Shown: piece after piece, positions 1-64,000 of the stretch
Layout: each line of letters starts with the position of its first letter
How positions within the stretch are numbered: the stretch's first letter is position 1
From: an uncultured SAR116 cluster alpha proteobacterium
GTDB lineage: Bacteria > Pseudomonadota > Alphaproteobacteria > Puniceispirillales > Puniceispirillaceae
Assembly: GCA_902625725.1 (NCBI GenBank)
Contig: CACOCY010000005.1
Span: 62,001 to 126,000, forward strand
DNA: 64,000 nt
Reading direction: 5' to 3'
The notes under the pieces: model-generated
Told to the model about the DNA's origin: nothing
Databases searched by the model: none
The model's input: the letters and a program-made list of their open reading frames with translations, nothing else
Made by a program: the position numbers and the translations under genes

Positions 1-408
1 TGCGACCATAACACGTTGTAATTCCCCACCAGAAAGCACACGTATTTCCTTATCAGAAAGATGTAATGTATTTGTTAACGACAACGCAAATTCAATTTCT
101 TTATCCGAAATTTTATTTGTCAGCGAAACGAATCGTTTAACTTTTATAGGAACAGTCCAATCGATTTGTAGTTTTTGAGGCACATACCCAATTCGTAAAT
201 TGTTTTTTCGACTTGTTGTTCCCTCGTTTATACCTAAAAGACCAAGAGCCATTTTAGCGGTTGTTGTTTTCCCTGAGCCGTTTGGCCCTATTAATGTGAC
301 AATTTCCCCGCTATTTACACTCATTGTAATGCCTCTCACGAGCCATTTTCTATCTCTTCTGACACCAGCATTGGTTAATGTTATAAGTGCATTTTCTTTT
401 TTTTGCAT
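1..408 (-). CDS. znuC: Zinc ABC transporter ATP-binding protein ZnuC (partial, cut by window edge)
   Basis: ATPase that powers zinc import through ZnuB with ZnuA as the periplasmic binding protein. Only the first 136 codons are inside the window; the C-terminal part lies beyond base 1. Reading the minus strand from an ATG at 408 gives a Walker A loop (GPNGSGKTT) near residue 42 and, at the window edge, the ABC signature LSGGELQRV, so order and spacing fit an ABC ATPase. It is divergent from znuA with a Zur-box palindrome between the two genes, which supports zinc rather than manganese or iron as substrate. The N-terminal start could be slightly different; ATG 408 gives a normal length before Walker A. 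Confidence 0.9.
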   Translation of the reverse strand, partial: MQKKENALITLTNAGVRRDRKWLVRGITMSVNSGEIVTLIGPNGSGKTTTAKMALGLLGINEGTTSRKNNLRIGYVPQKLQIDWTVPIKVKRFVSLTNKISDKEIEFALSLTNTLHLSDKEIRVLSGGELQRVMVA

Positions 409-451
409 TTTCTTTTTTGACACAGGTTATTTCATTGATAAAGTAATAAAA

Positions 452-468
452 ATGTTATATTATAACAT
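452..468. promoter_or_regulatory. Zur-box operator between znuC and znuA
   Basis: A 17-base palindrome, ATGTTATA-T-TATAACAT, with perfect 8-base arms around one central base. It matches the alphaproteobacterial Zur operator pattern (AATGTTATANTATAACATT) as I know it. It lies 38 bases upstream of the znuA start and 43 bases from the znuC start, so one repressor site could shut off both genes when zinc is sufficient. The palindrome is seen directly; binding by Zur is inferred from its position between zinc genes. Confidence 0.85.
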
Positions 469-505
469 AACATTTAAGTCTAGAAAATATTCCAAGGAAA
501 TCATC

Positions 506-1618
506 ATGCGTATAAACAAATTTATATTAATGGCATCGACTGCTTTTGCAACAAGCATCTCCGCAGCTCAAGCCGAAATTAGCGTTATAGCCTCTATAAA
601 GCCTGTTCACTCCCTCGTTGCGGGTGTTATGGAGGGGGTGAGTTCACCAAACATCATTGTAGATGGCGCTGGGTCTCCACACTCATATTCTTTAAAGCCA
701 TCGCAGGCAAAGGAATTGCAGGAAGCTAACGCTGTTTTTTGGTTTGGTAGAGATCTAGAGACGTTCCTTGAAAAACCAATTGAAGCGCTTTCTACAAATG
801 CAAATGTTGTAAAACTTTTAGACACAGAAGGCTTATTAAAGTTGGAATTTCGCGAAGGTGGCCCATTCTCTGAACATGACCATGACGACCATGACGACCA
901 TGATGACCATGACAATCATAAAGACCATGACGACCATGACGACCATGACGATCATAAAGACCATGACGACCATGACGACCACGATGACCATGATGATCAT
1001 AAAGACCATAACGACCATGACGACCATGATGACCATGATGACCATGACGACCATGATGATCATAAAGACCATGACGACCACGATCATCACGACCATGGCG
1101 AACATGATCCACATGTCTGGTTAGACCCAAAAAATGCGTCTATTTTAGTAGACAAAATAGCAGACGAATTATCCTCAATTGACCCATCTAACGCCACAAC
1201 ATACGCAAATAATGCCAAAAAACTCCAAGAGGATTTGAATCAACTAGTAGAAGAGATCACTGTCGAATTAAAACCACTCAGTAACGAGGGTTATATCGTC
1301 TTTCACGATGCATATCAGTATTTTGAAAAACGCTTTGGCGTTTCGGCTATTGGCTCCGTTACAGTATCTCCAGAAATATTGCCTGGAGTAGAAAGAACAA
1401 AAGAATTGAGGGAAAAAATTGTGAGCTTGGAGGCAAGTTGTGTATTTTCTGAACCTCAATTTGAGCCAAAGATTGTAAGCACATTAGTTGAGGGAACAAA
1501 GGTTGGAACGGGTGTCTTGGATCCTCTGGGTGCCTCGATTAAAAATGGTCCTGATTTATATTTCAAACTAATTAGAAATATGGCCTCTTCACTGAAGAAT
1601 TGTCTGTCAAAAACTTAA
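506..1618 (+). CDS. znuA: Zinc ABC transporter substrate-binding protein ZnuA with very long His/Asp loop
   Basis: Periplasmic zinc-binding protein of the cluster A-I family, 370 residues. ATG 506 is chosen because AAGGAAA lies just upstream and a signal peptide follows (about residues 1-22, ending in AAQA). An upstream extension of the frame would run antisense into znuC. Expected zinc ligands are visible: H59 (GSPHSY), H203 (DPHVW), H267 (FHDAY) and D339 (LDPLG). Between the first two is a low-complexity segment (about residues 124-203) with roughly 29 His and many Asp, much longer than the usual ZnuA His loop. Such loops are thought to collect or sense zinc. A hairpin just after the gene probably ends its transcript. 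Confidence 0.95.
   Translation: MRINKFILMASTAFATSISAAQAEISVIASIKPVHSLVAGVMEGVSSPNIIVDGAGSPHSYSLKPSQAKELQEANAVFWFGRDLETFLEKPIEALSTNANVVKLLDTEGLLKLEFREGGPFSEHDHDDHDDHDDHDNHKDHDDHDDHDDHKDHDDHDDHDDHDDHKDHNDHDDHDDHDDHDDHDDHKDHDDHDHHDHGEHDPHVWLDPKNASILVDKIADELSSIDPSNATTYANNAKKLQEDLNQLVEEITVELKPLSNEGYIVFHDAYQYFEKRFGVSAIGSVTVSPEILPGVERTKELREKIVSLEASCVFSEPQFEPKIVSTLVEGTKVGTGVLDPLGASIKNGPDLYFKLIRNMASSLKNCLSKT
872..1114 (+). repeat. Tandem hexamer/nonamer repeat encoding the ZnuA His/Asp loop
   Basis: About 240 bases built from repeated gac-cat and gac-gac-cat units, interrupted at intervals by cat-aaa-gac (His-Lys-Asp). Larger blocks of about 36-50 bases recur, each running from one His-Lys-Asp to the next. 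The repeat is in frame with znuA and gives long open frames on the other strand and frames as by-products. Copy number could vary between strains by slippage; that part is inference. Confidence 0.9.
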
Positions 1619-1641
1619 TAAATTTAGGCACAGATAGTAAT

Positions 1642-2745
1642 TTAAAAAAAGTGCTGCATGTTAACTGTTTCTCCAGTTGCAGCACTTTTTTGTGCTGCGA
1701 GAGCTATTTTTACTGCAGCATATCCGTCTTTTAAATTCACGGCAGGTTCCAATTTTTCTGTCAGCATTTTTACAAATTCTTTATGTTGAAAGTACGTAGC
1801 ACCATTATGGTCCCCAACATCTAATAAAACCTTATCTACTGGTACATCCAAAAATTTGACCGTTTCTCCATTGCGAGGGGATATAACAACTTGTGGTATG
1901 GGTTGGGTATAATTTTTTTGTTTCCAGAAACGCCTCGGGCCAGGCACTAGTGCCTCGATTTTGCCTGATTTTCCTAAAACAGATATTTCTTCTTGAAAGC
2001 GAGAGCCCTCTGCAAACATACATAATTCAAGCATGCCTTTCATACCGTTTTCAAATTCGATTATCACATATCCATGATCATCTATGTCTGGCGTCATACC
2101 GCCATAAATTTCGTTTTTATGATTGATTTCTTGGCCACTTACAGCCATTACTTTTTTAGCTTCGCTTTTTGTGATGAGCCTCATTAAATCGAAAAAGTGG
2201 CAACATTTTTCAACAAAAGTGCCACCAGAATTTTTATTGAACCTGTTCCAATCGTTTACCTTTGACAGAAAGGGAAAGCGATGTTCTTTTATCGAAACCA
2301 TAGATACACCGCCTGTTACTTTTTCCATATTTTTTAATAGATGGGCTATGGGGGGCATATATCTATATTCCATACCAACCCAAACAGGCTCTGGGTATTC
2401 TACTAGCAAGTTAGAGATGGTTTTGTCGTCCTCAGGTTTAATAAACAGGGGTTTTTCAATCATCAAAGGCAGCGGGCGAGTCTCATATATCTGTTCAAAT
2501 TGTTCAAGATGAAAATTGTTTGGGGAGGCAATTACAATACAATCTAAATTTTTTATCTTTAATAATTCATTTATAGAGGAGACATGACTTGCATGTGGAG
2601 CCAGGATTGACGCTTTTTCCCTCATCGTCTTATTTGGTTCAAATATACCAATAATATTAGTTGTTTTTATCAAGTTTATATTTTTAATATGTTCTTGGCC
2701 CATCATACCGCAACCGATGAAACCATAATTCAATTTTTTAGTCAC
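1642..2745 (-). CDS. Gfo/Idh/MocA family oxidoreductase
   Basis: NAD(P)-dependent dehydrogenase-type protein of 367 residues, the normal family length. The N-terminal Rossmann motif is GFIGCGMMG (about residues 8-16), and EKP near residue 97 matches the catalytic-domain motif of the family, which acts on sugars, inositols or related polyols. The start is GTG at 2745, with AAAGG eight bases upstream. The gene stands alone, convergent with znuA and divergent from the monooxygenase gene at 2907. The substrate cannot be told from sequence; neighbouring sugar genes make a sugar or sugar acid plausible. Confidence 0.85.
   Translation of the reverse strand: MTKKLNYGFIGCGMMGQEHIKNINLIKTTNIIGIFEPNKTMREKASILAPHASHVSSINELLKIKNLDCIVIASPNNFHLEQFEQIYETRPLPLMIEKPLFIKPEDDKTISNLLVEYPEPVWVGMEYRYMPPIAHLLKNMEKVTGGVSMVSIKEHRFPFLSKVNDWNRFNKNSGGTFVEKCCHFFDLMRLITKSEAKKVMAVSGQEINHKNEIYGGMTPDIDDHGYVIIEFENGMKGMLELCMFAEGSRFQEEISVLGKSGKIEALVPGPRRFWKQKNYTQPIPQVVISPRNGETVKFLDVPVDKVLLDVGDHNGATYFQHKEFVKMLTEKLEPAVNLKDGYAAVKIALAAQKSAATGETVNMQHFF
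1644..1691. terminator. Bidirectional hairpin terminator between convergent znuA and the Gfo/Idh gene
   Basis: An A-run (1644-1650), the stem GTGCTGCA (1651-1658), a 19-base loop, TGCAGCAC (1678-1685) and a T-run (1686-1691). The stem is perfect and the A and T runs make it usable from both strands. It overlaps the last codons of the minus-strand oxidoreductase gene, whose stop is at 1642-1644, so that gene's own coding sequence forms part of the znuA terminator. Confidence 0.7.
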
Positions 2746-2906
2746 AAAAAGTACCTTTACAGCTCTAATTTTATTTGTAATTACAATAAATAGATTACTA
2801 AATCACCTGCAAACGAATCAAATTTTTAAAAGATCTTGATTATTTCTCATATGATTTTTTGTTATTCATGTCATGATAATAACGAGATTTAAAATTTGGA
2901 GAATTA

Positions 2907-4064
2907 ATGACTATTGTTCAAATTACATCACGGGAGACGGATGCAGTGGAAGTGTCTTGGTTTTCAGCTTTGTGTTCTGATGATTATGCCTACCTTGGAG
3001 TACCTGATAAAAATCTTAAGTCCACATGGAAACACTGTTCCAAGATTGTTAAAACAGCTGAACGGCAGGGTTTTAGAAACATATTATGCCCTTCTTCCTA
3101 TCAAGTCGGTCAAGATACTCTTTCATTTGTAGCTGGCTGTGCATCCATAACTTCGAGGATAAACTTACTTGCTGCAGTAAGATGCGGAGAGATGCAACCA
3201 ATAATGTTGGCAAGGACACTTGCTACAATAGACCACATGCTTGAAGGCCGTTTGACAGTAAATATTATTTCTTCTGATTTTCCAGGTCAGGTTGAGGATA
3301 GTGCCTATCGGTATCAGCGGTCACGCGAAGTTGTCCAAATTTTGAAACAGGCGTGGACGAGAGATAAAATAAATTTCAATGGCAAAATTTACAATTTTGA
3401 TAATTTGACCACAGAACCTGCAAAACCATATCAGCAAAATGGAGGACCACTATTGTACTTTGGTGGCTATTCACCCTCTGCCCTAGCTCTGTGTGCTGAG
3501 TTTTGTGACGTGTATCTTATGTGGCCTGAAAAAAAAGAAATATTGGCTCAAAGAATGCGAGCGGTATCTACCCTTGCAGATGAACATAGCCGAACTCTGG
3601 ATTATGGATTAAGAGTTCATGTTATCGTAAGAGATACCGAGAAGGAGGCTAAAGAGTATGCAGAAGCACTTGTCTCTAGGCTTGATGATACAAAAGGAAG
3701 TAAAATACGGGAACGTGCGCTGGACAGCACCTCTTTGGGAGTTTCTCATCAAGCAAAAAATAGAAAAAGTGCGGATGAGTATGGATATATAGAACCCATA
3801 TTATGGACAGGGGTAGGTAGAGCTCGATCTGGCTGTGGAGCAGCACTCGTTGGTTCAACAGATCAAGTATTATCTGAAATAGAGATATATCAAAAAATGG
3901 GTATTAGAGCCTTCATTTTTTCTGGCTATCCCCACATCGACGAGTGTAAGAGTTTTGGCTCAAAAGTGATTGGCAATTTGAACACATGTTCGCTACCACA
4001 CCTTTATGGAAGAGTACCTGAAACTCCACCGTTAACACCACTGGCAGCGGGAGAAAGAAACTAA
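2907..4064 (+). CDS. LLM-class flavin-dependent monooxygenase, SsuD (alkanesulfonate monooxygenase) type
   Basis: Bacterial-luciferase-like TIM-barrel protein, 385 residues, close to the length of SsuD. Characteristic features are the N-terminal WFSALCSDDYAYLG region, a Cys in the ILCPSS segment where SsuD has a conserved Cys, and TIDHMLEGRLTVNI. Family members use reduced FMN and oxygen to cleave sulfonates or oxidise other small substrates. ATG 2907 follows GGAGAATTA. The aldo/keto reductase gene starts one base after its stop, so the two are probably co-translated. No flavin reductase or sulfonate transporter is adjacent, so sulfonate as substrate is only inferred from family resemblance. 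Confidence 0.8.
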   Translation: MTIVQITSRETDAVEVSWFSALCSDDYAYLGVPDKNLKSTWKHCSKIVKTAERQGFRNILCPSSYQVGQDTLSFVAGCASITSRINLLAAVRCGEMQPIMLARTLATIDHMLEGRLTVNIISSDFPGQVEDSAYRYQRSREVVQILKQAWTRDKINFNGKIYNFDNLTTEPAKPYQQNGGPLLYFGGYSPSALALCAEFCDVYLMWPEKKEILAQRMRAVSTLADEHSRTLDYGLRVHVIVRDTEKEAKEYAEALVSRLDDTKGSKIRERALDSTSLGVSHQAKNRKSADEYGYIEPILWTGVGRARSGCGAALVGSTDQVLSEIEIYQKMGIRAFIFSGYPHIDECKSFGSKVIGNLNTCSLPHLYGRVPETPPLTPLAAGERN

Positions 4065-4065
4065 G

Positions 4066-4956
4066 ATGGACCGAATTAAAATAAGTGATGATGTTTCCTT
4101 ATCACGTATTATATATGGAATGTGGCGCTTAACAGACGATAGCAATACAAGTCCATCATATATTTCACAGAAAATAGAGGCATGCCTTGAGCAGAAAATC
4201 ACGACAATCGATCAAGCCGATATATACGGAGGATATGAAGCGGAAGAATTATTTGGAGCAGCACTCAAAGAAAATGGATATCGTGATAAACTTGAAATAG
4301 TTACAAAATGCGGAATCATCGCACCAGTAGGAAGGTTCAAGAACTCGCGCGTGAAACATTACAATACCTCAAAAGAGCACATTAGTCAGTCTGTTGAGCT
4401 ATCTTTAAAATTGATGAATACAGACTATATCGACTTATTGTTACTGCATCGACCAGACCCATTCATGAATGCTGAAGAAACGGGCTATATATTAGATAGT
4501 TTAATCGAGCAGGGGAAAGTAAGGGAAGTAGGAGCTTCTAATTTCAAACACCACGACTTCTCTTTGTTACAGTCACATATGAATAACAACCTTGTGACTA
4601 ACCAGATTGAAATAAGTGTCATTGCAAACCAATGTTTTGTGAACGGCGATGTAGCATTTATGCAGGAAAGAAGATTGCCCATTATGGCTTGGTCGCCACT
4701 GGCAGGCGGAAAAATCTTTGGAAAGGGTAATGAAAAATTGATGAACCTTTTAAAAGACATGGCTAAATTTCATAACTCCACACCGACAGGTATAGCGATA
4801 GCTTGGTTGCTTGCCCATCCTGCTAACATTATGCCAGTCATGGGGACCAACTCACTATCGCGAATAAAATCTCTAGCAGATGCCTGTAACGTGAATTTGG
4901 ACATGCAAAGTTGGTTTGAAATATATGAAACTGCAAATGGACAAGAAGTACCTTAA
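4066..4956 (+). CDS. Aldo/keto reductase (YdhF-like)
   Basis: NAD(P)H-dependent oxidoreductase of the AKR superfamily, 296 residues. It shows the catalytic Asp-Tyr region (DQADIYGGYEAEELFG, about residues 46-61), a following Lys (TKCG) and a His in LLLLHRPDP (about residue 126), which complete the usual Asp-Tyr-Lys-His set. The overall pattern resembles E. coli YdhF. It begins one base after the monooxygenase stop, so the pair may process the same compound, for example by reducing an aldehyde released by the monooxygenase. That link is inference. Confidence 0.85.
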   Translation: MDRIKISDDVSLSRIIYGMWRLTDDSNTSPSYISQKIEACLEQKITTIDQADIYGGYEAEELFGAALKENGYRDKLEIVTKCGIIAPVGRFKNSRVKHYNTSKEHISQSVELSLKLMNTDYIDLLLLHRPDPFMNAEETGYILDSLIEQGKVREVGASNFKHHDFSLLQSHMNNNLVTNQIEISVIANQCFVNGDVAFMQERRLPIMAWSPLAGGKIFGKGNEKLMNLLKDMAKFHNSTPTGIAIAWLLAHPANIMPVMGTNSLSRIKSLADACNVNLDMQSWFEIYETANGQEVP

Positions 4957-5211
4957 ATTATTGCTAAAAAATTATTTTCCTATTTAAAAATCAAAGTCAT
5001 CAAAACGCACTTATCAATTAAATATTAATATCTTTCAAGAAATTTTGAATTTGAGCCTAAATAATTTTTAACCAAAACAAGCTTGCGGCGTTAAAATTCG
5101 AATTAGCTACTTGTATATTTCAATGAAATATGTGTAAGCTTTCGGTTAACGTGGGATTGGAATTTTGAATTTTGATCTTTAACATAGGTCAAAAATTTTT
5201 AGGAGGAATAA

Positions 5212-6546
5212 ATGACTTATACTCGCAATATGATTGGTGCCGCCTCGTTTGCATCAGTCCTGTTAGCAAGCTCTGCTTTTGCAGACGTTTGTGATACGCC
5301 ATCTAAATTAGGTGAACTAGGAAGTTTTCCGGGCGAAATTATTACAATGCAGGGGTCTATGTTGGGAACTGACCAAGAAATGCTTGAAGCAACATTCAGT
5401 TGTTTTGAAAAAGCAACTGGTGCAACAATTCAATATTCTGGGTCTCGCGATTTTGCAGCACTAGTTGTAGCAGACTTACGTTCTAACAATGCTCCAAACA
5501 TTGCTATCTTCCCCCAACCAGGCTTAGCTGCAGATATGGCAAAAGAAGGACACCTTGTTCCTCTCGGTGATGACATGGCTGATTGGATGGCAGAAAATTA
5601 TGGTGCTGGTTCATCATGGGTTGACCTAGGCACTTATGCTGATGCAGACGGCAAAGAGCACTTTTATGGTTTTGCGTATAAGATGGATCTTAAGTCTTTA
5701 GTTTGGTATTCGCCAGAGCAATTTGAAGATAATGGCTATGAGATTCCTGGAACAATGGAAGAATTAATTGAACTATCTGACCAGATGGTTGCAGATGGAA
5801 ATACCCCTTGGTGTATTGGTATCGAATCTGGTAACGCAACAGGTTGGACTGCCACTGACTGGATGGAAGATTTAATGCTAAGAACAGCTTCTCCAGCAAA
5901 ATACGACCAGTGGGTTTCAAATGAGTTACCATTTAATAGTCCAGAAGTTATAAATGCAATGGAAGTTTTCGGAAAGTTCTCCAGGAATGACGATTATGTT
6001 GCAGGAGGCGCGTCTTCGGTTGCAACCACCTCATTTGGTGATGCACCAAAAGGTCTCTTTACATCTCCGCCGAGTTGCATGATGCATCGTCAAGCCTCGT
6101 TTATTTCGGGGTTTTTCCCGAAAAAGGGACAAGAGGTTGCTGACGGTGAGGCAGATGCCTTTTACTTTCCTCCATACGCTTCCAAAGACTTGGGTAACCC
6201 AGTTCTTGGAGCTGGAACGCTCTACACAATGACAAAAGATTCTCCAGCAACACGTGCTTTTTTTAAATTTCTCACAGAAGCAGCGGCTCATGAAGCTTGG
6301 ATGCAACAGGGAGTTCTGCTTACAGCACATAAGGGAGCTAGTTTAGATGCATATGCAACGCCATTATTACGCAAACAAGGTGAAATTTTAGTGAATGCTA
6401 CAACTTTTCGTTTTGATGCTTCAGACTTAATGCCTGGTGCAATTGGTGCAGGTGCATTTTGGAGCGAAATGACTGCATTTGCAAACGGCCAAGATGCGCA
6501 AACAACGGCTGATAATATTCAGGCTGCTTGGGACGCAATTAAGTAG
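5212..6546 (+). CDS. aglE: Alpha-glucoside ABC transporter, periplasmic substrate-binding protein AglE
   Basis: Extracytoplasmic solute-binding protein family 1, 444 residues, with a signal peptide (about residues 1-24, ending ASSAFA before DVCD). It is the first gene of an operon in the order E-F-G-A-K that matches the alpha-glucoside (sucrose, maltose, trehalose) system of Sinorhizobium. A strong ribosome site, AGGAGG, precedes ATG 5212. A hairpin with a T-run follows the gene, so the binding protein is likely made in excess over the permeases. The 255 bases upstream hold no gene; I could not identify a clear operator there. Confidence 0.88.
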   Translation: MTYTRNMIGAASFASVLLASSAFADVCDTPSKLGELGSFPGEIITMQGSMLGTDQEMLEATFSCFEKATGATIQYSGSRDFAALVVADLRSNNAPNIAIFPQPGLAADMAKEGHLVPLGDDMADWMAENYGAGSSWVDLGTYADADGKEHFYGFAYKMDLKSLVWYSPEQFEDNGYEIPGTMEELIELSDQMVADGNTPWCIGIESGNATGWTATDWMEDLMLRTASPAKYDQWVSNELPFNSPEVINAMEVFGKFSRNDDYVAGGASSVATTSFGDAPKGLFTSPPSCMMHRQASFISGFFPKKGQEVADGEADAFYFPPYASKDLGNPVLGAGTLYTMTKDSPATRAFFKFLTEAAAHEAWMQQGVLLTAHKGASLDAYATPLLRKQGEILVNATTFRFDASDLMPGAIGAGAFWSEMTAFANGQDAQTTADNIQAAWDAIK

Positions 6547-6570
6547 TTATTCAACATTATGTTTGGATTG

Positions 6571-6603
6571 GAGCACGGGTTCATTCCTGTGCTCTAATTT
6601 TTT
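6571..6603 (+). terminator. Intra-operon hairpin attenuator after aglE
   Basis: The stem GAGCACGGG (6571-6579) pairs with CCTGTGCTC (6586-6594) with one G-T pair and a six-base loop, followed by a run of T (6597-6603). It has the form of an intrinsic terminator but sits between aglE and aglF of one operon. Partial termination or protection of the upstream mRNA would raise AglE relative to the membrane subunits. Confidence 0.75.
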
Positions 6604-6623
6604 AAAAGCAAGGTAATATACAC

Positions 6624-7877
6624 ATGCAACCAATTATGAAAATAGTTGCTAGCAATGGACTAGCAATTGTGCTTACGGTCATATGTGTATTGCCAATTAC
6701 TGCAATATTTGCTTATTCTTTGACAGCGCCTTTTGATGATCTTTTGTCCCGCCTCGGCTTGTTGCTTAGAGAAAGTCTCGGTTGGTCTTCTGCACCCATA
6801 GATATTAAATTAAGATTTGGAAAAATTAGTTTTGCTATCCGTTCTGTAATAATTGCTGTTTTCATTTCATTTTTATATTTCTGGATTACAAACTGGTTAA
6901 ACAGTGGTTTAGCTAAAGTGAGAGACAAAGGTTCAATCGGGCGCCAATCGGCAGTCATTGAGGCAATTCAGCCTTGGATTTTTGTTGGACCAGCCCTGGT
7001 TCTCCTCACTTTATTCCTAATTGTTCCTGCTTTTATGACTTTGGGAATTTCATTTCAGGAAGCCAACGGCACTTTTACAACTAACAACTATTCATTTTTA
7101 TGGGACCCAAAAGCATTAGGTTATATCCAATTCAGGTTCGCAATGAGAAATAGTTTAATGTGGCTAATTCTAGTTCCTACATTCTGTATCATTTTTGGTT
7201 TAGCCGTAGCAGTTCTCGCTGATTCATTAAAATGGGGGGTGGTTGCAAAGACATTTATTTTTGTTCCTATGGCCATTTCGTTTGTTGGTGCGGCGGTAAT
7301 ATGGAGAAATATTTTTGCAGGAGGCGGCATTGAAGCGCAAGAGGTAATGAATGGGTTTACCCCTTCTTATCAAACTGGTTTATTGAAATCTTTGCTTGGT
7401 CATCCTCCTTCATATAATGAGCCTCTTTATAATTTAAAATTTTGGGGGAATTTCTTTTTAATGTGGATAATGGTCTGGATCAAAACAGGTTTCGCAATGG
7501 TTATTTTTTCAGCGGCGTTAAGAGGAGTTCCAAAAGAGACAGTTGAGGCTGCCGTTATAGATGGAGCAAATCCATGGCAACTTTTTTTCAAAATAAAGTT
7601 ACCACAAATTTATTCTACCGTAGTTGTTGTATGGACGTATATGGTAACTGAAGTTTTAAAGGTATTTGATATTCCTTATGCGTTATCAGCTAATGACGAT
7701 GATAAATTACTACTCGCAACGATGATGGAGGCAGCAAAAAACACTTGGTCTATTGGTGGTGACGCAGTAGATAATTTATTTGCTGCGATCGCCATTATGT
7801 TGATGATAACTGTCATTCCTCACATGATATTTAACGCCTGGCGCCTTAGAAAAGAGCAAAAGGAACTGGGTAGTTGA
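6624..7877 (+). CDS. aglF: Alpha-glucoside ABC transporter permease AglF
   Basis: Inner-membrane permease of the CUT1 sugar importer family, 417 residues. It is longer than a minimal six-helix permease because of an N-terminal extension with extra membrane segments (about residues 10-30 and 70-92). The cytoplasmic EAA loop that contacts the ATPase is at about residues 308-328 (ETVEAAVIDGANPW). AAGG lies about ten bases before ATG 6624. It follows the hairpin after aglE and precedes aglG by 13 bases; with AglG and AglK it forms the membrane channel. Confidence 0.87.
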   Translation: MQPIMKIVASNGLAIVLTVICVLPITAIFAYSLTAPFDDLLSRLGLLLRESLGWSSAPIDIKLRFGKISFAIRSVIIAVFISFLYFWITNWLNSGLAKVRDKGSIGRQSAVIEAIQPWIFVGPALVLLTLFLIVPAFMTLGISFQEANGTFTTNNYSFLWDPKALGYIQFRFAMRNSLMWLILVPTFCIIFGLAVAVLADSLKWGVVAKTFIFVPMAISFVGAAVIWRNIFAGGGIEAQEVMNGFTPSYQTGLLKSLLGHPPSYNEPLYNLKFWGNFFLMWIMVWIKTGFAMVIFSAALRGVPKETVEAAVIDGANPWQLFFKIKLPQIYSTVVVVWTYMVTEVLKVFDIPYALSANDDDKLLLATMMEAAKNTWSIGGDAVDNLFAAIAIMLMITVIPHMIFNAWRLRKEQKELGS

Positions 7878-7890
7878 AGGGATTTATAAT

Positions 7891-9117
7891 ATGGTAAATC
7901 GCACTTTAAGTAATGTGGTGCTAGGCTTAATAGTGATCATATGGGTTGTTCCTTTTATAGCGCTTGTTACAACCTCGCTTCGCTCTGAGATGGCAACAAA
8001 AACTTCTGGTTTTTGGACTTCATTTACACCAACCATATTAGGGCACCGTTTTAGTACCCATGATAAGAATCAAGAGTTAAAATCAGACCAATTATCTGGA
8101 AATATATTTAAAAGAATTAATAAAGAGCAAGATTGGTTTCCAGTTTCGGGCATGGTTGAGTCTATTATGTTCAAAGGTCGTGTGCCAGATCCTAACAATC
8201 CTGAAAAAACCGTTTTACAAAAAAAACTCGTTCCTGTTGGTGAGGTTATGAAAGTAAGGGGCGGTAATTTCATCTTTGAGGAGAATGGGGATTTTATTTG
8301 GACCTTTCCGAAGGACTCCAAGTTAAAACCAAAAAAATTGGATGTTTTCATTAATCAAGATCCAGTATTTGCACCTGAGGCTTATGTCGAGGTTCTGATT
8401 GACAACGAAAATGTGCCTAACGCCCTCATTTCCTCATTTATTGTTACCATTCCTGCCACCATCATTCCAATTACGATAGCCGCTTTTGCTGCATACGCAT
8501 TTGCGTGGATGAGGTTCCCTGGGAGGGACTGGATTTTTATTGGAGTTGTGACCTTGATGATTGTACCAACTCAATTAGCTTTTTTACCAATTTTGCAAGG
8601 GTTTAACGGGCTAGCCACTTGGATGATGGCTCTCCAAGAATTACTTACGGATTGTGAGGCTAAAGATAGTTGTTCTGTTCCCTCAAAATCTTTCGCAAGT
8701 CTCTGGATTACACATACCGCTTTTGGACAACCCTTAGCTATTTATCTTCTTCGAAATTATATAGTTGGTCTCCCTAAAGAACTTCTTGAAAGTGCCAGGA
8801 TTGATGGTGCTTCTCATATGCAGATATTTCTCAAAATTATAATGCCTTTGTCAGTGCCTGCATTAGCTTCTTTTGCTATTTTTCAATTTTTATGGATTTG
8901 GAATGACCTGCTTGTTGCTTTGTATATTGGCCCCAGCAGCTCAGATGAACGTGTTTTTCCAATTTTATTGGAGCAGCAGTTAGGTACATTCGGCGACCAA
9001 TTGCATTTGTTAAATGCATCGGCAGTCATTTCAATGGTTATCCCAGTAATCGTATTTCTTGCCATGCAGCGATATTTTATACGTGGTTTGCTTGCAGGCT
9101 CGGTGAAGGGGGGGTAG
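7891..9117 (+). CDS. aglG: Alpha-glucoside ABC transporter permease AglG with large periplasmic insert
   Basis: Second CUT1 permease, 408 residues. After the first membrane helix (about residues 8-28) comes a hydrophilic stretch of roughly 130 residues before the remaining helices, probably a periplasmic domain. The EAA loop is at about residues 297-316 (LLESARIDGASHMQIF). AAGGG precedes ATG 7891. Insertions at this place are a feature of AglG/MalG-like proteins; this one seems large and contains its own charged, possibly beta-rich sequence. The stop is two bases before the aglA start. Confidence 0.87.
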   Translation: MVNRTLSNVVLGLIVIIWVVPFIALVTTSLRSEMATKTSGFWTSFTPTILGHRFSTHDKNQELKSDQLSGNIFKRINKEQDWFPVSGMVESIMFKGRVPDPNNPEKTVLQKKLVPVGEVMKVRGGNFIFEENGDFIWTFPKDSKLKPKKLDVFINQDPVFAPEAYVEVLIDNENVPNALISSFIVTIPATIIPITIAAFAAYAFAWMRFPGRDWIFIGVVTLMIVPTQLAFLPILQGFNGLATWMMALQELLTDCEAKDSCSVPSKSFASLWITHTAFGQPLAIYLLRNYIVGLPKELLESARIDGASHMQIFLKIIMPLSVPALASFAIFQFLWIWNDLLVALYIGPSSSDERVFPILLEQQLGTFGDQLHLLNASAVISMVIPVIVFLAMQRYFIRGLLAGSVKGG

Positions 9118-9119
9118 GA

Positions 9120-10670
9120 ATGTCTCAGCTTAAATGGTGGGAAACAGCAATAATATATCAAATCTACCTTCGTTCTTTTCAAGATTCTAATGCAGATGGT
9201 GTAGGAGACCTTCAGGGTATTACCTCGCGGCTCGAATATATTTCAAATCTAGGCGTTGACGCTATTTGGATCAGTCCTTTTTTTAAATCGCCTCAAAATG
9301 ATTTTGGATATGACGTCTCGGATTATTTTGATATTGCCCCAGAATATGGAAGCTTAGATGATTTCAAAAAACTCTTAATAAAGGCACATTCTCTGGGCCT
9401 TAAGCTAATGGTAGATATCGTAGCGGCGCACAGCTCTAGCGAGCACCCCTATTTTCAAGAAAGTAGACAATCAAAAGAAAACTCAAAATCAGATTGGTAT
9501 CATTGGGTGGATCCAATGCCGGACGGGACTCCCCCGACAAATTGGCTCTCATTTTTTGGCGGCAATGCATGGAGTTGGGAGCCCCAACGTCAGCAATATT
9601 ACTTGCATAACTTTTTATCTTCCCAGCCAAACTTTAACTTTAGTAACCCGCATGTACTTGATTATTTTGAGAAAATTGCCCATTTTTGGTTTGATTTTGG
9701 GGTAGATGGTTTCAGGTTAGACGCAGTTCATACCATAAATTCGGATAAGCCTCCCTACAAAGATAATATCCCAAATCCAAATTTTAAAACAGGTCCACTA
9801 CCATTAGACCAACAACCATTTTTCCGTCAATTACACGATTTTGCACAGCTTAATCAACCTGGAATACAAGAATTTAGCGCCCGTATGAGGAGAGTTGCAG
9901 ATAGCTATGAAGACCGATTTTTAATGGGTGAGGTCGATGGAGATAATGAAGATGCTATGAAGGTGAGTAAATCTTTCACACAAGAGGGAAGGCTACATGC
10001 AACCTATAACTTTGATCTATTGGAGTGGTATGGCCTTACTGTTTGTGAAATGAAGGAAATTATAAATAAGGCAGTCGGGACATTTAATAATTCCGGTAAA
10101 CTATGTTTCGCTTTCTCAAACCATGATGTTCCTCGTTCTTTCTCCCGTCAACTTGCTCCCTTAAACGTTAAAGATGTTGATGGCAAATCAATGCAATTAT
10201 TGCTGCTCAAGCTTGAGAGCTGCTTGATTGGTTCAGCATGCATATATCAAGGTGAAGAACTTGGATATGAAGATGTGAGGGATATTCCTATTCATCAACT
10301 GAAAGATCCTTGGGGAATTGAATTTGCCCCTATTTTCCCCGGTCGTGACACATGTAGAACACCGATGGTTTGGGATGCTGACTTAAAAAATGGGGGATTT
10401 TCGGAAGCTAATGAGACTTGGTTGCCAATCGGCAAGAAACATTTAAAAAAAGCAGCTCTTCAAGAGGTAAAACGTTCTGATTCAATTTATAACTCATTCA
10501 GCCATTTTTTAATGTGGCGAAAAAAGCAGCCTGCATTTGTGGAAGCAAATAGAATGACCACGTTATCAGGAAACCAAAGGCAAATTATTTTTGACCGAAT
10601 ATCAGAACGACAAACTCTGCGCTGTTGTTTCGATTTTGAGAGTCTGACAGCTTCATTTGAGGAGATTTGA
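9120..10670 (+). CDS. aglA: Alpha-glucosidase AglA (GH13)
   Basis: Cytoplasmic glycoside hydrolase family 13 enzyme, 516 residues, without a signal peptide, expected to split imported alpha-glucosides. Catalytic elements are visible in order: the nucleophile Asp in DGFRLDAVH (about residue 201), the acid/base Glu in LMGEVDGD (about residue 268) and the transition-state Asp in FSNHDVPR (about residue 338). The N-terminal motif WWETAIIYQIYLRSF is typical of the oligo-1,6-/alpha-glucosidase group. It is embedded between the permease and ATPase genes, with its stop directly touching the aglK start. Confidence 0.92.
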   Translation: MSQLKWWETAIIYQIYLRSFQDSNADGVGDLQGITSRLEYISNLGVDAIWISPFFKSPQNDFGYDVSDYFDIAPEYGSLDDFKKLLIKAHSLGLKLMVDIVAAHSSSEHPYFQESRQSKENSKSDWYHWVDPMPDGTPPTNWLSFFGGNAWSWEPQRQQYYLHNFLSSQPNFNFSNPHVLDYFEKIAHFWFDFGVDGFRLDAVHTINSDKPPYKDNIPNPNFKTGPLPLDQQPFFRQLHDFAQLNQPGIQEFSARMRRVADSYEDRFLMGEVDGDNEDAMKVSKSFTQEGRLHATYNFDLLEWYGLTVCEMKEIINKAVGTFNNSGKLCFAFSNHDVPRSFSRQLAPLNVKDVDGKSMQLLLLKLESCLIGSACIYQGEELGYEDVRDIPIHQLKDPWGIEFAPIFPGRDTCRTPMVWDADLKNGGFSEANETWLPIGKKHLKKAALQEVKRSDSIYNSFSHFLMWRKKQPAFVEANRMTTLSGNQRQIIFDRISERQTLRCCFDFESLTASFEEI

Positions 10671-11732
10671 ATGGCACAAGTTGAATTAAGGAATGTAAAT
10701 AAATCCTTTGGAAAAACAAACGTTATTCATAATGTCAATTTAGAGATTGAAAAAGGTGAATTTGTTGTCTTCGTTGGCCCTTCAGGTTGCGGTAAATCCA
10801 CATTATTGCGTCTTATAGCTGGTCTAGAAACACTGTCAAACGGTGAAATTGTTATTGCAGACAAATTGGTGAAAGATCTGCCGCCATCAAAGCGTGGTAT
10901 CGCTATGGTGTTCCAGTCATACGCCCTATACCCGCATATGACGGTTTTTAACAATATGGCTTTTTCGCTAAATTTACAGGGGATGAATAAAACTGAAATA
11001 AAACAACGTGTGAATTCTGCAGCAAAAATTCTACAAATGGAGCATCTTTTGGAACGACGACCAGCTGCTTTGTCAGGGGGGCAGCGTCAAAGAGTTGCAA
11101 TAGGAAGAGCAATCGTTCGTAACCCAGAAGTTTTTTTATTTGATGAGCCACTATCTAATTTAGACGCGGCATTAAGGCACGATACAAGAGTTGAAATCGC
11201 CAAATTACATAATCAACTCGGCGTTACTACCATTTATGTCACGCATGACCAAGTAGAGGCTATGACATTAGCTGATAAGATAGTTGTTCTAAAAGATGGT
11301 GAGGTTATGCAGGCTGGTGCACCAATGGATTTATTCAATAATCCGGCCAATGAATTTGTGGCTGAATTCCTTGGTTCTCCCAAAATGAATTTTTTCAATG
11401 GTATTATTGCTTTTAAAAATGCAGGTGCAAGTAAAGCAGATTTTGAGGGAGAAAATTTTGAAATTAAAAATATAAAACTTGTATCACAGCAGAAAGAAAG
11501 GTCAGATTTTGTAAGACTTGGGGTGAGGCCACAACATTTACAAATTGACCCAAAGGGTATTATACATGGAAAAATTATGCTCATTGAAAAATTGGGTGTT
11601 GAAACAATAGTGGAGTTAATTACGGTAAAAGACAAAACTCCTTTTCGATTTGCTACACAGAAGATGCTGGAATTAAAAATTGGACAGGTAGTTACCTTCA
11701 GTTTTGACCCATCTAAGGTGCATCTATTCTAG
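10671..11732 (+). CDS. aglK: Alpha-glucoside ABC transporter ATP-binding protein AglK
   Basis: MalK/UgpC-type ATPase, 353 residues. Walker A is GPSGCGKST (about residues 37-45), the signature is LSGGQRQRV (about 134-142), Walker B is [11 protein letters not shown], and the switch His is in VTHDQ. The C-terminal third is the regulatory OB/TOBE-type domain of sugar importers. It follows aglA without a gap. In this family one ATPase can serve several CUT1 permease pairs; the second importer at 39.5-43.5 kb has its own ATPase. Confidence 0.92.
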   Translation: MAQVELRNVNKSFGKTNVIHNVNLEIEKGEFVVFVGPSGCGKSTLLRLIAGLETLSNGEIVIADKLVKDLPPSKRGIAMVFQSYALYPHMTVFNNMAFSLNLQGMNKTEIKQRVNSAAKILQMEHLLERRPAALSGGQRQRVAIGRAIVRNPEVFLFDEPLSNLDAALRHDTRVEIAKLHNQLGVTTIYVTHDQVEAMTLADKIVVLKDGEVMQAGAPMDLFNNPANEFVAEFLGSPKMNFFNGIIAFKNAGASKADFEGENFEIKNIKLVSQQKERSDFVRLGVRPQHLQIDPKGIIHGKIMLIEKLGVETIVELITVKDKTPFRFATQKMLELKIGQVVTFSFDPSKVHLF

Positions 11733-11744
11733 TTCGAGTATCGA

Positions 11745-13088
11745 ATGTTATCGCCATTTAAGACACATATCAAAAGATTACCAGATGACTTTTTATTCGG
11801 AGTTGCGACATCTTCCTATCAAATAGAAGGGTCTAATTTTGGGAAATGCGGCTTATCTCATTGGCATGAATTTGCACAGAAATCAGGGCGTGTGTCTAAC
11901 CAAGACGATGGCACTATCGCATGTAATCATTATCATTGGTGGGAAACCGATTTAAATTTAGTTCGCGATGCTGGCTTTAAATCATATCGTTTCTCATTTT
12001 CATGGCCACGCTTGTTACCAGAAAATCCAAAAAAGGTTAATTCAGAGGGCATTAGCTTTTATGACAAACTCATAGATGGCATGCTTGAACGAGGCATCAA
12101 GCCTTTTGCTACTTTATATCATTGGGATTTACCTATAAGGCATGCTGAAAAAGGTGGCTGGCAGGTAAGAGATACTGCAAAATATTTTGCAGATTATACA
12201 GACTTAATTATGCAAAATTTTGGTGATAGACTTTTTGCGGTTGCGCCAATTAACGAACCTTGGTGTGTGTCTTGGTTAAGTCATTACTGGGGGCGTCATG
12301 CACCAGGAATTCAATCGTTACCTTCCACCGCAAAAGCAATGCACTTTATTCAACTAGCTCACGGTCTCTCCATAAAAGTGATGAGATCATATGGTCATAA
12401 CTACCTGGGATGTGCGTTGAATAAAGAATACTTAATACCTTATGATGAAAAAGATGAGACGGTACGTCTGACCGATTTTTTTGATGCAATTTTTAATAGA
12501 TGGTTTGATGAGTCGATTTTTGAAGGAAAATATCCAAAAGAAGCACTAGCATTATTAGAGGAACATATGCCCTCTAATTTTATTAATGATTTACCAATTA
12601 TTAATCAGCCTCTTGATTGGGTTGGAACAAATTATTATACTCGGTCACTTATAAAACCTGATAAATCAGAAACGGTTATTGGATTAAAATGTGTTAGAGG
12701 TAATTTACCAAAAACAGATATGGGATGGGAGATTGAGCCAGAGGGATTAGCTCATTTCATCAAACGCACCGCTAAACATTATGCATCTAATTTGCCTCAT
12801 TATATTACAGAAAATGGAATGGCTTCAATTGATTTAATGGATCAGGGCATGATCAACGACATTGATAGGATTAATTATTTTGATAAGCATCTTCAAATAA
12901 TATCAGAGCTAAGTTCACAAGGTATAAATCTTGCTGGATATTTTGCCTGGTCTTTACTTGATAACTACGAATGGGCTTATGGATATGCCAAACGGTTTGG
13001 GATCGTTCATGTTGATTATAGCACCCAGAAAAGGACACCCAAATCAAGTTATAGGGCTTGGCAAAATGCCCTTACTAACAAAGCCTGA
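11745..13088 (+). CDS. Beta-glucosidase (GH1)
   Basis: Glycoside hydrolase family 1, 447 residues, a standard single-domain length without a signal peptide. The acid/base Glu is in PINEPW (about residue 170) and the nucleophile Glu is in YITENG (about residue 358). The N-terminal FLFGVATSSYQIEG is characteristic. It lies 12 bases after aglK, so the operon couples alpha-glucoside import genes with a beta-glycosidase. Either the transporter is broad, or the real substrate is a glycoside not covered by the AglA assignment. Confidence 0.92.
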   Translation: MLSPFKTHIKRLPDDFLFGVATSSYQIEGSNFGKCGLSHWHEFAQKSGRVSNQDDGTIACNHYHWWETDLNLVRDAGFKSYRFSFSWPRLLPENPKKVNSEGISFYDKLIDGMLERGIKPFATLYHWDLPIRHAEKGGWQVRDTAKYFADYTDLIMQNFGDRLFAVAPINEPWCVSWLSHYWGRHAPGIQSLPSTAKAMHFIQLAHGLSIKVMRSYGHNYLGCALNKEYLIPYDEKDETVRLTDFFDAIFNRWFDESIFEGKYPKEALALLEEHMPSNFINDLPIINQPLDWVGTNYYTRSLIKPDKSETVIGLKCVRGNLPKTDMGWEIEPEGLAHFIKRTAKHYASNLPHYITENGMASIDLMDQGMINDIDRINYFDKHLQIISELSSQGINLAGYFAWSLLDNYEWAYGYAKRFGIVHVDYSTQKRTPKSSYRAWQNALTNKA

Positions 13089-13095
13089 CTAATCA

Positions 13096-14238
13096 ATGCT
13101 TAGGATAGCATTTTTCAAAGATTGGGTAATGGTTGCTGGCGCCTTTATTTTGGCAGGAAGCACTTTTGGTATTTGGGCATCAAGAATACCAGCCTTTGTA
13201 ACCCGCTTTGATTTAAGCCCTGGTCAATTAGGAGGGTTTCTTTTTCTATTGGCCTTTGGTGCCATCCTCTCTTTTGCTTGTTCTGGATTTCTCTCAGATA
13301 AATTTGGTGCAGTAAGCATATCAAAAATACTGGCTTGTCTGTGCCTATCAGTTTTTATTTGTTTGCCGCTAGCTAACGATTTAGTAACTTTTGGTTGGTT
13401 TTTGTTTTTGTTTGGTGTGTTCAATGGCGGACTAGATATCTCAATGAATGTTTGGGCTAGCGAGGTTCAAAAACGGTACGAAAAACAAGTTTTATCGTCA
13501 TTCCACTCTATGTTCAGTATGGGAGCAGGCATTGGCGCAGTACTAGGGTTTGTCGCTGCGTCAAATGAGATATCTATTCAGGCAAATTTTTTTATAGGAG
13601 CAATTTTTTTGATACCTGTGTTAGTGCTTATTTTATGCAGTAAGTGGCAATCAGAAAGAAAAAAAGTGGATGCACTTTTTAAACAGTTTGCAATACCAAA
13701 AAAATCATTAGTTGGTCTAGGCGTTATAGCATTTTGCTCTTCTCTTGGAGAGGGAGGAGTGGCTGATTGGAGTGCTCTTTATCTCGTTTTTGTCACACAA
13801 GTAAGTGAAGCAGACGCAGCACTTGGATTTGGGGCCTTCTCGTTTAGCATGGTTGTTTTCAGATTGATGGGAGACAAAATTATTGTAAGGCTAGGAAAAG
13901 AAGCAACGGGGCGAATATCTGCAATAATAGCCTTTTTTGGTGTGGTCCTGGTTATTTTTCCTGGTTATTATGTTATTATTGTTCTAGGCCTCATTTTTAT
14001 GGGGGCAGGATATGCTATACTGATCCCAGTTTGTTTCAGTAGAGCGGCGGAGGATTTATCTGTTTCACCGGGAGCTGCAATAGCAAGTGTATCTACATTT
14101 GGATATAGTGGTTTTTTAATAGGCCCCCCAATATTAGGATTAATTGCTGATTATACATCCATCATCTCCGTTTTCGTGATTTTAATGCTTTTAACGGGTG
14201 TAATATTCGCTATGTCAAATCAATTAAGCCCGCCTTAG
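13096..14238 (+). CDS. MFS transporter (YbjJ-like)
   Basis: Twelve-helix major facilitator of 380 residues. The pattern GIWASRIPAF near the N terminus, followed by LSPGQLGGFLFLLAFGA, resembles the YbjJ group of inner-membrane MFS proteins whose substrates are poorly known. It starts seven bases after the beta-glucosidase stop and is probably the last gene of the agl operon. It might export sugar or take up a monosaccharide. The direction of transport cannot be read from the sequence. Confidence 0.8.
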   Translation: MLRIAFFKDWVMVAGAFILAGSTFGIWASRIPAFVTRFDLSPGQLGGFLFLLAFGAILSFACSGFLSDKFGAVSISKILACLCLSVFICLPLANDLVTFGWFLFLFGVFNGGLDISMNVWASEVQKRYEKQVLSSFHSMFSMGAGIGAVLGFVAASNEISIQANFFIGAIFLIPVLVLILCSKWQSERKKVDALFKQFAIPKKSLVGLGVIAFCSSLGEGGVADWSALYLVFVTQVSEADAALGFGAFSFSMVVFRLMGDKIIVRLGKEATGRISAIIAFFGVVLVIFPGYYVIIVLGLIFMGAGYAILIPVCFSRAAEDLSVSPGAAIASVSTFGYSGFLIGPPILGLIADYTSIISVFVILMLLTGVIFAMSNQLSPP

Positions 14239-14293
14239 CAAAACATGTACAAATGGTTTATTCATAATGATTGTGATAAGTTAGCAGTAAAAA

Positions 14294-15781
14294 TTACTTC
14301 ACCGAAAACCTCGTTTTCATGACTGCTTCACTCCAATTATAAGTCAAAATTCTTCGATCTGAAGGCTTCATATCAGGTTCGAACCTTTTCTCAAGGCGCC
14401 AAGCAGACGCTGTATTCTCAACGGAACTAAATTTACCATCAGCTAGACCAGCAAGCATTGCTGCACCAAGTGCTGTTGTTTCTAATTGTGAAGGGCGTTC
14501 AACTGAGATATCAATTATGTCTGACAAAAATTGCATAAGCCAATTATTCGCTGCCATTCCACCGTCAACTTTTATGTTAGTGGGTCTCATACCATCTTGT
14601 GCCATGGCCGATATTAAATCATTCGTCTGGTATGCAACAGCTTCAAGAGCTGCTCTAATAAAATCAGCTGGACCAGTGTCTCTTGTAATTCCAAAGATTG
14701 CCCCTCGTGCATCTGCCGACCAATAGGGTGCGCCAAGTCCTGTGAATGCTGGTACCATATAGATGCCATTATTGGTTCCAAGCTCCAAAGCGATTTTCTC
14801 TGACTGTTTTGCTTCATTAAGCAAGCCAATACCATCTCGAAGCCATTGAATAACTGCACCGGCAACAAAGATAGACCCTTCCATTGCATAAGTCTGTTTT
14901 TGATTAAGTTGCAATCCTATTGTTGTAAGTAATCTATTTGACGATTTTAATATTTTATCTCCAGTGTTTAATATAACAAAACATCCGGTTCCAAAAGTGG
15001 CCTTAACTGTTTCTGGATGAAAGCACGCTTGGCCAACGCTCGCACTTTGCTGGTCTCCAATAGCAGATAAGATAGGTAGGTGTCTCAATAACCCTGTATG
15101 GGCATTTCCAAGATTTCCGGCACAATCAACAATCTCTGGTAAAATGGCTAAAGGCACATTAAACAGAGCGCATAACTTCTTATCCCAATCAGCAGTTTTT
15201 ATATTGAGTAGACTTGTTCTAGATGCATTTGTTGCATCACTTATATGTTTGTCTCCATTCGTAAAACGCCAAATCAGAAAGGACTCAATCGTGCCAAATG
15301 CAAGCTCACCATTTTCAGCACGAATTCTAGATCCTTTTACATTATCGAGGATCCATGCAATTTTAGAGGCACTAAAATATGGGTCTATAACAAGCCCCGC
15401 TCTATCTGCTATTTCGTCTTCATGACCATTAGAAATAAGTTCTTGACATTGTTTGGATGTTCGCCTGTCTTGCCAGACGATAGCTTTGTGAATCGGTTTA
15501 CCTGTTTTGCGGTCCCAAATAAGAGTAGTTTCCCGCTGATTGGTGATACCTATACCTACAATATTTAAACCTGCCTTCTCAGCCTGAATAAGCGCTTGAT
15601 TTGCTACAGTAAGAACAGATTGCCAAATTTCCTCACCATCATGTTCCACCCATCCCGATTTCGGAAAGTATTGTGTAAGTTCTTTTTGAGCCTGAGCTTT
15701 TACTTCTCCAGTTTCCAAGTCGAATACAATAGCTCTACTGCTTGTTGTTCCTTGATCAATTGACAGATAAAATCTTGTCAT
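14294..15781 (-). CDS. glpK: Glycerol kinase GlpK
   Basis: FGGY-family kinase, 495 residues, phosphorylating glycerol to glycerol 3-phosphate in the cytoplasm. The N-terminal phosphate loop DQGTTSSRAIVFD, the NQRET motif and the GGMAANNWLMQFL segment fit GlpK specifically rather than other FGGY kinases. AGGAG lies ten bases before ATG 15781. No glpF, glpD or glpR is adjacent. It is convergent with the MFS gene and upstream of the epimerase-like gene only by strand, separated by 61 bases. Confidence 0.95.
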   Translation of the reverse strand: MTRFYLSIDQGTTSSRAIVFDLETGEVKAQAQKELTQYFPKSGWVEHDGEEIWQSVLTVANQALIQAEKAGLNIVGIGITNQRETTLIWDRKTGKPIHKAIVWQDRRTSKQCQELISNGHEDEIADRAGLVIDPYFSASKIAWILDNVKGSRIRAENGELAFGTIESFLIWRFTNGDKHISDATNASRTSLLNIKTADWDKKLCALFNVPLAILPEIVDCAGNLGNAHTGLLRHLPILSAIGDQQSASVGQACFHPETVKATFGTGCFVILNTGDKILKSSNRLLTTIGLQLNQKQTYAMEGSIFVAGAVIQWLRDGIGLLNEAKQSEKIALELGTNNGIYMVPAFTGLGAPYWSADARGAIFGITRDTGPADFIRAALEAVAYQTNDLISAMAQDGMRPTNIKVDGGMAANNWLMQFLSDIIDISVERPSQLETTALGAAMLAGLADGKFSSVENTASAWRLEKRFEPDMKPSDRRILTYNWSEAVMKTRFSVK

Positions 15782-15842
15782 AATTCTAATTCTCCTAAAT
15801 TTTAGGTATCCTTTTATTAAGGTTAAATGAAAAGAAGTTTTT

Positions 15843-16850
15843 TTATATTTTATAGTAAGACCGATACCACTCTATAAATTTCTCAACACCTTGCACTACA
15901 GGTGTCTTTGGTTTAAATCCAATCCAATTTTCAAGGCTTTGTGTGTCAGCAGCTGTTTCCAATACTTCTCCTTGTTGGAAAGGCAAAAAGTTTTTCTTGG
16001 CCTCTTTTCCTAATGCTTTTTCAATTGCCGATATATAATACATAAGAGAGGTTGGCTTGCCATTGCCAATATTAAAAATACGCCATGGGCTATTGCTAAT
16101 ATTAGCATCTGGCGTATGCGTATTATAATTAACATCTGCTGTTGCCGGTATATTAATTAGTTGGGTTATTGCATCCGCAACATCGTCAATATAAGTGAAA
16201 TCTCGAACCATATTACCGTGATTGTGAATATTGATTGGCTTGTCTTCAAGAATGGCTTTTGTAAATTTGAAAAGAGCCATATCTGGGCGTCCCCATGGAC
16301 CATAGACAGTAAAAAAACGAAGCCCGGTAGTTGGCAATTGAAATAGATGACTATAGCTATGGGCCATTATTTCATTAGCTTTTTTGGTTGCGCCATAAAG
16401 GGATACAGGGTGATCAGTATTATGGATTTCTTTAAATGGTTTTTCTTCGTTTGAACCATATATAGACGAGGAACTTGCATAAATAAGATGTGATATATTA
16501 TAAATTCTGCATGCCTCTAAAATATTCAGAAACCCTATAAGGTTGCTTCTACCATAGGCATCTGGATCAATTAGGCTATACCTAACACCGGCTTGCGCAG
16601 CTAGATTAATGACACATTCTGCTTTAGCTTGTGAAAATATATCCAGAATTGCGTTTTTATCAGAAATATCTTGTTCATAAAATATGAAATTCCTGTAATT
16701 AGAAAAAGAGCTTAGTCTATTCTGCTTTAAGGTTTTGTCATAATATGTGTTCATATTATCTACTGCGATGACGTTGTACCCATGATTGAGTAATCTCTTG
16801 CTGACATGCATCCCGATGAAACCAGCAGCGCCTGTGACTATAATATTCAT
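15843..16850 (-). CDS. NAD-dependent epimerase, UDP-glucuronate 4-epimerase-like
   Basis: Extended short-chain dehydrogenase, 335 residues. The NAD site is GAAGFIGMHV at the N terminus, the catalytic pair is YGATKK (Tyr-x-x-x-Lys), and the segment RFFTVYGPWGRPDMALFKF is typical of UDP-glucuronate epimerases. The product would be UDP-galacturonate, used in lipopolysaccharide or capsule. It is divergent from rfaE1, another lipopolysaccharide gene, across 242 bases that probably carry both promoters; an AGTGA-gatta-TCACT inverted repeat lies there at 16976-16990. Confidence 0.85.
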   Translation of the reverse strand: MNIIVTGAAGFIGMHVSKRLLNHGYNVIAVDNMNTYYDKTLKQNRLSSFSNYRNFIFYEQDISDKNAILDIFSQAKAECVINLAAQAGVRYSLIDPDAYGRSNLIGFLNILEACRIYNISHLIYASSSSIYGSNEEKPFKEIHNTDHPVSLYGATKKANEIMAHSYSHLFQLPTTGLRFFTVYGPWGRPDMALFKFTKAILEDKPINIHNHGNMVRDFTYIDDVADAITQLINIPATADVNYNTHTPDANISNSPWRIFNIGNGKPTSLMYYISAIEKALGKEAKKNFLPFQQGEVLETAADTQSLENWIGFKPKTPVVQGVEKFIEWYRSYYKI

Positions 16851-17092
16851 ATCTTTTCTACTCTTAATATCGGTTAATTCCTTTTTACAATAATAGGATT
16901 TTAATTCCTATTTTAATCTTTTGTGTAAAGTTAGTCATAAGTTATTTTTTTGCATAAGAAGCAACGTATTATTTTAGTGAGATTATCACTCATTTTTAGC
17001 GAAATAATGAGAATTGTTATTGAAATAAGAGCAAAATAGTGACAACTTTTTCGAATTAATTGATCAAACATAGATTAAAATCGAGAATAACC

Positions 17093-18031
17093 ATGATTCA
17101 TGTAATTGGCGATGTTATCCTTGACCGATATATAAATGGAAGTGTTGACAGGGTGTCTCCTGAGGCGCCAGTCCCTGTTGTTAATAAGAGTTCACAAGAA
17201 AATAAGCTTGGGGGGGCTGGCAATGTTGCTAGCATATTATCTGATTTTAAAGCGCCATTAAAAGTTTGGACGAGTTTCGCACATGATAGTGTCGGTGAAA
17301 TTGTTAGTGATTTATTATTACATCGGAAAATTGACGTTCATAATTTTCAAAAATCTGAAGTTTCAACATGTAAAACGCGTATCCTAGCAGGTGGTCAGCA
17401 GATTGTCAGACTTGATGAGGAAAAGAAATCTTCCCCTATTAGTGAAGATGAGCTTAATCTAATGGTATCCCAAATCAATTCAGGAGACAGGGTTATAATA
17501 AGTGATTACAATAAGGGTCTACTGCCAGCGCTTGAAAATTTTTTATATGCGCTAAGGAGAAAAAACGTTGAAACATATGTCGATCCAAAAGGTGTAGACT
17601 TTAGTAAATATAGAAATTGTTTTTTGATTAAACCAAATATTAAAGAGCTAGGTTTAGTGACATTTGCTAGTCAGGAAATAGAAACAGATCTGAAGGTTAG
17701 ACACTTGATGCAAAATTCTGGGGCTGATGTCTGTCTACTAACAAAATCAGCAGAGGGAATGTCTTTATATGATTCGAAAAGCAAACAAGATTTTGAGATT
17801 ATTCCTAGTGAAGTCTATGATGTGACCGGGGCTGGGGATACTGTAATTGCTGCCTTAGTTTTTGCTCGTTTTAAACAACTCAATCTAACTAATGCAGCTT
17901 CATTTTCTAATTATTGTGCAGCTTATGCTGTTACAAAAATTGGGTGTGCTGAGATGAACATATCTGAATTATCCAAAATTATGTCAAATCATCAATCTTT
18001 TATTGATATTCTTCCGAATACTAAGGAATAA
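17093..18031 (+). CDS. rfaE1: D-glycero-beta-D-manno-heptose-7-phosphate kinase RfaE1 (HldE N-terminal half)
   Basis: PfkB-family sugar kinase, 312 residues from ATG 17093; a TTG at 17060 in the same frame would add 11 residues but fits the family start less well. The N-terminal GDVILDRYINGSVDRVSPEA and the C-terminal DVTGAGDTVIAA (anion hole and catalytic Asp) are diagnostic. It makes heptose 1,7-bisphosphate for the ADP-heptose of lipopolysaccharide core. Unlike the fused HldE of enterobacteria, the nucleotidyltransferase is a separate gene four bases downstream. Confidence 0.92.
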   Translation: MIHVIGDVILDRYINGSVDRVSPEAPVPVVNKSSQENKLGGAGNVASILSDFKAPLKVWTSFAHDSVGEIVSDLLLHRKIDVHNFQKSEVSTCKTRILAGGQQIVRLDEEKKSSPISEDELNLMVSQINSGDRVIISDYNKGLLPALENFLYALRRKNVETYVDPKGVDFSKYRNCFLIKPNIKELGLVTFASQEIETDLKVRHLMQNSGADVCLLTKSAEGMSLYDSKSKQDFEIIPSEVYDVTGAGDTVIAALVFARFKQLNLTNAASFSNYCAAYAVTKIGCAEMNISELSKIMSNHQSFIDILPNTKE

Positions 18032-18034
18032 ATA

Positions 18035-18529
18035 ATGGAATGCGCTCCAATAATTAATTTTTCAAGGATTGATACTAGACAGAAATTATTTTTGTTCGTT
18101 GAGAAATTCGAGCGGCCAGTGGTGTTTACAAGCGGCGTTTTCGACCTTGTTCATGCTGGTCATCTTGAATACCTGAAGGAGGCAAGACGCTATGGCGGGT
18201 CTCTTATTGTAGGTGTAAACACCGACAAATCTGCTAAGAAGCTTGAAAAAGGACCATCACGTCCTTTTAATAATGCAGATGACAGAGCAAAGCTCATTGC
18301 CAGTCTCAGATACGTGGACGGAGTAATTTTATTTAACGAAGACACACCTAATGCTCTTTTAAAAGCACTAAAACCTAACCTTTTTGTGAAGGGCGGAGAT
18401 TATTCAGAAAATTTTTTGAGAAAAACAGATCTTTCAGGCGTAAAAGATGTTGAGCTTAAGATTGTCCCGTTAAAAAAAAATTATTCCTCAACGCGCCTCA
18501 TTGACAATATTATTACAGCCCACCAATAA
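18035..18529 (+). CDS. rfaE2: Heptose 1-phosphate adenylyltransferase RfaE2 (HldE C-terminal half)
   Basis: Cytidylyltransferase-like nucleotidyltransferase, 164 residues. The nucleotide-binding HAGHL (HxGH) follows SGVFDLV, and FVKGGDY near the C terminus is typical of RfaE2. It converts heptose 1-phosphate to ADP-heptose. The close spacing with rfaE1 indicates an operon. The phosphatase GmhB and isomerase GmhA needed for the pathway are not in this window. Confidence 0.92.
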   Translation: MECAPIINFSRIDTRQKLFLFVEKFERPVVFTSGVFDLVHAGHLEYLKEARRYGGSLIVGVNTDKSAKKLEKGPSRPFNNADDRAKLIASLRYVDGVILFNEDTPNALLKALKPNLFVKGGDYSENFLRKTDLSGVKDVELKIVPLKKNYSSTRLIDNIITAHQ

Positions 18530-18577
18530 AAATAATATGCCGCTAACCACGAACCTGTAATTAGAGTGCTCAATTGC

Positions 18578-19126
18578 TCAATCTAACAGGCCCTTATTAG
18601 TTAATTCTTCCATTGCTTCTGGAGAAAATTCAGCTTGAGGCGCATTTCCGCCTATTATAACCATCAAAATGTGCTCTTCATCTGGTTCGTCGAAGGTTAT
18701 ATTTTCAAATCGTCGTTGCACTCCTGCTGGAAATGAGACAACGTCTAATGGTTCAACTTCATAATATTCCACAGTATTATCAACTTCCCAAGAACATCTC
18801 CATTTGCCAGTCATTGGTATGAAGGTTTCATTTGTATCATGATTGTGCATCATTGGACCTTTTCCAGGTTTTGCTTTGCAATATCCAAGGTTAAATCCTT
18901 CGGATATTTTAATAGCCGCAGCCTCTGCTGCATGAGAGCCTACTGGTGAGGTAGCAGCAGGGTCATGATTTTCCGGGGGCTGGAAACCGATTACATTGAA
19001 TAATGTACGAATACTATCGGGGTGTTTACTGTCTGGTAGCCCGCCATCAAATCCTTGCAATTGGTTAAATCGAGCAACTCTTGAATTCATTTCCTCCTTA
19101 GTAAAGCGAATAGTTTTTAAGGCCAT
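18578..19126 (-). CDS. Cupin-domain protein
   Basis: Single-cupin protein, 182 residues from ATG 19126, which has AGGAGA seven bases upstream; a longer frame to 19153 is less likely. The metal-site pattern is HNHDTNETF with a later PAGVQRRFEN segment, but the usual second His of the cupin motif is not obvious there. The enzyme or binding function is unknown. It is the last gene of a three-gene minus-strand set with a CoA-transferase and a thiolase, so a role in the same acid-degradation pathway is plausible. Confidence 0.7.
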   Translation of the reverse strand: MALKTIRFTKEEMNSRVARFNQLQGFDGGLPDSKHPDSIRTLFNVIGFQPPENHDPAATSPVGSHAAEAAAIKISEGFNLGYCKAKPGKGPMMHNHDTNETFIPMTGKWRCSWEVDNTVEYYEVEPLDVVSFPAGVQRRFENITFDEPDEEHILMVIIGGNAPQAEFSPEAMEELTNKGLLD

Positions 19127-19170
19127 ATTAATCTCCTTTGTTTCTATTTCCATTAAGTAAAAAAATAAAT

Positions 19171-20388
19171 TTAATTTTTATCAACGATAGAGTTGGATAG
19201 CAACTTTTCCGTTTTCTCAGACGAATAACCAAGCAGCTCTTTTAGAACGTATTCAGTATCTTCACCCAAGTTGGGCGCTGAATTTTTTGGTAATTCGGGT
19301 GCTTTAGAAAGATGAATTGGTGTTCGTGTGAAAACGGTATCGCCAACATCTTTATCTTTGATGGGCATAAGCATTCCGCGAGCTTCTACGTGTGAATCAT
19401 TAAATACTTCTTCAGCATTATATACAGGTCCAGTCGGCACACCTGCTGAGTTCAATTTATCAACAACCTCATCTCTATCAAAATTTACGAGCCATTCCTC
19501 TATAATAGGTTGCAGAGTATCTGCATTTGCAGCCCGTTCGGTTCCTGTTCGTGTATTAGCTGTATCGGCTAATTCAGGTCGCCCTATTACTTCACATAAA
19601 CGTGTCCAGATACGATTATCAGGCACGTTGAGTGCGATATAGCCATTTTTTGTTTTGAAAGCGCCTCTTGGGAATACATTTTTTAATATTCCCCGTTCTC
19701 CAATTTGCCCAGCTGCAGCATAAGAGGTTATCATCGCCTCATTTAAAGAGAGCATATTATCAAACATAGCGGAGTCGACAAACTGTCCTTCACCCGTTTG
19801 TGTTCTCATAAATAAAGCCTGCATAATACCATAGGCTGTTGTTAATCCACTATATACATCCGCCATTCCGTAAATAGTCCAAGAAGGTGGTTTATCCTTA
19901 AATCCAACAAGATTCATGATACCACTCATTGCTTCTGCAACAATATCAAATGTAGGACGCTTTGCATATGGTCCAATGTAGCCATCTAATTGGCCAAAAC
20001 CAGAAATGGTTGCCCAAATTAGTTGGGGGTTATCTACTTTCAAATCCTCATAGGAAAGACCAAGTTTTTTCATTGAACCCGGCCTTAGATTTTCTACAAC
20101 CACATCTGCTTTTTTGGCAAGGTCTCTGAATATTTCTTGTCCTTCAATGGTTGAAACATCAAGCGCAAGGCTCTTTTTATTTCTATTATATCCAAGAAAA
20201 CCAGCCGCTTTTTTAATTCCGTTTTTTTCAATAAAAGGGGGCATTAAACGTCTAGGATCTCCTTGTTTTGGGCGTTCAATTTTTATCACTTCGGCACCCG
20301 CATCAGCAAGTAACATAGTACAGTAAGGGCCAGCCATATACTGTTCTAGACCAATCACCCTAATACCCTCTAATGGCCTTTTAATCAT
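19171..20388 (-). CDS. CaiB/BaiF family (class III) CoA-transferase
   Basis: 405 residues, the full length of the family. The N-terminal VIGLEQYMAGPYCTMLLADA and KIERPKQGDPRR match formyl-CoA/carnitine-CoA transferases, and the expected catalytic Asp is in the FDIVAEAMSG segment near residue 169. The enzyme moves CoA between carboxylic acids. Its start overlaps the thiolase stop by four bases (ATGA), so the two are translationally coupled. The acid substrate cannot be named. Confidence 0.88.
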   Translation of the reverse strand: MIKRPLEGIRVIGLEQYMAGPYCTMLLADAGAEVIKIERPKQGDPRRLMPPFIEKNGIKKAAGFLGYNRNKKSLALDVSTIEGQEIFRDLAKKADVVVENLRPGSMKKLGLSYEDLKVDNPQLIWATISGFGQLDGYIGPYAKRPTFDIVAEAMSGIMNLVGFKDKPPSWTIYGMADVYSGLTTAYGIMQALFMRTQTGEGQFVDSAMFDNMLSLNEAMITSYAAAGQIGERGILKNVFPRGAFKTKNGYIALNVPDNRIWTRLCEVIGRPELADTANTRTGTERAANADTLQPIIEEWLVNFDRDEVVDKLNSAGVPTGPVYNAEEVFNDSHVEARGMLMPIKDKDVGDTVFTRTPIHLSKAPELPKNSAPNLGEDTEYVLKELLGYSSEKTEKLLSNSIVDKN

Positions 20389-21641
20389 CTTTCACCTATC
20401 CATTCTACTAGGGTGGAAGAGCCCATTCCGACGCCAACGCATAATGTTGCAAGACCAAAAAATGGTTTATCTTTTGGAACATCAGAAGCGCGTCTTTCCA
20501 TCTCATGCATTAAAGATACAAGAATTCTTGCTCCTGAACATCCTGTTGGGTGGCCTAGGGCAATAGCACCACCATTTACATTTGTCCTTGTTGGATCCAA
20601 TCCTAACTGTCTTATGCAACCGATCGCTTGAGCCGCAAATGCTTCGTTTAATTCAACTAGACCGATGTCATCTACGCTTAAACCAAATCTCTTAAGCAAT
20701 TTCTGAGTAGCAGGTACTGGACCATAACCAAAATGACTTGGTGCTGTTCCAGCACTAGCTGAGCCAATCCACTTCAATTTTGGTTTAAAGCCATAAGTAT
20801 GAGCAGTTTCTTCATCGGCTAGCAACAAAGCAGCAGCTCCATCATTTATTCCGCTAGAATTACCCGCAGTAACAGTGCCATTCTTTTTAAATGCAGCAGG
20901 CAATTTTGAAAGCCCTGACATATCGATAGCAAGCTCATATCCGGTTTCCGTCTTATTATATCGTGGATGCTCATCTGTATCTATTAAAACAGGTTCACCG
21001 CGCCTCTGTTTTACAGGAACAGCGCAAATTTCTTTTTTAAACTTGCCAGAATTTATTGCATCAATTGCTTTTCGATGACTCTCAAGTGCAAACTCGTCCT
21101 GTTCTTCTCGGCTAATTTGCATCTCTTCTGCAATAACTTCTGCCCCTTCTCCGAGGCTTATGATTGGGTAGAGCTCATCTAATGCAGGATTATTAAATCG
21201 CCAACCAACAGTCGTATCCCATATTTTTGGTGGTTTAGTGGTGGGTACACGTTCTGGTTTTAAGAAAGACCAAGGCGCTCTACTCATGGATTCTACGCCA
21301 GAGCCAATTGTAAAATTACCTTCTCCACATGCAATAGTCTTCGCAGCAATATTAACAGCATCTAAAGCGGAAGAACAATTTCTATTTATAGTTACTCCAG
21401 GAATTTCTTTTGGCATGCCTGAAAGAAGAGCAGCCATGCGTGCAACATCCCTGTTGTCTTCTCCGCCTTGATTGCCGCAGCCCGAAAAAACTTCAGTAAG
21501 AAGAGAGGGGTCAATGCTTGTCTTATTGATTAGGCCTTTGTAGGCTTGAGCAAGCAAATCATCCGGTCGGATAGATGATAACGCTCCTCCCATTTTGCCG
21601 ATTGCTGTTCGTACACCGTCAATAATAACTACATCGTTCAT
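20385..21641 (-). CDS. Thiolase family acetyl-CoA acyltransferase
   Basis: 418 residues from ATG 21641; a TTG six codons upstream is in frame but the DVVIIDGVRTAIGK start fits thiolases. Catalytic residues: nucleophile Cys in NRNCSSALD (about residue 89), His in GHPTGCSGARI, and the second Cys in LCVGVGMGSS. The sequence is of the degradative beta-ketoadipyl/acetyl-CoA acyltransferase type. With the CoA-transferase and cupin it suggests activation and thiolytic cleavage of a dicarboxylic or aromatic-derived acid; that is inference. Confidence 0.9.
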   Translation of the reverse strand: MNDVVIIDGVRTAIGKMGGALSSIRPDDLLAQAYKGLINKTSIDPSLLTEVFSGCGNQGGEDNRDVARMAALLSGMPKEIPGVTINRNCSSALDAVNIAAKTIACGEGNFTIGSGVESMSRAPWSFLKPERVPTTKPPKIWDTTVGWRFNNPALDELYPIISLGEGAEVIAEEMQISREEQDEFALESHRKAIDAINSGKFKKEICAVPVKQRRGEPVLIDTDEHPRYNKTETGYELAIDMSGLSKLPAAFKKNGTVTAGNSSGINDGAAALLLADEETAHTYGFKPKLKWIGSASAGTAPSHFGYGPVPATQKLLKRFGLSVDDIGLVELNEAFAAQAIGCIRQLGLDPTRTNVNGGAIALGHPTGCSGARILVSLMHEMERRASDVPKDKPFFGLATLCVGVGMGSSTLVEWIGER

Positions 21642-21816
21642 ATAACTAACTTCTTTCAAGAATGTTCGTTGATTATTATCTTTGCTTCATGCCAAAATAA
21701 ACAAAAAAATGACAATCCACCTTAAACTTCACTAAACTAGCTCAGAAAAACAAAAAAATACAGTTAAAATGCGAAGAGGGTGGCGTAATTATGCCTAAAG
21801 AATAGGAATGTTTTTG

Positions 21817-22812
21817 ATGATGAAACAAGTTGAGATTAGCAAGCCCGGTGGTCCAGAGGTTTTAGTTTCCAAAGAAGCAGCAATACCAGAACCGAAGCCG
21901 TTTGAGGTTTTAATAAAAGTTGTTGCCGCTGGTGTTAATAGGCCAGACGTTGTTCAAAGACAAGGAAATTACAAACCACCAAAAGGTGCAAGTGAAATTC
22001 CAGGCCTTGAAGTATCCGGTTTTATTGAGCGAGTTGGACGTGATGTAAAAGGATATTATGAAGGTGATAAGGTATGCGCACTTGTAACCGGTGGCGGATA
22101 TGCGGAATACTGTTGTGCACCCTCCGCTCAAATTTTACCAATTCCAGATGGTGTTTCACTGGCGGATGCCTCATGCATTCCAGAGACTTTTTTTACTGTA
22201 TGGTCCAATCTTTTTATGAATGCAAATCTTATTGCAGGAGAAAGATGTCTAATCCATGGTGGTACAAGCGGAATAGGAACGACTGCTATTCAACTTGCAA
22301 ATCTATTTAGAGCTGAAGTTATAGCTACAGCAGGTTCAGAGGATAAACTAAGCGCTTGTTACCAGCTTGGAGCCAAATTTGCTATTAATTATAAAACCCA
22401 AGATTTTGTAAATGAGATCAGCCACTTTACTAGAAAAAAAGGAGTAAATGTAATATTAGATATTGTTGGTGCTGAATATCTAAACAAAAATATATCCTGC
22501 TTATCGGAGGGCGGCAGATTAGTTCAAATTGCATTTCAAAAAGGTATGAATGCAGAAGTAAATTTAGCTAGATTAATTTTTAAAAAATTAACAATAACTG
22601 GTTCTGCCTTGCGTCTAGCTTCTATAGAATATAAATCAGAGATTGCCCAACAGCTCTTAAAACATGTATGGCCACTATTCAGTCAGGGAAAGATAAAAAT
22701 TCCGATTTATCGAAGGTTTTCTCTTTCTCAATCAGTAAAGGCTCACCAGTGTTTAGAAAAAGGGGAGCACATAGGAAAAATCATTTTAGATGTAATAAGT
22801 GATGCAAAATAA
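21817..22812 (+). CDS. NAD(P)H:quinone oxidoreductase-like protein (medium-chain dehydrogenase, PIG3/zeta-crystallin group)
   Basis: About 331 residues. The N-terminal VEISKPGGPEVLV and GVNRPDVVQRQGNY, and the nucleotide-binding HGGTSGIGTTAIQLA, match zinc-free quinone oxidoreductases. Start choice: AGGA at 21804-21807 is too close to ATG 21808 but well placed for ATG 21817. It is divergent from the thiolase gene and abuts the convergent glycosyl-phosphate transferase gene with no base between the two stops. The physiological acceptor is unknown. Confidence 0.88.
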   Translation: MMKQVEISKPGGPEVLVSKEAAIPEPKPFEVLIKVVAAGVNRPDVVQRQGNYKPPKGASEIPGLEVSGFIERVGRDVKGYYEGDKVCALVTGGGYAEYCCAPSAQILPIPDGVSLADASCIPETFFTVWSNLFMNANLIAGERCLIHGGTSGIGTTAIQLANLFRAEVIATAGSEDKLSACYQLGAKFAINYKTQDFVNEISHFTRKKGVNVILDIVGAEYLNKNISCLSEGGRLVQIAFQKGMNAEVNLARLIFKKLTITGSALRLASIEYKSEIAQQLLKHVWPLFSQGKIKIPIYRRFSLSQSVKAHQCLEKGEHIGKIILDVISDAK

Positions 22813-23877
22813 TCATACTCTCTTTAAGTGGTTTAAGCTCAACTCATAAATTATAACTATGAAAATAAGGCATAATAAAAGTATAGACACGTTGCTCTGA
22901 AAAATAACAGCCATAACACCTGTTGTGGCGGATAAGGCACAACAACAAACACCAGCCGTTGCATTAGGTATCCATAGTTTATTTTGATCGTCACTATTTA
23001 GATTTATCCTGTTCAAAATCTTTGTATATACAAAATTATGCAAATGCCGATTATCTGCTACTGAGAAATTGGTGTTCTTATCTGTTGTTCTCCGAATAAA
23101 AGAACGTAAAGTCTCATAAATAGGGTAACTAACAATAAGCAGGCTCGTAAACGAAGACACATCATGATTGCGTTCTGCTAAAAATATAGCCATAACAGCA
23201 ATAACACATCCTAGCAAATATGCGCCACCGTCTCCTACAAAAAGAAATCCGCGGGGAAAATTAACAATAAATATCGCCAATAAACATGAAAAGAAGAATA
23301 AACTAAACTGTGTAAGTTCAGAATCTCCGTTAATACTAGCAATTACACCAATGGAAGCAGTCATAATTAATGATGATCCAATCGATAATCCGTTTAATCC
23401 GTCAATGATATTTATTGATTGAGCCATTAACGCGATTGAAAGTGCGGTAATCGATAAAGCAACAATTTTATAGCTAAATAAACTATTTAATAAAGGAATA
23501 CCATTTGCGGTTAATTGAAGTGAAAATATCCAAACTAACAAGATGGCGCTGACGAAGCTTGCACCAAGTCTTATAGTAGGAGGTATTTTCCCTGAAATAT
23601 CTTCGCCCATACCGGCTAAAAATACTGGTAGGCCACCAATAATAAAGCCAGCAGCAAATGGGATCTTTAAGGTAAGTGCTACGAGCAAACCAGCTAACAA
23701 AGAGATGCCTCCAATGCGTGGAATCTTATCCGTATGTATTTTTTGTGGACCTACATTAGAATCACAAGAATATCTCAAGTGCCATTTTTTACTCGCTATG
23801 ATGAGTATACATATAAGCAAAACAGATAAAAATCCGCTCAAATATTCTATTAGTTTAAATTCTGTTATTAATATCAT
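22813..23877 (-). CDS. WecA/MraY-family undecaprenyl-phosphate glycosylphosphotransferase
   Basis: Polytopic membrane protein, 354 residues, of glycosyltransferase family 4. It attaches a sugar-1-phosphate to undecaprenyl phosphate to start O-antigen or another surface polysaccharide. Conserved cytoplasmic loops are visible: HTDKIPRIGG, NIIDGLNGL (Asp pair) and GDGGAYLLG, with a His-rich loop DNRHLHNF. It is nine bases downstream of the O-antigen-ligase-like gene, so both act in envelope polysaccharide. The UDP-sugar used (GlcNAc, QuiNAc or other) cannot be decided. Confidence 0.87.
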   Translation of the reverse strand: MILITEFKLIEYLSGFLSVLLICILIIASKKWHLRYSCDSNVGPQKIHTDKIPRIGGISLLAGLLVALTLKIPFAAGFIIGGLPVFLAGMGEDISGKIPPTIRLGASFVSAILLVWIFSLQLTANGIPLLNSLFSYKIVALSITALSIALMAQSINIIDGLNGLSIGSSLIMTASIGVIASINGDSELTQFSLFFFSCLLAIFIVNFPRGFLFVGDGGAYLLGCVIAVMAIFLAERNHDVSSFTSLLIVSYPIYETLRSFIRRTTDKNTNFSVADNRHLHNFVYTKILNRINLNSDDQNKLWIPNATAGVCCCALSATTGVMAVIFQSNVSILLLCLIFIVIIYELSLNHLKRV

Positions 23878-23886
23878 TTAATCAAT

Positions 23887-25170
23887 CTACTTTTTTGATG
23901 ACTTTTCTGGCGCAATATTGGATGAGCATAAAGCTAAAGCTATTGCACTCCACATAAAGCAATTATTCCATTGGCCGAATAGGTCGCTCGAGGACGCTAT
24001 AGGCCAAAAAAGGCTAAAGGGAACAATAAAAGCAACTGCGACAAATACATTTTCAGGATTACGTTTTCTAGCTACATAGCAAAAAAATATTATTGAAATA
24101 AAGAATGTTGTGCCAGTTATAAGACCGATTATGCCTGTTTCTCCTGCCATCTGAATATAAAAATTATGTGGATGTGGATGACATTTTAGATCTTGTCTAT
24201 CGACAATTATTTCTGGACATAATTCCCTAAATGTTGCTGTGCCAATACCTAATATAGGAGCCTGCTTGAACGCTTCAATTCCAGGCATCATTGAACGATA
24301 ATATGGACTATCGGTGTGTGTTGGTAACTGGTCAACAAAAGTAGTTGTAAAACGGTCTGCCATTTCAGGTCTATTGTGAAATAATAAAACTACTGCCATA
24401 ACCTCAACAGCTATAAGAATTAAATATCTGTTCCACTTTGGACGCCACATTAAACCCGCAAGCATCCCTGCACAGGCACGTAAAATAAAATTTATTCGCT
24501 CTCCAGTTAAAACACTAAAAATTAACGTGATAAGCGATAATAATGCCGCTATGCCCGCTATATTTTGGCGCGCAGAAACAGCAAGTGATACCATTACGAG
24601 AAATGCGGGCATCCCAACTTTTGCTAGATAATTTCCAGAAGTAAGATCGCCATAAGGCCAACTTAAGCGTTGGTTAACTTGACCAACAAAATATAGCTCT
24701 GAGACTAGAATAAGACACATGATGAGCATCGCGATTGCCGTTGTGGACAGCATCGCGTAAATAAGCCTTTTATCAGTGCCAAGCCAAAAAACACAGGCCA
24801 TGGCAAATAAAGGAAAGCGAAACCAAACAAAAGCTTCAGTAAAAGAATACATAGGTATTTTGGAAAAAGCAGCTGATAGGAGACAAACAGCCCAAAAAAC
24901 AAATGCAGCTTTCACCCAAAATATTTTTAGAAATGCGGTCTGTTTTAATTTTATTGCGCGAATGACAAACCCAATGCAAATAACTGATATCCATGCATCA
25001 GCGGGACTTCTTTCTATGAGTAAAATGAAAGGTCCCAATATCCAAAAAATACGCCATATCTTTTCTGCTTTAGACAATTCGGATAATGCATCCAGGCTAT
25101 CGCGCCAAAATATTTGTATGATTTTCCAGACAGAATAAGAATTGTTGAATATGGAATAATTATTTTTCAA
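23887..25170 (-). CDS. O-antigen ligase family (WaaL-like) membrane protein
   Basis: 427 residues with about ten to twelve predicted membrane helices and a large periplasmic loop between residues about 255 and 340 containing APILGIGTATFRELCP and HPHNFYIQMAGETG. The HxHNxxIQ pattern is typical of Wzy/WaaL proteins, which transfer polysaccharide from the lipid carrier to lipid A core or polymerise it. No ATG is near the start; TTG 25170 with GGGGA ten bases upstream is the best start. Ligase versus polymerase cannot be separated by eye. Confidence 0.78.
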   Translation of the reverse strand: MKNNYSIFNNSYSVWKIIQIFWRDSLDALSELSKAEKIWRIFWILGPFILLIERSPADAWISVICIGFVIRAIKLKQTAFLKIFWVKAAFVFWAVCLLSAAFSKIPMYSFTEAFVWFRFPLFAMACVFWLGTDKRLIYAMLSTTAIAMLIMCLILVSELYFVGQVNQRLSWPYGDLTSGNYLAKVGMPAFLVMVSLAVSARQNIAGIAALLSLITLIFSVLTGERINFILRACAGMLAGLMWRPKWNRYLILIAVEVMAVVLLFHNRPEMADRFTTTFVDQLPTHTDSPYYRSMMPGIEAFKQAPILGIGTATFRELCPEIIVDRQDLKCHPHPHNFYIQMAGETGIIGLITGTTFFISIIFFCYVARKRNPENVFVAVAFIVPFSLFWPIASSSDLFGQWNNCFMWSAIALALCSSNIAPEKSSKK

Positions 25171-25341
25171 ATTTTTATATTCCCCATATTGGGTTAATGC
25201 AAAAAAAGTCCGCTTTCGGTATAAATTCTCATAGTGTTTTTCACAAGAAAAAATATAAAAATTACCTGTTGATATTGATTTATTTACGTTAAGTAATAAT
25301 TACATATATTAATTGAAATGAAATTTTATGGAGGAAAATCA

Positions 25342-25809
25342 GTGACTGATGTTGCTCTAACTATTAACAATAAAAAGCATATACAAAACGTACCTGATCA
25401 TATGCTGCTCGTTGATTTTTTAAGAGAAACACTAAAACTAACTGGGACCCACATTGGATGCGATACTAGTCAGTGTGGTGCATGCGTAATTCATGTAAAC
25501 GGAAAGTCCATAAAATCTTGCACAATGTTGGCAGTTCAGGCTGATGGTTGTGAAATTACAACAATCGAGGGTTTAGCAGACGGAGATATTTTGCATCCTA
25601 TGCAGCAAGCATTTCATGAAAATCATGGCTTGCAATGCGGTTTCTGTACTCCAGGTATGATTATGACTGCAATCGAACTTATAGAGGGGAACACAGATAT
25701 TACTGAGCAGCAAATTAGACATGGGCTTGAAGGTAATTTGTGTAGATGTACAGGTTACCAAAATATAGTTAAATCAATTCAAGAAGCGGCCAGAATTGAG
25801 CACCATTAG
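25342..25809 (+). CDS. (2Fe-2S) small subunit of a molybdenum hydroxylase (CoxS-like)
   Basis: Iron-sulfur subunit of the xanthine oxidase/CO dehydrogenase family, 155 residues. The start is GTG 25342, because GGAGG lies seven bases before it; an ATG at 25318 precedes that ribosome site. Both clusters are visible: the plant-ferredoxin type ([10 protein letters not shown] ... SC) and the C-terminal type (QCGFCTPG ... LCRCTG). The medium subunit follows, but no large molybdopterin subunit is found in the window, so the substrate (CO, nicotinate, xanthine or other) remains open. Confidence 0.9.
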
Positions 25810-25858
25810 AAATAGGCTTGCGGTATTTTAAACAAGTGTAAAGCGATAGGGGATAAAG

Positions 25859-26659
25859 TTGTATTCATTTAGCTATGTTAAACCAGGCTCGGTAGAAGAG
25901 GCCTCTGGCCTTCTCTCTAATTCTGAAGAAAATAAGGTAATTTCTGGTGGCATGACCTTGTTACCAACGTTAAAACAGCGTTTAGCACGAGTTGAAAACT
26001 TAATCGGATTAGAGAAATGTGGACTTGAAAAAATTACTTTAGAAGAGGGGGTGCTTAAAATTGGTGCAATGGCGACGCATGATGATGTATCAATTTCCAA
26101 ACTTGTAAAGGCCGAAAATCCTGCTATTGCGGAACTCGCATCTCAAATCGGTGACAGGCAGGTTCGCAATCGTGGAACCATTGGTGGGTCTCTTGCCAAT
26201 AATGACCCATCTGCATGCTATCCAGCAGCTGTATTAGCTTTGGCTGGCATAATTCACACATCGAAGCGGTATATCAAAGCGAAAGATTTTTTTGTTGATT
26301 TATTCGAAACAGCTTTAGAAGAAGACGAAATTATTACGGCGATTAGCTTGCCTAAGCCAGAAAAAGCAGCATATGAAAAATTTCCTAATCCAGCTTCTCG
26401 CTATGCAATGGTAGGCGTTTTTGTGGCTAAGTTTGAAGCTGAAACTAGAGTTTCTGTAACAGGTGCGGGGGAAGGAGGGGTATTTAGATGCCGGGAGATA
26501 GAGTCAGCATTATCTAACCAGTTTTTACCAGAATCCTTGTCTGATATTGACATCCCGGCAGAAGGTATGATTAGTGATATTCATGCAGAGGCAGATTATC
26601 GAGCGCACTTAACTGTGGAGATGGCGAAACGGGCTGTTGCAAAATCGTTAGCACGTTAA
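25859..26659 (+). CDS. FAD-binding medium subunit of a molybdenum hydroxylase (CoxM-like)
   Basis: 266 residues, typical for CoxM. FAD-binding motifs are SGGMTLLPTLKQR (about residues 30-42) and TIGGSLANNDPSACYPA (about residues 107-123), the second matching the TIGGS motif of the family. The start is TTG 25859 with AGGGG about seven bases upstream. It lies 49 bases after coxS. An MFS gene follows 15 bases later, at a place where a large subunit might be expected. Confidence 0.88.
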   Translation: MYSFSYVKPGSVEEASGLLSNSEENKVISGGMTLLPTLKQRLARVENLIGLEKCGLEKITLEEGVLKIGAMATHDDVSISKLVKAENPAIAELASQIGDRQVRNRGTIGGSLANNDPSACYPAAVLALAGIIHTSKRYIKAKDFFVDLFETALEEDEIITAISLPKPEKAAYEKFPNPASRYAMVGVFVAKFEAETRVSVTGAGEGGVFRCREIESALSNQFLPESLSDIDIPAEGMISDIHAEADYRAHLTVEMAKRAVAKSLAR

Positions 26660-26674
26660 CGCCTATCTTTAAGT

Positions 26675-27877
26675 ATGTTTGAGCTATTTCAAATACCAGC
26701 CTTTAGAACGTTATTTACGGCGCAAATTATAGCTTTAATTGGAACTGGATTAACAACCATTGCGCTTGCATTGCTTGCTTTTGAGCTTGTTGGGAATGAA
26801 GCTAGCATTGTACTGGGTACTGCGCTTGCAATAAAGATGATAGCCTATGTGTTTATATCACCAGCAGTAACAGGTTTGATACATCACAAATATCAAAAGC
26901 GGTGCCTCATTTTATTGGACCTTTTGAGAGCGATTTTCGTTATGCTTTTGTTTTTTGTTACTTCTGTATGGCAAATTTATGTTCTCATTTTTTTTCTTCA
27001 GGCATTTTCTGCTGGGTTTACACCAATTTATCAATCGGTGATCTCAGATATTTTGAAGGATGATAGATTGTTTATAAAGGGAGCTTCTTTATCAAGAATA
27101 GCTTATAATCTGGAAAATATTCTTAGTCCAACCTTTGCGATACTGCTGTTGACATTTTTAAATTACTCGTTGTTTTTTGTTACTAATACAATTTGTTTTT
27201 TTCTCTCTGCAGTACTAATATCGATTACTAATTTTCCACAGTCAATTGCCAAAGAAACAGATATGATTCCCTTTTGGCGAAAGGCTGTTAGCGGTATTGT
27301 TTTGTTTGTAAAAAATAGAAATTTGCTTGCAATATTAAGCCTAAATATGGTTATCGCTGCATCTGGAGCAATGATATTAGTAAATAGTGTTACAATAATT
27401 CAGGGATTTTTTGGTTTATCAGAGGATAAACTTGCTATAGCAATGCTTTGTTATGGGACAGGTGCCATGTTATCTGCTTTCGTAGTATTCATAAAAAGTG
27501 GCGACTCGAATTATAAACGTATTATGTTGATAGGCGCATTTTTGACATCATTAACCAGTCTGAGTTCTATTTTCATTCAATCTTATGAAGCGCTTTTACT
27601 ATCATGGTCATGTTTCGGTTTTTTATCTAGTTTTATTTTGGTCCCAATCGGTCAGATTCTAAGAGAAGAAACAAATGTAAATGACAGAACGGCTATTTTT
27701 GGAGCACAATTTAGCCTTTCTCATGCATGTTGGTTGATTTCATATCCAGTGATAGGATATCTATTAGTATTTGGTGGTCTTAAGATCAGTTTTTTTATTA
27801 TTGCTGTTATTGTCTTTATAACAACGTCAACAGCATGGTATTTATGGAACAGTTCTTCTGTTAATTTATACTCATAG
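26675..27877 (+). CDS. MFS transporter (MFS_3/EntS-like)
   Basis: Major facilitator protein, 400 residues, with twelve predicted helices. The N terminus FRTLFTAQIIALIGTGLTTI is characteristic of the EntS-like, drug or siderophore exporter group. It lies 15 bases after the coxM-like gene and 15 before the decarboxylase-like gene, in one apparent operon. There is no clear ribosome site before ATG 26675, suggesting coupling to coxM. The cargo is unknown. Confidence 0.8.
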   Translation: MFELFQIPAFRTLFTAQIIALIGTGLTTIALALLAFELVGNEASIVLGTALAIKMIAYVFISPAVTGLIHHKYQKRCLILLDLLRAIFVMLLFFVTSVWQIYVLIFFLQAFSAGFTPIYQSVISDILKDDRLFIKGASLSRIAYNLENILSPTFAILLLTFLNYSLFFVTNTICFFLSAVLISITNFPQSIAKETDMIPFWRKAVSGIVLFVKNRNLLAILSLNMVIAASGAMILVNSVTIIQGFFGLSEDKLAIAMLCYGTGAMLSAFVVFIKSGDSNYKRIMLIGAFLTSLTSLSSIFIQSYEALLLSWSCFGFLSSFILVPIGQILREETNVNDRTAIFGAQFSLSHACWLISYPVIGYLLVFGGLKISFFIIAVIVFITTSTAWYLWNSSSVNLYS

Positions 27878-27892
27878 ACTGGAAAGAATGAT

Positions 27893-28876
27893 ATGAAATT
27901 TTCAATCGCTTGCGTGGCTACTGATAGAAGTCGCCCCATATCAAATGAGGATGTAAAATCAGATAAGTATGAATTTGACTTTCACTTTGGAGAACCTGAA
28001 GAGTTATTTAGAATTGCTTTGCAAGAGGCTCGTTATGATATAACTGAATTATCTATGGGAAGCCATATTACAAAGACCGCAAGGGGAGATTCAGAGTATA
28101 TTGGAATTCCAGTTTTTCCTTCACGTGCTTTTAGACATTCTGGAATTTTTATCCGTTCTGACAGAAATATAAAATCCCTCGCAGATTTAGAGGGAAAGCG
28201 AGTTGGCGTGCCGGAATTTCAGCAAACAGCAGGCATTTGGTTACGTGGAATTATGGCAGATGAATATGGTGTTAAAAGTGATAAGGTAGAATGGAAAGTA
28301 GGTTCATTAAATAGTCCTGGACCTGGAGAACGGATGAAAATTAACTTGCCGGGGCATATGAATGTTCAACCTATAAATCAGGATGAATATTTGGATATGC
28401 TTATTAGAAATGGTGATATTGATGCGATTTTCTCGCCAAGGGAGCCAAACAGTTTGTTTGATAAAAGTGTGCCAGTTAAACGACTTTTCGATAATGTAGT
28501 CGAAGCAGAACGAACTTATTGCAAGAAAACAGGTTTTTTCCCTATAATGCACTGTTTGGCAGTCAGAAAAACCCTAATATCAGAACACCCAGATTTGCCA
28601 GAACATCTGTTTGAATTATTTACTAGAGCAAAAAAATTTAGTCTGTATGAAATGTCTCTTGGAAATGTTCTTCGTATTTCAATCCCATGGGTGAACGAAC
28701 TTAAGACAGATTTTGCAAAATTGATGGGAGGAAATCCATGGCCATATGGTTTATCTGCTAATCACGAGGAAATAACAGCGCTTATTAGATACGCTGTAAT
28801 GGATGGAATAGCTCCTAAGTCCATTGAAGCAAGCGAACTGTTCCATCCACAAACCCATAAACTTCAAGATTTATAA
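27893..28876 (+). CDS. 4,5-dihydroxyphthalate decarboxylase-like protein (periplasmic-binding-protein fold)
   Basis: 327 residues without signal peptide or lipobox. The sequence runs like a type 2 periplasmic binding fold (SLADLEGKRVGVPEFQQTAG, about residues 95-114) and resembles proteins annotated as 4,5-dihydroxyphthalate decarboxylase or as cytoplasmic ABC-binding-like proteins. GGAAAG precedes ATG 27893. In an operon with molybdenum hydroxylase subunits it could decarboxylate a hydroxylated aromatic acid, but the family is often misnamed and the true activity is uncertain. Confidence 0.65.
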   Translation: MKFSIACVATDRSRPISNEDVKSDKYEFDFHFGEPEELFRIALQEARYDITELSMGSHITKTARGDSEYIGIPVFPSRAFRHSGIFIRSDRNIKSLADLEGKRVGVPEFQQTAGIWLRGIMADEYGVKSDKVEWKVGSLNSPGPGERMKINLPGHMNVQPINQDEYLDMLIRNGDIDAIFSPREPNSLFDKSVPVKRLFDNVVEAERTYCKKTGFFPIMHCLAVRKTLISEHPDLPEHLFELFTRAKKFSLYEMSLGNVLRISIPWVNELKTDFAKLMGGNPWPYGLSANHEEITALIRYAVMDGIAPKSIEASELFHPQTHKLQDL

Positions 28877-28905
28877 AGTAATAAGAGCAATTAGAGAGAT
28901 CCGTT

Positions 28906-29409
28906 CTATTTGTTGACTGATATATTACCTAGATAGCGCGCAACGTAAAAATGTCGTTTTGATGCCCAGAAACATTTTTCTTCATTTGGAATAACAGTGT
29001 AATAATCTTCAGTTTGCTCAAATGAAAAAAGTTGTTTGCAACCAAGATAAGCTACAAAAAGATGATCTGGTCTAATATCAATTTTTCCAATGAGAGTTTC
29101 TTTGACGATAATGTTATTCATATTCCTTTTAAAGCAATGACCAATTTTATTTCCGCGACAATTTTTTTCTGTTGAATTAGTCATCTCGAGATAGGAAAAT
29201 ACACCGTCATCTACCCTGAACCCCTCATTATCAAACATCTTACATTTATCATCAGGAGCCCTAGTGCGCTGAGAGAACTCGCACGTAAACCAAACACCAT
29301 TCCAAACTTTGTTTGTTTGATTTTCTGCCGCCGCCATTTTTAGACTTGGAAAAATAATTAGCATAACTGCCAATAACGACCATTTGAAAATTGGTATAAA
29401 ATTTTGCAT
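28906..29409 (-). CDS. Secreted hypothetical protein with six cysteines
   Basis: 167 residues with a signal peptide (about residues 1-28, ending AAA). The mature part has six Cys spread in a way that would allow three disulfides in the periplasm, and an aromatic-rich C terminus. I do not recognise the family. Its ATG shares one base with the stop of the upstream two-helix protein gene (TAATG), so both are co-translated. It is convergent with the decarboxylase-like gene, 29 bases apart. Confidence 0.65.
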   Translation of the reverse strand: MQNFIPIFKWSLLAVMLIIFPSLKMAAAENQTNKVWNGVWFTCEFSQRTRAPDDKCKMFDNEGFRVDDGVFSYLEMTNSTEKNCRGNKIGHCFKRNMNNIIVKETLIGKIDIRPDHLFVAYLGCKQLFSFEQTEDYYTVIPNEEKCFWASKRHFYVARYLGNISVNK

Positions 29410-29648
29410 TATTTATCCTGTGAAAATGGCTCTTTTGGTTTTTTTTGATTTTTGATATTTAGTTTTTCTAATATTTTCTCTTCATTCCATGGTTGATAAA
29501 GCCTTGCAATGAAGGAAATAATTATTAAAGTAGCTAAACACACTAAAGCAACAAAAATGTCAGATGTAAGCCACCAGAGAATTAGAGCAGCTGCCACTAA
29601 AACGGCTAACAGTAAGAGCCTGTCATAAAAAAATGATTTAACAGACAT
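29409..29648 (-). CDS. Small two-helix membrane protein, unknown function
   Basis: 79 residues with two closely packed hydrophobic segments (about residues 10-27 and 30-48) and a basic, Lys-rich tail. A strong ribosome site, GAGGAG, precedes ATG 29648, which supports it as a real gene despite its size. It overlaps the start of the secreted six-Cys protein gene by one base. The family is not recognised; the helical hairpin may anchor or assist the secreted partner. Confidence 0.6.
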   Translation of the reverse strand: MSVKSFFYDRLLLLAVLVAAALILWWLTSDIFVALVCLATLIIISFIARLYQPWNEEKILEKLNIKNQKKPKEPFSQDK

Positions 29649-29748
29649 TATCTCCTCTATTGAGCCAAATCATTTATGAATTAAATTCACATCAGAAAAA
29701 ATAAAAGCACATTTTTATATTCTGGAATATCTAATGGCGTTTAATATT

Positions 29749-29985
29749 TTAAAACCATCGTACCATGCCAACAATACCAGCTGAAGCATAAAATATTTGT
29801 AATAACAAAATTCCTCTGAATTTATTTCTATAAGCCCAAACGGCTATTGAAATAGCAGACATTAATAATAGAACGAAACCTATAAATTCTGCCCCTATAT
29901 TAAGCGCGATCAACATCGAATATAAAATAGCCGTTAGAACGCCAAACCATTCGAGGACTAAATTTTTTGATACATTTTGAAACAT
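29749..29985 (-). CDS. Small integral membrane protein, unknown function
   Basis: 78 residues from ATG 29985, which has AAGGG seven bases upstream; a TTG at 30003 is in frame but less likely. Two or three hydrophobic helices (about residues 10-29, 31-50 and 55-75) separated by an Arg/Lys loop (YRNKFRG) fill nearly the whole protein. It faintly resembles half-size sugar or nicotinamide transporter folds, but I cannot assign it. A 7-bp hairpin lies 24 bases upstream of the start. Confidence 0.55.
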   Translation of the reverse strand: MFQNVSKNLVLEWFGVLTAILYSMLIALNIGAEFIGFVLLLMSAISIAVWAYRNKFRGILLLQIFYASAGIVGMVRWF

Positions 29986-30008
29986 ATTTACCCTTGAAAG
30001 CAATTGTT

Positions 30009-30037
30009 AAGAACCATTTATTAAAAAATCGGTTCTT
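30009..30037. other. Inverted repeat ahead of the small membrane protein gene
   Basis: AAGAACC (30009-30015) and GGTTCTT (30031-30037) form a perfect 7-bp stem around a 15-base AT-rich loop. On the minus strand it lies between the sugar dehydrogenase stop at 30125 and the small membrane protein start at 29985. It could be a processing or weak termination hairpin, or an operator. There is no T-run on the minus-strand side, which argues against a simple terminator. Confidence 0.4.
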
Positions 30038-30124
30038 TTGTCTAGGATAGCGGGATTAAGCAATAATATAAACAACGACAATCTCATAGGCCATATTTTT
30101 CGCTCGCGGTAAAATTAAGAAGAA

Positions 30125-31282
30125 TTAGCTTTTCGCAGAATTGGAAAATTTTATCAATCTCGCGTCATTGCCGTCTTCTATCACCCAAATTAAACCATTT
30201 TTGCATACCTCTACGTCACGCACTCTTTTAGACCAGCTAAACCGTTCCGTTTCCCTAGGACTGATATCATTAAAAGATATCCTGATGAGGGCCCTGCTCC
30301 GTAATCCACCAATAATTGCATCACCTTCCCAGGAAGGGAATTCTTTACCCTCATAAAAATCCAAACCAGAAGGAGCGATAGTTGGTACCCAAAATATTGC
30401 TGGAGATTGAAATTCTGGCCGAGTCTTGTGAGAGGGAATAGCAACGCCGCTATAATGGCTTCCTTCAGAGACAATTGGCCAGCCATAATTCTGACCTTTT
30501 TCTATTAAATTAAATTCATCACCGTCTTTTGGTCCCATTTCAGTAGACCAAAGTTGGCCGTTACTGTCAAAAGCAAGTCCCAGTGCATTTCGATGTCCTA
30601 TTGTCCAAAACGATTTCGCTCGTTTACCTTTATTTTGAAAGGGATTATTTTCAGGTATCCTGCCGTCATGCTTTAGTCTAATAATTTTGCCTAAGTCGTT
30701 ATCCCAGCTTTGGGCTGGGGTCAATTTTTGTCTATCACCAGAACTTATGAATAAATCTAATTCATAGTCAGACCCAGCAGGTCCAAAGACCATTCTATGG
30801 GAGAAATGCCCATTTCCGGTAGTTGCTGGCTTCTGTTCCCATATATCGGTTATTTCAGTTAAATTAGGTTCACTATTAATATTTAATTTTGCCCGAATAA
30901 CTTTTGCAAATTTGGAAAAGCCAAAATTATTTGATGAGACGTATGATAAGTAAATGAGGTTGTTAAGAGCAAAATCTGGGTGAATGATGACGTCCCCTAA
31001 CCCTCCTTGCCCGCCAACTGACACGGTTGGAACATTGCCAACTGTTTTTTTTGACCCAGTCGAATCAACAAGCCATAAATTACCTCCCTTAGTAGTAATA
31101 AGCATTGTTTCGCTATTTATAAAAGATATGGCCCATGGCTGATAAAATGTTGATATTACTTCTCCATGAATCTTGGTGCCTTCAGACCCCCTAATTTCAT
31201 TAGCTCTTGAAGGATTATGGAGGATAACACTTGCAAAGATAATTAGAAATACAAGGAAAATATTTTTAATTATGTTTCTCAT
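30125..31282 (-). CDS. PQQ-dependent aldose sugar dehydrogenase (YliI/soluble glucose dehydrogenase family)
   Basis: Secreted beta-propeller protein of 385 residues from ATG 31282, with a signal peptide (about residues 1-25). Hallmarks are WAISFINSETMLITTKGG, the GGQGGLGDV segment, the conserved His in NGHFSHRMVFGP and GHRNALGLAFD. Family members oxidise aldoses in the periplasm with pyrroloquinoline quinone. The start lies one base after the stop of the AhpD-like gene (TGA-G-ATG), so translation is coupled; a longer in-frame start would lie inside that gene. PQQ synthesis genes are not in the window. Confidence 0.85.
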   Translation of the reverse strand: MRNIIKNIFLVFLIIFASVILHNPSRANEIRGSEGTKIHGEVISTFYQPWAISFINSETMLITTKGGNLWLVDSTGSKKTVGNVPTVSVGGQGGLGDVIIHPDFALNNLIYLSYVSSNNFGFSKFAKVIRAKLNINSEPNLTEITDIWEQKPATTGNGHFSHRMVFGPAGSDYELDLFISSGDRQKLTPAQSWDNDLGKIIRLKHDGRIPENNPFQNKGKRAKSFWTIGHRNALGLAFDSNGQLWSTEMGPKDGDEFNLIEKGQNYGWPIVSEGSHYSGVAIPSHKTRPEFQSPAIFWVPTIAPSGLDFYEGKEFPSWEGDAIIGGLRSRALIRISFNDISPRETERFSWSKRVRDVEVCKNGLIWVIEDGNDARLIKFSNSAKS

Positions 31283-31283
31283 C

Positions 31284-31940
31284 TCAAGTTTTGTCAGCTT
31301 TCCGGAATTTTTGCTTCGGAAATTTTGAGGCAAATTCCTCCAGTGACTCAATAGACAACTTGCCAACCGCGTCCCATTGTTTTTTGTTATATGTCTCACT
31401 TTCCAACTCAGATACAAACGAATCATTTAATCTGTTCCCAAGGTTAAATAACCCGGAAGCAAGCGTAATTTCAATTACTTCCCTGTCTGAGAACTCAGAT
31501 TTCATTTTATCTGCAAGCTCTTGGTTATCGCGAGATTTATTAAGAGTAACGGCCTCTGCCCATTCAAGAGCCAATTTCTCACGCCTTGTAAAAAGAGATG
31601 ACGTTTTGTAATCATCCGTTGCTAATGATATGATTTGATCATCGCTCAGGCCAATTCCCTTCGCATAAATTCTTGTATGAGAAGTACAATAATTACATTC
31701 ATTAGTCATTGAGGTTTTTACACAAGCTAACCCTCGTAACTTTACATCAGAGTCAGAACCTAGGCCATCTTGACGAATGGAAACTAAAAACCCTAGCCAC
31801 CATCTTGCAATTTCTGGAGTGTGTGTAATTAATATTTTCATGAGATTTGATGTTCTACCCAAAAACTGTTCTGCCGCGTCAAAGATTTCCTTTTCTGACG
31901 TCGTGTAATCTTCTTTTTCCAAATTAGAAACGCGTTGCAT
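31284..31940 (-). CDS. Carboxymuconolactone decarboxylase/AhpD-like protein
   Basis: 218 residues from ATG 31940, preceded by AGAGG at about nine bases. The segment NECNYCTSHTRIYAKGIGL carries the CxxC plus His signature of AhpD-like redox proteins of the carboxymuconolactone decarboxylase family. Such proteins act as peroxidase partners or uncharacterised oxidoreductases. It is followed one base later by the sugar dehydrogenase gene, an unusual pairing of a cytoplasmic thiol protein with a secreted dehydrogenase. Confidence 0.8.
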   Translation of the reverse strand: MQRVSNLEKEDYTTSEKEIFDAAEQFLGRTSNLMKILITHTPEIARWWLGFLVSIRQDGLGSDSDVKLRGLACVKTSMTNECNYCTSHTRIYAKGIGLSDDQIISLATDDYKTSSLFTRREKLALEWAEAVTLNKSRDNQELADKMKSEFSDREVIEITLASGLFNLGNRLNDSFVSELESETYNKKQWDAVGKLSIESLEEFASKFPKQKFRKADKT

Positions 31941-32107
31941 GTTACATACCTCTTTATATTTAATCAGACCAAAACAACGTAATAGTGTCAATTAGTTAAG
32001 GATAAAGAAACTAACTCAAATTGGTAAAATTACGCATAAAAATTGACTTTTAGAGTATCGCATATAACAGTTAAACGGAATGATAATTGCTTGGAATGTT
32101 TAATCTT

Positions 32108-33838
32108 ATGACAAAAATTACTTTTAACGACGGTATGAAAATTTACTGGGATCACCCAATTGAGATGGACGATGGTGTAATATTGAGAGCAGATATTTTT
32201 TGCCCTTCTAAAAACGGCAAACATCCAGTGATTATGACTTATGGAGTTTATGGTAAATGGCTCGACTTTAGGGATGGATATAAGCCACAGTGGGATATCA
32301 TGGTGGATAAGTTTCCCGAAGTTATGAATAACTCTTCTTGTAAATATCAAAATTGGGAAGTTGTAGATCCTGAAAAATGGGTTCCTGATGGATATGTGTG
32401 TGTTAGAATAGATTCAAGGGGCGCGGGACGCTCACCAGGTTATCTGGACCCTTTTTCGCCCCGAGAAACAAAGGATTTTTATAATTGTATTCAATGGGCT
32501 GCAGAACAAGAATGGTCAAACGGGAAGATTGGTCTAAACGGTATTTCGTACTATGCTATAAACCAATGGCAAGTTGCAGAACTGCAACCCCCTAACCTTG
32601 TGGCAATGTGTATTTGGGAAGGGGCACATGATTTATATAGAGAATGGGCATATCATGGCGGTATATATTGTACATATGGGGGTAATTGGTATAAAGGCCG
32701 ATGCATACCGAGACAGCATGGTTTGGGAGTAAATGGATACAAAGCGCGGATTAATGGTGACTATGTATCGGGGCCTCTCACTTTATCCAATGAAGAGCTT
32801 GGCTACAATCGAACTAATATGAATAGTGATATGTCTAAGAATAAATTGGTTACAGACCAGTATTGGCAGGACAGAATACCAGATTTTTCAAAGATTACCG
32901 TACCTGTTCTATCAGCTGCTAATTGGGGCGGCCAATCGCTTCATTCTCGAGGAAATTTTGAAGGGTTTAACAAAATTGCGTCAGCAGAGAAATGGCTTGA
33001 AGTTCACGGATTAGAACATTGGACAGAGTTTTATACAGATTATGGAATAAATATTCAGAAAAGGTTTTTTGGACATTATCTTAAAGAGGAAGATAATAAT
33101 TGGCAAAATGAGCCAAGAGTAACGCTTCAAGTTAGATACCCAGGAGACAAATTTGTTGAGAGAAAAGAAAATGAATGGCCTTTGGAACGTACAAAATGGA
33201 CCAAGTTATATTTGACACCATCAGGTTCACTTTCATCTGAGGAACATAGATTTGAAAAAACAAAAATTGAATATGATGGTTTTGGTGAAGGAGTAACGTT
33301 TATAAGTGAGCCATTAGCCAGTGAGACAGAAATAACAGGTCCTATGGCGTCAAAATTATTTGTCTCATCTGAAACAGTTGATGCTGATATGTTTTTAGTT
33401 GTGCGCGTGTTTACCGAAGATTTCAGAGAAGTCACGTTCAAAGGGGCTTTGGACCCTAATACGCCTGTAGGGCAAGGGTGGCTTCGTGCGTCCCATAGGA
33501 AGCTTGATCAAAAAATGAGCAAACCCTATAGACCTTATTACGCACATGATGAAATCCAGCTTTTGCAGCCCCAAAAGATTTATGAGTTAGACATTGAAAT
33601 CTGGCCCACATCAATAGTTATTCCCAAAAAATATAGAATAGGACTCACAGTCAGGGGTAGGGATTATGTTAACCAATCAGGTGGAGGGAGTACGCTTCCG
33701 AATATGAATAAGTTTTCAGGTTGTGGGCCATTTCTCCACAATGACCCAGATGATAGGCCGCTTGACGTATTTGGAAAAAGGATATCACTTCATTTTTCAG
33801 AAAAAGAAATCCCATACTTGATGCTGCCTATCATATAA
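32108..33838 (+). CDS. CocE/NonD family hydrolase
   Basis: Alpha/beta hydrolase with a C-terminal jelly-roll domain, about 576 residues, similar in length to cocaine esterase and X-Pro dipeptidyl-peptidase relatives. The nucleophile Ser is in LNGISYYAINQW (about residue 150) and a catalytic His is likely in HGLEHWTEFY. There is no signal peptide. Start is uncertain among TTG 32087, ATG 32096 and ATG 32108; no clean ribosome site decides. It acts on esters or amides; the substrate is unknown. It stands alone. Confidence 0.85.
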   Translation: MTKITFNDGMKIYWDHPIEMDDGVILRADIFCPSKNGKHPVIMTYGVYGKWLDFRDGYKPQWDIMVDKFPEVMNNSSCKYQNWEVVDPEKWVPDGYVCVRIDSRGAGRSPGYLDPFSPRETKDFYNCIQWAAEQEWSNGKIGLNGISYYAINQWQVAELQPPNLVAMCIWEGAHDLYREWAYHGGIYCTYGGNWYKGRCIPRQHGLGVNGYKARINGDYVSGPLTLSNEELGYNRTNMNSDMSKNKLVTDQYWQDRIPDFSKITVPVLSAANWGGQSLHSRGNFEGFNKIASAEKWLEVHGLEHWTEFYTDYGINIQKRFFGHYLKEEDNNWQNEPRVTLQVRYPGDKFVERKENEWPLERTKWTKLYLTPSGSLSSEEHRFEKTKIEYDGFGEGVTFISEPLASETEITGPMASKLFVSSETVDADMFLVVRVFTEDFREVTFKGALDPNTPVGQGWLRASHRKLDQKMSKPYRPYYAHDEIQLLQPQKIYELDIEIWPTSIVIPKKYRIGLTVRGRDYVNQSGGGSTLPNMNKFSGCGPFLHNDPDDRPLDVFGKRISLHFSEKEIPYLMLPII

Positions 33839-34046
33839 AAGATTCTTATTCCATTTAGGGACGAATTTATTTGTTAATTCAAGATAAAATCCATTTTAGC
33901 GTCATTAGTTACTACATATTTTGCTTGAATTATTTACTTTAGGGATGGTTTTGAATGGCGGTAAGTTTATAGGAGTGTTTCTTTTCAAAGTAGGAAGAGG
34001 GGCATAATCTGAGTATGGAAAAAATTCGCAACCGGCCTCTAAAAAA

Positions 34047-34508
34047 TTACCCAGCCCGAAGAAATCTTTTTATGGTTTCTGTTGAATTATTCTTCAGTTC
34101 TTTCCAATTTTCTTGATTTTTGATAATTATTTGTGCGTTTTCCAATAACTGTAATGATAGTAATCGATAGCAGCTGACGATTTCTTCATACAGTTCATTG
34201 TCAAAAGTTTCACTATTATAAGCTGCAATAACTTTATCAAGGTTGCCACCTAGTATTTGGTCTGCAATTTTAATATCCTCTTGACTATAATCACCATTTA
34301 AAACCTCCGACAAATAAGCTGAATAGGCAATATCAGCTGCATCATCAAATGATAATTCGTCGCCCATAAAGAAATCTATCGCTCCATTACCTAGAACAAC
34401 GCCTGCACATGCAGCGATATTATCAATCTTGGTAGTATCTGCATTCAAATTCGAATTCCAGAAAATAAATGCACTCATAATAACAATAGACTTGTACTTA
34501 TTAAACAT
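34047..34508 (-). CDS. Secreted hypothetical protein
   Basis: 153 residues from ATG 34508 with a signal peptide (about residues 1-20, ending LNA). The mature protein is acidic, mostly helical, with two Cys (in AACAG and VSCYR) that could pair. I do not recognise the family. Earlier in-frame starts (GTG 34532, ATG 34523) are possible. It is isolated between the hydrolase gene and the HAD phosphatase, with 263 upstream bases that hold no convincing gene. Confidence 0.55.
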   Translation of the reverse strand: MFNKYKSIVIMSAFIFWNSNLNADTTKIDNIAACAGVVLGNGAIDFFMGDELSFDDAADIAYSAYLSEVLNGDYSQEDIKIADQILGGNLDKVIAAYNSETFDNELYEEIVSCYRLLSLQLLENAQIIIKNQENWKELKNNSTETIKRFLRAG

Positions 34509-34771
34509 GATGTTCACGACCATTTGCACCAAAACAATACTTTTATTCTATCAATACCACAAAGAAAGCTTTTCAAAAACAAACTTTTTTTGCGTAGCAC
34601 ATTTAAAACAGGTTTGGAATAAACTCTCACTAAATTAATGATTTCAAAGCTAATAGAGCCTAATTCTTCATCAACCGCTAAATTTTGTTTTTGATTTATT
34701 TTAGTCATGTGATGATATTTCTATTGGAAGTAATTGTAGCCTCAACTTGAATCGAGACCACAAAATCATTT

Positions 34772-35407
34772 TTAGCTTTTTTTTGATATTAAATTAACTA
34801 TCTCTTTTAGTGAGGTTATTGAAAAATCTGCTGTTGTCTCTAGGCATCCACGAACATTTACTGCGGCAACCATAAGTCCCGCTTTCTGCGCCGAGATGAC
34901 GCCCGAATTACTATCTTCAACTGCTAAAATTTCATATGGCTTAAGCCCTAATTTTTTAGTGGCCACTTGATAAGGAGCTGGATCTGGTTTCCCTTTTTTT
35001 ACATCGTCGAGAGAGAGGGAAAAATTTAATATTTTTGATACTCCAAGTGCAGTGAGATTAATGTCTACTACAGACCGATTAGAGTTTGATACAGCTGCTT
35101 GCATAACTCCAAGAACGTGCAGTTCATTTATAACTTCGAAGGCGTATGGAGTTAAAGTTAAAGTTGAACTATTGGCAAAATAAAAACTATTGATTTGGTG
35201 TGTCCATTCATCAAATTTAAGGCTAGCAGGGAAGCGTTTTCGTAGTTCCTCCCAAACACCATAAAGATTGACACCTATAAAATATTCATCTGGTAGGTCA
35301 GAAATATCAATATTGTATTTTTTGCAAACCAATATGAGCGATTTTAAATGAAGAGGCTCGCTATCTACCAGTGTTCCATCTATATCCCAGGCTACTGCCT
35401 TTATCAT
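34772..35407 (-). CDS. HAD-family phosphatase/beta-phosphoglucomutase-like (subfamily IA)
   Basis: 211 residues. HAD motifs are all present: DIDGTLVDSEP (nucleophile and acid Asp, about residues 8-18), a Ser in AVSNSNRS, KKGKPDPAPY (Lys) and VEDSNSGV (acidic pair). The arrangement is that of beta-phosphoglucomutase and sugar-phosphate phosphatases. It is the last gene of a minus-strand operon of DeoR regulator, BtpA-like protein and FGGY kinase, three bases after the kinase stop, so its substrate is probably a sugar phosphate of that pathway. Confidence 0.87.
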   Translation of the reverse strand: MIKAVAWDIDGTLVDSEPLHLKSLILVCKKYNIDISDLPDEYFIGVNLYGVWEELRKRFPASLKFDEWTHQINSFYFANSSTLTLTPYAFEVINELHVLGVMQAAVSNSNRSVVDINLTALGVSKILNFSLSLDDVKKGKPDPAPYQVATKKLGLKPYEILAVEDSNSGVISAQKAGLMVAAVNVRGCLETTADFSITSLKEIVNLISKKS

Positions 35408-35410
35408 AAT

Positions 35411-36904
35411 TTATACTTCAACTAAGGCTTGATATGTTTCACGGAAAATGCGGTAACCTTCGTTATAAAGTTCAGCATTTTGGACATTTGGTTTAATACG
35501 ATTACCATAAGAAACAAAAGCTGTTACACCAACCCAGTCATCACTCATTTTTGATCCAATAACTGCCATCCAAGCTGCCCCAAGGCAAGAACCAGGGTGC
35601 CCTTTTAACAACTGAATAGGTTGTTGCAATATATCAGCACAAATTTGCATCCAAAGATGTGAATTGGAACCACCATCTGAGGCTAGAAAACGTGTAGTTG
35701 GATGACCCATTTCATTAAAAACTTCTATGTGGTGGCGGAATGCATATCCAAAACCTTCAAGCAGTGCACGCCACATATGACGTAGGTCATGGTTTAAACT
35801 GATGCCACGAATAATACCGCGGGCATTTGGGTCATGTATTGGTGTTTTTTCACCAAGGAAATAGGGGATAATCTGAACACCTTCTGCCCCGGGTTGTGTT
35901 TCGGCAGCAATTTTGTCTAGATATTGATGTGGCGTAAGCCCACATGACTGCGCATTCGCTTTCTCACCCTTAGCCAGCTTATCAACGAACCAATTAAGAG
36001 CAGACCCACCGGATGCCATACAACCATTTGGCATATAGAGACCAGGTATTAAATGAAGGTCAAGAAACATACGTGGGTCAGGTTGTAGTCTTTCAGTAGC
36101 AATCATAATATCGGTCGCTCCACCAAACTTAAGCAAAACGTCACCCGGTTTGTTCACTCCAGCAACATAAGCTGATGCTATATGGTCAGCTGCGCCGCCA
36201 ACTACCAATGTACTTTTTGCAAGTCCAGTGGCTTTTGCTGCGTCGTCATTTATTTTCCCGAGGATAGAATGTGAAGCTATTTTTCGTGGTATAGTAGAAC
36301 GTGGGATGTGTCCTATTGAAATCAAGTCATCGGAAATCAAACCAGTAGCAGTGTCAACAAATCCTGCTTCAAGTGCCCAGTTTTGTTCGATTGCCTTTTC
36401 ACCAGTCAGTTTCCAATTGATGAAGTCGTAAGAACCAAAAACTGTATTTATTTGCTGAAATATTTCCGGTTCGTGTTTTTCTATCCAACGCAATTTTGCA
36501 GCAACTAATTGTTGATTTATACCGTTTCCTGTTTTTTTAATAAATTCGTTTTCTTCAAACTCTGACTTTAATTCCAGTACCTGTTCACCACAACGGCCGT
36601 CACTTTGCTGAATGGAGGGTCGGAGGACTTTACCTAATGAGTCAAGCAATACCACAGCCGGCAGCATCCCTGTTACACCGATAGCATGGACTTCAACTGG
36701 ATCAACTTTGGCTTTTGATATAAGCTCTTGAATGATTTCAACAACATTTTTCCACCATTCATCTGGATTTTCCTCCGCCCATCCTGGGAATGGGGAGTTT
36801 AGTTTTACAGGTCGCGTGGCTTGAGCCAAAATTTTGTCAGGTAGACAGAGTAGAATGCCTATTGTAGATGTGGTTCCAATATCGAGTCCAATTATATAAT
36901 TCAT
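35411..36904 (-). CDS. FGGY-family carbohydrate kinase (xylulokinase-like)
   Basis: 497 residues, full length for the family. The N-terminal LDIGTTSTIGILL loop, PGWAEENPDEWW, and GGAADHIASAYVAG (adenosine or phosphate region) place it among FGGY kinases, nearest by eye to xylulokinases rather than GlpK. It would phosphorylate a ketose or polyol formed by the SDR dehydrogenase of the locus. The start overlaps the BtpA-like gene stop by four bases (ATGA). The exact sugar is not predictable by eye. Confidence 0.87.
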   Translation of the reverse strand: MNYIIGLDIGTTSTIGILLCLPDKILAQATRPVKLNSPFPGWAEENPDEWWKNVVEIIQELISKAKVDPVEVHAIGVTGMLPAVVLLDSLGKVLRPSIQQSDGRCGEQVLELKSEFEENEFIKKTGNGINQQLVAAKLRWIEKHEPEIFQQINTVFGSYDFINWKLTGEKAIEQNWALEAGFVDTATGLISDDLISIGHIPRSTIPRKIASHSILGKINDDAAKATGLAKSTLVVGGAADHIASAYVAGVNKPGDVLLKFGGATDIMIATERLQPDPRMFLDLHLIPGLYMPNGCMASGGSALNWFVDKLAKGEKANAQSCGLTPHQYLDKIAAETQPGAEGVQIIPYFLGEKTPIHDPNARGIIRGISLNHDLRHMWRALLEGFGYAFRHHIEVFNEMGHPTTRFLASDGGSNSHLWMQICADILQQPIQLLKGHPGSCLGAAWMAVIGSKMSDDWVGVTAFVSYGNRIKPNVQNAELYNEGYRIFRETYQALVEV

Positions 36905-37707
36905 CCTCGTAACCTATTTACCACATCCATAAATCGTTTTACACGTTCACCATCGACTTTGTTCCACGTATCGCCGTCAATTTTAAAATGTGTGCCTATG
37001 ATGCAACCCGATGCAACCGACATCACGTTAGTTACGTTGTCTATATTAACGCCCGTATTGGCAAAAACCGGCACTAAATCTCCAACAGCTTGGGCAACTT
37101 TTTTAAGCTCTGAGCTATCCGCAGGTTGACCTGTGATTGGACCTGACACAAGAATGGCGTCAGCTAGTGACGAAAACACAGCGGACTTTGCCCTTAATTC
37201 AATATTGCGCTGGTCTAAGGAATGGGCAAATTCAGCATTTATGTTAAACAACATTTTCATATCTTTCTTGTTTAGACTTGAACGAAGCCGACTTGCTTCT
37301 GCACAGTTTGGAGCCCAAACACCCATGTCAGATGCAAATACCCCAGTGAAGATTTCACGAACAAATGATGCCCCCGTCGCAGAACCGATAGCGACAGTAG
37401 CAGTTGGGTCCCACAAATAGTTTACCCCAAATGGCACTTTCAATATCGGCTTTAGCGTTGATATAATCATTGTCATACCTGCTATGCTTTCGGGAGTTGC
37501 TTTAAGAACATATGGCCGATCATTTTCATTGCCAAACATTATCGAATCAACACCTCCAGATTGCAGTTTTTCAATATCTCTTGACACATCTTCAATTAGC
37601 TTATCTATTCCGCCGTCAGCGTCAAAAAGCGGCGAGCCTGGCAGAGCACCAATGTGCGCCATAGAAATCACCACCTTTTTTTTCTCTCCAAAGAAGTCAA
37701 AAACCAT
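36901..37707 (-). CDS. BtpA/SgcQ family protein (TIM-barrel)
   Basis: 268 residues, normal for the family. Recognisable segments are MAHIGALPGSPLFD near the N terminus, GGVDSIMFGNENDRPY, and the C-terminal GCIIGTHFKIDG, which looks like a phosphate-binding end of a TIM barrel. BtpA was named for a role in photosystem I stability in cyanobacteria, and SgcQ is an uncharacterised sugar-operon relative. Here, wedged between a DeoR regulator and a sugar kinase with both ends overlapping, it is most likely a sugar-phosphate enzyme. AAGGA lies eight bases before the ATG. Confidence 0.85.
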   Translation of the reverse strand: MVFDFFGEKKKVVISMAHIGALPGSPLFDADGGIDKLIEDVSRDIEKLQSGGVDSIMFGNENDRPYVLKATPESIAGMTMIISTLKPILKVPFGVNYLWDPTATVAIGSATGASFVREIFTGVFASDMGVWAPNCAEASRLRSSLNKKDMKMLFNINAEFAHSLDQRNIELRAKSAVFSSLADAILVSGPITGQPADSSELKKVAQAVGDLVPVFANTGVNIDNVTNVMSVASGCIIGTHFKIDGDTWNKVDGERVKRFMDVVNRLRG

Positions 37708-38527
37708 TAGAAAATTCCTTTTTCATTTTAGTTACAACACTCGATGCAATTAATATTTCCACACCAGCCGCTTTCAGCGATTTCAGCAAAGGGTCAGGCG
37801 GTGTTTGTTCTGTTATAAGCATGTTAATATTGGAAAATTCAGATATTCGAGCAACCGATACTCTGCCAAATTTAGAACTATCCATCAGAACAATATTGCG
37901 CTTGGATTGCAAGACCATTGCAGATTTTATTTCTGTTTCCTCTATCGAATAATCGTAGAAACCGTCTTCCGCCAATCCCGAAACACCAATAAAAGAGATG
38001 TCGAAGTGGAAGCGTCTTAAATCCTCAATTGCTTTTGCGCCCACTATGGATGGCTCTGAACCCTGCACTGCTCCACCAGGCATGTAAACTTTAGCACCTG
38101 CTTGTCCAAGATGACGGGCAATTGGTAGTGATGTGGAAAAAACTCTAATTGGCAACCCTTTGATACGTTCCGCCAGAGCAAAAACGGTTGAGCCAACGTC
38201 CAGTGCAATTGTTTGATTTGGTTCAATCTGTTGTAATGCCAAAGTTGCAATGGCGAATTTCGCCCTTTGGTTTAAAATTGCTCTGCGGTCAAGACTAGGC
38301 TCGATGGTATCAAACTTTTTTGCGGAGGGACTATCAGGAAGAATTGCAGCTCCGTGTGTGCGAGCTAGAAGCCCCAGCTCTTCCAAAAAATCAAAATCAC
38401 GGCGAATGGTCATTTCAGACGTGTCACAGAGCTTAGCGATCATAGGAACTGTTACCAGCCCGTCTCGCTCAAGGGAGGTAAGAATCATATCGCGGCGCTG
38501 AGATGCATGAAATTTTTTAGAGGACAT
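37697..38527 (-). CDS. DeoR/GlpR family transcriptional regulator
   Basis: 276 residues from ATG 38527, with AAAGGA eleven bases upstream. The N-terminal winged helix is clear (TVPMIAKLCDTSEMTIRRDFDFLEE is its span, about residues 26-50) and is followed by the sugar-phosphate-sensing domain with ALDVGSTVFALAE. It probably represses both the minus-strand operon and the divergent importer, with release by a phosphorylated sugar of the pathway. The last 11 bases overlap the BtpA-like gene. Confidence 0.9.
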   Translation of the reverse strand: MSSKKFHASQRRDMILTSLERDGLVTVPMIAKLCDTSEMTIRRDFDFLEELGLLARTHGAAILPDSPSAKKFDTIEPSLDRRAILNQRAKFAIATLALQQIEPNQTIALDVGSTVFALAERIKGLPIRVFSTSLPIARHLGQAGAKVYMPGGAVQGSEPSIVGAKAIEDLRRFHFDISFIGVSGLAEDGFYDYSIEETEIKSAMVLQSKRNIVLMDSSKFGRVSVARISEFSNINMLITEQTPPDPLLKSLKAAGVEILIASSVVTKMKKEFSNGF

Positions 38528-38670
38528 AAATTGTTCCTTTATCGCTATTTTTAACAATAAAAATCATAAACAAACAAAATTCTCAACCTTTTTATACAAA
38601 AACCCCATTTTTTTGTTGAATATTGTTATATTATGTGAATTAATTGTGAGATGTTGGAGCCAAAGAAATA
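38528..38670. promoter_or_regulatory. Divergent promoter region of the DeoR-regulated locus
   Basis: 143 bases between the regulator gene and the SDR gene, very AT-rich, that must carry both promoters. Visible elements are a TATATTAT -10-like box near 38630 and related A/T motifs (AAACAAACAAAA near 38570-38580 and TTTTTTTGTTG near 38610-38620) in opposite orientation, which could be DeoR-type half-sites. No clean palindrome stands out, so operator positions are tentative. Confidence 0.45.
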
Positions 38671-39441
38671 ATGAATGTATTACCAAAAACAGCTCTTGTA
38701 ACAGGAGGTGCAACAGGTATCGGTCTTGCAAGTGCACACGCTTTCTCGAAAGCTGGGTATAATGTTGTCCTCACAGACCTAGAACAAAAAGCTGCACAAT
38801 CTGCCGCTGATAGGATAATGGGCCCGACTTTAGCGACAAAACTCGATGTGTGTGATCAAACTTCTATTAATGTTGCCTTTAAAGAGGTAGAGAGAGTTTT
38901 TGGTAAAGTTGACGTTTTGCACGCTAATGCCGGAGTGTCAAGTATGAAACGTGCTTTAGAGCTCACCGAAGAGGACTGGGATTTTAACTTCAACGTAAAT
39001 GCCAAAGGTGTTTTTCTTTCTAATCAGGTTGCAATACGTCATTTTCTCAGGCATCAAAATAAGGGAGTGATTGTGAATACTGCGTCTTTAGCTGCTAAAG
39101 TAGGTGCCCCACTTTTGGCGCATTATTCGGCATCAAAATTTGCTGTGTTAGGATGGACTCAGTCTCTAGCTCGAGAACATGCTAAGGATGGAATACGGGT
39201 TAACGCAGTTTGTCCTGGCTTTGTTAAGACAGGAATGCAAGATCGTGAGGTCAAATGGGAGGCCGATTTGCTTGGCTCCACTCCAACTGAGGTAGTTCAA
39301 TCTTACATTGAACAAACTCCACTTGGCCGGATCGAGACTGCAGAAGATGTTGCTGATGTTGTCGTTTTTCTTGCCTCCGACAAAGCTCGGTTTATGACAG
39401 GACAAGGCATCAACGTAACTGGAGGCGTGTACATGGGATAA
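38671..39441 (+). CDS. Short-chain dehydrogenase/reductase (polyol dehydrogenase candidate)
   Basis: 256-residue classical SDR. Cofactor loop GGATGIGLA (about residues 11-19), NAG in HANAGVSS, active-site Ser (NTASLAA), and YSASK (Tyr and Lys, about residues 151-155). An Asp in VVLTDLEQ after the second strand suggests NAD rather than NADP. It is first in the plus-strand operon with a sugar importer, resembling sorbitol or mannitol operons where an SDR oxidises the imported polyol to a ketose. The specific substrate is not known. Confidence 0.88.
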   Translation: MNVLPKTALVTGGATGIGLASAHAFSKAGYNVVLTDLEQKAAQSAADRIMGPTLATKLDVCDQTSINVAFKEVERVFGKVDVLHANAGVSSMKRALELTEEDWDFNFNVNAKGVFLSNQVAIRHFLRHQNKGVIVNTASLAAKVGAPLLAHYSASKFAVLGWTQSLAREHAKDGIRVNAVCPGFVKTGMQDREVKWEADLLGSTPTEVVQSYIEQTPLGRIETAEDVADVVVFLASDKARFMTGQGINVTGGVYMG

Positions 39442-39478
39442 CACGTTACTTTATAAATTTAACTTATGGGAGATTAAT

Positions 39479-40720
39479 ATGAAAAAACTAAAATTAAGCG
39501 CAGCTATGGCAGCACTTGCTTGGGCTACAATTAGTACGTCCCAAGTCGCGCAAGCTGGTGAGATTAATATTATTATGGAAGAAGTTCCTGACTATGATAT
39601 TGTTGCAAAGCTAACTGATCAATTTACTGAGCAGAATCCTGGGATCACAGTAAACTTTGACGCTATGCCTTTCGATGCGATGCGCGATAAAATTCTAACT
39701 TCATCATTAGCACCTTCAGCAACCTATGATGTTATTATAATCGATAACCCTTGGACTGACGAATTTGCAAGAGCTGGGTTCTTAGAGCCGTTAGACACAC
39801 TTATCTCTGGCCAAGATGGCTATGCATACGAAGACTTTGTTCCAGCCCTTGCTGATATAAGCAAGGTTGACGGGTCTATTTATGGAGTCCCTTATTATAA
39901 TTATGCTCTTGGTCTAATTGTTCGTCAGGATATTTTTGACTCGAAAGGTTTAGCAATTCCAAAGACAATTGAAGATTATATGAGCGTTGTAAAATCATTA
40001 ACGACTAATGATATGTATGGTGCTGCCATGCAACCCCAAAAAGGTTACAAAATTATGGAGGAATGGAAAAACTGGTTATATGCCAACGGTGGTGAATTGT
40101 TTGATGATTCTGGCAATGTGATTATAAATAATCAAGCTGCTGTTGATGCGCTAAATCAGTATATTGAGACCCATAGTCAGGCTGCCCCACCTAATTCTGC
40201 AAACTGGGGCTTTGACGAAGCCTTGCGTTCCGTATCCTCAGGGAAAGCTGCTACAATGCTCTCTTACAACTGGATGCTTCCAGCGTTGAATGCAAAAGGT
40301 GGAATGTCTGGCGACCTTGCAGGTAATTTTACTCTTCATCCAGTGCCAGGCGGCAAGTCTGTGTTAGGGCTTTGGTCATGGGGTATTACCTCAAACTCCA
40401 ACAATAAAGATGATGCCTGGACCTTCATTTCATGGATTTCTAGTCCAGAGGTTGCAAAACAACGAGCTATTATGGGTGGTGCGCCAGTCCGCAATAGTGT
40501 AATGAATAGTGCAGAAGTATGGGAGAAGGGTTATGGTAAGGCCTATTATTCTGCGTTAGCTGACATTCTGGATGGCTCAGCACCTTTGTCATCCGGAAAT
40601 AACGCTGAGGAATTGATTGAAATAGTTGGCACTGAATTAAGTGCAGCTGTTACTGGTCAAAAAAGTGTTAAAGATGCATTAGATGCAGCTGCAAATGGCG
40701 TGGAAAGAGCAATTAAATAA
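39479..40720 (+). CDS. ABC sugar/polyol transporter, substrate-binding protein
   Basis: Family 1 extracellular solute-binding protein, 413 residues, with a signal peptide (about residues 1-26, ending AQA). EEVPDYDIVAKLTDQFTEQNPG is the start of the first lobe (about residues 34-55). GGGAG precedes ATG 39479. It is followed by two permeases and an ATPase, so the importer is complete. A strong hairpin immediately follows the stop. The family covers sugars, polyols and glycerol phosphate; next to an SDR and FGGY kinase a sugar alcohol is the most likely ligand. Confidence 0.88.
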   Translation: MKKLKLSAAMAALAWATISTSQVAQAGEINIIMEEVPDYDIVAKLTDQFTEQNPGITVNFDAMPFDAMRDKILTSSLAPSATYDVIIIDNPWTDEFARAGFLEPLDTLISGQDGYAYEDFVPALADISKVDGSIYGVPYYNYALGLIVRQDIFDSKGLAIPKTIEDYMSVVKSLTTNDMYGAAMQPQKGYKIMEEWKNWLYANGGELFDDSGNVIINNQAAVDALNQYIETHSQAAPPNSANWGFDEALRSVSSGKAATMLSYNWMLPALNAKGGMSGDLAGNFTLHPVPGGKSVLGLWSWGITSNSNNKDDAWTFISWISSPEVAKQRAIMGGAPVRNSVMNSAEVWEKGYGKAYYSALADILDGSAPLSSGNNAEELIEIVGTELSAAVTGQKSVKDALDAAANGVERAIK

Positions 40721-40731
40721 TGTTACAATAT

Positions 40732-40756
40732 GGGGTAGCGATTTATACGCTACCCC
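40732..40756 (+). other. Intra-operon hairpin between binding-protein and permease genes
   Basis: GGGGTAGCG (40732-40740) and CGCTACCCC (40748-40756) form a perfect 9-bp, GC-rich stem with a 7-base loop, the most stable hairpin in this AT-rich stretch. No T-run follows, so it is not a typical terminator. It lies 11 bases after the binding-protein stop and 3 bases before the first permease start codon, so it could protect upstream mRNA and limit permease translation. Confidence 0.75.
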
Positions 40757-40759
40757 TAT

Positions 40760-41632
40760 ATGTTAATGAATGCAGCTCAAATGCACATTAAATATAAACT
40801 AATTTTACCATTGGTTTTTCTCCTATTTGGGATAATGCTATATCCTTTGTTTTTTTCTTTATGGCTATCGCTCCAAGATTATCGTCTCACAAGGATAAAT
40901 GACGTTCAGTTTGTAGGCCTTGAGAATTTTGGCTTAATTGCTACTGACCCAAGCTTTTTAAATGCAATGGGAAATACCATAAGTTTCGTGGTTGGTGCTG
41001 TAATTTTAGAGCTAATTTTGGGACTTTCACTTGCCCTTCTTATTCAGAAGTTAGTCATTTTTCGGGGAGCTATTCGATCAATTCTGCTTGCCCCCATGTT
41101 TATAACTCCTATCGCAGTAGGTTTAATGTTTCGTTTTTTGCTCAACTCAGAAATTGGTATAATCCCTTTTTATCTCTTAAAGGTTGGTATTTCTTTAGAC
41201 TGGTTTGGACCGGGATTAGCGCTGTTTTCGATAGTTTTAATCGACGTATGGCAGTGGACACCATTTATGCTTCTAATGTTTCTTGCAGGCTTGGAGGCTT
41301 TGCCAAAAACTCCCTTTGAAGCTGCTCGCGTTGATGGTGCAGGACGATGGTTAACCTTCTCTTCCATTACGTTACCGCTCTTACGGCCCGTTATAGTCGT
41401 GGCACTAATTATAAGAGCACTGGATGCATTTAAAGTTTTTGAATATGTGTTTGCTATCACCCGAGGTGGACCAGGTAATTCTACAGAGACAATTATGTAT
41501 TATATTTATCAAACAGGTTTTCGTTTTTTCCGTATGGGTGAAGCTGCTGCAGCCTCAATTTTGTTGATTATATTTATCTTAATTTTCGTTATTTTAATCG
41601 TGAACTTATCACGACCAAAGGTAATAAAGTGA
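40760..41632 (+). CDS. ABC sugar/polyol transporter permease 1
   Basis: CUT1-type inner-membrane permease, 290 residues, six predicted helices. The EAA loop is PFEAARVDGAGRWLTFSSI (about residues 183-201). The start is ambiguous: ATG 40760, 40766 and 40781 are all in frame, none has a ribosome site, and the first two directly follow the hairpin stem. Its stop overlaps the next gene start (GTGA). It forms the membrane channel with permease 2. Confidence 0.87.
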   Translation: MLMNAAQMHIKYKLILPLVFLLFGIMLYPLFFSLWLSLQDYRLTRINDVQFVGLENFGLIATDPSFLNAMGNTISFVVGAVILELILGLSLALLIQKLVIFRGAIRSILLAPMFITPIAVGLMFRFLLNSEIGIIPFYLLKVGISLDWFGPGLALFSIVLIDVWQWTPFMLLMFLAGLEALPKTPFEAARVDGAGRWLTFSSITLPLLRPVIVVALIIRALDAFKVFEYVFAITRGGPGNSTETIMYYIYQTGFRFFRMGEAAAASILLIIFILIFVILIVNLSRPKVIK

Positions 41633-42453
41633 TTATTTCATTTGAAAATCAATTGTCACGGTTTTTGGGCACAATAGCAATTTTTACTGCAATCATAGTG
41701 GTTCTATTTCCTTTTTTTTGGATATTTCTAGAGTCTTTAAAACCACCTTCTCTGGGGGGAAGACCAGACGTATGGTTTTTTGAACCAACTTGGGAAAATT
41801 GGAGCGAGATAGTGCTTAATAGTGGCGTGCCACTCAATATATTGAATTCGTTTTTTATCGCCTTGATTACGGTGGTAATCTCATTGATATGTGGAGCACC
41901 TGCGGCCTACGCGTTTTCTCGTTTTCGGGGCTTTCATGGAGCAAGGTACTCAATACTAGCAGCAGAGATGATGCCACCTGCAATTTTAATCCTTCCACTT
42001 TTCTTACTTCTTTATAAATTGGAGTTGATAGATAGTCGTATCGGAGTAATCATTGCGCATCTCACCTTCGTGGTGCCAGTAATCACGTGGTTTCTGATTG
42101 GATTTTTCGACGAAGTACCAAAAGACTTGGAAGACCAGGCTATGATTGACGGTTACACACGGTTTCAAGCCTTCTATAAAGTGATACTTCCGATAGTAAG
42201 GCCTGGTCTTGGAGCGGCTGCTGTCTTCGGTTTTGTTCTTTCATGGAATGATCTGTTTTATTCGTTGTTACTCACTGGAGCCGAGAGTCGTACATTGCCG
42301 GTTGCAATTGCCAGTTTCTGGACATTTCGAGGTATTGAACTGGGCAAAATGGCCGTTGCCATTCTTATTGCAGTAATTCCAGTCCTAATTCTATCCTATT
42401 CAATTCAGAAGCATCTTATAAGAGGTATTGGAGGTAGCGGTGTCAAATATTAA
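41629..42453 (+). CDS. ABC sugar/polyol transporter permease 2
   Basis: CUT1-type permease, 274 residues, with six helices. The start is GTG 41629, overlapping the stop of permease 1 by four bases. The EAA loop is present in a slightly variant form (LEDQAMIDGYTRFQAF, about residues 166-181), with Gln replacing a small residue. The N-terminal helix is followed by the usual short periplasmic segment, without the large insert seen in AglG. Confidence 0.87.
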   Translation: MIISFENQLSRFLGTIAIFTAIIVVLFPFFWIFLESLKPPSLGGRPDVWFFEPTWENWSEIVLNSGVPLNILNSFFIALITVVISLICGAPAAYAFSRFRGFHGARYSILAAEMMPPAILILPLFLLLYKLELIDSRIGVIIAHLTFVVPVITWFLIGFFDEVPKDLEDQAMIDGYTRFQAFYKVILPIVRPGLGAAAVFGFVLSWNDLFYSLLLTGAESRTLPVAIASFWTFRGIELGKMAVAILIAVIPVLILSYSIQKHLIRGIGGSGVKY

Positions 42454-42468
42454 GGAGAATAGTTGGTA

Positions 42469-43536
42469 ATGGGCCAAGTCACTTTCAAAAACTTAAGTAA
42501 GTCCTTTGGTCCTGCAAACATTATTGATGGGATTAACCTAGAGATACGTAATTCAGAGTTCTTAGTATTGCTTGGACCCTCCGGATGCGGTAAATCGACA
42601 ACTTTGCGCTTGCTTGCTGGTTTGGAAACAGTCTCAAGTGGAAAAATCCTTATTGATGGCAAGGATGTTACCGAACTTGAACCTCGTGAAAGAGATATAG
42701 CTATGGTTTTTCAGAATTATGCGCTTTATCCAACAATGACAGTTGCACAAAATATTGGTTTTGGACTCAAAGCTAAAAAAACCCCACCTAAATTAATAAA
42801 AGAAAAAGTTAACGATATAGCCGAATTATTAGGACTAACGCATCTTTTAAATAGAAAACCCAATTCTCTTTCAGGTGGACAACAGCAAAGAGTGGCAATT
42901 GGCAGGGCTATAGTTCGAAAACCAAAAGTTTTTCTGTTTGACGAACCACTGTCCAATCTTGATGCAAATTTGCGTCTAGAAATGCGGGCAGAAATAATGA
43001 AATTGCATCGAGAATTGGGTGCAACCACCATTTTTGTGACTCATGATCAGGAAGAGGCTATGGCAATGGCCGATAGGATTGTGATTATGGATAATGGACT
43101 GATTGAGCAGGTTGGAACGCCAACAGAAATTTATTTTCAGCCAAAAACGCGCATGGTAGCAGGATTTATTGGCAATCCGAGCATGAATTTTATAGAGGGA
43201 CAAATTTCTAAAAATTGTGAGATCAGCATGGCAATTGGAAGGATTAAAGTGAATATCCCCCCAAATTCTGGCAAGGATGTAGAAGTAGGAATTCGACCAG
43301 AAAAAATCAAACTCGATGAAAGAAAAAGCAAACCAACTGAAATTAAAGTTAAAGTTTTGGTGACAAATGTTGAACTGCTGGGACCTCGTGCGGTCGTGAA
43401 AATGCAGCATGAGAGTGGTCAGCAACTTACTTCTGTAGTAGATCATAATGAAATGGATAAATATAGGGTAGGGACTAAAATTAGTGTTTCTTTGGCCAGT
43501 CAGGCTCTTCATATATTTCCAAGAATTAGAGATTAG
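42469..43536 (+). CDS. ABC sugar/polyol transporter ATP-binding protein
   Basis: MalK/UgpC-type ATPase, 355 residues from ATG 42469, with AAGGAG about eleven bases upstream. Walker A is GPSGCGKST, signature LSGGQQQRV, Walker [12 protein letters not shown], switch His in VTHDQEE, and a C-terminal regulatory domain follows. It completes a five-gene plus-strand operon (SDR, binding protein, two permeases, ATPase) divergent from the DeoR operon. Confidence 0.92.
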
Positions 43537-44124
43537 AGCACTGTTTCTCACAAATTAGTTTCGCGTCTTTTTTGCGCTATTTTTAAAGTGAACGAATAGA
43601 TTTGGAATAATATATTAACTCATTTTTTAATATATTTAATCTTTCATTTAAACCTTCTCAAATAAAATAGAAGAACCCTATGAATAGGATTACCCAAATT
43701 AAAGTTTCAAAACTGATAACTTTATAAAATAATTTTAATTCTTTTCTCATACCTTAACTGTATCAAAATCTAATTATAATTAAATACGAATTTATTAAAA
43801 TATAACCAGTTAAAAAAACGAAAAATTTTATCGAGTATAATTTATTGAATAAATGAAATAATTTAAGAAAAGTCATTATAGTTTATATTTTCTATAATTG
43901 GTTTTCAATTTATACTACTTTTGTATATTCTGTGTTATAATACAATATCTTATTTTCTTTTTATGACCACACTACCTTTTAATCTTTTCAGTAAGACGTT
44001 ATCGGTAGAACTCACACCAACCCCTTAACCACTAATATATGAAAATAAGGTATTTTGTTGAGAGATGAGTTGGTTTTGTTTTTGAGGGTATCTCTATTTC
44101 ACAATTGGCGACTGCGATAATCGC
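43537..44124. other. Gene-poor AT-rich stretch
   Basis: About 590 bases without a convincing gene. The composition is more AT-rich than the flanking genes, with many short A and T runs. A GGCGA/TCGCC inverted repeat at 44107-44125 touches the stop of the zinc-ribbon gene and could be its weak terminator. I see no integrase, repeat array or RNA gene here. Confidence 0.6.
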
Positions 44125-44304
44125 CTATTTCTTCCTACTCTTCCAAGTGCCACCGTATTGGTAGGTCTCTTCAAATCGTGATTTAACTCCAACCAAACAT
44201 TTTCCGCACACAAATACCCAATCCTTCAAATCGTCGTATCGACACCGATACAGGACTTGCTTTGTGTCATTACAGATATGACAGTCCTTGGTTCTAATTC
44301 TCAT
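44125..44304 (-). CDS. Small zinc-ribbon protein, unknown function
   Basis: 59 residues from ATG 44304; a TTG at 44325 in frame would add seven. Two CxxC pairs, CHIC and CGKC, spaced by about 22 residues suit one zinc-binding knuckle pair, and the tail is basic (GTWKSRKK), fitting nucleic-acid binding. The start overlaps the stop of the upstream 91-residue gene by 11 bases, so the two are probably translated together. The family is not recognised. Confidence 0.6.
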   Translation of the reverse strand: MRIRTKDCHICNDTKQVLYRCRYDDLKDWVFVCGKCLVGVKSRFEETYQYGGTWKSRKK

Positions 44305-44569
44305 TGCACCATCGTCTGACTTCAACTCTGTAGTCGGAGAAGTATTTTGAAATTACGTTGATATCGAATGACGACAGAATGGATGTGTTTGGTTCTCTGT
44401 CGAGAAGGAAGTTGAAAGAAAACTTCAACAATTGTGTCTTCGTCATTTTGTTTTCAGTTAGGTCAGTGAGACTTTGGTCAGTGATAGTCACCTCATGAGT
44501 AGTGGTCATGCTGTCTGCAACAGTGACCTGAAAAACATCGTCTGTTCGTTTTTTGATTGAAATACTCAT
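44294..44569 (-). CDS. Hypothetical protein paired with zinc-ribbon protein
   Basis: 91 residues from ATG 44569, hydrophilic, with a Thr-rich middle (TTTHEVTITDQSLTDLTE) that looks like beta strands, then helices and an Arg-rich end (RVEVRRWCNEN). There is no signal peptide or membrane segment. It overlaps the zinc-ribbon gene. I do not recognise a family. The overlap and the surrounding gene desert suggest a small two-gene cassette of its own. Confidence 0.5.
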   Translation of the reverse strand: MSISIKKRTDDVFQVTVADSMTTTHEVTITDQSLTDLTENKMTKTQLLKFSFNFLLDREPNTSILSSFDINVISKYFSDYRVEVRRWCNEN

Positions 44570-44887
44570 TCAAAAATCGCGTCAAAGAAATTTAGAACTC
44601 ATTTAAAAAATACTCCTCTTGGAATTTACTCAACTGTATCATATTTTATCCCAGAGAAAATGATTGAAAAGCAAACGTTACTAAATCGCTTTTGTAATTC
44701 TAAAGAACTTATGTTCAGTTACAGGTTCCAAACAAGATAAGGATTTTATTACCTTCTTCTTTTCAATTTTAAAAAAGTCTCATTATTAATCTAATTAAAC
44801 GTATAATCAAAAAAGGATTTATTCTAACGTTTATGAGTGACATTTTTTTATTCCCAATACCTAATTATATTTTATCATGTTTTTAAC
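44570..44887. other. Intergenic stretch between small cassette and tRNA-Ser
   Basis: About 320 AT-rich bases. They must hold the promoter of the two-gene cassette and possibly the end of the tRNA-Ser transcript. Only open frames shorter than 30 codons are present, without ribosome sites. I see no hairpin or repeat worth naming. Confidence 0.6.
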
Positions 44888-44977
44888 TGGCGGAGAGAGA
44901 GGGATTCGAACCCTCGGTACGCTCTCACGTACAACGGTTTTCGAGACCGCCACATTCAACCACTCTGTCACCTCTCC
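44888..44977 (-). tRNA. tRNA-Ser (CGA anticodon)
   Basis: 90 bases including an encoded CCA. The acceptor arm GGAGAGG pairs with its 3' partner before discriminator G, the anticodon loop is CTCGAAA (anticodon CGA), a long variable arm typical of serine tRNA is present, and the T arm has GGTTCGAATCC. It reads the UCG codon. It closely resembles the corresponding E. coli tRNA in the anticodon arm. Confidence 0.95.
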
Positions 44978-45158
44978 TTTTAAAATTTTTAGTTTAAAAT
45001 AAAACTTCCCTTTACTAATCTCATATTATTTTTACAATGGGTGCGTAAATTTACCCTTTTGACAATACGAAAGTGACCCCCTATTTCACCCCCCAAAAAA
45101 ATGCTTATTTCGTTTTAGGTATTAATAGGTTTTTAAATTTATTGTTTCTATTGAGGTG

Positions 45159-45235
45159 TGGCGCGCCCGAGAGGATTCGAACCCCTGACCCCTAGATTCG
45201 AAGTCTAGTGCTCTATCCAGCTGAGCTACAGGCGC
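45159..45235 (-). tRNA. tRNA-Arg (UCG anticodon)
   Basis: 77 bases with encoded CCA. The acceptor GCGCCTG pairs with CGGGCGC, the D arm is AGCTCAGCTGGATAGAGC, the anticodon loop is CTTCGAA (anticodon UCG, reading CGA), and the T arm contains GGTTCGAATCC. It is nearly identical to the tRNA-Arg at 46531-46607, with about six differing bases including the first anticodon base. Confidence 0.95.
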
Positions 45236-45246
45236 TAAAAAATTAT

Positions 45247-45489
45247 CTAATTAGAGCAACAGCTACAACTACTCTCTGTTGCATTTTTCTCTTTTTTGTT
45301 ATTTTTATTTTGATTAAGGATATTAACTTTTGGTTTTTCTGCATCTTTGAGCTGCAACTTCTTAAGAATTTTGTGTTCGATATATTTTTCGAAAGTTTCA
45401 AATCCCAGTTTTTTGGATTTCTTTTCTTCGTACGCCTTTTTTCCCCGAAGATTATCGATGTATTTTGTTACTTCTTGTTCCAATATCAT
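45247..45489 (-). CDS. Small Lys-rich protein with Cys-rich tail, unknown function
   Basis: 80 residues, very rich in Lys and Glu, mostly helical or disordered, ending in SSCSCCSN. ATG 45489 has AAGG nine bases upstream. There is no membrane segment. The terminal Cys cluster could bind metal or be modified. It begins just after the YHYH gene on the same strand and ends close to tRNA-Arg. The family is not recognised; the gene is accepted on the ribosome site and codon-like composition. Confidence 0.5.
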   Translation of the reverse strand: MILEQEVTKYIDNLRGKKAYEEKKSKKLGFETFEKYIEHKILKKLQLKDAEKPKVNILNQNKNNKKEKNATESSCSCCSN

Positions 45490-45560
45490 ATATAAAAGCC
45501 TTGTTGATTAAATTTCTGTTAATATACAAAATTTTATAGAAAAAGGCAAAAATAGTTTAG

Positions 45561-46475
45561 TTATGGGCGAGTTTTGAAAGTTTGGTCGGGGTTACCTTTC
45601 CAACACCTTGGGACAAATGGAAAATCATTGGTTATTAAATAAATATAGCCATATTCATCAGTCGTTACTCCATTACACTCATCCAAATGACCAGACCCGC
45701 GTAAAAAATCAAAATCTTGAGTATAACTGCCGTCATAAGTGCCTTCAGGCCCACCAAATCTATTCCCAATCTTTAATTTATAACTCGATTTAAACTTATT
45801 TTCCAAAGACACAAAAATTTTAAATCCGTCACCTGCATAGCCCACGTGTAAAAGGTCTCCAAACTGATTTTTAAATTGCTGTGATTTGAGAAGCCCAGAA
45901 GGAATGCCATGATAATGATACATTCCGTTTGGCTGGACGTGAGCATTATTGGTGTCTAAACCAAGAAATTTTTTTTGTCCTACAATCGCTTCCTTCCGCC
46001 ATTTACAGACTTCACCCGCCTTTGCTTGAAGCTTAGTTCTTTTTGGAAGGATTGGTTGATCTGTTTTTCTCCACAACCCGTTATTTTTTGATTTATAAGG
46101 ATTCCAGCATTCTATTGTTTCTGGAACAAACATCACCCCGTTTACAGCCACGCCAAAAAATTTGCTTGGGGTTGCGTAATCATTTTTTTTGGGATTTTTA
46201 GGTAAATGTAAAATATGTCTTTGTGCTGAAATAGCATGTGGATTTCCTTTTCGAGGAAAGTTTCCAGTTTCATGGTCTGGAATACCATTTGATTTAATGA
46301 CGATTGTATTTTTATTTTCTTCAAAACTTACAGAATTCAATGTATTTTTGATGGCTGTTAAGAACGTGTTATCCGGTGAATTAATATTTTCGTGTGCTTG
46401 CACTGTAGTAAAATACAAGCCACATAGCCCGATAAAAAAAACAACTTTACAGTTTCTTGCGCTTTTAAATGTCAT
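45561..46475 (-). CDS. Secreted YHYH-domain protein
   Basis: 304 residues from ATG 46475 with a signal peptide (about residues 1-25, ending VQA). The motif GMYHYHGIPSGLL defines the YHYH family, whose function is unknown; a metal site is likely because of the His cluster and conserved Asp. A longer in-frame start would translate through the tRNA-Arg gene and yields a peptide (starting VAQLDRALDYES) known as a common artefact. The gene is enclosed by two tRNA-Arg genes. Confidence 0.85.
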   Translation of the reverse strand: MTFKSARNCKVVFFIGLCGLYFTTVQAHENINSPDNTFLTAIKNTLNSVSFEENKNTIVIKSNGIPDHETGNFPRKGNPHAISAQRHILHLPKNPKKNDYATPSKFFGVAVNGVMFVPETIECWNPYKSKNNGLWRKTDQPILPKRTKLQAKAGEVCKWRKEAIVGQKKFLGLDTNNAHVQPNGMYHYHGIPSGLLKSQQFKNQFGDLLHVGYAGDGFKIFVSLENKFKSSYKLKIGNRFGGPEGTYDGSYTQDFDFLRGSGHLDECNGVTTDEYGYIYLITNDFPFVPRCWKGNPDQTFKTRP

Positions 46476-46530
46476 CTGAACAATCGAACCAAAAACTCGC
46501 GGAAAAAGAACATCCACTTTTGAGCAAAAG

Positions 46531-46607
46531 TGGCGCGCTCGAGAAGATTCGAACTCCTGACCCCTAGATTCGTAGTCTAGTGCTCTATCCAGCTGAGCTA
46601 CGAGCGC
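46531..46607 (-). tRNA. tRNA-Arg (ACG anticodon)
   Basis: 77 bases with encoded CCA. The acceptor GCGCTCG pairs with CGAGCGC, the anticodon loop is CTACGAA (anticodon ACG, read as ICG after deamination, decoding CGU/CGC/CGA), and the D and T arms match the other tRNA-Arg. The differences between the two in the acceptor and T stems keep base pairing. Confidence 0.95.
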
Positions 46608-46807
46608 TTGGAGCCAATAAATATCCAAGTTTGAGTTCAAAAACAAGTTTAATAGTCAAATTTTCAAACAATATTATTAGATAAACAAAATTAACAACTA
46701 ACAAATTTTGATATTTGATAGTTGCAATAATTACTTTCAAATTTTTCTTTTAATCGGTAATCTTTTGACATCATTAAGCATATAAAATTATTAAGTAAGA
46801 TCAAATT

Positions 46808-47290
46808 ATGAATGCAACAAAAAAATCATTTCCCGTTTCATGGGAAGAATTACATAGGACATCAAAAGCACTTGCGTGGCGAATGCTCGAAATAGGACCA
46901 TTTGTAGGCATTGTTGCAGTGACTAGAGGGGGGCTTGTACCAGCAGCGATAATTGCCAGAGAATTGGAGGTAAGACTTATTGATACGGCTTGTTTAGCCT
47001 CTTATCATGGCAAGTCACAAAGCGAGGTGGAGGTATTGAAACCCCCTAATAGTGTTGTTGGTGACGGGACAGGTTGGCTTATTGTGGACGACCTTGTTGA
47101 TACTGGTGAGACGGGAAAGGTGCTTCGTTCAATTATGCCAAAAGCACATTTTGCCACTGTTTATGCCAAGCCATTAGGAAGGCCAATTGTTGATACCTTT
47201 GTTACTGAAGTGTCACAAGATACATGGATTTATTTTCCTTGGGATTTAGAACCACAGCCTTCACAGCCAATAGTTGGCCTTAATAGATAA
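46808..47290 (+). CDS. gpt: Xanthine(-guanine) phosphoribosyltransferase Gpt
   Basis: 160 residues. The PRPP-binding motif is LIVDDLVDTGET (about residues 94-105), VAVTRGGLVPAAI is the early loop, and LDTACLASYH-type sequence follows. It salvages xanthine and guanine to nucleotides using PRPP. It is close in length to E. coli Gpt (152 residues). It stands alone, 200 bases downstream of the divergent tRNA-Arg. Confidence 0.92.
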   Translation: MNATKKSFPVSWEELHRTSKALAWRMLEIGPFVGIVAVTRGGLVPAAIIARELEVRLIDTACLASYHGKSQSEVEVLKPPNSVVGDGTGWLIVDDLVDTGETGKVLRSIMPKAHFATVYAKPLGRPIVDTFVTEVSQDTWIYFPWDLEPQPSQPIVGLNR

Positions 47291-47407
47291 GCTAATACAA
47301 CTTATTAGTCTGATAAGTCCTATCAAACTAAAAATTCATTGACTTTGATTTAAAATAACCCTATCAAATTTTCAAAATTAGTAGATTTTTAAAAGGCAAA
47401 TCGGATT

Positions 47408-47542
47408 ATGAAACGTACGTATCAGCCGAGTGTACTCGTTAGAAAACGCCGCCATGGATTTCGATCTCGTATGGCTACCGTAGGAGGTCGTAGGGTAATT
47501 CGCGCAAGACGCGCTAAGGGCAGAACGCGGTTGTCTGCATAA
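47408..47542 (+). CDS. rpmH: 50S ribosomal protein L34
   Basis: 44 residues, highly basic, starting MKRTYQPS and ending TRLSA, with the central HGFRSRM segment typical of L34. ATG 47408 is the standard start. It begins the rpmH-rnpA-yidD-yidC-engB-argB block. The rnpA start follows 15 bases after its stop. Confidence 0.98.
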
Positions 47543-47557
47543 TTTCGGCTCGTCTTC

Positions 47558-47938
47558 TTGCTTAACTTAAACATAATTTCTAAACGTTCTGATTTTTTGC
47601 ACGTGGGAACCGTTAATTTAAAATTTGTAACATCTTACCTAATTGTTCAAATTGCTCCGAACCATCTTGTAGGAAGCCATAGCACTCGTGTTGGATTTAC
47701 TGCAACTAAAAAGATTGGAAATGCGGTTAAAAGAAATTATGCTAAGAGATTAATGCGAGCGCTAGTTATTAGGGAAAAAAAACAGCTTCTCAATTCTACA
47801 GATTATGTGTTTATAGCACGGCGCGCTATTTTAAATGAAAAATTTTCAATAATGGAAGGTGAATTTATCGACGCTATAAAGCGGGTGAATAATAAAATTC
47901 CTCTACAAAAATTAGATGGTAAACCGAAGATTTTCTGA
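47558..47938 (+). CDS. rnpA: Ribonuclease P protein component
   Basis: 126 residues, basic, the protein cofactor of RNase P for tRNA 5' maturation. The start is TTG 47558, giving the family-typical beginning before SKRSDFLHVG. The conserved RNR region is TKKIGNAVKRNYAKRLMRA (about residues 49-67). There is no strong ribosome site, suggesting coupling to rpmH translation. Confidence 0.93.
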   Translation: MLNLNIISKRSDFLHVGTVNLKFVTSYLIVQIAPNHLVGSHSTRVGFTATKKIGNAVKRNYAKRLMRALVIREKKQLLNSTDYVFIARRAILNEKFSIMEGEFIDAIKRVNNKIPLQKLDGKPKIF

Positions 47939-47967
47939 GACGAATGAATTTTATGGAGAGATAGAGG

Positions 47968-48237
47968 ATGAAAATACTATATAAGTTAATTTTAATTTTT
48001 ATATTAGCTCCAATCTTTTTATATAGATGGTTTATTTCTCCTCTTTTACCAGCTTCGTGTCGATATCGACCTACCTGTTCTGCTTATGCTATTGATGCAA
48101 TTAAGTTACATGGACCATTGCAAGGAACCGTATTAGCCGTTAAACGTATAGCATCGTGTCATCCTTGGGGTGGGTATGGATATAATCCTGTCTCTGAGAA
48201 TTTGACTTGCAATAAAAGTAATAAAAAAAAAGTTTGA
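47968..48237 (+). CDS. yidD: Membrane protein insertion efficiency factor YidD
   Basis: 89 residues with an N-terminal membrane-interacting helix and the diagnostic [18 protein letters not shown] (about residues 26-43), followed by [11 protein letters not shown]. It helps YidC-dependent insertion of membrane proteins. AGAGG is just ahead of ATG 47968. It lies 29 bases after rnpA and 69 before yidC. Confidence 0.96.
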
Positions 48238-48306
48238 ATAAGAAAGCGTTTTAAAAAATAAATAATGTTTCAAAAACCATTTGAATGGTTTTGACAGGAA
48301 TAAATA

Positions 48307-50058
48307 ATGAGCCCGGAAAATCGAAATTTAATATTGGCTATGGCTGTATCAATGGCGATACTTGTGCTGTGGCAAAGCTTTTTTGTAGAACCTCAAATGC
48401 AATTAGAAAGAGCAGGTCAGCAGCCTTTACAAGATACCCATTCAGATGAAACCCCACGTGTTGCTCAGCAAAAAAATGACGAGCAACTTCAAATACAAAC
48501 ACAAGAACGGCCTCTAGAAGATGTTCAAAGGATTACAATCTCAGCTCCTTTGCTAGAAGGTTCTATCACAAGCAGAGGAGCAAGAATTGACGATTTGATG
48601 CTAACAAATTATCGTGTCACACTCTCTGAAAGATCGGAAAATGTGAGGCTTTTTTCTCGTGTGTCGTCCGAAACCCCGTATTTTTCTGAATTTGGATGGG
48701 TAAGTCAGGTTGAAGGGCAGCCCATGCCGTCTGGAAAGACAATATGGAAAGTTCTAGACAGTGAGCTCACTCCGCAAACTCCTGTGAAGTTACGTTGGGA
48801 TAATGGAAATGGTCTCATATTCTTGCGCACAATAACAATAAATGACGATTATTTAATAGAGATTGAAGATACTATCAGATCAAATCTGGATACCTCGGTT
48901 TCTTTGAACCCATATGGTTTGGTAAGGCGCACCGGTACTCCCTCAACTCAGGGTATGTGGATATTACACGAGGGCTTATTAGGAGTGTTTGATGCCACTC
49001 TCAAAGAATGGACGTACTCAAAGCTACAAGAAAATAATAGGGAGGGCTTAAATCATGCTTCTGAAGAGGCTGGCGGTTGGGTAGGAATTACAGATAAATA
49101 TTGGCTTGCTGCCATAATACCCAACCAATCTGAGACAGTTAATTTCAGTATGAGGGCTCTGTCTGGGTCGGAAGACAGATATCAAGCTGATTTTTTAGGG
49201 GAAGCTATAACTGTTCCAGGAGGAGGCGAGGTTAGTTGGTCAGGCTATCTATTTGCAGGAGCAAAAAAAGTTGATCTACTCGATAAATATGAAGAAGAGC
49301 TAGGAGTAAATCATTTTGACTTAGCAATTGATTTTGGATGGTTCTATTTCCTGACTAAGCCTTTTTTCTACGCAATAACATACTTTAATAGCCTACTTGG
49401 AAACTTTGGTTTAGCTATTATTGCCTTTACTATTATTGTAAGATTGGTTTTGTTTCCACTTGCGAACAAGTCATATCGGTCCATGGGGAAAATGCGAGAA
49501 TTAGCGCCAAAAATTCAAGTGCTTCGAGAGAATGCGGGTGACGACAAAGCTAAAATGAATCAAGAGATGATGGCATTATACAAAAAAGAAAAGGTCAATC
49601 CTGCCGCAGGTTGTCTGCCAATTTTACTGCAGATACCTGTATTTTTTGCGTTGTACAAAGTGCTTTATGTTTCTATAGAAATGAGACATGCACCATTTTA
49701 TGGATGGATTTTAGATTTATCTGCGATTGACCCAACATCAATATTTAATTTATTTGGATTACTTCCTTATTCAGTCGATTTTCTACCTGCATTTTTGTCA
49801 ATTGGACTTTGGCCGGTTTTGATGGGTATTACAATGTTTTTACAAATGCGCCTAAATCCACCTCCTCCAGACCCTATTCAAGCAAAAATTTTCCAATACA
49901 TGCCTATATTTTTTACGTTCCTCTTAGCAACATTCCCTGCGGGGCTAGTTATTTACTGGACATGGAATAATTTGCTTTCAATTATCCAACAATGGTGGAT
50001 CATGCGTAGTATGGGTGAAAAGAAATTGTCTACCACAGGGGGAGATAGTGGAACTTGA
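48307..50058 (+). CDS. yidC: Membrane protein insertase YidC
   Basis: 583 residues. The N-terminal helix (about residues 7-25) is followed by a periplasmic domain of about 320 residues and a C-terminal five-helix core starting at FYFLTKPFFYAITYFNSLLGN. The cytoplasmic loop KSYRSMGKMRELAPKIQ and PAAGCLPILLQIPVFFALY are typical. The length fits Gram-negative YidC. The end overlaps engB by 11 bases if GTG 50048 is used. Confidence 0.97.
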   Translation: MSPENRNLILAMAVSMAILVLWQSFFVEPQMQLERAGQQPLQDTHSDETPRVAQQKNDEQLQIQTQERPLEDVQRITISAPLLEGSITSRGARIDDLMLTNYRVTLSERSENVRLFSRVSSETPYFSEFGWVSQVEGQPMPSGKTIWKVLDSELTPQTPVKLRWDNGNGLIFLRTITINDDYLIEIEDTIRSNLDTSVSLNPYGLVRRTGTPSTQGMWILHEGLLGVFDATLKEWTYSKLQENNREGLNHASEEAGGWVGITDKYWLAAIIPNQSETVNFSMRALSGSEDRYQADFLGEAITVPGGGEVSWSGYLFAGAKKVDLLDKYEEELGVNHFDLAIDFGWFYFLTKPFFYAITYFNSLLGNFGLAIIAFTIIVRLVLFPLANKSYRSMGKMRELAPKIQVLRENAGDDKAKMNQEMMALYKKEKVNPAAGCLPILLQIPVFFALYKVLYVSIEMRHAPFYGWILDLSAIDPTSIFNLFGLLPYSVDFLPAFLSIGLWPVLMGITMFLQMRLNPPPPDPIQAKIFQYMPIFFTFLLATFPAGLVIYWTWNNLLSIIQQWWIMRSMGEKKLSTTGGDSGT

Positions 50059-50677
50059 TGATATCGAGGCGGGTAGGCTACTTTTTGCAAGGCCTTGCCA
50101 ATTTATCGCAGCAGCCAACAATCTACGAGCTTTACCAGAGATGGCGCGACCTGAAATAGCATTTGCAGGACGTTCCAACGTAGGTAAATCGTCACTTGTT
50201 AATGCACTCACCGGACGTAAAATGTTAGCACGTACTAGTCAAACTCCTGGAAGAACAAGACAGTTAAATTTTTTTAATCTCGCAGATAGAATTGATTTGG
50301 TTGACCTTCCGGGGTATGGTTATGCATCTGCACCAAAAACTGACATAAAAGCATGGACAAAACTAACTCGAAAATTTCTATCCGGCAGGCAATCTTTGCA
50401 ACGTGTATTCCTTCTTATAGACTCACGTCGCGGTATAGGTACAGCTGATGAGGATGTAATGTCTCTTTTAAATGCGACTGCAGTAAGCTTTGCAGTTGTA
50501 TTGACAAAGTCAGATAAGCTAAAAGCATCTGAAATGCACAAAGTACTGACAAATGTAGAGCTGAAAACAGCAAAACAGGTTGCCGCTTTTCCAAAAGTTT
50601 GGGTAACTTCAGCTGAGAAAGCAGTTGGTATGGAAGAATTGAGGGCACATATAGCAGGTCTAGCACTCAGACATTAG
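50048..50677 (+). CDS. engB: Ribosome biogenesis GTP-binding protein EngB (YsxC/YihA)
   Basis: 209 residues from GTG 50048, inside the end of yidC; an upstream GTG at 50015 is possible but has no ribosome site, whereas GGGGGAG precedes 50048 at a short distance. GTPase motifs: P-loop GRSNVGKSSL, switch II VDLPGYGYA, and LTKSDK. It is needed for assembly of the large ribosomal subunit. The order yidC-engB-argB is common in Alphaproteobacteria. Confidence 0.95.
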   Translation: MELDDIEAGRLLFARPCQFIAAANNLRALPEMARPEIAFAGRSNVGKSSLVNALTGRKMLARTSQTPGRTRQLNFFNLADRIDLVDLPGYGYASAPKTDIKAWTKLTRKFLSGRQSLQRVFLLIDSRRGIGTADEDVMSLLNATAVSFAVVLTKSDKLKASEMHKVLTNVELKTAKQVAAFPKVWVTSAEKAVGMEELRAHIAGLALRH

Positions 50678-50800
50678 TCTTAATAGGTTAGAGAACTGTT
50701 GGCATTAAAATAGTGTCGGTAAAACAAGGCTAGATAATCAAAACAAAATAGGGCAAATATTGTAAGTAGATGAAGACCAAAAATAGCGGAATGGAAACTA

Positions 50801-51709
50801 ATGCAGTCAAAAAGCTCTAACCCTGATATTTGGCTAGATAAAGTAGCAACACTTACTGAGTCGCTTCCATATATGAAGCAATACTCTGGTCTTTCTGTTG
50901 TTATAAAGTTTGGGGGGCATGCTATGGGTGAGCACGCCTCTACAGAGGCTTTTGCTAGTGATATTGTTTTACTTCGTCAGGTGGGTGCTAAGCCTGTAGT
51001 TGTGCATGGGGGTGGTCCGCAGATAGGCTCAATGCTTGAAAGATTGAAGATGGAGTCAAACTTTATTGATGGTTTGCGAGTAACCGACCAGCAAACTATT
51101 TCAATAGTTGAAATGGTGTTGGCTGGCGCTATAAACAAATCTCTCGTTGCTTCAATCTCTTCAGCAGGAGGTATGGCAGTTGGTATTTCCGGCAAAGATG
51201 GTAATCTTATCAAAGCAGAAAAACTTGCTCATAAAACTAGAGTTTCAGATAGTGCCATCGAAAATCTTGTAGATTTAGGGTACGTGGGTATTCCAGAAAA
51301 AGTTGATACACAAGTGTTAGACGCCTTAATTGGTTTTGGCATGATTCCTGTAGTGGCGCCACTTGGGCTAGGAGCTGATGGCAAGACATATAATATAAAT
51401 GCTGATACTGCAGCAGGTTCTATTGCGAGCGCACTTGGCGCCTCAAGATTACTAATGTTAACAGATGTTGAAGGAGTTCTGGACGATGAAGGACAACTCA
51501 TACCTCGTTTATCAATTGGACAGGCAAAAGAGCTTATTGCTAATGGTGTTATAGATGGAGGTATGATTCCCAAAGTTGAAACGTGCATTGAAGCTGTAAA
51601 GACCGGCGCAGGCGCTGCTGTAATTCTAGACGGCAGGAAAAAACATGCTGTTTTAGTTGAATTATTTACGGAACACGGAATTGGTACGTTGATTCATGCA
51701 GATAAGTAA
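50801..51709 (+). CDS. argB: Acetylglutamate kinase ArgB
   Basis: 302 residues. The substrate and nucleotide motifs KFGGHAM (about residues 30-36), VHGGGPQI (about 67-74), and the C-terminal GGMIPKVE are typical. It phosphorylates N-acetylglutamate in arginine synthesis. An N-terminal extension before the KFGG motif is usual for arginine-regulated kinases. It lies 123 bases after engB. Confidence 0.97.
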   Translation: MQSKSSNPDIWLDKVATLTESLPYMKQYSGLSVVIKFGGHAMGEHASTEAFASDIVLLRQVGAKPVVVHGGGPQIGSMLERLKMESNFIDGLRVTDQQTISIVEMVLAGAINKSLVASISSAGGMAVGISGKDGNLIKAEKLAHKTRVSDSAIENLVDLGYVGIPEKVDTQVLDALIGFGMIPVVAPLGLGADGKTYNINADTAAGSIASALGASRLLMLTDVEGVLDDEGQLIPRLSIGQAKELIANGVIDGGMIPKVETCIEAVKTGAGAAVILDGRKKHAVLVELFTEHGIGTLIHADK

Positions 51710-51775
51710 AAAATTTCTAAAACAAAAAGAAAAAGTAATAAAACTAAAATCAACTCAAAAAAATTGGCAAAAATT

Positions 51776-52510
51776 ATGACAGAAATCAGTGATTTGATGT
51801 TGAAGGAAAAAGATCCAAGGAAGCTGGATATTTCTAGTATTTCTTCATGGGTTTTTGATTTGGATAATACAATTTATCCAGCGAATCAGAGCTTGTTTCC
51901 AAGGGTGGCTAGTCGAATGATTGATTGGATTGAGGAGAGGTTCAATTTAAGTAGAAAAAAGGCAGAGGAACTAAAAAATCGACTTTTTCTACAATATGGA
52001 ACAACAATGAATGGACTCTCCAGTGAATATTCAGTTGATCCTGAGGATTTTTTATCATATGTCCACGATATTGACTTATCGGATCTCTCCTATGATGAGG
52101 AGCTTGATGTAGGTATTGGCGCGCTTCCAGGAAAAAAATTCATTTTTACTAATGGTACTGTCTTGCACGCGAAACGAATTCTTAAGGCTTTTGGAATAGA
52201 ACACCATTTCGAGTTGATCTTTGATATATTCGCATCTAACCATTTGCCAAAGCCGGCTATGAAACCATACGAAGATTTTTTAGCTCAAAGTAAAATAAAC
52301 CCAAAACAGGCTGTTATGATAGAGGATATGGCTTGTAACCTTGAACCAGCAGCTCAACTTGGGATGCAGACAATATGGTTAATAGCTGAACATAGTTGGG
52401 CAAAAAAAGGTGCAACAGAATCTTACGTGCATTATATTTCAAAAGATTTAAAGCAATTTCTGTCAGATGCACATCAAGTGCTTGTTAGCAAGTCTAATAT
52501 ATCAGAATAA
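51776..52510 (+). CDS. Pyrimidine 5'-nucleotidase-like HAD hydrolase
   Basis: 244 residues from ATG 51776 (a TTG at 51764 is also in frame). The first HAD motif is FDLDNTIYPANQSLF, followed by FTNGT and a Lys in LPKPAMKPYE, then MIEDMACNL. The pattern matches the yeast SDT1-like pyrimidine nucleotidase group. This gene sits between argB and dapD in many Alphaproteobacteria, so it is an ordinary member of the cluster; its natural nucleotide is not proven. Confidence 0.88.
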   Translation: MTEISDLMLKEKDPRKLDISSISSWVFDLDNTIYPANQSLFPRVASRMIDWIEERFNLSRKKAEELKNRLFLQYGTTMNGLSSEYSVDPEDFLSYVHDIDLSDLSYDEELDVGIGALPGKKFIFTNGTVLHAKRILKAFGIEHHFELIFDIFASNHLPKPAMKPYEDFLAQSKINPKQAVMIEDMACNLEPAAQLGMQTIWLIAEHSWAKKGATESYVHYISKDLKQFLSDAHQVLVSKSNISE

Positions 52511-52528
52511 AGTTAATGGAGAATAGAG

Positions 52529-53389
52529 ATGATCGATACTTTGCTGATTAAAACAATTGATAACGCATTTGATAATAGAGATAAAATTACTCAGGAAACT
52601 TTTGGCGAGGTACGAAAAGCAGTAGAAGAGGCGCTCAGACTACTTGATAGTGGAGAAGTGAGAGTTGCTGAAACGAAGGGCAATCACCAATGGCATGTAA
52701 ATCAATGGTTAAAAAAAGCTGTTTTATTATCATTTCGTCTAAATCCAATGCAAGTCATTGATAGCGGTGCTAACTATAATGAAGAGGGTTACTCAGTTTG
52801 GTGGGACAAAGTACCGTCTAAGTTCGCTGGCTGGGATGCAAAAAAATTTGGTGCAGCCGGGTTTAGGGCAGTACCAGGATGTTATGTAAGGTATTCAGCT
52901 TATATCGCATCTTCAGTCGTACTAATGCCTAGCTTTGTGAATCTTGGTGCATATATCGATACAGGTGTTATGGTAGACACATGGGCAACTGTAGGCTCGT
53001 GTGCCCAGATTGGCAAAAATGTGCATCTATCTGGTGGTGCGGGCATTGGTGGTGTGTTAGAGCCTTTGCAAGCTGGACCAGTTATTATAGAAGATGATTG
53101 TTTTATTGGGGCACGTTCCGAGATAGTGGAAGGAGTTGTTGTGGAGCGAGGTTCTGTGATTTCTATGGGTGTTTTCATTGGCCAATCTACTAAAATAATT
53201 GATAGGGTAACCGGCGAAATTTTTATTGGTCGTGTGCCCGCTTATTCGGTTGTGGTGCCAGGGAGTTTGCCAGGTCCTGTCCTGCCAGATGGAAGTCCCG
53301 GGCCTTCATTATCCTGTGCCGTTATCATTAAACGAGTTGATGAGAAAACAAGATCTAAAACATCACTAAATGAATTACTCAGGGACTAA
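52529..53389 (+). CDS. dapD: Tetrahydrodipicolinate N-succinyltransferase DapD
   Basis: 286 residues. The left-handed beta-helix hexapeptide repeats occupy about residues 110-230 (for example [16 protein letters not shown] and [10 protein letters not shown]). It transfers succinyl from succinyl-CoA in lysine and diaminopimelate synthesis. TGGAG lies before ATG 52529. dapE follows eight bases later, so two consecutive steps of the succinylase branch are close together, with DapC between them elsewhere. Confidence 0.97.
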
Positions 53390-53396
53390 CAAATAA

Positions 53397-54563
53397 ATGA
53401 GTAAATTTTCCTATGCAGTGCAGCTAGCTCAAAAACTGGTCCGCTGCCCTTCTGTAACACCAGAAGAAGCCGGGACACTCGATTTGTTAGAAGATGAGCT
53501 AAAACAAATCGGGTTTATTTGCACCAGACTTTTTTTTGGGGATGGTAAAGATAGAATTAGAAATTTATACGCAGAATATGGAGATGGACCGTCGCATTTT
53601 GCATTCGCTGGACATGTAGATGTTGTCCCAGTTGGCAGATCAACTGACTGGAACTTTCCTCCTTTTCAAGCAGAAATTAAAGATGGATATTTGTATGGGC
53701 GGGGTTCAGCAGATATGAAATCTGGTATAGCAGCATTCATTTCTGCAATAAGGAATTGGCAACAATCTTCAAAAGCAAAAACAAAAATTAGCTTAATTAT
53801 TACTGGAGACGAAGAAGCGGATGCTATAAATGGGACTACCAAAATTGTAGAATGGATGAAGATTAATAGAATCTACCCTGACATGTGTGTTGTTGCCGAA
53901 CCGACAAGTCAAATTGAAATAGGAGACAATATAAGAAACGGAAGACGTGGTTCGTTGTCCGGTAAACTTATTGTTAACGGCATACAAGGTCATGTTGCTT
54001 ACCCACACCTAGCCCAAAACCCAACGTTTCCCTTGATGAAAATGTTATCGTTTGTCTCTAGCACAGAACTAGATGTTGGCAATAGCTATTTTGGACCTTC
54101 GACAGCAGAAGTTACAGGATTATCTACCTCATCACAGACTTCTAATGTAATCCCAAAAAGTGCCTCTGCAATGTTTAACATTAGATTCAACACAGAGCAT
54201 TCAAAAGAATCTCTGCAAGGATGGCTAGAAGAACATTTCCGAAAAATTGCAGGTGATTTTAATGTTGAATTTGAAGTTGAATGGAAATCAAATGCCCTGC
54301 CTTTCGTCACTGAAGCGGGAAAATTAACAGAGCTCTTAAGTGATTCTATAATGAGTAAAACAGGAAGAAACCCAGAACTATCCACTATTGGTGGCACCTC
54401 TGATGCCAGATTTATAAAACAGCTCTGCCCTGTTGCCGAATTTGGTTTAGTCGGAAAAACTATGCATCAAATTGACGAGAATGTGTCCATAAACGATATT
54501 GATGTCTTAACTAATATATATGAAGATATGTTACACAGGTTTGATAAAAAAAATGAATATTAG
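53397..54563 (+). CDS. dapE: Succinyl-diaminopimelate desuccinylase DapE
   Basis: 388 residues, M20 metallopeptidase family with two zinc ions. Zinc-binding motifs: FAGHVDVVP (His, Asp), GRGSADMKSG (Asp), TGDEEADA (catalytic and bridging Glu), and a late GGTSDARF. It removes succinate to give LL-diaminopimelate. The final 11 bases overlap the next membrane-protein gene. Confidence 0.96.
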   Translation: MSKFSYAVQLAQKLVRCPSVTPEEAGTLDLLEDELKQIGFICTRLFFGDGKDRIRNLYAEYGDGPSHFAFAGHVDVVPVGRSTDWNFPPFQAEIKDGYLYGRGSADMKSGIAAFISAIRNWQQSSKAKTKISLIITGDEEADAINGTTKIVEWMKINRIYPDMCVVAEPTSQIEIGDNIRNGRRGSLSGKLIVNGIQGHVAYPHLAQNPTFPLMKMLSFVSSTELDVGNSYFGPSTAEVTGLSTSSQTSNVIPKSASAMFNIRFNTEHSKESLQGWLEEHFRKIAGDFNVEFEVEWKSNALPFVTEAGKLTELLSDSIMSKTGRNPELSTIGGTSDARFIKQLCPVAEFGLVGKTMHQIDENVSINDIDVLTNIYEDMLHRFDKKNEY

Positions 54564-55101
54564 TCCTTATGTCGTACTAAAGTATCTAAAAGCAACGTTG
54601 CAAATGATGCTTGGCAAACAAACACCGGAAGCGTCATTTGACATTTCTGAATATGGACTTTGGCAGGTAATATCTGTCAGCTGGATTATTTCTGGCCTAG
54701 TTTCTATTATTCCTATTCAGGCGATCGGGTGGAATTTTTACCCTTTATTTTTAGCTACATCTCTAGTGTCTTTGCTTTCATATGTTATTCTTGTTTATTA
54801 TTTTTTATTACGAATTAACAAAGCCAATCTTTACTTAATGTTTATAATTCCATATTTATGGCTCAGTACCATGCAAATGATATTTTTTGCGATAATAACT
54901 ATGCTCTCAACTGCAACAGGGGTTAGCGCGTTTAGTATTTTTTCAATTCCTGCATTAATTTGGGTTTTATATTGGTTAATTAGAATTGCGCGTCAGCAAC
55001 TTGGTGTGAGCCGTTTTGTTGCATTCGGTTTTCTTGCAGGTAAGTTTCTCATAGAAACGATTCTAGGTGTAACAGCTGGGATGAGTTTCTCATTGGGTTA
55101 A
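54553..55101 (+). CDS. Four- to five-helix membrane protein, unknown function
   Basis: 182 residues from ATG 54553. Hydrophobic segments lie at about residues 36-60, 66-86, 90-115, 118-140 and 155-175. It may belong to the Yip1-like membrane proteins, but no diagnostic motif is visible. Its start lies inside the end of dapE, implying translational coupling. It is convergent with truA, only four bases from that gene's stop. Confidence 0.7.
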   Translation: MNISPYVVLKYLKATLQMMLGKQTPEASFDISEYGLWQVISVSWIISGLVSIIPIQAIGWNFYPLFLATSLVSLLSYVILVYYFLLRINKANLYLMFIIPYLWLSTMQMIFFAIITMLSTATGVSAFSIFSIPALIWVLYWLIRIARQQLGVSRFVAFGFLAGKFLIETILGVTAGMSFSLG

Positions 55102-55105
55102 TTTT

Positions 55106-55870
55106 TTAATTTGAGGAAATTTTGGGATACATGACATTTCTTAAATAAAGACCATGAGGTGGCGCTGTAGGGCCTGCCGCCTTTCTATCTTTTGCTGAAA
55201 GGATTTCTTTAACTTGTTCTGGTTTCCACTTGTTTTTCCCGACCTCAACCAAGCTTCCCGTAATATTGCGGATTTGATTATGAAGAAAGGATTTAGCAAT
55301 TGCAATGATATGTATTTCATGTCCCACTTTTTTTATCTCTAGCGCCTTCATGGTTCTTATTGGAGAGCTTGCTTGACACTGAGAAGCTCTGAAGCTGGTG
55401 AAATCGTGTTTGCCAACAAGATATTGTGAGGCACAATTCATGGCTTCAACATCTAATTTATTACTTAAATGCCAAACCCGAAATGCATTAAGACTAGGCG
55501 GTGCTTTTCTATTTAAAATTCTATAAATGTAGCATCTTTCAACTGCATCAAAACGGGCATTAAAATCTGCATTTACAACTTTAGCAGATAAAATAGATAT
55601 TGGTAGGTTTCCAAGATATCTGTTTATCCCCATTACAACAGAATGAGTTGAGTAATTCAACGGAACATCTATATGTGCTGCTTGTCCCATCGCATGTACA
55701 CCGGCATCCGTCCTTCCAGCACCTTGAACACGCGTAGGTTGGGTGGTCAGCTTTTGTGCAGCAACTTCGATTTCGTCCTGAACGGATTTACCGTTTTGCT
55801 GAGATTGCCATCCAACGAAAGGGGTTCCGTCATATTCAATATTTAATAGCATGCGCTGCATATCAACCAT
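55106..55870 (-). CDS. truA: tRNA pseudouridine synthase A
   Basis: 254 residues from ATG 55870, overlapping the fmt stop by eight bases. The catalytic Asp is in GAGRTDAGVHA (about residue 54). The LLNIEYDGTPFVGWQ start is typical. It forms pseudouridine at positions 38-40 of tRNA anticodon arms. It is coupled to fmt and def upstream. Confidence 0.96.
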   Translation of the reverse strand: MVDMQRMLLNIEYDGTPFVGWQSQQNGKSVQDEIEVAAQKLTTQPTRVQGAGRTDAGVHAMGQAAHIDVPLNYSTHSVVMGINRYLGNLPISILSAKVVNADFNARFDAVERCYIYRILNRKAPPSLNAFRVWHLSNKLDVEAMNCASQYLVGKHDFTSFRASQCQASSPIRTMKALEIKKVGHEIHIIAIAKSFLHNQIRNITGSLVEVGKNKWKPEQVKEILSAKDRKAAGPTAPPHGLYLRNVMYPKISSN

Positions 55871-56813
55871 TATTATCATTCCAAATAATATCACCATTAC
55901 GAAAATTAGAGCCGTTTAAAAAGTCAAATCCAGTCATGGGCCTTTTTCCCGAGGGCTGTATTAATTTGAGTAATAGAACTTTTTTTTCGGACAAAGCTAT
56001 TCCGGGGTTTTTTTGATCGTTAAGAAGTACTAGAGAACCAAGAGGAAGCACAGAGTCAATTATTTTTATTTCTATTTCAAGAATTTTGATTCGTTTGCCG
56101 TTGGTTAGGCTTAACCAGCATGAGGGAACAGGACTAAAAGCTCTAATTTTATTACGTATTAATTGCGCACTTTGTCTAAGGTCTAGCTCCACCTCTGACT
56201 TTAAAATTTTATTTGCATAACAAGCGCCATCTTCAGGTTGGATAAGTGGAGCTATTCTATTTTCTTTGATTGATTTTATGGTTTCAAGTAAGCAATCTGC
56301 CGTTAAAATTGATAGTCTGTCATGTAATGTTTGAAAAGTGTCATTTGATTTAATCTTCGTTGGTAACTGCCGTAATATCGGCCCTGTATCAAGACCAACT
56401 TCCATTTGCATTATGGTTATGCCAGTTTGCTCGTCTCCGGCTTCGAGGGCGCGATGAATTGGAGCAGCACCGCGCCATCTTGGTAATAGAGACGCGTGGC
56501 CATTAATGCACCCAAAATGAGGAATGTCTAAAACGTTTTGCGAAAGAATTAGTCCATAGGCAACTACAACAATTAAATCTGCATTCGATTGTTTTAGCTT
56601 TTCTATTTCATTTACTGGTTTGAGGGACGATGGAGAATAACAAGTAATATCATTAGCCTTTGCAAATTCAGCAACAGCTGTTACCTTTTCACGCATTCCA
56701 CGACCTGCAGGCCGAGGTGGCTGCGTATAGACAGAAATAATCGTGTGATGAAGGTGTAAACTTTCAAGGCTTTTAACTGCAAACGATGGGCTACCCATAA
56801 ATATAATACGCAT
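55863..56813 (-). CDS. fmt: Methionyl-tRNA formyltransferase
   Basis: 316 residues from ATG 56813 (GTG 56822 also in frame). Diagnostic sequences: GCINGHASLLPRWRGAAPIH (folate and catalytic region), GLDTGPIL and the C-terminal domain for tRNA binding. It formylates initiator Met-tRNA. It lies 25 bases after def in a def-fmt-truA operon, the usual pairing for protein start and end of formyl-Met processing. Confidence 0.97.
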   Translation of the reverse strand: MRIIFMGSPSFAVKSLESLHLHHTIISVYTQPPRPAGRGMREKVTAVAEFAKANDITCYSPSSLKPVNEIEKLKQSNADLIVVVAYGLILSQNVLDIPHFGCINGHASLLPRWRGAAPIHRALEAGDEQTGITIMQMEVGLDTGPILRQLPTKIKSNDTFQTLHDRLSILTADCLLETIKSIKENRIAPLIQPEDGACYANKILKSEVELDLRQSAQLIRNKIRAFSPVPSCWLSLTNGKRIKILEIEIKIIDSVLPLGSLVLLNDQKNPGIALSEKKVLLLKLIQPSGKRPMTGFDFLNGSNFRNGDIIWNDNNG

Positions 56814-56838
56814 TAGGCTCACTTATTAATTCAAAATA

Positions 56839-57348
56839 TCAGGTTTGGCGCGCTTCCTTCAGCACTTTACGCCATATTATATCTCGTTTTAACTTTGAAA
56901 TATGATCAATAAACAAGATACCATTAAGATGGTCTATTTCATGCTGTACACAAGCCGCAAGCAGTCCTTCAGCTTTTATTTGCTGTTCTTTTCCATTTAT
57001 GTCTGTAAATCTTAACTCTACCCAATTTGGTCTTGAAACTTCTGAATTGTGGCCAGGAATAGATAGACAACCTTCTTCTAATGTTGAGCTTTCTTCTGAT
57101 GATTGGATGATTATTGGATTAATCATTTGCCAAAGCTCGTTTGTTTCTTCATCGCGGCTACAATCCATTACAATTACGCGTTTTAATTCTCCAATTTGGG
57201 GCGCTGCAAGGCCAATTCCAGGCGCATCGTACATAGTCTCCGCCATATCATCTAGAAGTTGTTTTATAGAGTCTGTTATTTTTTCAACGGGCAACGCCGC
57301 CTTTCTGAGGATGGGGTCAGGTACGAACTGGATTGGCTTAATGGTCAT
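56839..57348 (-). CDS. def: Peptide deformylase
   Basis: 169 residues with all three metal-site motifs: GIGLAAPQIG, EGCLSIPG (Cys) and QHEIDHLNG (two His and catalytic Glu). It removes the formyl group from new proteins. It is first in the def-fmt-truA minus-strand operon; the 220 bases between it and rmuC carry its promoter and hold no gene. Confidence 0.97.
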   Translation of the reverse strand: MTIKPIQFVPDPILRKAALPVEKITDSIKQLLDDMAETMYDAPGIGLAAPQIGELKRVIVMDCSRDEETNELWQMINPIIIQSSEESSTLEEGCLSIPGHNSEVSRPNWVELRFTDINGKEQQIKAEGLLAACVQHEIDHLNGILFIDHISKLKRDIIWRKVLKEARQT

Positions 57349-57568
57349 TTTAGTTCTCTCTTTTTTTCTTTGCGATCTAATTCAAAAGACCAAAAAATTG
57401 TTTTTCTGTTTAATTTCATTTAGCACTTAGTCGTGCTTGCGTTTCTGTTCAATGATATTTTATATTAAAAGAACTGCTTTTATTATGTTAGCTAGTTTTT
57501 TGGTAAAATAGCCGCTGGCATGATAAGGGTCAAGCAAGCTAAAATCGCAGGCAAGTTAAATATATTAA

Positions 57569-58702
57569 ATGATATTTCCTATAAATCTATACCTTGGCAT
57601 TTCATTGATTATAGCAACATGCTTAATGGTTGTATTTTTATTTATCATTATCGGACGTAATGCATCTAAATTACAATCTGACTCAATAGCAGAACTCAAA
57701 GGCCAACTAACTCATATGGTGGAGGCTTCAGGCCAGCAACAACAAAATCTCACAGTTCAATTATCTGAGCAATCTGCTAGAATGGAGCAAACACTCTCAG
57801 TATTTCGAGAGCAACTAGGGCAGTCCCTGAACCAGCAGACAAAATCTACTCACGAAAACTTATCTAAATTATCTGAGCGATTAGCAGTAATTGATAAAGC
57901 AAATAACCAAATTTCAGAATTAACAGGACAAGTGACACAGCTTCACAACATTTTAGCAAATAAAACAGAGCGCGGAGCTTTTGGAGAGGTGCAACTCGAA
58001 AATCTAGTTAAGACAGTTCTTCCACCAAGTTCCTATGCTTTTCAAGTTACTCTTCCAAATCAAAGGAGGGCAGATTGTGTTCTCAAATTGCCAAATCCTC
58101 CAGGAAATATTGTTATAGATTCTAAATTTCCGCTTGAGGCATGGTATGAGTTGCAGAAAGCGGAAACAAAAGAACAACAGATGGCCGCAAGGAAACAGCT
58201 CGCAATTTCAGTTAGAGGACATGTAAAAGATATTCAAGATAAATACATTCTCGCTGGTAGCACTGCTGAGTCTGCTTGTTTGTTCCTTCCCTCAGAAGCG
58301 GTCTATGCAGAATTGCATGCTAACTTACCTGATGTAATAAATGCATCTTATAAAGCAAGGGTGTGGATTGTTTCCCCTACAACTATGATGGCAACACTCA
58401 ATACTGTTAGAGCGGTGCTACGCGATGCAAGAATGAGAGAGCAGACTGCAATAATTCAGGAAGAGATGTTAAAATTAATTGACGATGTTTCCAGATTAGA
58501 TACAAGGGTGGAAAACTTAAATAGACACTTCTCACAGGCACAAAAAGATATCCTAGAGATTCAAACGTCGACTTCACGTATTACAAAGAGAAGCCATACG
58601 ATAACAGAAATAGAAGTGTCGGGAGCCGAAAATGATGTTGTTTCAGATAATGAACTTAAAATTAAAAATACACTATCTGAAGAGTTAAAAAAACAAGATT
58701 AA
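57569..58702 (+). CDS. rmuC: DNA recombination protein RmuC
   Basis: 377 residues. An N-terminal membrane helix (about residues 5-27) is followed by a long coiled coil (about 35-130) and the RmuC nuclease-like domain (GAFGEVQLENLVKTVLP, VIDSKFPLEAWYEL). It limits inversions and repeat-mediated rearrangements. There is no clear ribosome site before ATG 57569. It is convergent with recR, 17 bases apart. Confidence 0.92.
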   Translation: MIFPINLYLGISLIIATCLMVVFLFIIIGRNASKLQSDSIAELKGQLTHMVEASGQQQQNLTVQLSEQSARMEQTLSVFREQLGQSLNQQTKSTHENLSKLSERLAVIDKANNQISELTGQVTQLHNILANKTERGAFGEVQLENLVKTVLPPSSYAFQVTLPNQRRADCVLKLPNPPGNIVIDSKFPLEAWYELQKAETKEQQMAARKQLAISVRGHVKDIQDKYILAGSTAESACLFLPSEAVYAELHANLPDVINASYKARVWIVSPTTMMATLNTVRAVLRDARMREQTAIIQEEMLKLIDDVSRLDTRVENLNRHFSQAQKDILEIQTSTSRITKRSHTITEIEVSGAENDVVSDNELKIKNTLSEELKKQD

Positions 58703-58719
58703 TGATTTGAGTAAAACAA

Positions 58720-59328
58720 TCATCCAATTGGTGTTCTTGCTTTCATAGCGAGTGCAAGTGTTCCATCATCTAGATAGTTTAACTCACCACCCACCGGTAC
58801 GCCATGAGCAAGTCTTGAAATCGTTAAAGATAACCCTTGTAAACTTTCCGTAATGTAGTGTGCAGTTGTTTGGCCTTCAACAGTCGCAGAAGTTGCAAGA
58901 ATAATTTCGTAATTGGAATATCTGGTGCACTTTGATGAAATGTAACCTACTAATTTGTTAATACCGAGTTCAGTTGGGCCACGCCCATCTAAAATATTTA
59001 AATTGCCACCCAAAACAAAGTATTTCCCTTGATAAACCCCTGCTCTCTCAATCGCCCATAAATCCGAAACATCTTCAACAATGCACAATCTATTTTCGTC
59101 TCGTCGGTGGTCGTTGCATATTAAGCATTTTTCTAACTCGGTTAGGTTATTGCATTGTATGCAGGGCTTATAGTGACTGGCGACATCGTGTAGTACTTGC
59201 GATAATGGCAGCATGTCCCTTTCTTTATTTTTAAGAAGAGCAAGTGCAGCTCTTTGTGCAGAACGAGGTCCTAAACCTGGTAATTTAGCGAGTCGTTTTA
59301 TCAGAATTTGAAGGTTATCATCTGCCAT
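58720..59328 (-). CDS. recR: Recombination mediator RecR
   Basis: 202 residues. The helix-hairpin-helix region KLPGLGPRSAQRAA, the zinc finger (two Cys pairs in CIQC and CLIC) and the Toprim domain beginning CIVEDVSDLWAIE are in the usual order. It works with RecF and RecO to load RecA on gaps. It is downstream of ybaB and dnaX, one base after the ybaB stop, a conserved order. Confidence 0.97.
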   Translation of the reverse strand: MADDNLQILIKRLAKLPGLGPRSAQRAALALLKNKERDMLPLSQVLHDVASHYKPCIQCNNLTELEKCLICNDHRRDENRLCIVEDVSDLWAIERAGVYQGKYFVLGGNLNILDGRGPTELGINKLVGYISSKCTRYSNYEIILATSATVEGQTTAHYITESLQGLSLTISRLAHGVPVGGELNYLDDGTLALAMKARTPIG

Positions 59329-59329
59329 A

Positions 59330-59653
59330 TTAAGTTTTAAAGTTCATACCGGTAGGCAAGGGCAAACCACCAGTCAATTTATTCATTTCCGAGGTTAATG
59401 CCTTATCTGCTTCATTTTTTGCATTATTAAAGGCCAATTTAATCAAATCCTCTAAGGTTTCAATATCTTTTGGATCGACAACATCTTCAGTGATTGAAAT
59501 TGAAACAATCTTACCTTTTCCAGTAATTGTTACTGAAACGGCACCTCCGCCAGAAGTAGCAGTGAACTGACGATTTGCCATTTCAGTTTGCATTGTCTCC
59601 ATTTGGAATTGCAGCTCCTGTACCTTTTTCATCATTCCACCAAGATTTCGCAT
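59330..59653 (-). CDS. ybaB: YbaB/EbfC nucleoid-associated protein
   Basis: 107 residues, starting MRNLGGMMKKVQELQFQM, with a central GGGAVSVTITGKGK beta segment and helical ends. It forms a DNA-binding dimer. It lies between dnaX and recR as in many bacteria. Confidence 0.95.
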   Translation of the reverse strand: MRNLGGMMKKVQELQFQMETMQTEMANRQFTATSGGGAVSVTITGKGKIVSISITEDVVDPKDIETLEDLIKLAFNNAKNEADKALTSEMNKLTGGLPLPTGMNFKT

Positions 59654-59683
59654 TCTATATTATCTCCTGTTTTTCTATTGGTC

Positions 59684-61372
59684 TTATATCTCTGACTGCT
59701 CTAAATTAGTCTTTAAATCAGATCGTTCCAATAATGATGAAGATTGATGATCCTCACTCTGAATTTCTGTAATAACTTCTGTTATTTTGGTGCCAGGAAA
59801 TGTTTTTAGCACATCTTTTGCAATAGGGTGTTCATAAGCCGCTGATAATTCCTTCTTTTTTGCTAAATCTTCTTCTTCTTTAAGTGTTGGCGAGTCCGAT
59901 TTAACACCAACGATTACTTCCCATTTCGTATCAGAATTTGTGTTGAGTATTTGAGTAATTTTGCTTGGTAAATCGTCTGGTGCGCCTTTTGCCAAACATA
60001 TTTCAATTCTAGGCGTATTGAAATTAATTGGCTCAACATAATTTCGGATATTGGATGCAAGTATAAGATGACCCTGTTGTTCACAAATTTTTACAACATC
60101 AAGTAAATTTTCAACAGACGGTGTCTTTGATTGAAATATCGAGTTTGTGGATGTTTCTGGTGAAAGAGTAGACTGCTCCGTAAGGCTGCGTTCTTTACTC
60201 GTTTTTTCGATATTAGCTTGAGCTTCTTCTGCTAATACATTTGGCAGTTTTTCAAGAATTTCCGATGGGGTGGGCATTGGCGACGTATAAACAAGTCGGA
60301 TTATTAACATTTCTGCAGCTGCTTCTGGCCTGGGGGCTAATTTTATTTCCTGATGACCTTTAAGTAAAATTTGCCAGCATCTTGCTAATCTTGGAATACC
60401 AAAATTTGAAATTACCGTGAGATTTTCCAGCGCTGCATCACTTATGTTTTCCAAGTTAGAGTTGCTAGCAATTAAAGATGCCTGATGCGCAAGGTCCATT
60501 AAGTCAGAGATAATCTGCTCGGGCTCTGCTCCAACGTCAATAGCTTTTTTCAACGTTTCGAGAGCTGTTTGAATTTCACCGATAAAACAGCTTTTTAGTA
60601 ACTCTAGCAAAGTATTAGTACTTGCATGTCCTAACATATCTTCGACTAGAGACACGCTAATATTGTTTGCTCCAAGAGCAGAAGCTTGGTCTAATAAAGA
60701 TAAGCTATCTCGGACAGAGCCTTCGGCAGCATAAGCAATAAGTCTGATAGCCTCTGGCTGTGTTTCAATTCTTTCAGCTTGAGCAATTTTCGTAAGGTGT
60801 TCTTGAAGTAAACTTATTGGAACTCGTCTCAAATCAAAGCGCTGGCATCTCGATAAAATAGTTAAGGGCACCTTTCGAATTTCAGTAGTTGCAAAAATAA
60901 ATTTTACCGATTCGGAAGGCTCCTCAAGCGTTTTTAGTAAGGCATTAAACGCATTTTTTGAGAGCATGTGTATTTCATCAATAATATAAACCTTGTAACG
61001 CGCTGAAACAGGGCGATACACGCTACTATCGATAATTTCACGGATATCATCAACCCCTGTATTTGAGGCAGCGTCCATCTCTAGAATATCAACATGACGC
61101 CCTGATTGGATTGATTTGCATGGTTCACATAGGTTGCAAGGGTGCATGCTTTCTTTTGAAGATCCGTCAGGCCCAATGCAATTGAGCCCTTTTGCTATTA
61201 TCCGGGCAGAGGTTGTTTTCCCAACCCCACGAACCCCTGTTAAAATAAAGGAATGCGCAAGCCTATTTAAAGTTATCGCATTGGTCAATGTTTGGACTAG
61301 CGCATCTTGACCAATAAGCGAGTTAAAATCAACAGGTCGATATTTTCGCGCTAATACCTGATATGAGGACAA
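59684..61372 (-). CDS. dnaX: DNA polymerase III subunits tau/gamma
   Basis: 562 residues. Walker A GVRGVGKTTSARII (about residues 45-58), a four-Cys zinc module (CIGP ... CNLCEPC), Walker B IIDEIHML and SRC motif ILSRCQRF are all present. The clamp-loader subunit couples the replicase to the helicase. The start is TTG 61372 with GGAG eight bases upstream. A heptamer A-AAA-AAG in frame near codon 505 could allow -1 frameshifting, described separately. The SRP RNA gene is just upstream. Confidence 0.96.
   Translation of the reverse strand: MSSYQVLARKYRPVDFNSLIGQDALVQTLTNAITLNRLAHSFILTGVRGVGKTTSARIIAKGLNCIGPDGSSKESMHPCNLCEPCKSIQSGRHVDILEMDAASNTGVDDIREIIDSSVYRPVSARYKVYIIDEIHMLSKNAFNALLKTLEEPSESVKFIFATTEIRKVPLTILSRCQRFDLRRVPISLLQEHLTKIAQAERIETQPEAIRLIAYAAEGSVRDSLSLLDQASALGANNISVSLVEDMLGHASTNTLLELLKSCFIGEIQTALETLKKAIDVGAEPEQIISDLMDLAHQASLIASNSNLENISDAALENLTVISNFGIPRLARCWQILLKGHQEIKLAPRPEAAAEMLIIRLVYTSPMPTPSEILEKLPNVLAEEAQANIEKTSKERSLTEQSTLSPETSTNSIFQSKTPSVENLLDVVKICEQQGHLILASNIRNYVEPINFNTPRIEICLAKGAPDDLPSKITQILNTNSDTKWEVIVGVKSDSPTLKEEEDLAKKKELSAAYEHPIAKDVLKTFPGTKITEVITEIQSEDHQSSSLLERSDLKTNLEQSEI
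59855..59861 (-). other. Candidate -1 frameshift heptamer in dnaX
   Basis: On the coding strand the sequence GC-A-AAA-AAG occurs in frame at codons 504-506, the same slippery heptamer that makes the gamma subunit in E. coli. A -1 shift here would add eight codons and stop. An A/G-rich stretch (GAAGAAGAAGA) precedes it. No strong stem-loop downstream was recognised, and the site lies near the C-terminal end, so function is uncertain. Confidence 0.35.
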
Positions 61373-61526
61373 TTTGTATACTCCATAAACATTAAATTTT
61401 TAAAAAAACAACTCCGCAAATGACAAGAAAATTAAATTTATGAATAAGTACTACCTTTTAGAAATATGCAAGCATTCAAGAAATAAATAGCTTTTTAAAA
61501 ATCTCAACAATATTGTATAAGAAAAA

Positions 61527-61620
61527 GCGAAAGGTTGAACGACCCAGTTAGGGACTACGCTGGCTGCTTCCTTTCGGACCTGACCTGTTATGCAGAGCAA
61601 ACTGTCCATCCAACCTTCCT
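61527..61620 (-). ncRNA. ffs: Small signal recognition particle RNA (4.5S-type)
   Basis: About 94 bases forming one long hairpin: the 5' end GAAGGTTG pairs with the 3' end CAACCTTTC, and the apical part carries CAGGTCAGGTCC-GAAA-GGAAGCAGCC, the universal SRP domain IV that binds Ffh. A T-run follows on the minus strand (GCTTTTTC). Ends are estimated from the pairing. It lies upstream of dnaX, a frequent place in Alphaproteobacteria. Confidence 0.95.
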
Positions 61621-61678
61621 TAGCAGAATATGGAACATCGCAATAAAACAAACAAGTTTTTTTAGAAAAGCATAAAAA

Positions 61679-62539
61679 TTAATTTCTGTTTGGTTTTTGC
61701 CGATAGGGGCTAGAGGGGTAGCAGCCAAGAACACGAACTGCATCTGGAAGACAGTAAAATTTCAATTCCTCCAAAGCAAGCTGCATATTTTTTTGCTCAA
61801 TATGACCTTCACAATCTACATAAAATTGAGCAGCTTGCATTTCATTGCCTGACATGTAAGATTCAATTTTTGTTAAGTTTATGCCATTAGTTGCAAAGCC
61901 TCCTAGTGCTTTATATAGCGCCGCTGGCACGGATCTAAGCGAAAAAACAAAGGTACAATGCGAATTACTTAGGGAAGTAGCTGGAACCTCCATATGTTTT
62001 TTCATAACTAAAAATCTAGTTGTATTAAGATTTAAATCCGTGATTTCGTCCATTAAAACATCAAGACCATATATTTTGGCTGCCAAGTCTGACGCTATAG
62101 CCGCCTTAGTTGGGTCATTCCAAGTTGCAATATCACGTGCAGCGCCAGCGGTGTCCGAGTGAATGACAGGCTCAATATTTAATTTTTCTAAATTTTTTCT
62201 GCATTGTGCTAATCCTTGCTCGTGGCTATGTGCCTCCCTGATATTGGATAATTTTGAACCTTTAATCCCAAGTAATTGATGATTTACGGGCTGAAAATGT
62301 TCTGCAATAATGTGAAGTCCTGATTCAGGTAACATGTGGTGAATGTCAGCAACTCGGCCGGCTGTTGAATTTTCAACAGGAACCATAGCAGAAGAGCATT
62401 CACCATTTTGCACAGCTCTAAGCATTCCAGAAAAACTTTTATAAGGGATAGCTTCCCAGTCAGGGCAAAATGCTTGACAGGAAAGGTGAGAATAGGCACC
62501 AGGTACACCCTGAAACGCGATTTTGTGATTATTACTCAT
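61679..62539 (-). CDS. pheA: Prephenate dehydratase
   Basis: 286 residues, single-function type without a chorismate mutase domain. The substrate-binding GVPGAYSHL at the N terminus, the TTRFLVM motif (about residues 174-180) and the C-terminal ACT domain for phenylalanine feedback (KIESYMSGNEMQAAQFYVD region) are visible. It makes phenylpyruvate. It follows kdsB by ten bases, probably one transcript. Confidence 0.96.
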   Translation of the reverse strand: MSNNHKIAFQGVPGAYSHLSCQAFCPDWEAIPYKSFSGMLRAVQNGECSSAMVPVENSTAGRVADIHHMLPESGLHIIAEHFQPVNHQLLGIKGSKLSNIREAHSHEQGLAQCRKNLEKLNIEPVIHSDTAGAARDIATWNDPTKAAIASDLAAKIYGLDVLMDEITDLNLNTTRFLVMKKHMEVPATSLSNSHCTFVFSLRSVPAALYKALGGFATNGINLTKIESYMSGNEMQAAQFYVDCEGHIEQKNMQLALEELKFYCLPDAVRVLGCYPSSPYRQKPNRN

Positions 62540-62549
62540 GGCTGCCTCA

Positions 62550-63329
62550 TTATTTGTTTTTGCTACTCATCTTTTTTTGAATGTCTATCAAATCCTGCTT
62601 CGTATCGATACCTGCTATAGGTAGGTCTACTTTCCCAGTGGCAATTACCATTCCTAATTCAAGTGCACGTAACTGTTCTAGGTTTTCTATTTGCTCCAAT
62701 TTTGAGGGATTGCTTTCAACAAATTTTTTAAGAGCTGCTCGTCGCCATCCGTATAGTCCGATGTGATGCCAGAATACATCACTTCCAAACGGGATTGGTG
62801 CTCGGCTAAAATAATGTGCCCTCCCAATTGGGACATCTGAATTAGAATATTCACGGTCCCAGCTTATAACAGCTTTTACAACTTGCGGTGCCTTAATTTC
62901 GTGCTTTTTGCAAGGTGCAACTAAAGTACACAAATCAAATTCTTCTTTTTGCAACATATTTGATAGTAAGGAAAGATAATATGGCGGAATGTCTGGCAAA
63001 TCACCTTGTAAATTTATAACGCGGCGATATGTCTCATTTGGGTCGAACTCGCACAATGCAGCATAAACTCTATCAGAACCAGATGGCAAATTACTCTTTG
63101 TCAACATTGCTGTTCCCCCTTCTTTTTCAATTGCGTTTAATATACTAAGGTTATCACATGCAACTAAAACTGGACCTAAATTAGCGGCCACAGCTTGTTT
63201 CCAGACATGGACAATCATTGGTTTGCCGGCTATTATTTTCATGGGCTTATTAGGCAAGCGGACAGAATTCATTCGAGCTGGAATAATAGTTATAACGTTA
63301 TTATTTTGTTGTATATCACTTTTTTTCAT
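62550..63329 (-). CDS. kdsB: 3-deoxy-manno-octulosonate cytidylyltransferase KdsB
   Basis: 259 residues from ATG 63329; an ATG at 63341 in the same frame is possible. The nucleotide-binding IIPARMNSVRLPNKPM, NLQGDLPDIPP and the CTLVAPCKK segment match CMP-Kdo synthetase. The product activates Kdo for lipid A inner core. It is divergent from the cytochrome c gene. In Alphaproteobacteria kdsB, pheA and a cytochrome c gene often cluster. Confidence 0.94.
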   Translation of the reverse strand: MKKSDIQQNNNVITIIPARMNSVRLPNKPMKIIAGKPMIVHVWKQAVAANLGPVLVACDNLSILNAIEKEGGTAMLTKSNLPSGSDRVYAALCEFDPNETYRRVINLQGDLPDIPPYYLSLLSNMLQKEEFDLCTLVAPCKKHEIKAPQVVKAVISWDREYSNSDVPIGRAHYFSRAPIPFGSDVFWHHIGLYGWRRAALKKFVESNPSKLEQIENLEQLRALELGMVIATGKVDLPIAGIDTKQDLIDIQKKMSSKNK

Positions 63330-63498
63330 AATTCGGTGCATCCAGCAAAAGAATTCAGTAATTGTTGGCTCTCCGGGACTTGAGAGAGATTGTGGTTTAG
63401 GGTATCACAAAGTATAAAATATGAAACAAAATTGGTTCTTACTTTCAAATAATCTCTTTAGTGTTTAAGGTATGTACTTGTGATATTGGGGGTCTTGC

Positions 63499-64000
63499 AT
63501 GGATAATCTAAAGACAAATAAAATCCTAGCGGCATTCTTGCTAGCAGGTCTTTTGGCGATGGGAGGTGGAAAAATAGCTGAAATATTAGTTCCACATGAA
63601 GAACTAGCTGAAAATGCTTATCCTATTGAAATAAAAGAAGTGGCCGGGATTGGAGATAGCAACGCATCTTCTAATAAAGGTCCCGAGCCTATCTTAGCAT
63701 TACTTGCTTCAGCGGATGTCCAAGCTGGAATGAAACTAGCAAAAAAATGCACAGCTTGTCATGAATTCAGTGCGGATGGAAAAAATAAAACAGGGCCTAT
63801 GCTATGGAATATTGTTGATGCGAGCATGGGTATGAAAGATGGATTTCAGTATTCTGATGCTCTAACCAAAATGGAAGGTCAATGGGATTATAGTTCTTTA
63901 AATGCTTTTTTATACAAGCCAAAAGCATATATAAAAGGGACTAAAATGAACTTTGCAGGTTTAAAAAAACCGACCGATAGAGCAAATATGATAGCATATT
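63499..64000 (+). CDS. Membrane-anchored cytochrome c, CycM-like (partial, cut by window edge)
   Basis: Reading from ATG 63499, 167 codons remain open to the end of the window. An N-terminal anchor or signal helix (about residues 8-24) is followed by a linker and a class I cytochrome c domain with heme motif CTACH (about residues 85-89), preceded by GMKLAKK and followed by KTGPMLWN. A Met ligand is likely in TKMNFAG. It would carry electrons to the terminal oxidase. GGGGG lies upstream of the ATG. Confidence 0.9.
   Translation, partial: MDNLKTNKILAAFLLAGLLAMGGGKIAEILVPHEELAENAYPIEIKEVAGIGDSNASSNKGPEPILALLASADVQAGMKLAKKCTACHEFSADGKNKTGPMLWNIVDASMGMKDGFQYSDALTKMEGQWDYSSLNAFLYKPKAYIKGTKMNFAGLKKPTDRANMIAY

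Follow-up and report, generated by a model that had tools for sequence, protein, structure and literature searches.

In relatives of a SAR116 alphaproteobacterium, an operon which contains a gene of the BtpA family is linked to genes for the breakdown of ureides and N-heterocycles. This linkage is the new part of our results, and it gives the family (PF03437) a concrete, testable substrate class. The substrate of BtpA is likely to be a phosphorylated compound. Our main reading, to which we assign a probability of about 0.4, is that BtpA cleaves a phosphorylated conjugate into a sugar phosphate and a nitrogen-rich aglycone. This reading starts from what is found in the window or in its relatives: the family, the operon, the predicted fold, the conserved residues and the linkage. 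The sugar and the aglycone named below would belong to the proposal itself. The window is the whole stretch of 64,000 nt that we have analyzed, from a genome of 2.0 Mb in 39 contigs.

The features of the locus are shown in Table 1. The operon has the order DeoR-BtpA-FGGY-HAD, with BtpA as the second gene. The BtpA gene shares 11 nt with the DeoR gene and 4 nt with the FGGY kinase gene, and the gap between the kinase and HAD genes is 3 nt. The first-pass annotation of this DNA had described overlaps with a regulator and a kinase, as we have now measured. The BtpA open reading frame codes for 268 amino acids from an ATG start, its N-terminus is aligned with the starts of 51 orthologs. A 99% identical ortholog is found in a SAR116 record. 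For the DeoR gene, the listed TTG may not be the true start, which could lie 30 nt further downstream. The SDR gene and the four genes of a sugar ABC transporter run divergently from the operon; the intergenic region between the DeoR and SDR genes is probably a control region, and its inverted repeats are possible DeoR operators. Beyond the HAD gene, the region 31284-33838 holds a CocE/NonD hydrolase gene (32087-33838) and a reading frame which we have named AhpD-like by eye. Genes of these two types also adjoin the operon in three other loci (L013-L015).

Table 1. Features of the BtpA locus, in positions of the window.
Feature	Position	Strand	Remarks
HAD-family phosphatase	34772..35407	-	Motif DIDGTLVDSE intact
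FGGY-family sugar kinase, xylulokinase-like	35411..36904	-	
BtpA/SgcQ family protein (PF03437)	36901..37707	-	TIM barrel with predicted phosphate site at strands 6-8
DeoR/GlpR-family regulator, AgaR-like	37697..38557	-	Listed start TTG
AT-rich divergent intergenic region	38558..38670		Imperfect inverted repeats at 38552-38629
SDR-family dehydrogenase	38671..39441	+	Divergent from the DeoR gene
ABC transporter sugar-type substrate-binding protein (SBP_bac_1)	39479..40720	+	
ABC transporter permease, UgpA-like	40760..41632	+	
ABC transporter permease, second	41629..42453	+	
ABC transporter ATPase, UgpC/MalK type	42463..43536	+	

The first-pass annotation had also placed a BtpA-family gene at this position. 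In fact, the protein matches the family along nearly its full length, with 246 bits for PF03437 (cut-off 30) and 247 bits for TIGR00259, "BtpA/SgcQ family" (cut-off 153). A photosystem role, already discarded in the first-pass annotation, can be ruled out: the score with NF045918, the equivalog for BtpA in photosystem I biogenesis, is 149.9 bits, far below the cut-off of 400. The name of the family is misleading, and the linkage evidence corrects it. PF03437 occurs in archaea, in cyanobacteria, in E. coli K-12 and in many bacteria that live on plants or in the ocean. Within the genus, six of ten genomes contain a full-length BtpA gene, counting that of the window; in the other members of the family and order that we have searched there are none, or weak partial matches. 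We have found no proven reaction for PF03437 or for any sequence or structure relative of BtpA. In the open-access literature searched, neither titles nor the openings of abstracts deal with this operon or with an enzymatic function for this BtpA family, and there is no paper on BtpA with an FGGY kinase or on questin oxidase with biuret.

The ortholog set contains 80 loci, some of them cut by contig ends. Genes in the relatives have been labelled by tblastn and codon scoring, these labels depend on the chosen reference proteins; unlabelled reading frames have been identified in part. An FGGY gene is present in 72 of the 80 loci. A gene following BtpA has been called in 75 loci, and in 62 of these it is FGGY, on the same strand. 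At the thresholds used, DeoR is found in 75 of the 80 loci, SDR in 65, the ABC ATPase in 62, the binding protein in 61 and HAD in 52. The DeoR-BtpA-FGGY arrangement is conserved far beyond chance. Kaistia-type loci (L029, L038, L051, L056 and L071) keep BtpA and DeoR, and have lost FGGY and SDR. A phylum search gave 15 divergent BtpA loci: in ten of them a kinase or PTS gene lies no more than 1.5 kb away, and three more have an FGGY-like gene in a longer stretch. This regular company of a kinase or PTS, like the kind of barrel described below, speaks for a phosphorylated substrate of BtpA.

A xylulokinase pathway has been rejected. The FGGY kinase scores 321.7 bits, below the XylB cut-off of 380, and it has GMLPA at the position of the QMHG motif of E. 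coli XylB, which binds the sugar. Its closest solved structure is 3ifr (592 bits). To our knowledge, no FGGY kinase acts on nucleosides. We should also note two other contexts of BtpA. Four alphaproteobacterial loci (L162, L170, L171 and L172) combine BtpA with an M42 peptidase, as SgcX in E. coli, and an FGGY-like kinase; ribokinase-type genes are present in three of the four. A third context (L121, L093, L097, L099-L101 and L106-L108) has a ribokinase-like kinase, joined in one locus or another by TenA-family and glutamine-amidotransferase-like genes and, in L121, by a phosphotriesterase-like gene.

Whole-genome searches cover 49 ortholog-bearing genomes, which come from 50 of the 80 loci (L025 left out), with one genome list used throughout. 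Near-duplicate loci and some others were dropped, among them L040, L078, L083 and L091, which do have adjoining Isoch, FADox or Questin genes. The BiuH-like subfamily (at least 70% identity) is present in 14 of the 49 genomes. Its gene lies 2.9-12.5 kb from BtpA in 13 of these carriers, and on another contig in the last one; the naive expectation within 15 kb, which assumes uniform placement and ignores kinship, is 0.07. Questin_oxidase genes are found in 23 of the 49 genomes, 18 of which have a copy within 15 kb of BtpA, for an expectation of 0.14 on the same assumptions. Distant BiuH-like genes (below 70% identity) are mostly found elsewhere: four of the 47 copies, in two genomes, lie within 15 kb. 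The background of Questin_oxidase is 10 of 385 genomes of the class, with 5 of the 10 over the cut-off. The 20 other PF03437 copies in the same genomes have no BiuH-like or Questin gene within 20 kb. Each linkage corresponds to at least six state changes in the BtpA tree. The clusters show several gene orders, which differ between groups. An independent-pairs test between both linkages had few pairs.

Most ortholog loci, SAR116 ones included, contain no ureide genes, and 34 of the 49 genomes have no BiuH-like gene within 15 kb. A SAR116 genome of the same genus (G458) shows no BiuH-like and no Questin match, and another SAR116 genome (G000) has AtzF matches at amidase level only. Since the linkage is to a neighbourhood, BtpA and the ureide modules could serve different compounds.

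The enzymes encoded in these clusters are of several kinds. For example, plasmid pRLN4 of R. leguminosarum carries, on one strand and with gaps of at most 160 nt, genes for a binding protein, two permeases, an ATPase, a BiuH-like hydrolase, a second isochorismatase-like hydrolase, AtzF, BtpA and FGGY. This run is apparently one operon. Its first hydrolase scores 245 bits against the solved biuret hydrolase 6azo, and its allophanate hydrolase AtzF passes the cut-off (684, cut-off 511). In L133, the FGGY, HAD and BiuH-like genes overlap. The BiuH-like subfamily is below the BiuH equivalog cut-off (276 vs 370 bits). According to an excerpt of a paper on BiuH (PMC5806882), the triad is Asp36-Lys142-Cys175, and Gln215 binds the far amide of biuret. 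The BiuH-like protein of L116 has Asp36, Lys142 and Cys175 at the numbered positions. The subfamily has Phe or Tyr for Gln215, so its substrate is probably a substituted or a different ureide; biuret as the direct product is weakened by this change.

The wider clusters add an FAD oxidoreductase, weakly similar to steroid monooxygenase (E 1.6e-4). In Methylocapsa (L129, 16170-18731, + strand) it is fused to Questin_oxidase in a reading frame of 853 residues, which supports a joint action of these two proteins, neighbours elsewhere. Other members are amidohydrolases near AtzC and cytosine deaminase (6nbo, 282 bits) and a member of the gamma-glutamyltransferase family; among its matches is 5hft, which we take to be the oxamate amidohydrolase HpxW. 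The Roseivivax cluster (L128) has AtzE-like amidases, a protein with the C-domain of allophanate hydrolase and an SBP_bac_5-type transporter. In L162, DeoC (over its cut-off) and an isomerase-fold protein adjoin BtpA.

Two Rhizobium clusters (L168 and L169) have a further amidohydrolase between the other two. In L168 it scores 617 with the 8-oxoguanine deaminase model NF006055 (cut-off 532), and both genomes have an over-cut-off match at that cluster position. Nevertheless, 8-oxoguanine has been rejected as the aglycone: 27 of the 49 genomes carry a deaminase over the cut-off, but it is beside BtpA in two of them (within 20 kb in three), and two of its 32 copies lie within 15 kb of BtpA, most copies being elsewhere in the genomes. 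As the deaminase is mostly unlinked to BtpA, we retain 8-oxoguanine as an example only. SAR116 genome G000 has a homolog of this deaminase on another contig (655 bits). Two genes of the deaminase family (G459:C43:202329-203666 and G476:C1:180296-181627) have one in-frame stop each.

The AlphaFold2 model of BtpA, made with 52 sequences, is an eight-stranded barrel (pLDDT 89.3, pTM 0.90), with the (beta/alpha)8 fold of phosphate-binding TIM barrels. The nearest PDB chains in Foldseek are thiamine phosphate synthase (ThiE), HisF, CutC, GGGPS, RPE, DHPS and TrpC; the ThiE/HisF match has E 1e-8 and probability 1.00. Z values in VIA-align are about 18-20 overall. MJ1099, hexulose-phosphate synthase, ThiE and KDPGal aldolase range from 20.4 to 19.5, within about one Z unit, so none of them can be singled out as nearest. 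A profile of 18 diverse BtpAs has tryptophan synthase alpha (5ey5) as its best match (E 5e-6), at strands 6-8, where the phosphate-site glycines G189, G193 and G219 are conserved. The catalytic residues of tryptophan synthase alpha are the Glu and Asp of strand/loop 2, and the strand-2 stretch of BtpA gives no positive-scoring alignment with it. These results agree with the first-pass description of a TIM barrel with a phosphate-binding end, and the model suggests that BtpA is likely to be a barrel of the phosphate-binding kind, with its predicted site at strands 6-8. Fold similarity alone shows no function.

Residues have been surveyed in the 81 sequences of the ortholog set and in 22 others. 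H18, N60, G94, N96, R117, G189, G193, G219 and K242 are conserved; most of them are invariant, and each of the others deviates in one or two sequences only. E61, W99, D100, E118, N155 and E159 are common to the FGGY- or PTS-linked groups; in 13 divergent BtpAs, mostly PfkB-linked, the same positions usually read H, A, N, N, D and K. Such a block swap at the barrel mouth would be expected of different substrates or chemistries on one scaffold. The polar residues of the mouth are invariant over the 81 orthologs. Judged from the alignments, an invariant mouth which is swapped as a block between subfamilies is an active-site pattern. Across the whole family (81 + 22 sequences) there is no invariant carboxylate. 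The strand ends bear H18, N60-E61, N96, R117-E118, N155/E159 and N217.

The neighbour genes in relatives point to a sugar conjugate with a nitrogen-rich moiety, which favours a cleaving role for BtpA. BtpA is the only core protein without a step; the sgc operon of E. coli and L162 already hold an epimerase- or isomerase-type protein, and L162 also has DeoC, so that the step still to be filled there is cleavage. For this reason we have put cleavage first. The locus would be a catabolic operon for an imported sugar or polyol conjugate with, at least in relatives, a nitrogen-rich moiety (a ureide or a fused N-heterocycle). The ABC transporter would import the conjugate, and the SDR would oxidise a hydroxyl or act on the sugar after its release. 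The FGGY kinase would phosphorylate the sugar or polyol end, BtpA would bind the phosphate at strands 6-8, and its carboxylate set E61/D100/E118/E159 would release the aglycone from the sugar phosphate. HAD may remove the phosphate or clear a by-product, and DeoR may sense a sugar phosphate.

Purines, pterins and flavins all contain the N-C-N-C-N skeleton of biuret. A compound of these types linked to a sugar or polyol would need a step to release its nitrogen-rich part. In an excerpt of another paper (PMC7948467), triuret is proposed to arise from oxidative breakdown of purines or urate, and its degradation proceeds through biuret. A more specific version of the cleavage proposal, which we regard as doubtful, would make the FGGY-linked BtpA clade a putative new class of phosphate-barrel lyase or hydrolase, freeing a nitrogen-rich heterocycle or ureide from a sugar or polyol phosphate after an unusual FGGY step. 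If true, an undescribed pathway would start with this clade, with an oxidised purine, pterin or flavin as examples of the aglycone; a flavin oxygenase, a Questin_oxidase-type protein, deaminases, a biuret-type hydrolase and allophanate hydrolase would act later. If the substrate class suggested by the linkage is right, soil and marine bacteria would have a further route to take nitrogen from sugar-linked heterocycles or ureides.

BtpA might also be a sugar-phosphate isomerase or epimerase: the SDR would convert a polyol to a ketose, FGGY would phosphorylate it and BtpA would feed the pentose phosphate pathway, with the ureide genes as a separate module. In its favour, polyol operons usually consist of SDR, FGGY, HAD and ABC genes, as this one does. 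The nearest folds include RPE and other barrels for ribulose phosphates, and SgcE, the neighbour of SgcQ, carries an epimerase annotation. The 34 genomes without a nearby BiuH-like gene are likewise consistent with this idea. Nevertheless, we consider it rather unlikely. An epimerase- or isomerase-type protein already adjoins BtpA in L162 and SgcQ in sgc, the ureide genes are fused with the operon in R. leguminosarum and L133, and the His/Asp metal site of ribulose-phosphate 3-epimerase is not found at the strand ends of BtpA. An aldolase, cutting the ketose phosphate made by FGGY into two carbon fragments, would agree with the kinase-barrel gene order, which fits a kinase-aldolase pair, with the proximity to KDPGal aldolase in VIA-align (Z 19.6) and with K242, the only lysine invariant in the whole family. 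However, K242 sits after strand 8, while the Schiff-base lysine of KDPG aldolase is at the end of strand 6, where a comparison with class I (KDPG-type) aldolases shows no conserved lysine in BtpA; a DeoC-family aldolase already adjoins BtpA in L162. An aldolase is quite unlikely in our opinion.

The first-pass annotation had favoured an aldolase, isomerase or glycosidase, to be checked by structure prediction and comparison with aldolase active sites. The barrel is indeed predicted and the sugar-phosphate barrel class was right in outline, but neither the strand-6 aldolase lysine nor the RPE metal site is seen. We regard as highly improbable that BtpA is a non-catalytic, phosphate-sensing partner which stabilises another enzyme. 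This would resemble cyanobacterial BtpA, whose role has been redefined, according to an excerpt of a review (PMC11449065): it binds glutamyl-tRNA reductase (GluTR) and stabilises it. On the other hand, the window protein falls short of the cyanobacterial equivalog, and the invariant, block-swapped polar mouth argues for catalysis.

The cleavage proposal may be compared with several known systems. E. coli SgcQ, annotated as "putative nucleoside triphosphatase", belongs to the same family, with about 46% identity to the window BtpA and the same mouth residues E61, D100, E118 and E159; it differs at D63 and T192. The sgc operon also has a DeoR regulator. Its phosphoryl input comes from a PTS, in place of ABC and FGGY, it includes the M42 peptidase SgcX and the RPE-like SgcE, and it has no ureide gene. 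Pseudouridine catabolism by PsuK and PsuG follows the same logic as our proposal, phosphorylation and then cleavage of the glycosidic bond: the kinase acts, and the base is then released from the nucleoside phosphate. However, PsuK is of the PfkB type and PsuG is not known to be a BtpA-type protein. The catabolism of biuret and cyanuric acid (BiuH, AtzF) is represented in the clusters of relatives by BiuH-like and AtzF genes, but there the BiuH-like gene comes with BtpA, FGGY, the FAD oxidoreductase and Questin_oxidase. Cyanobacterial BtpA is in the same Pfam family; its equivalog is not matched (150 vs 400), and the genes of the window operon include no photosynthesis genes. Tryptophan synthase alpha, PRAI, HisF and ThiE cleave or rearrange N- or aryl-linked sugar or glycerol phosphates, or build C-N bonds. 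Their identity to BtpA in fold alignments is about 10-18% and their catalytic residues find no match in the alignments, but they have in common with BtpA the fold and the phosphate-site half.
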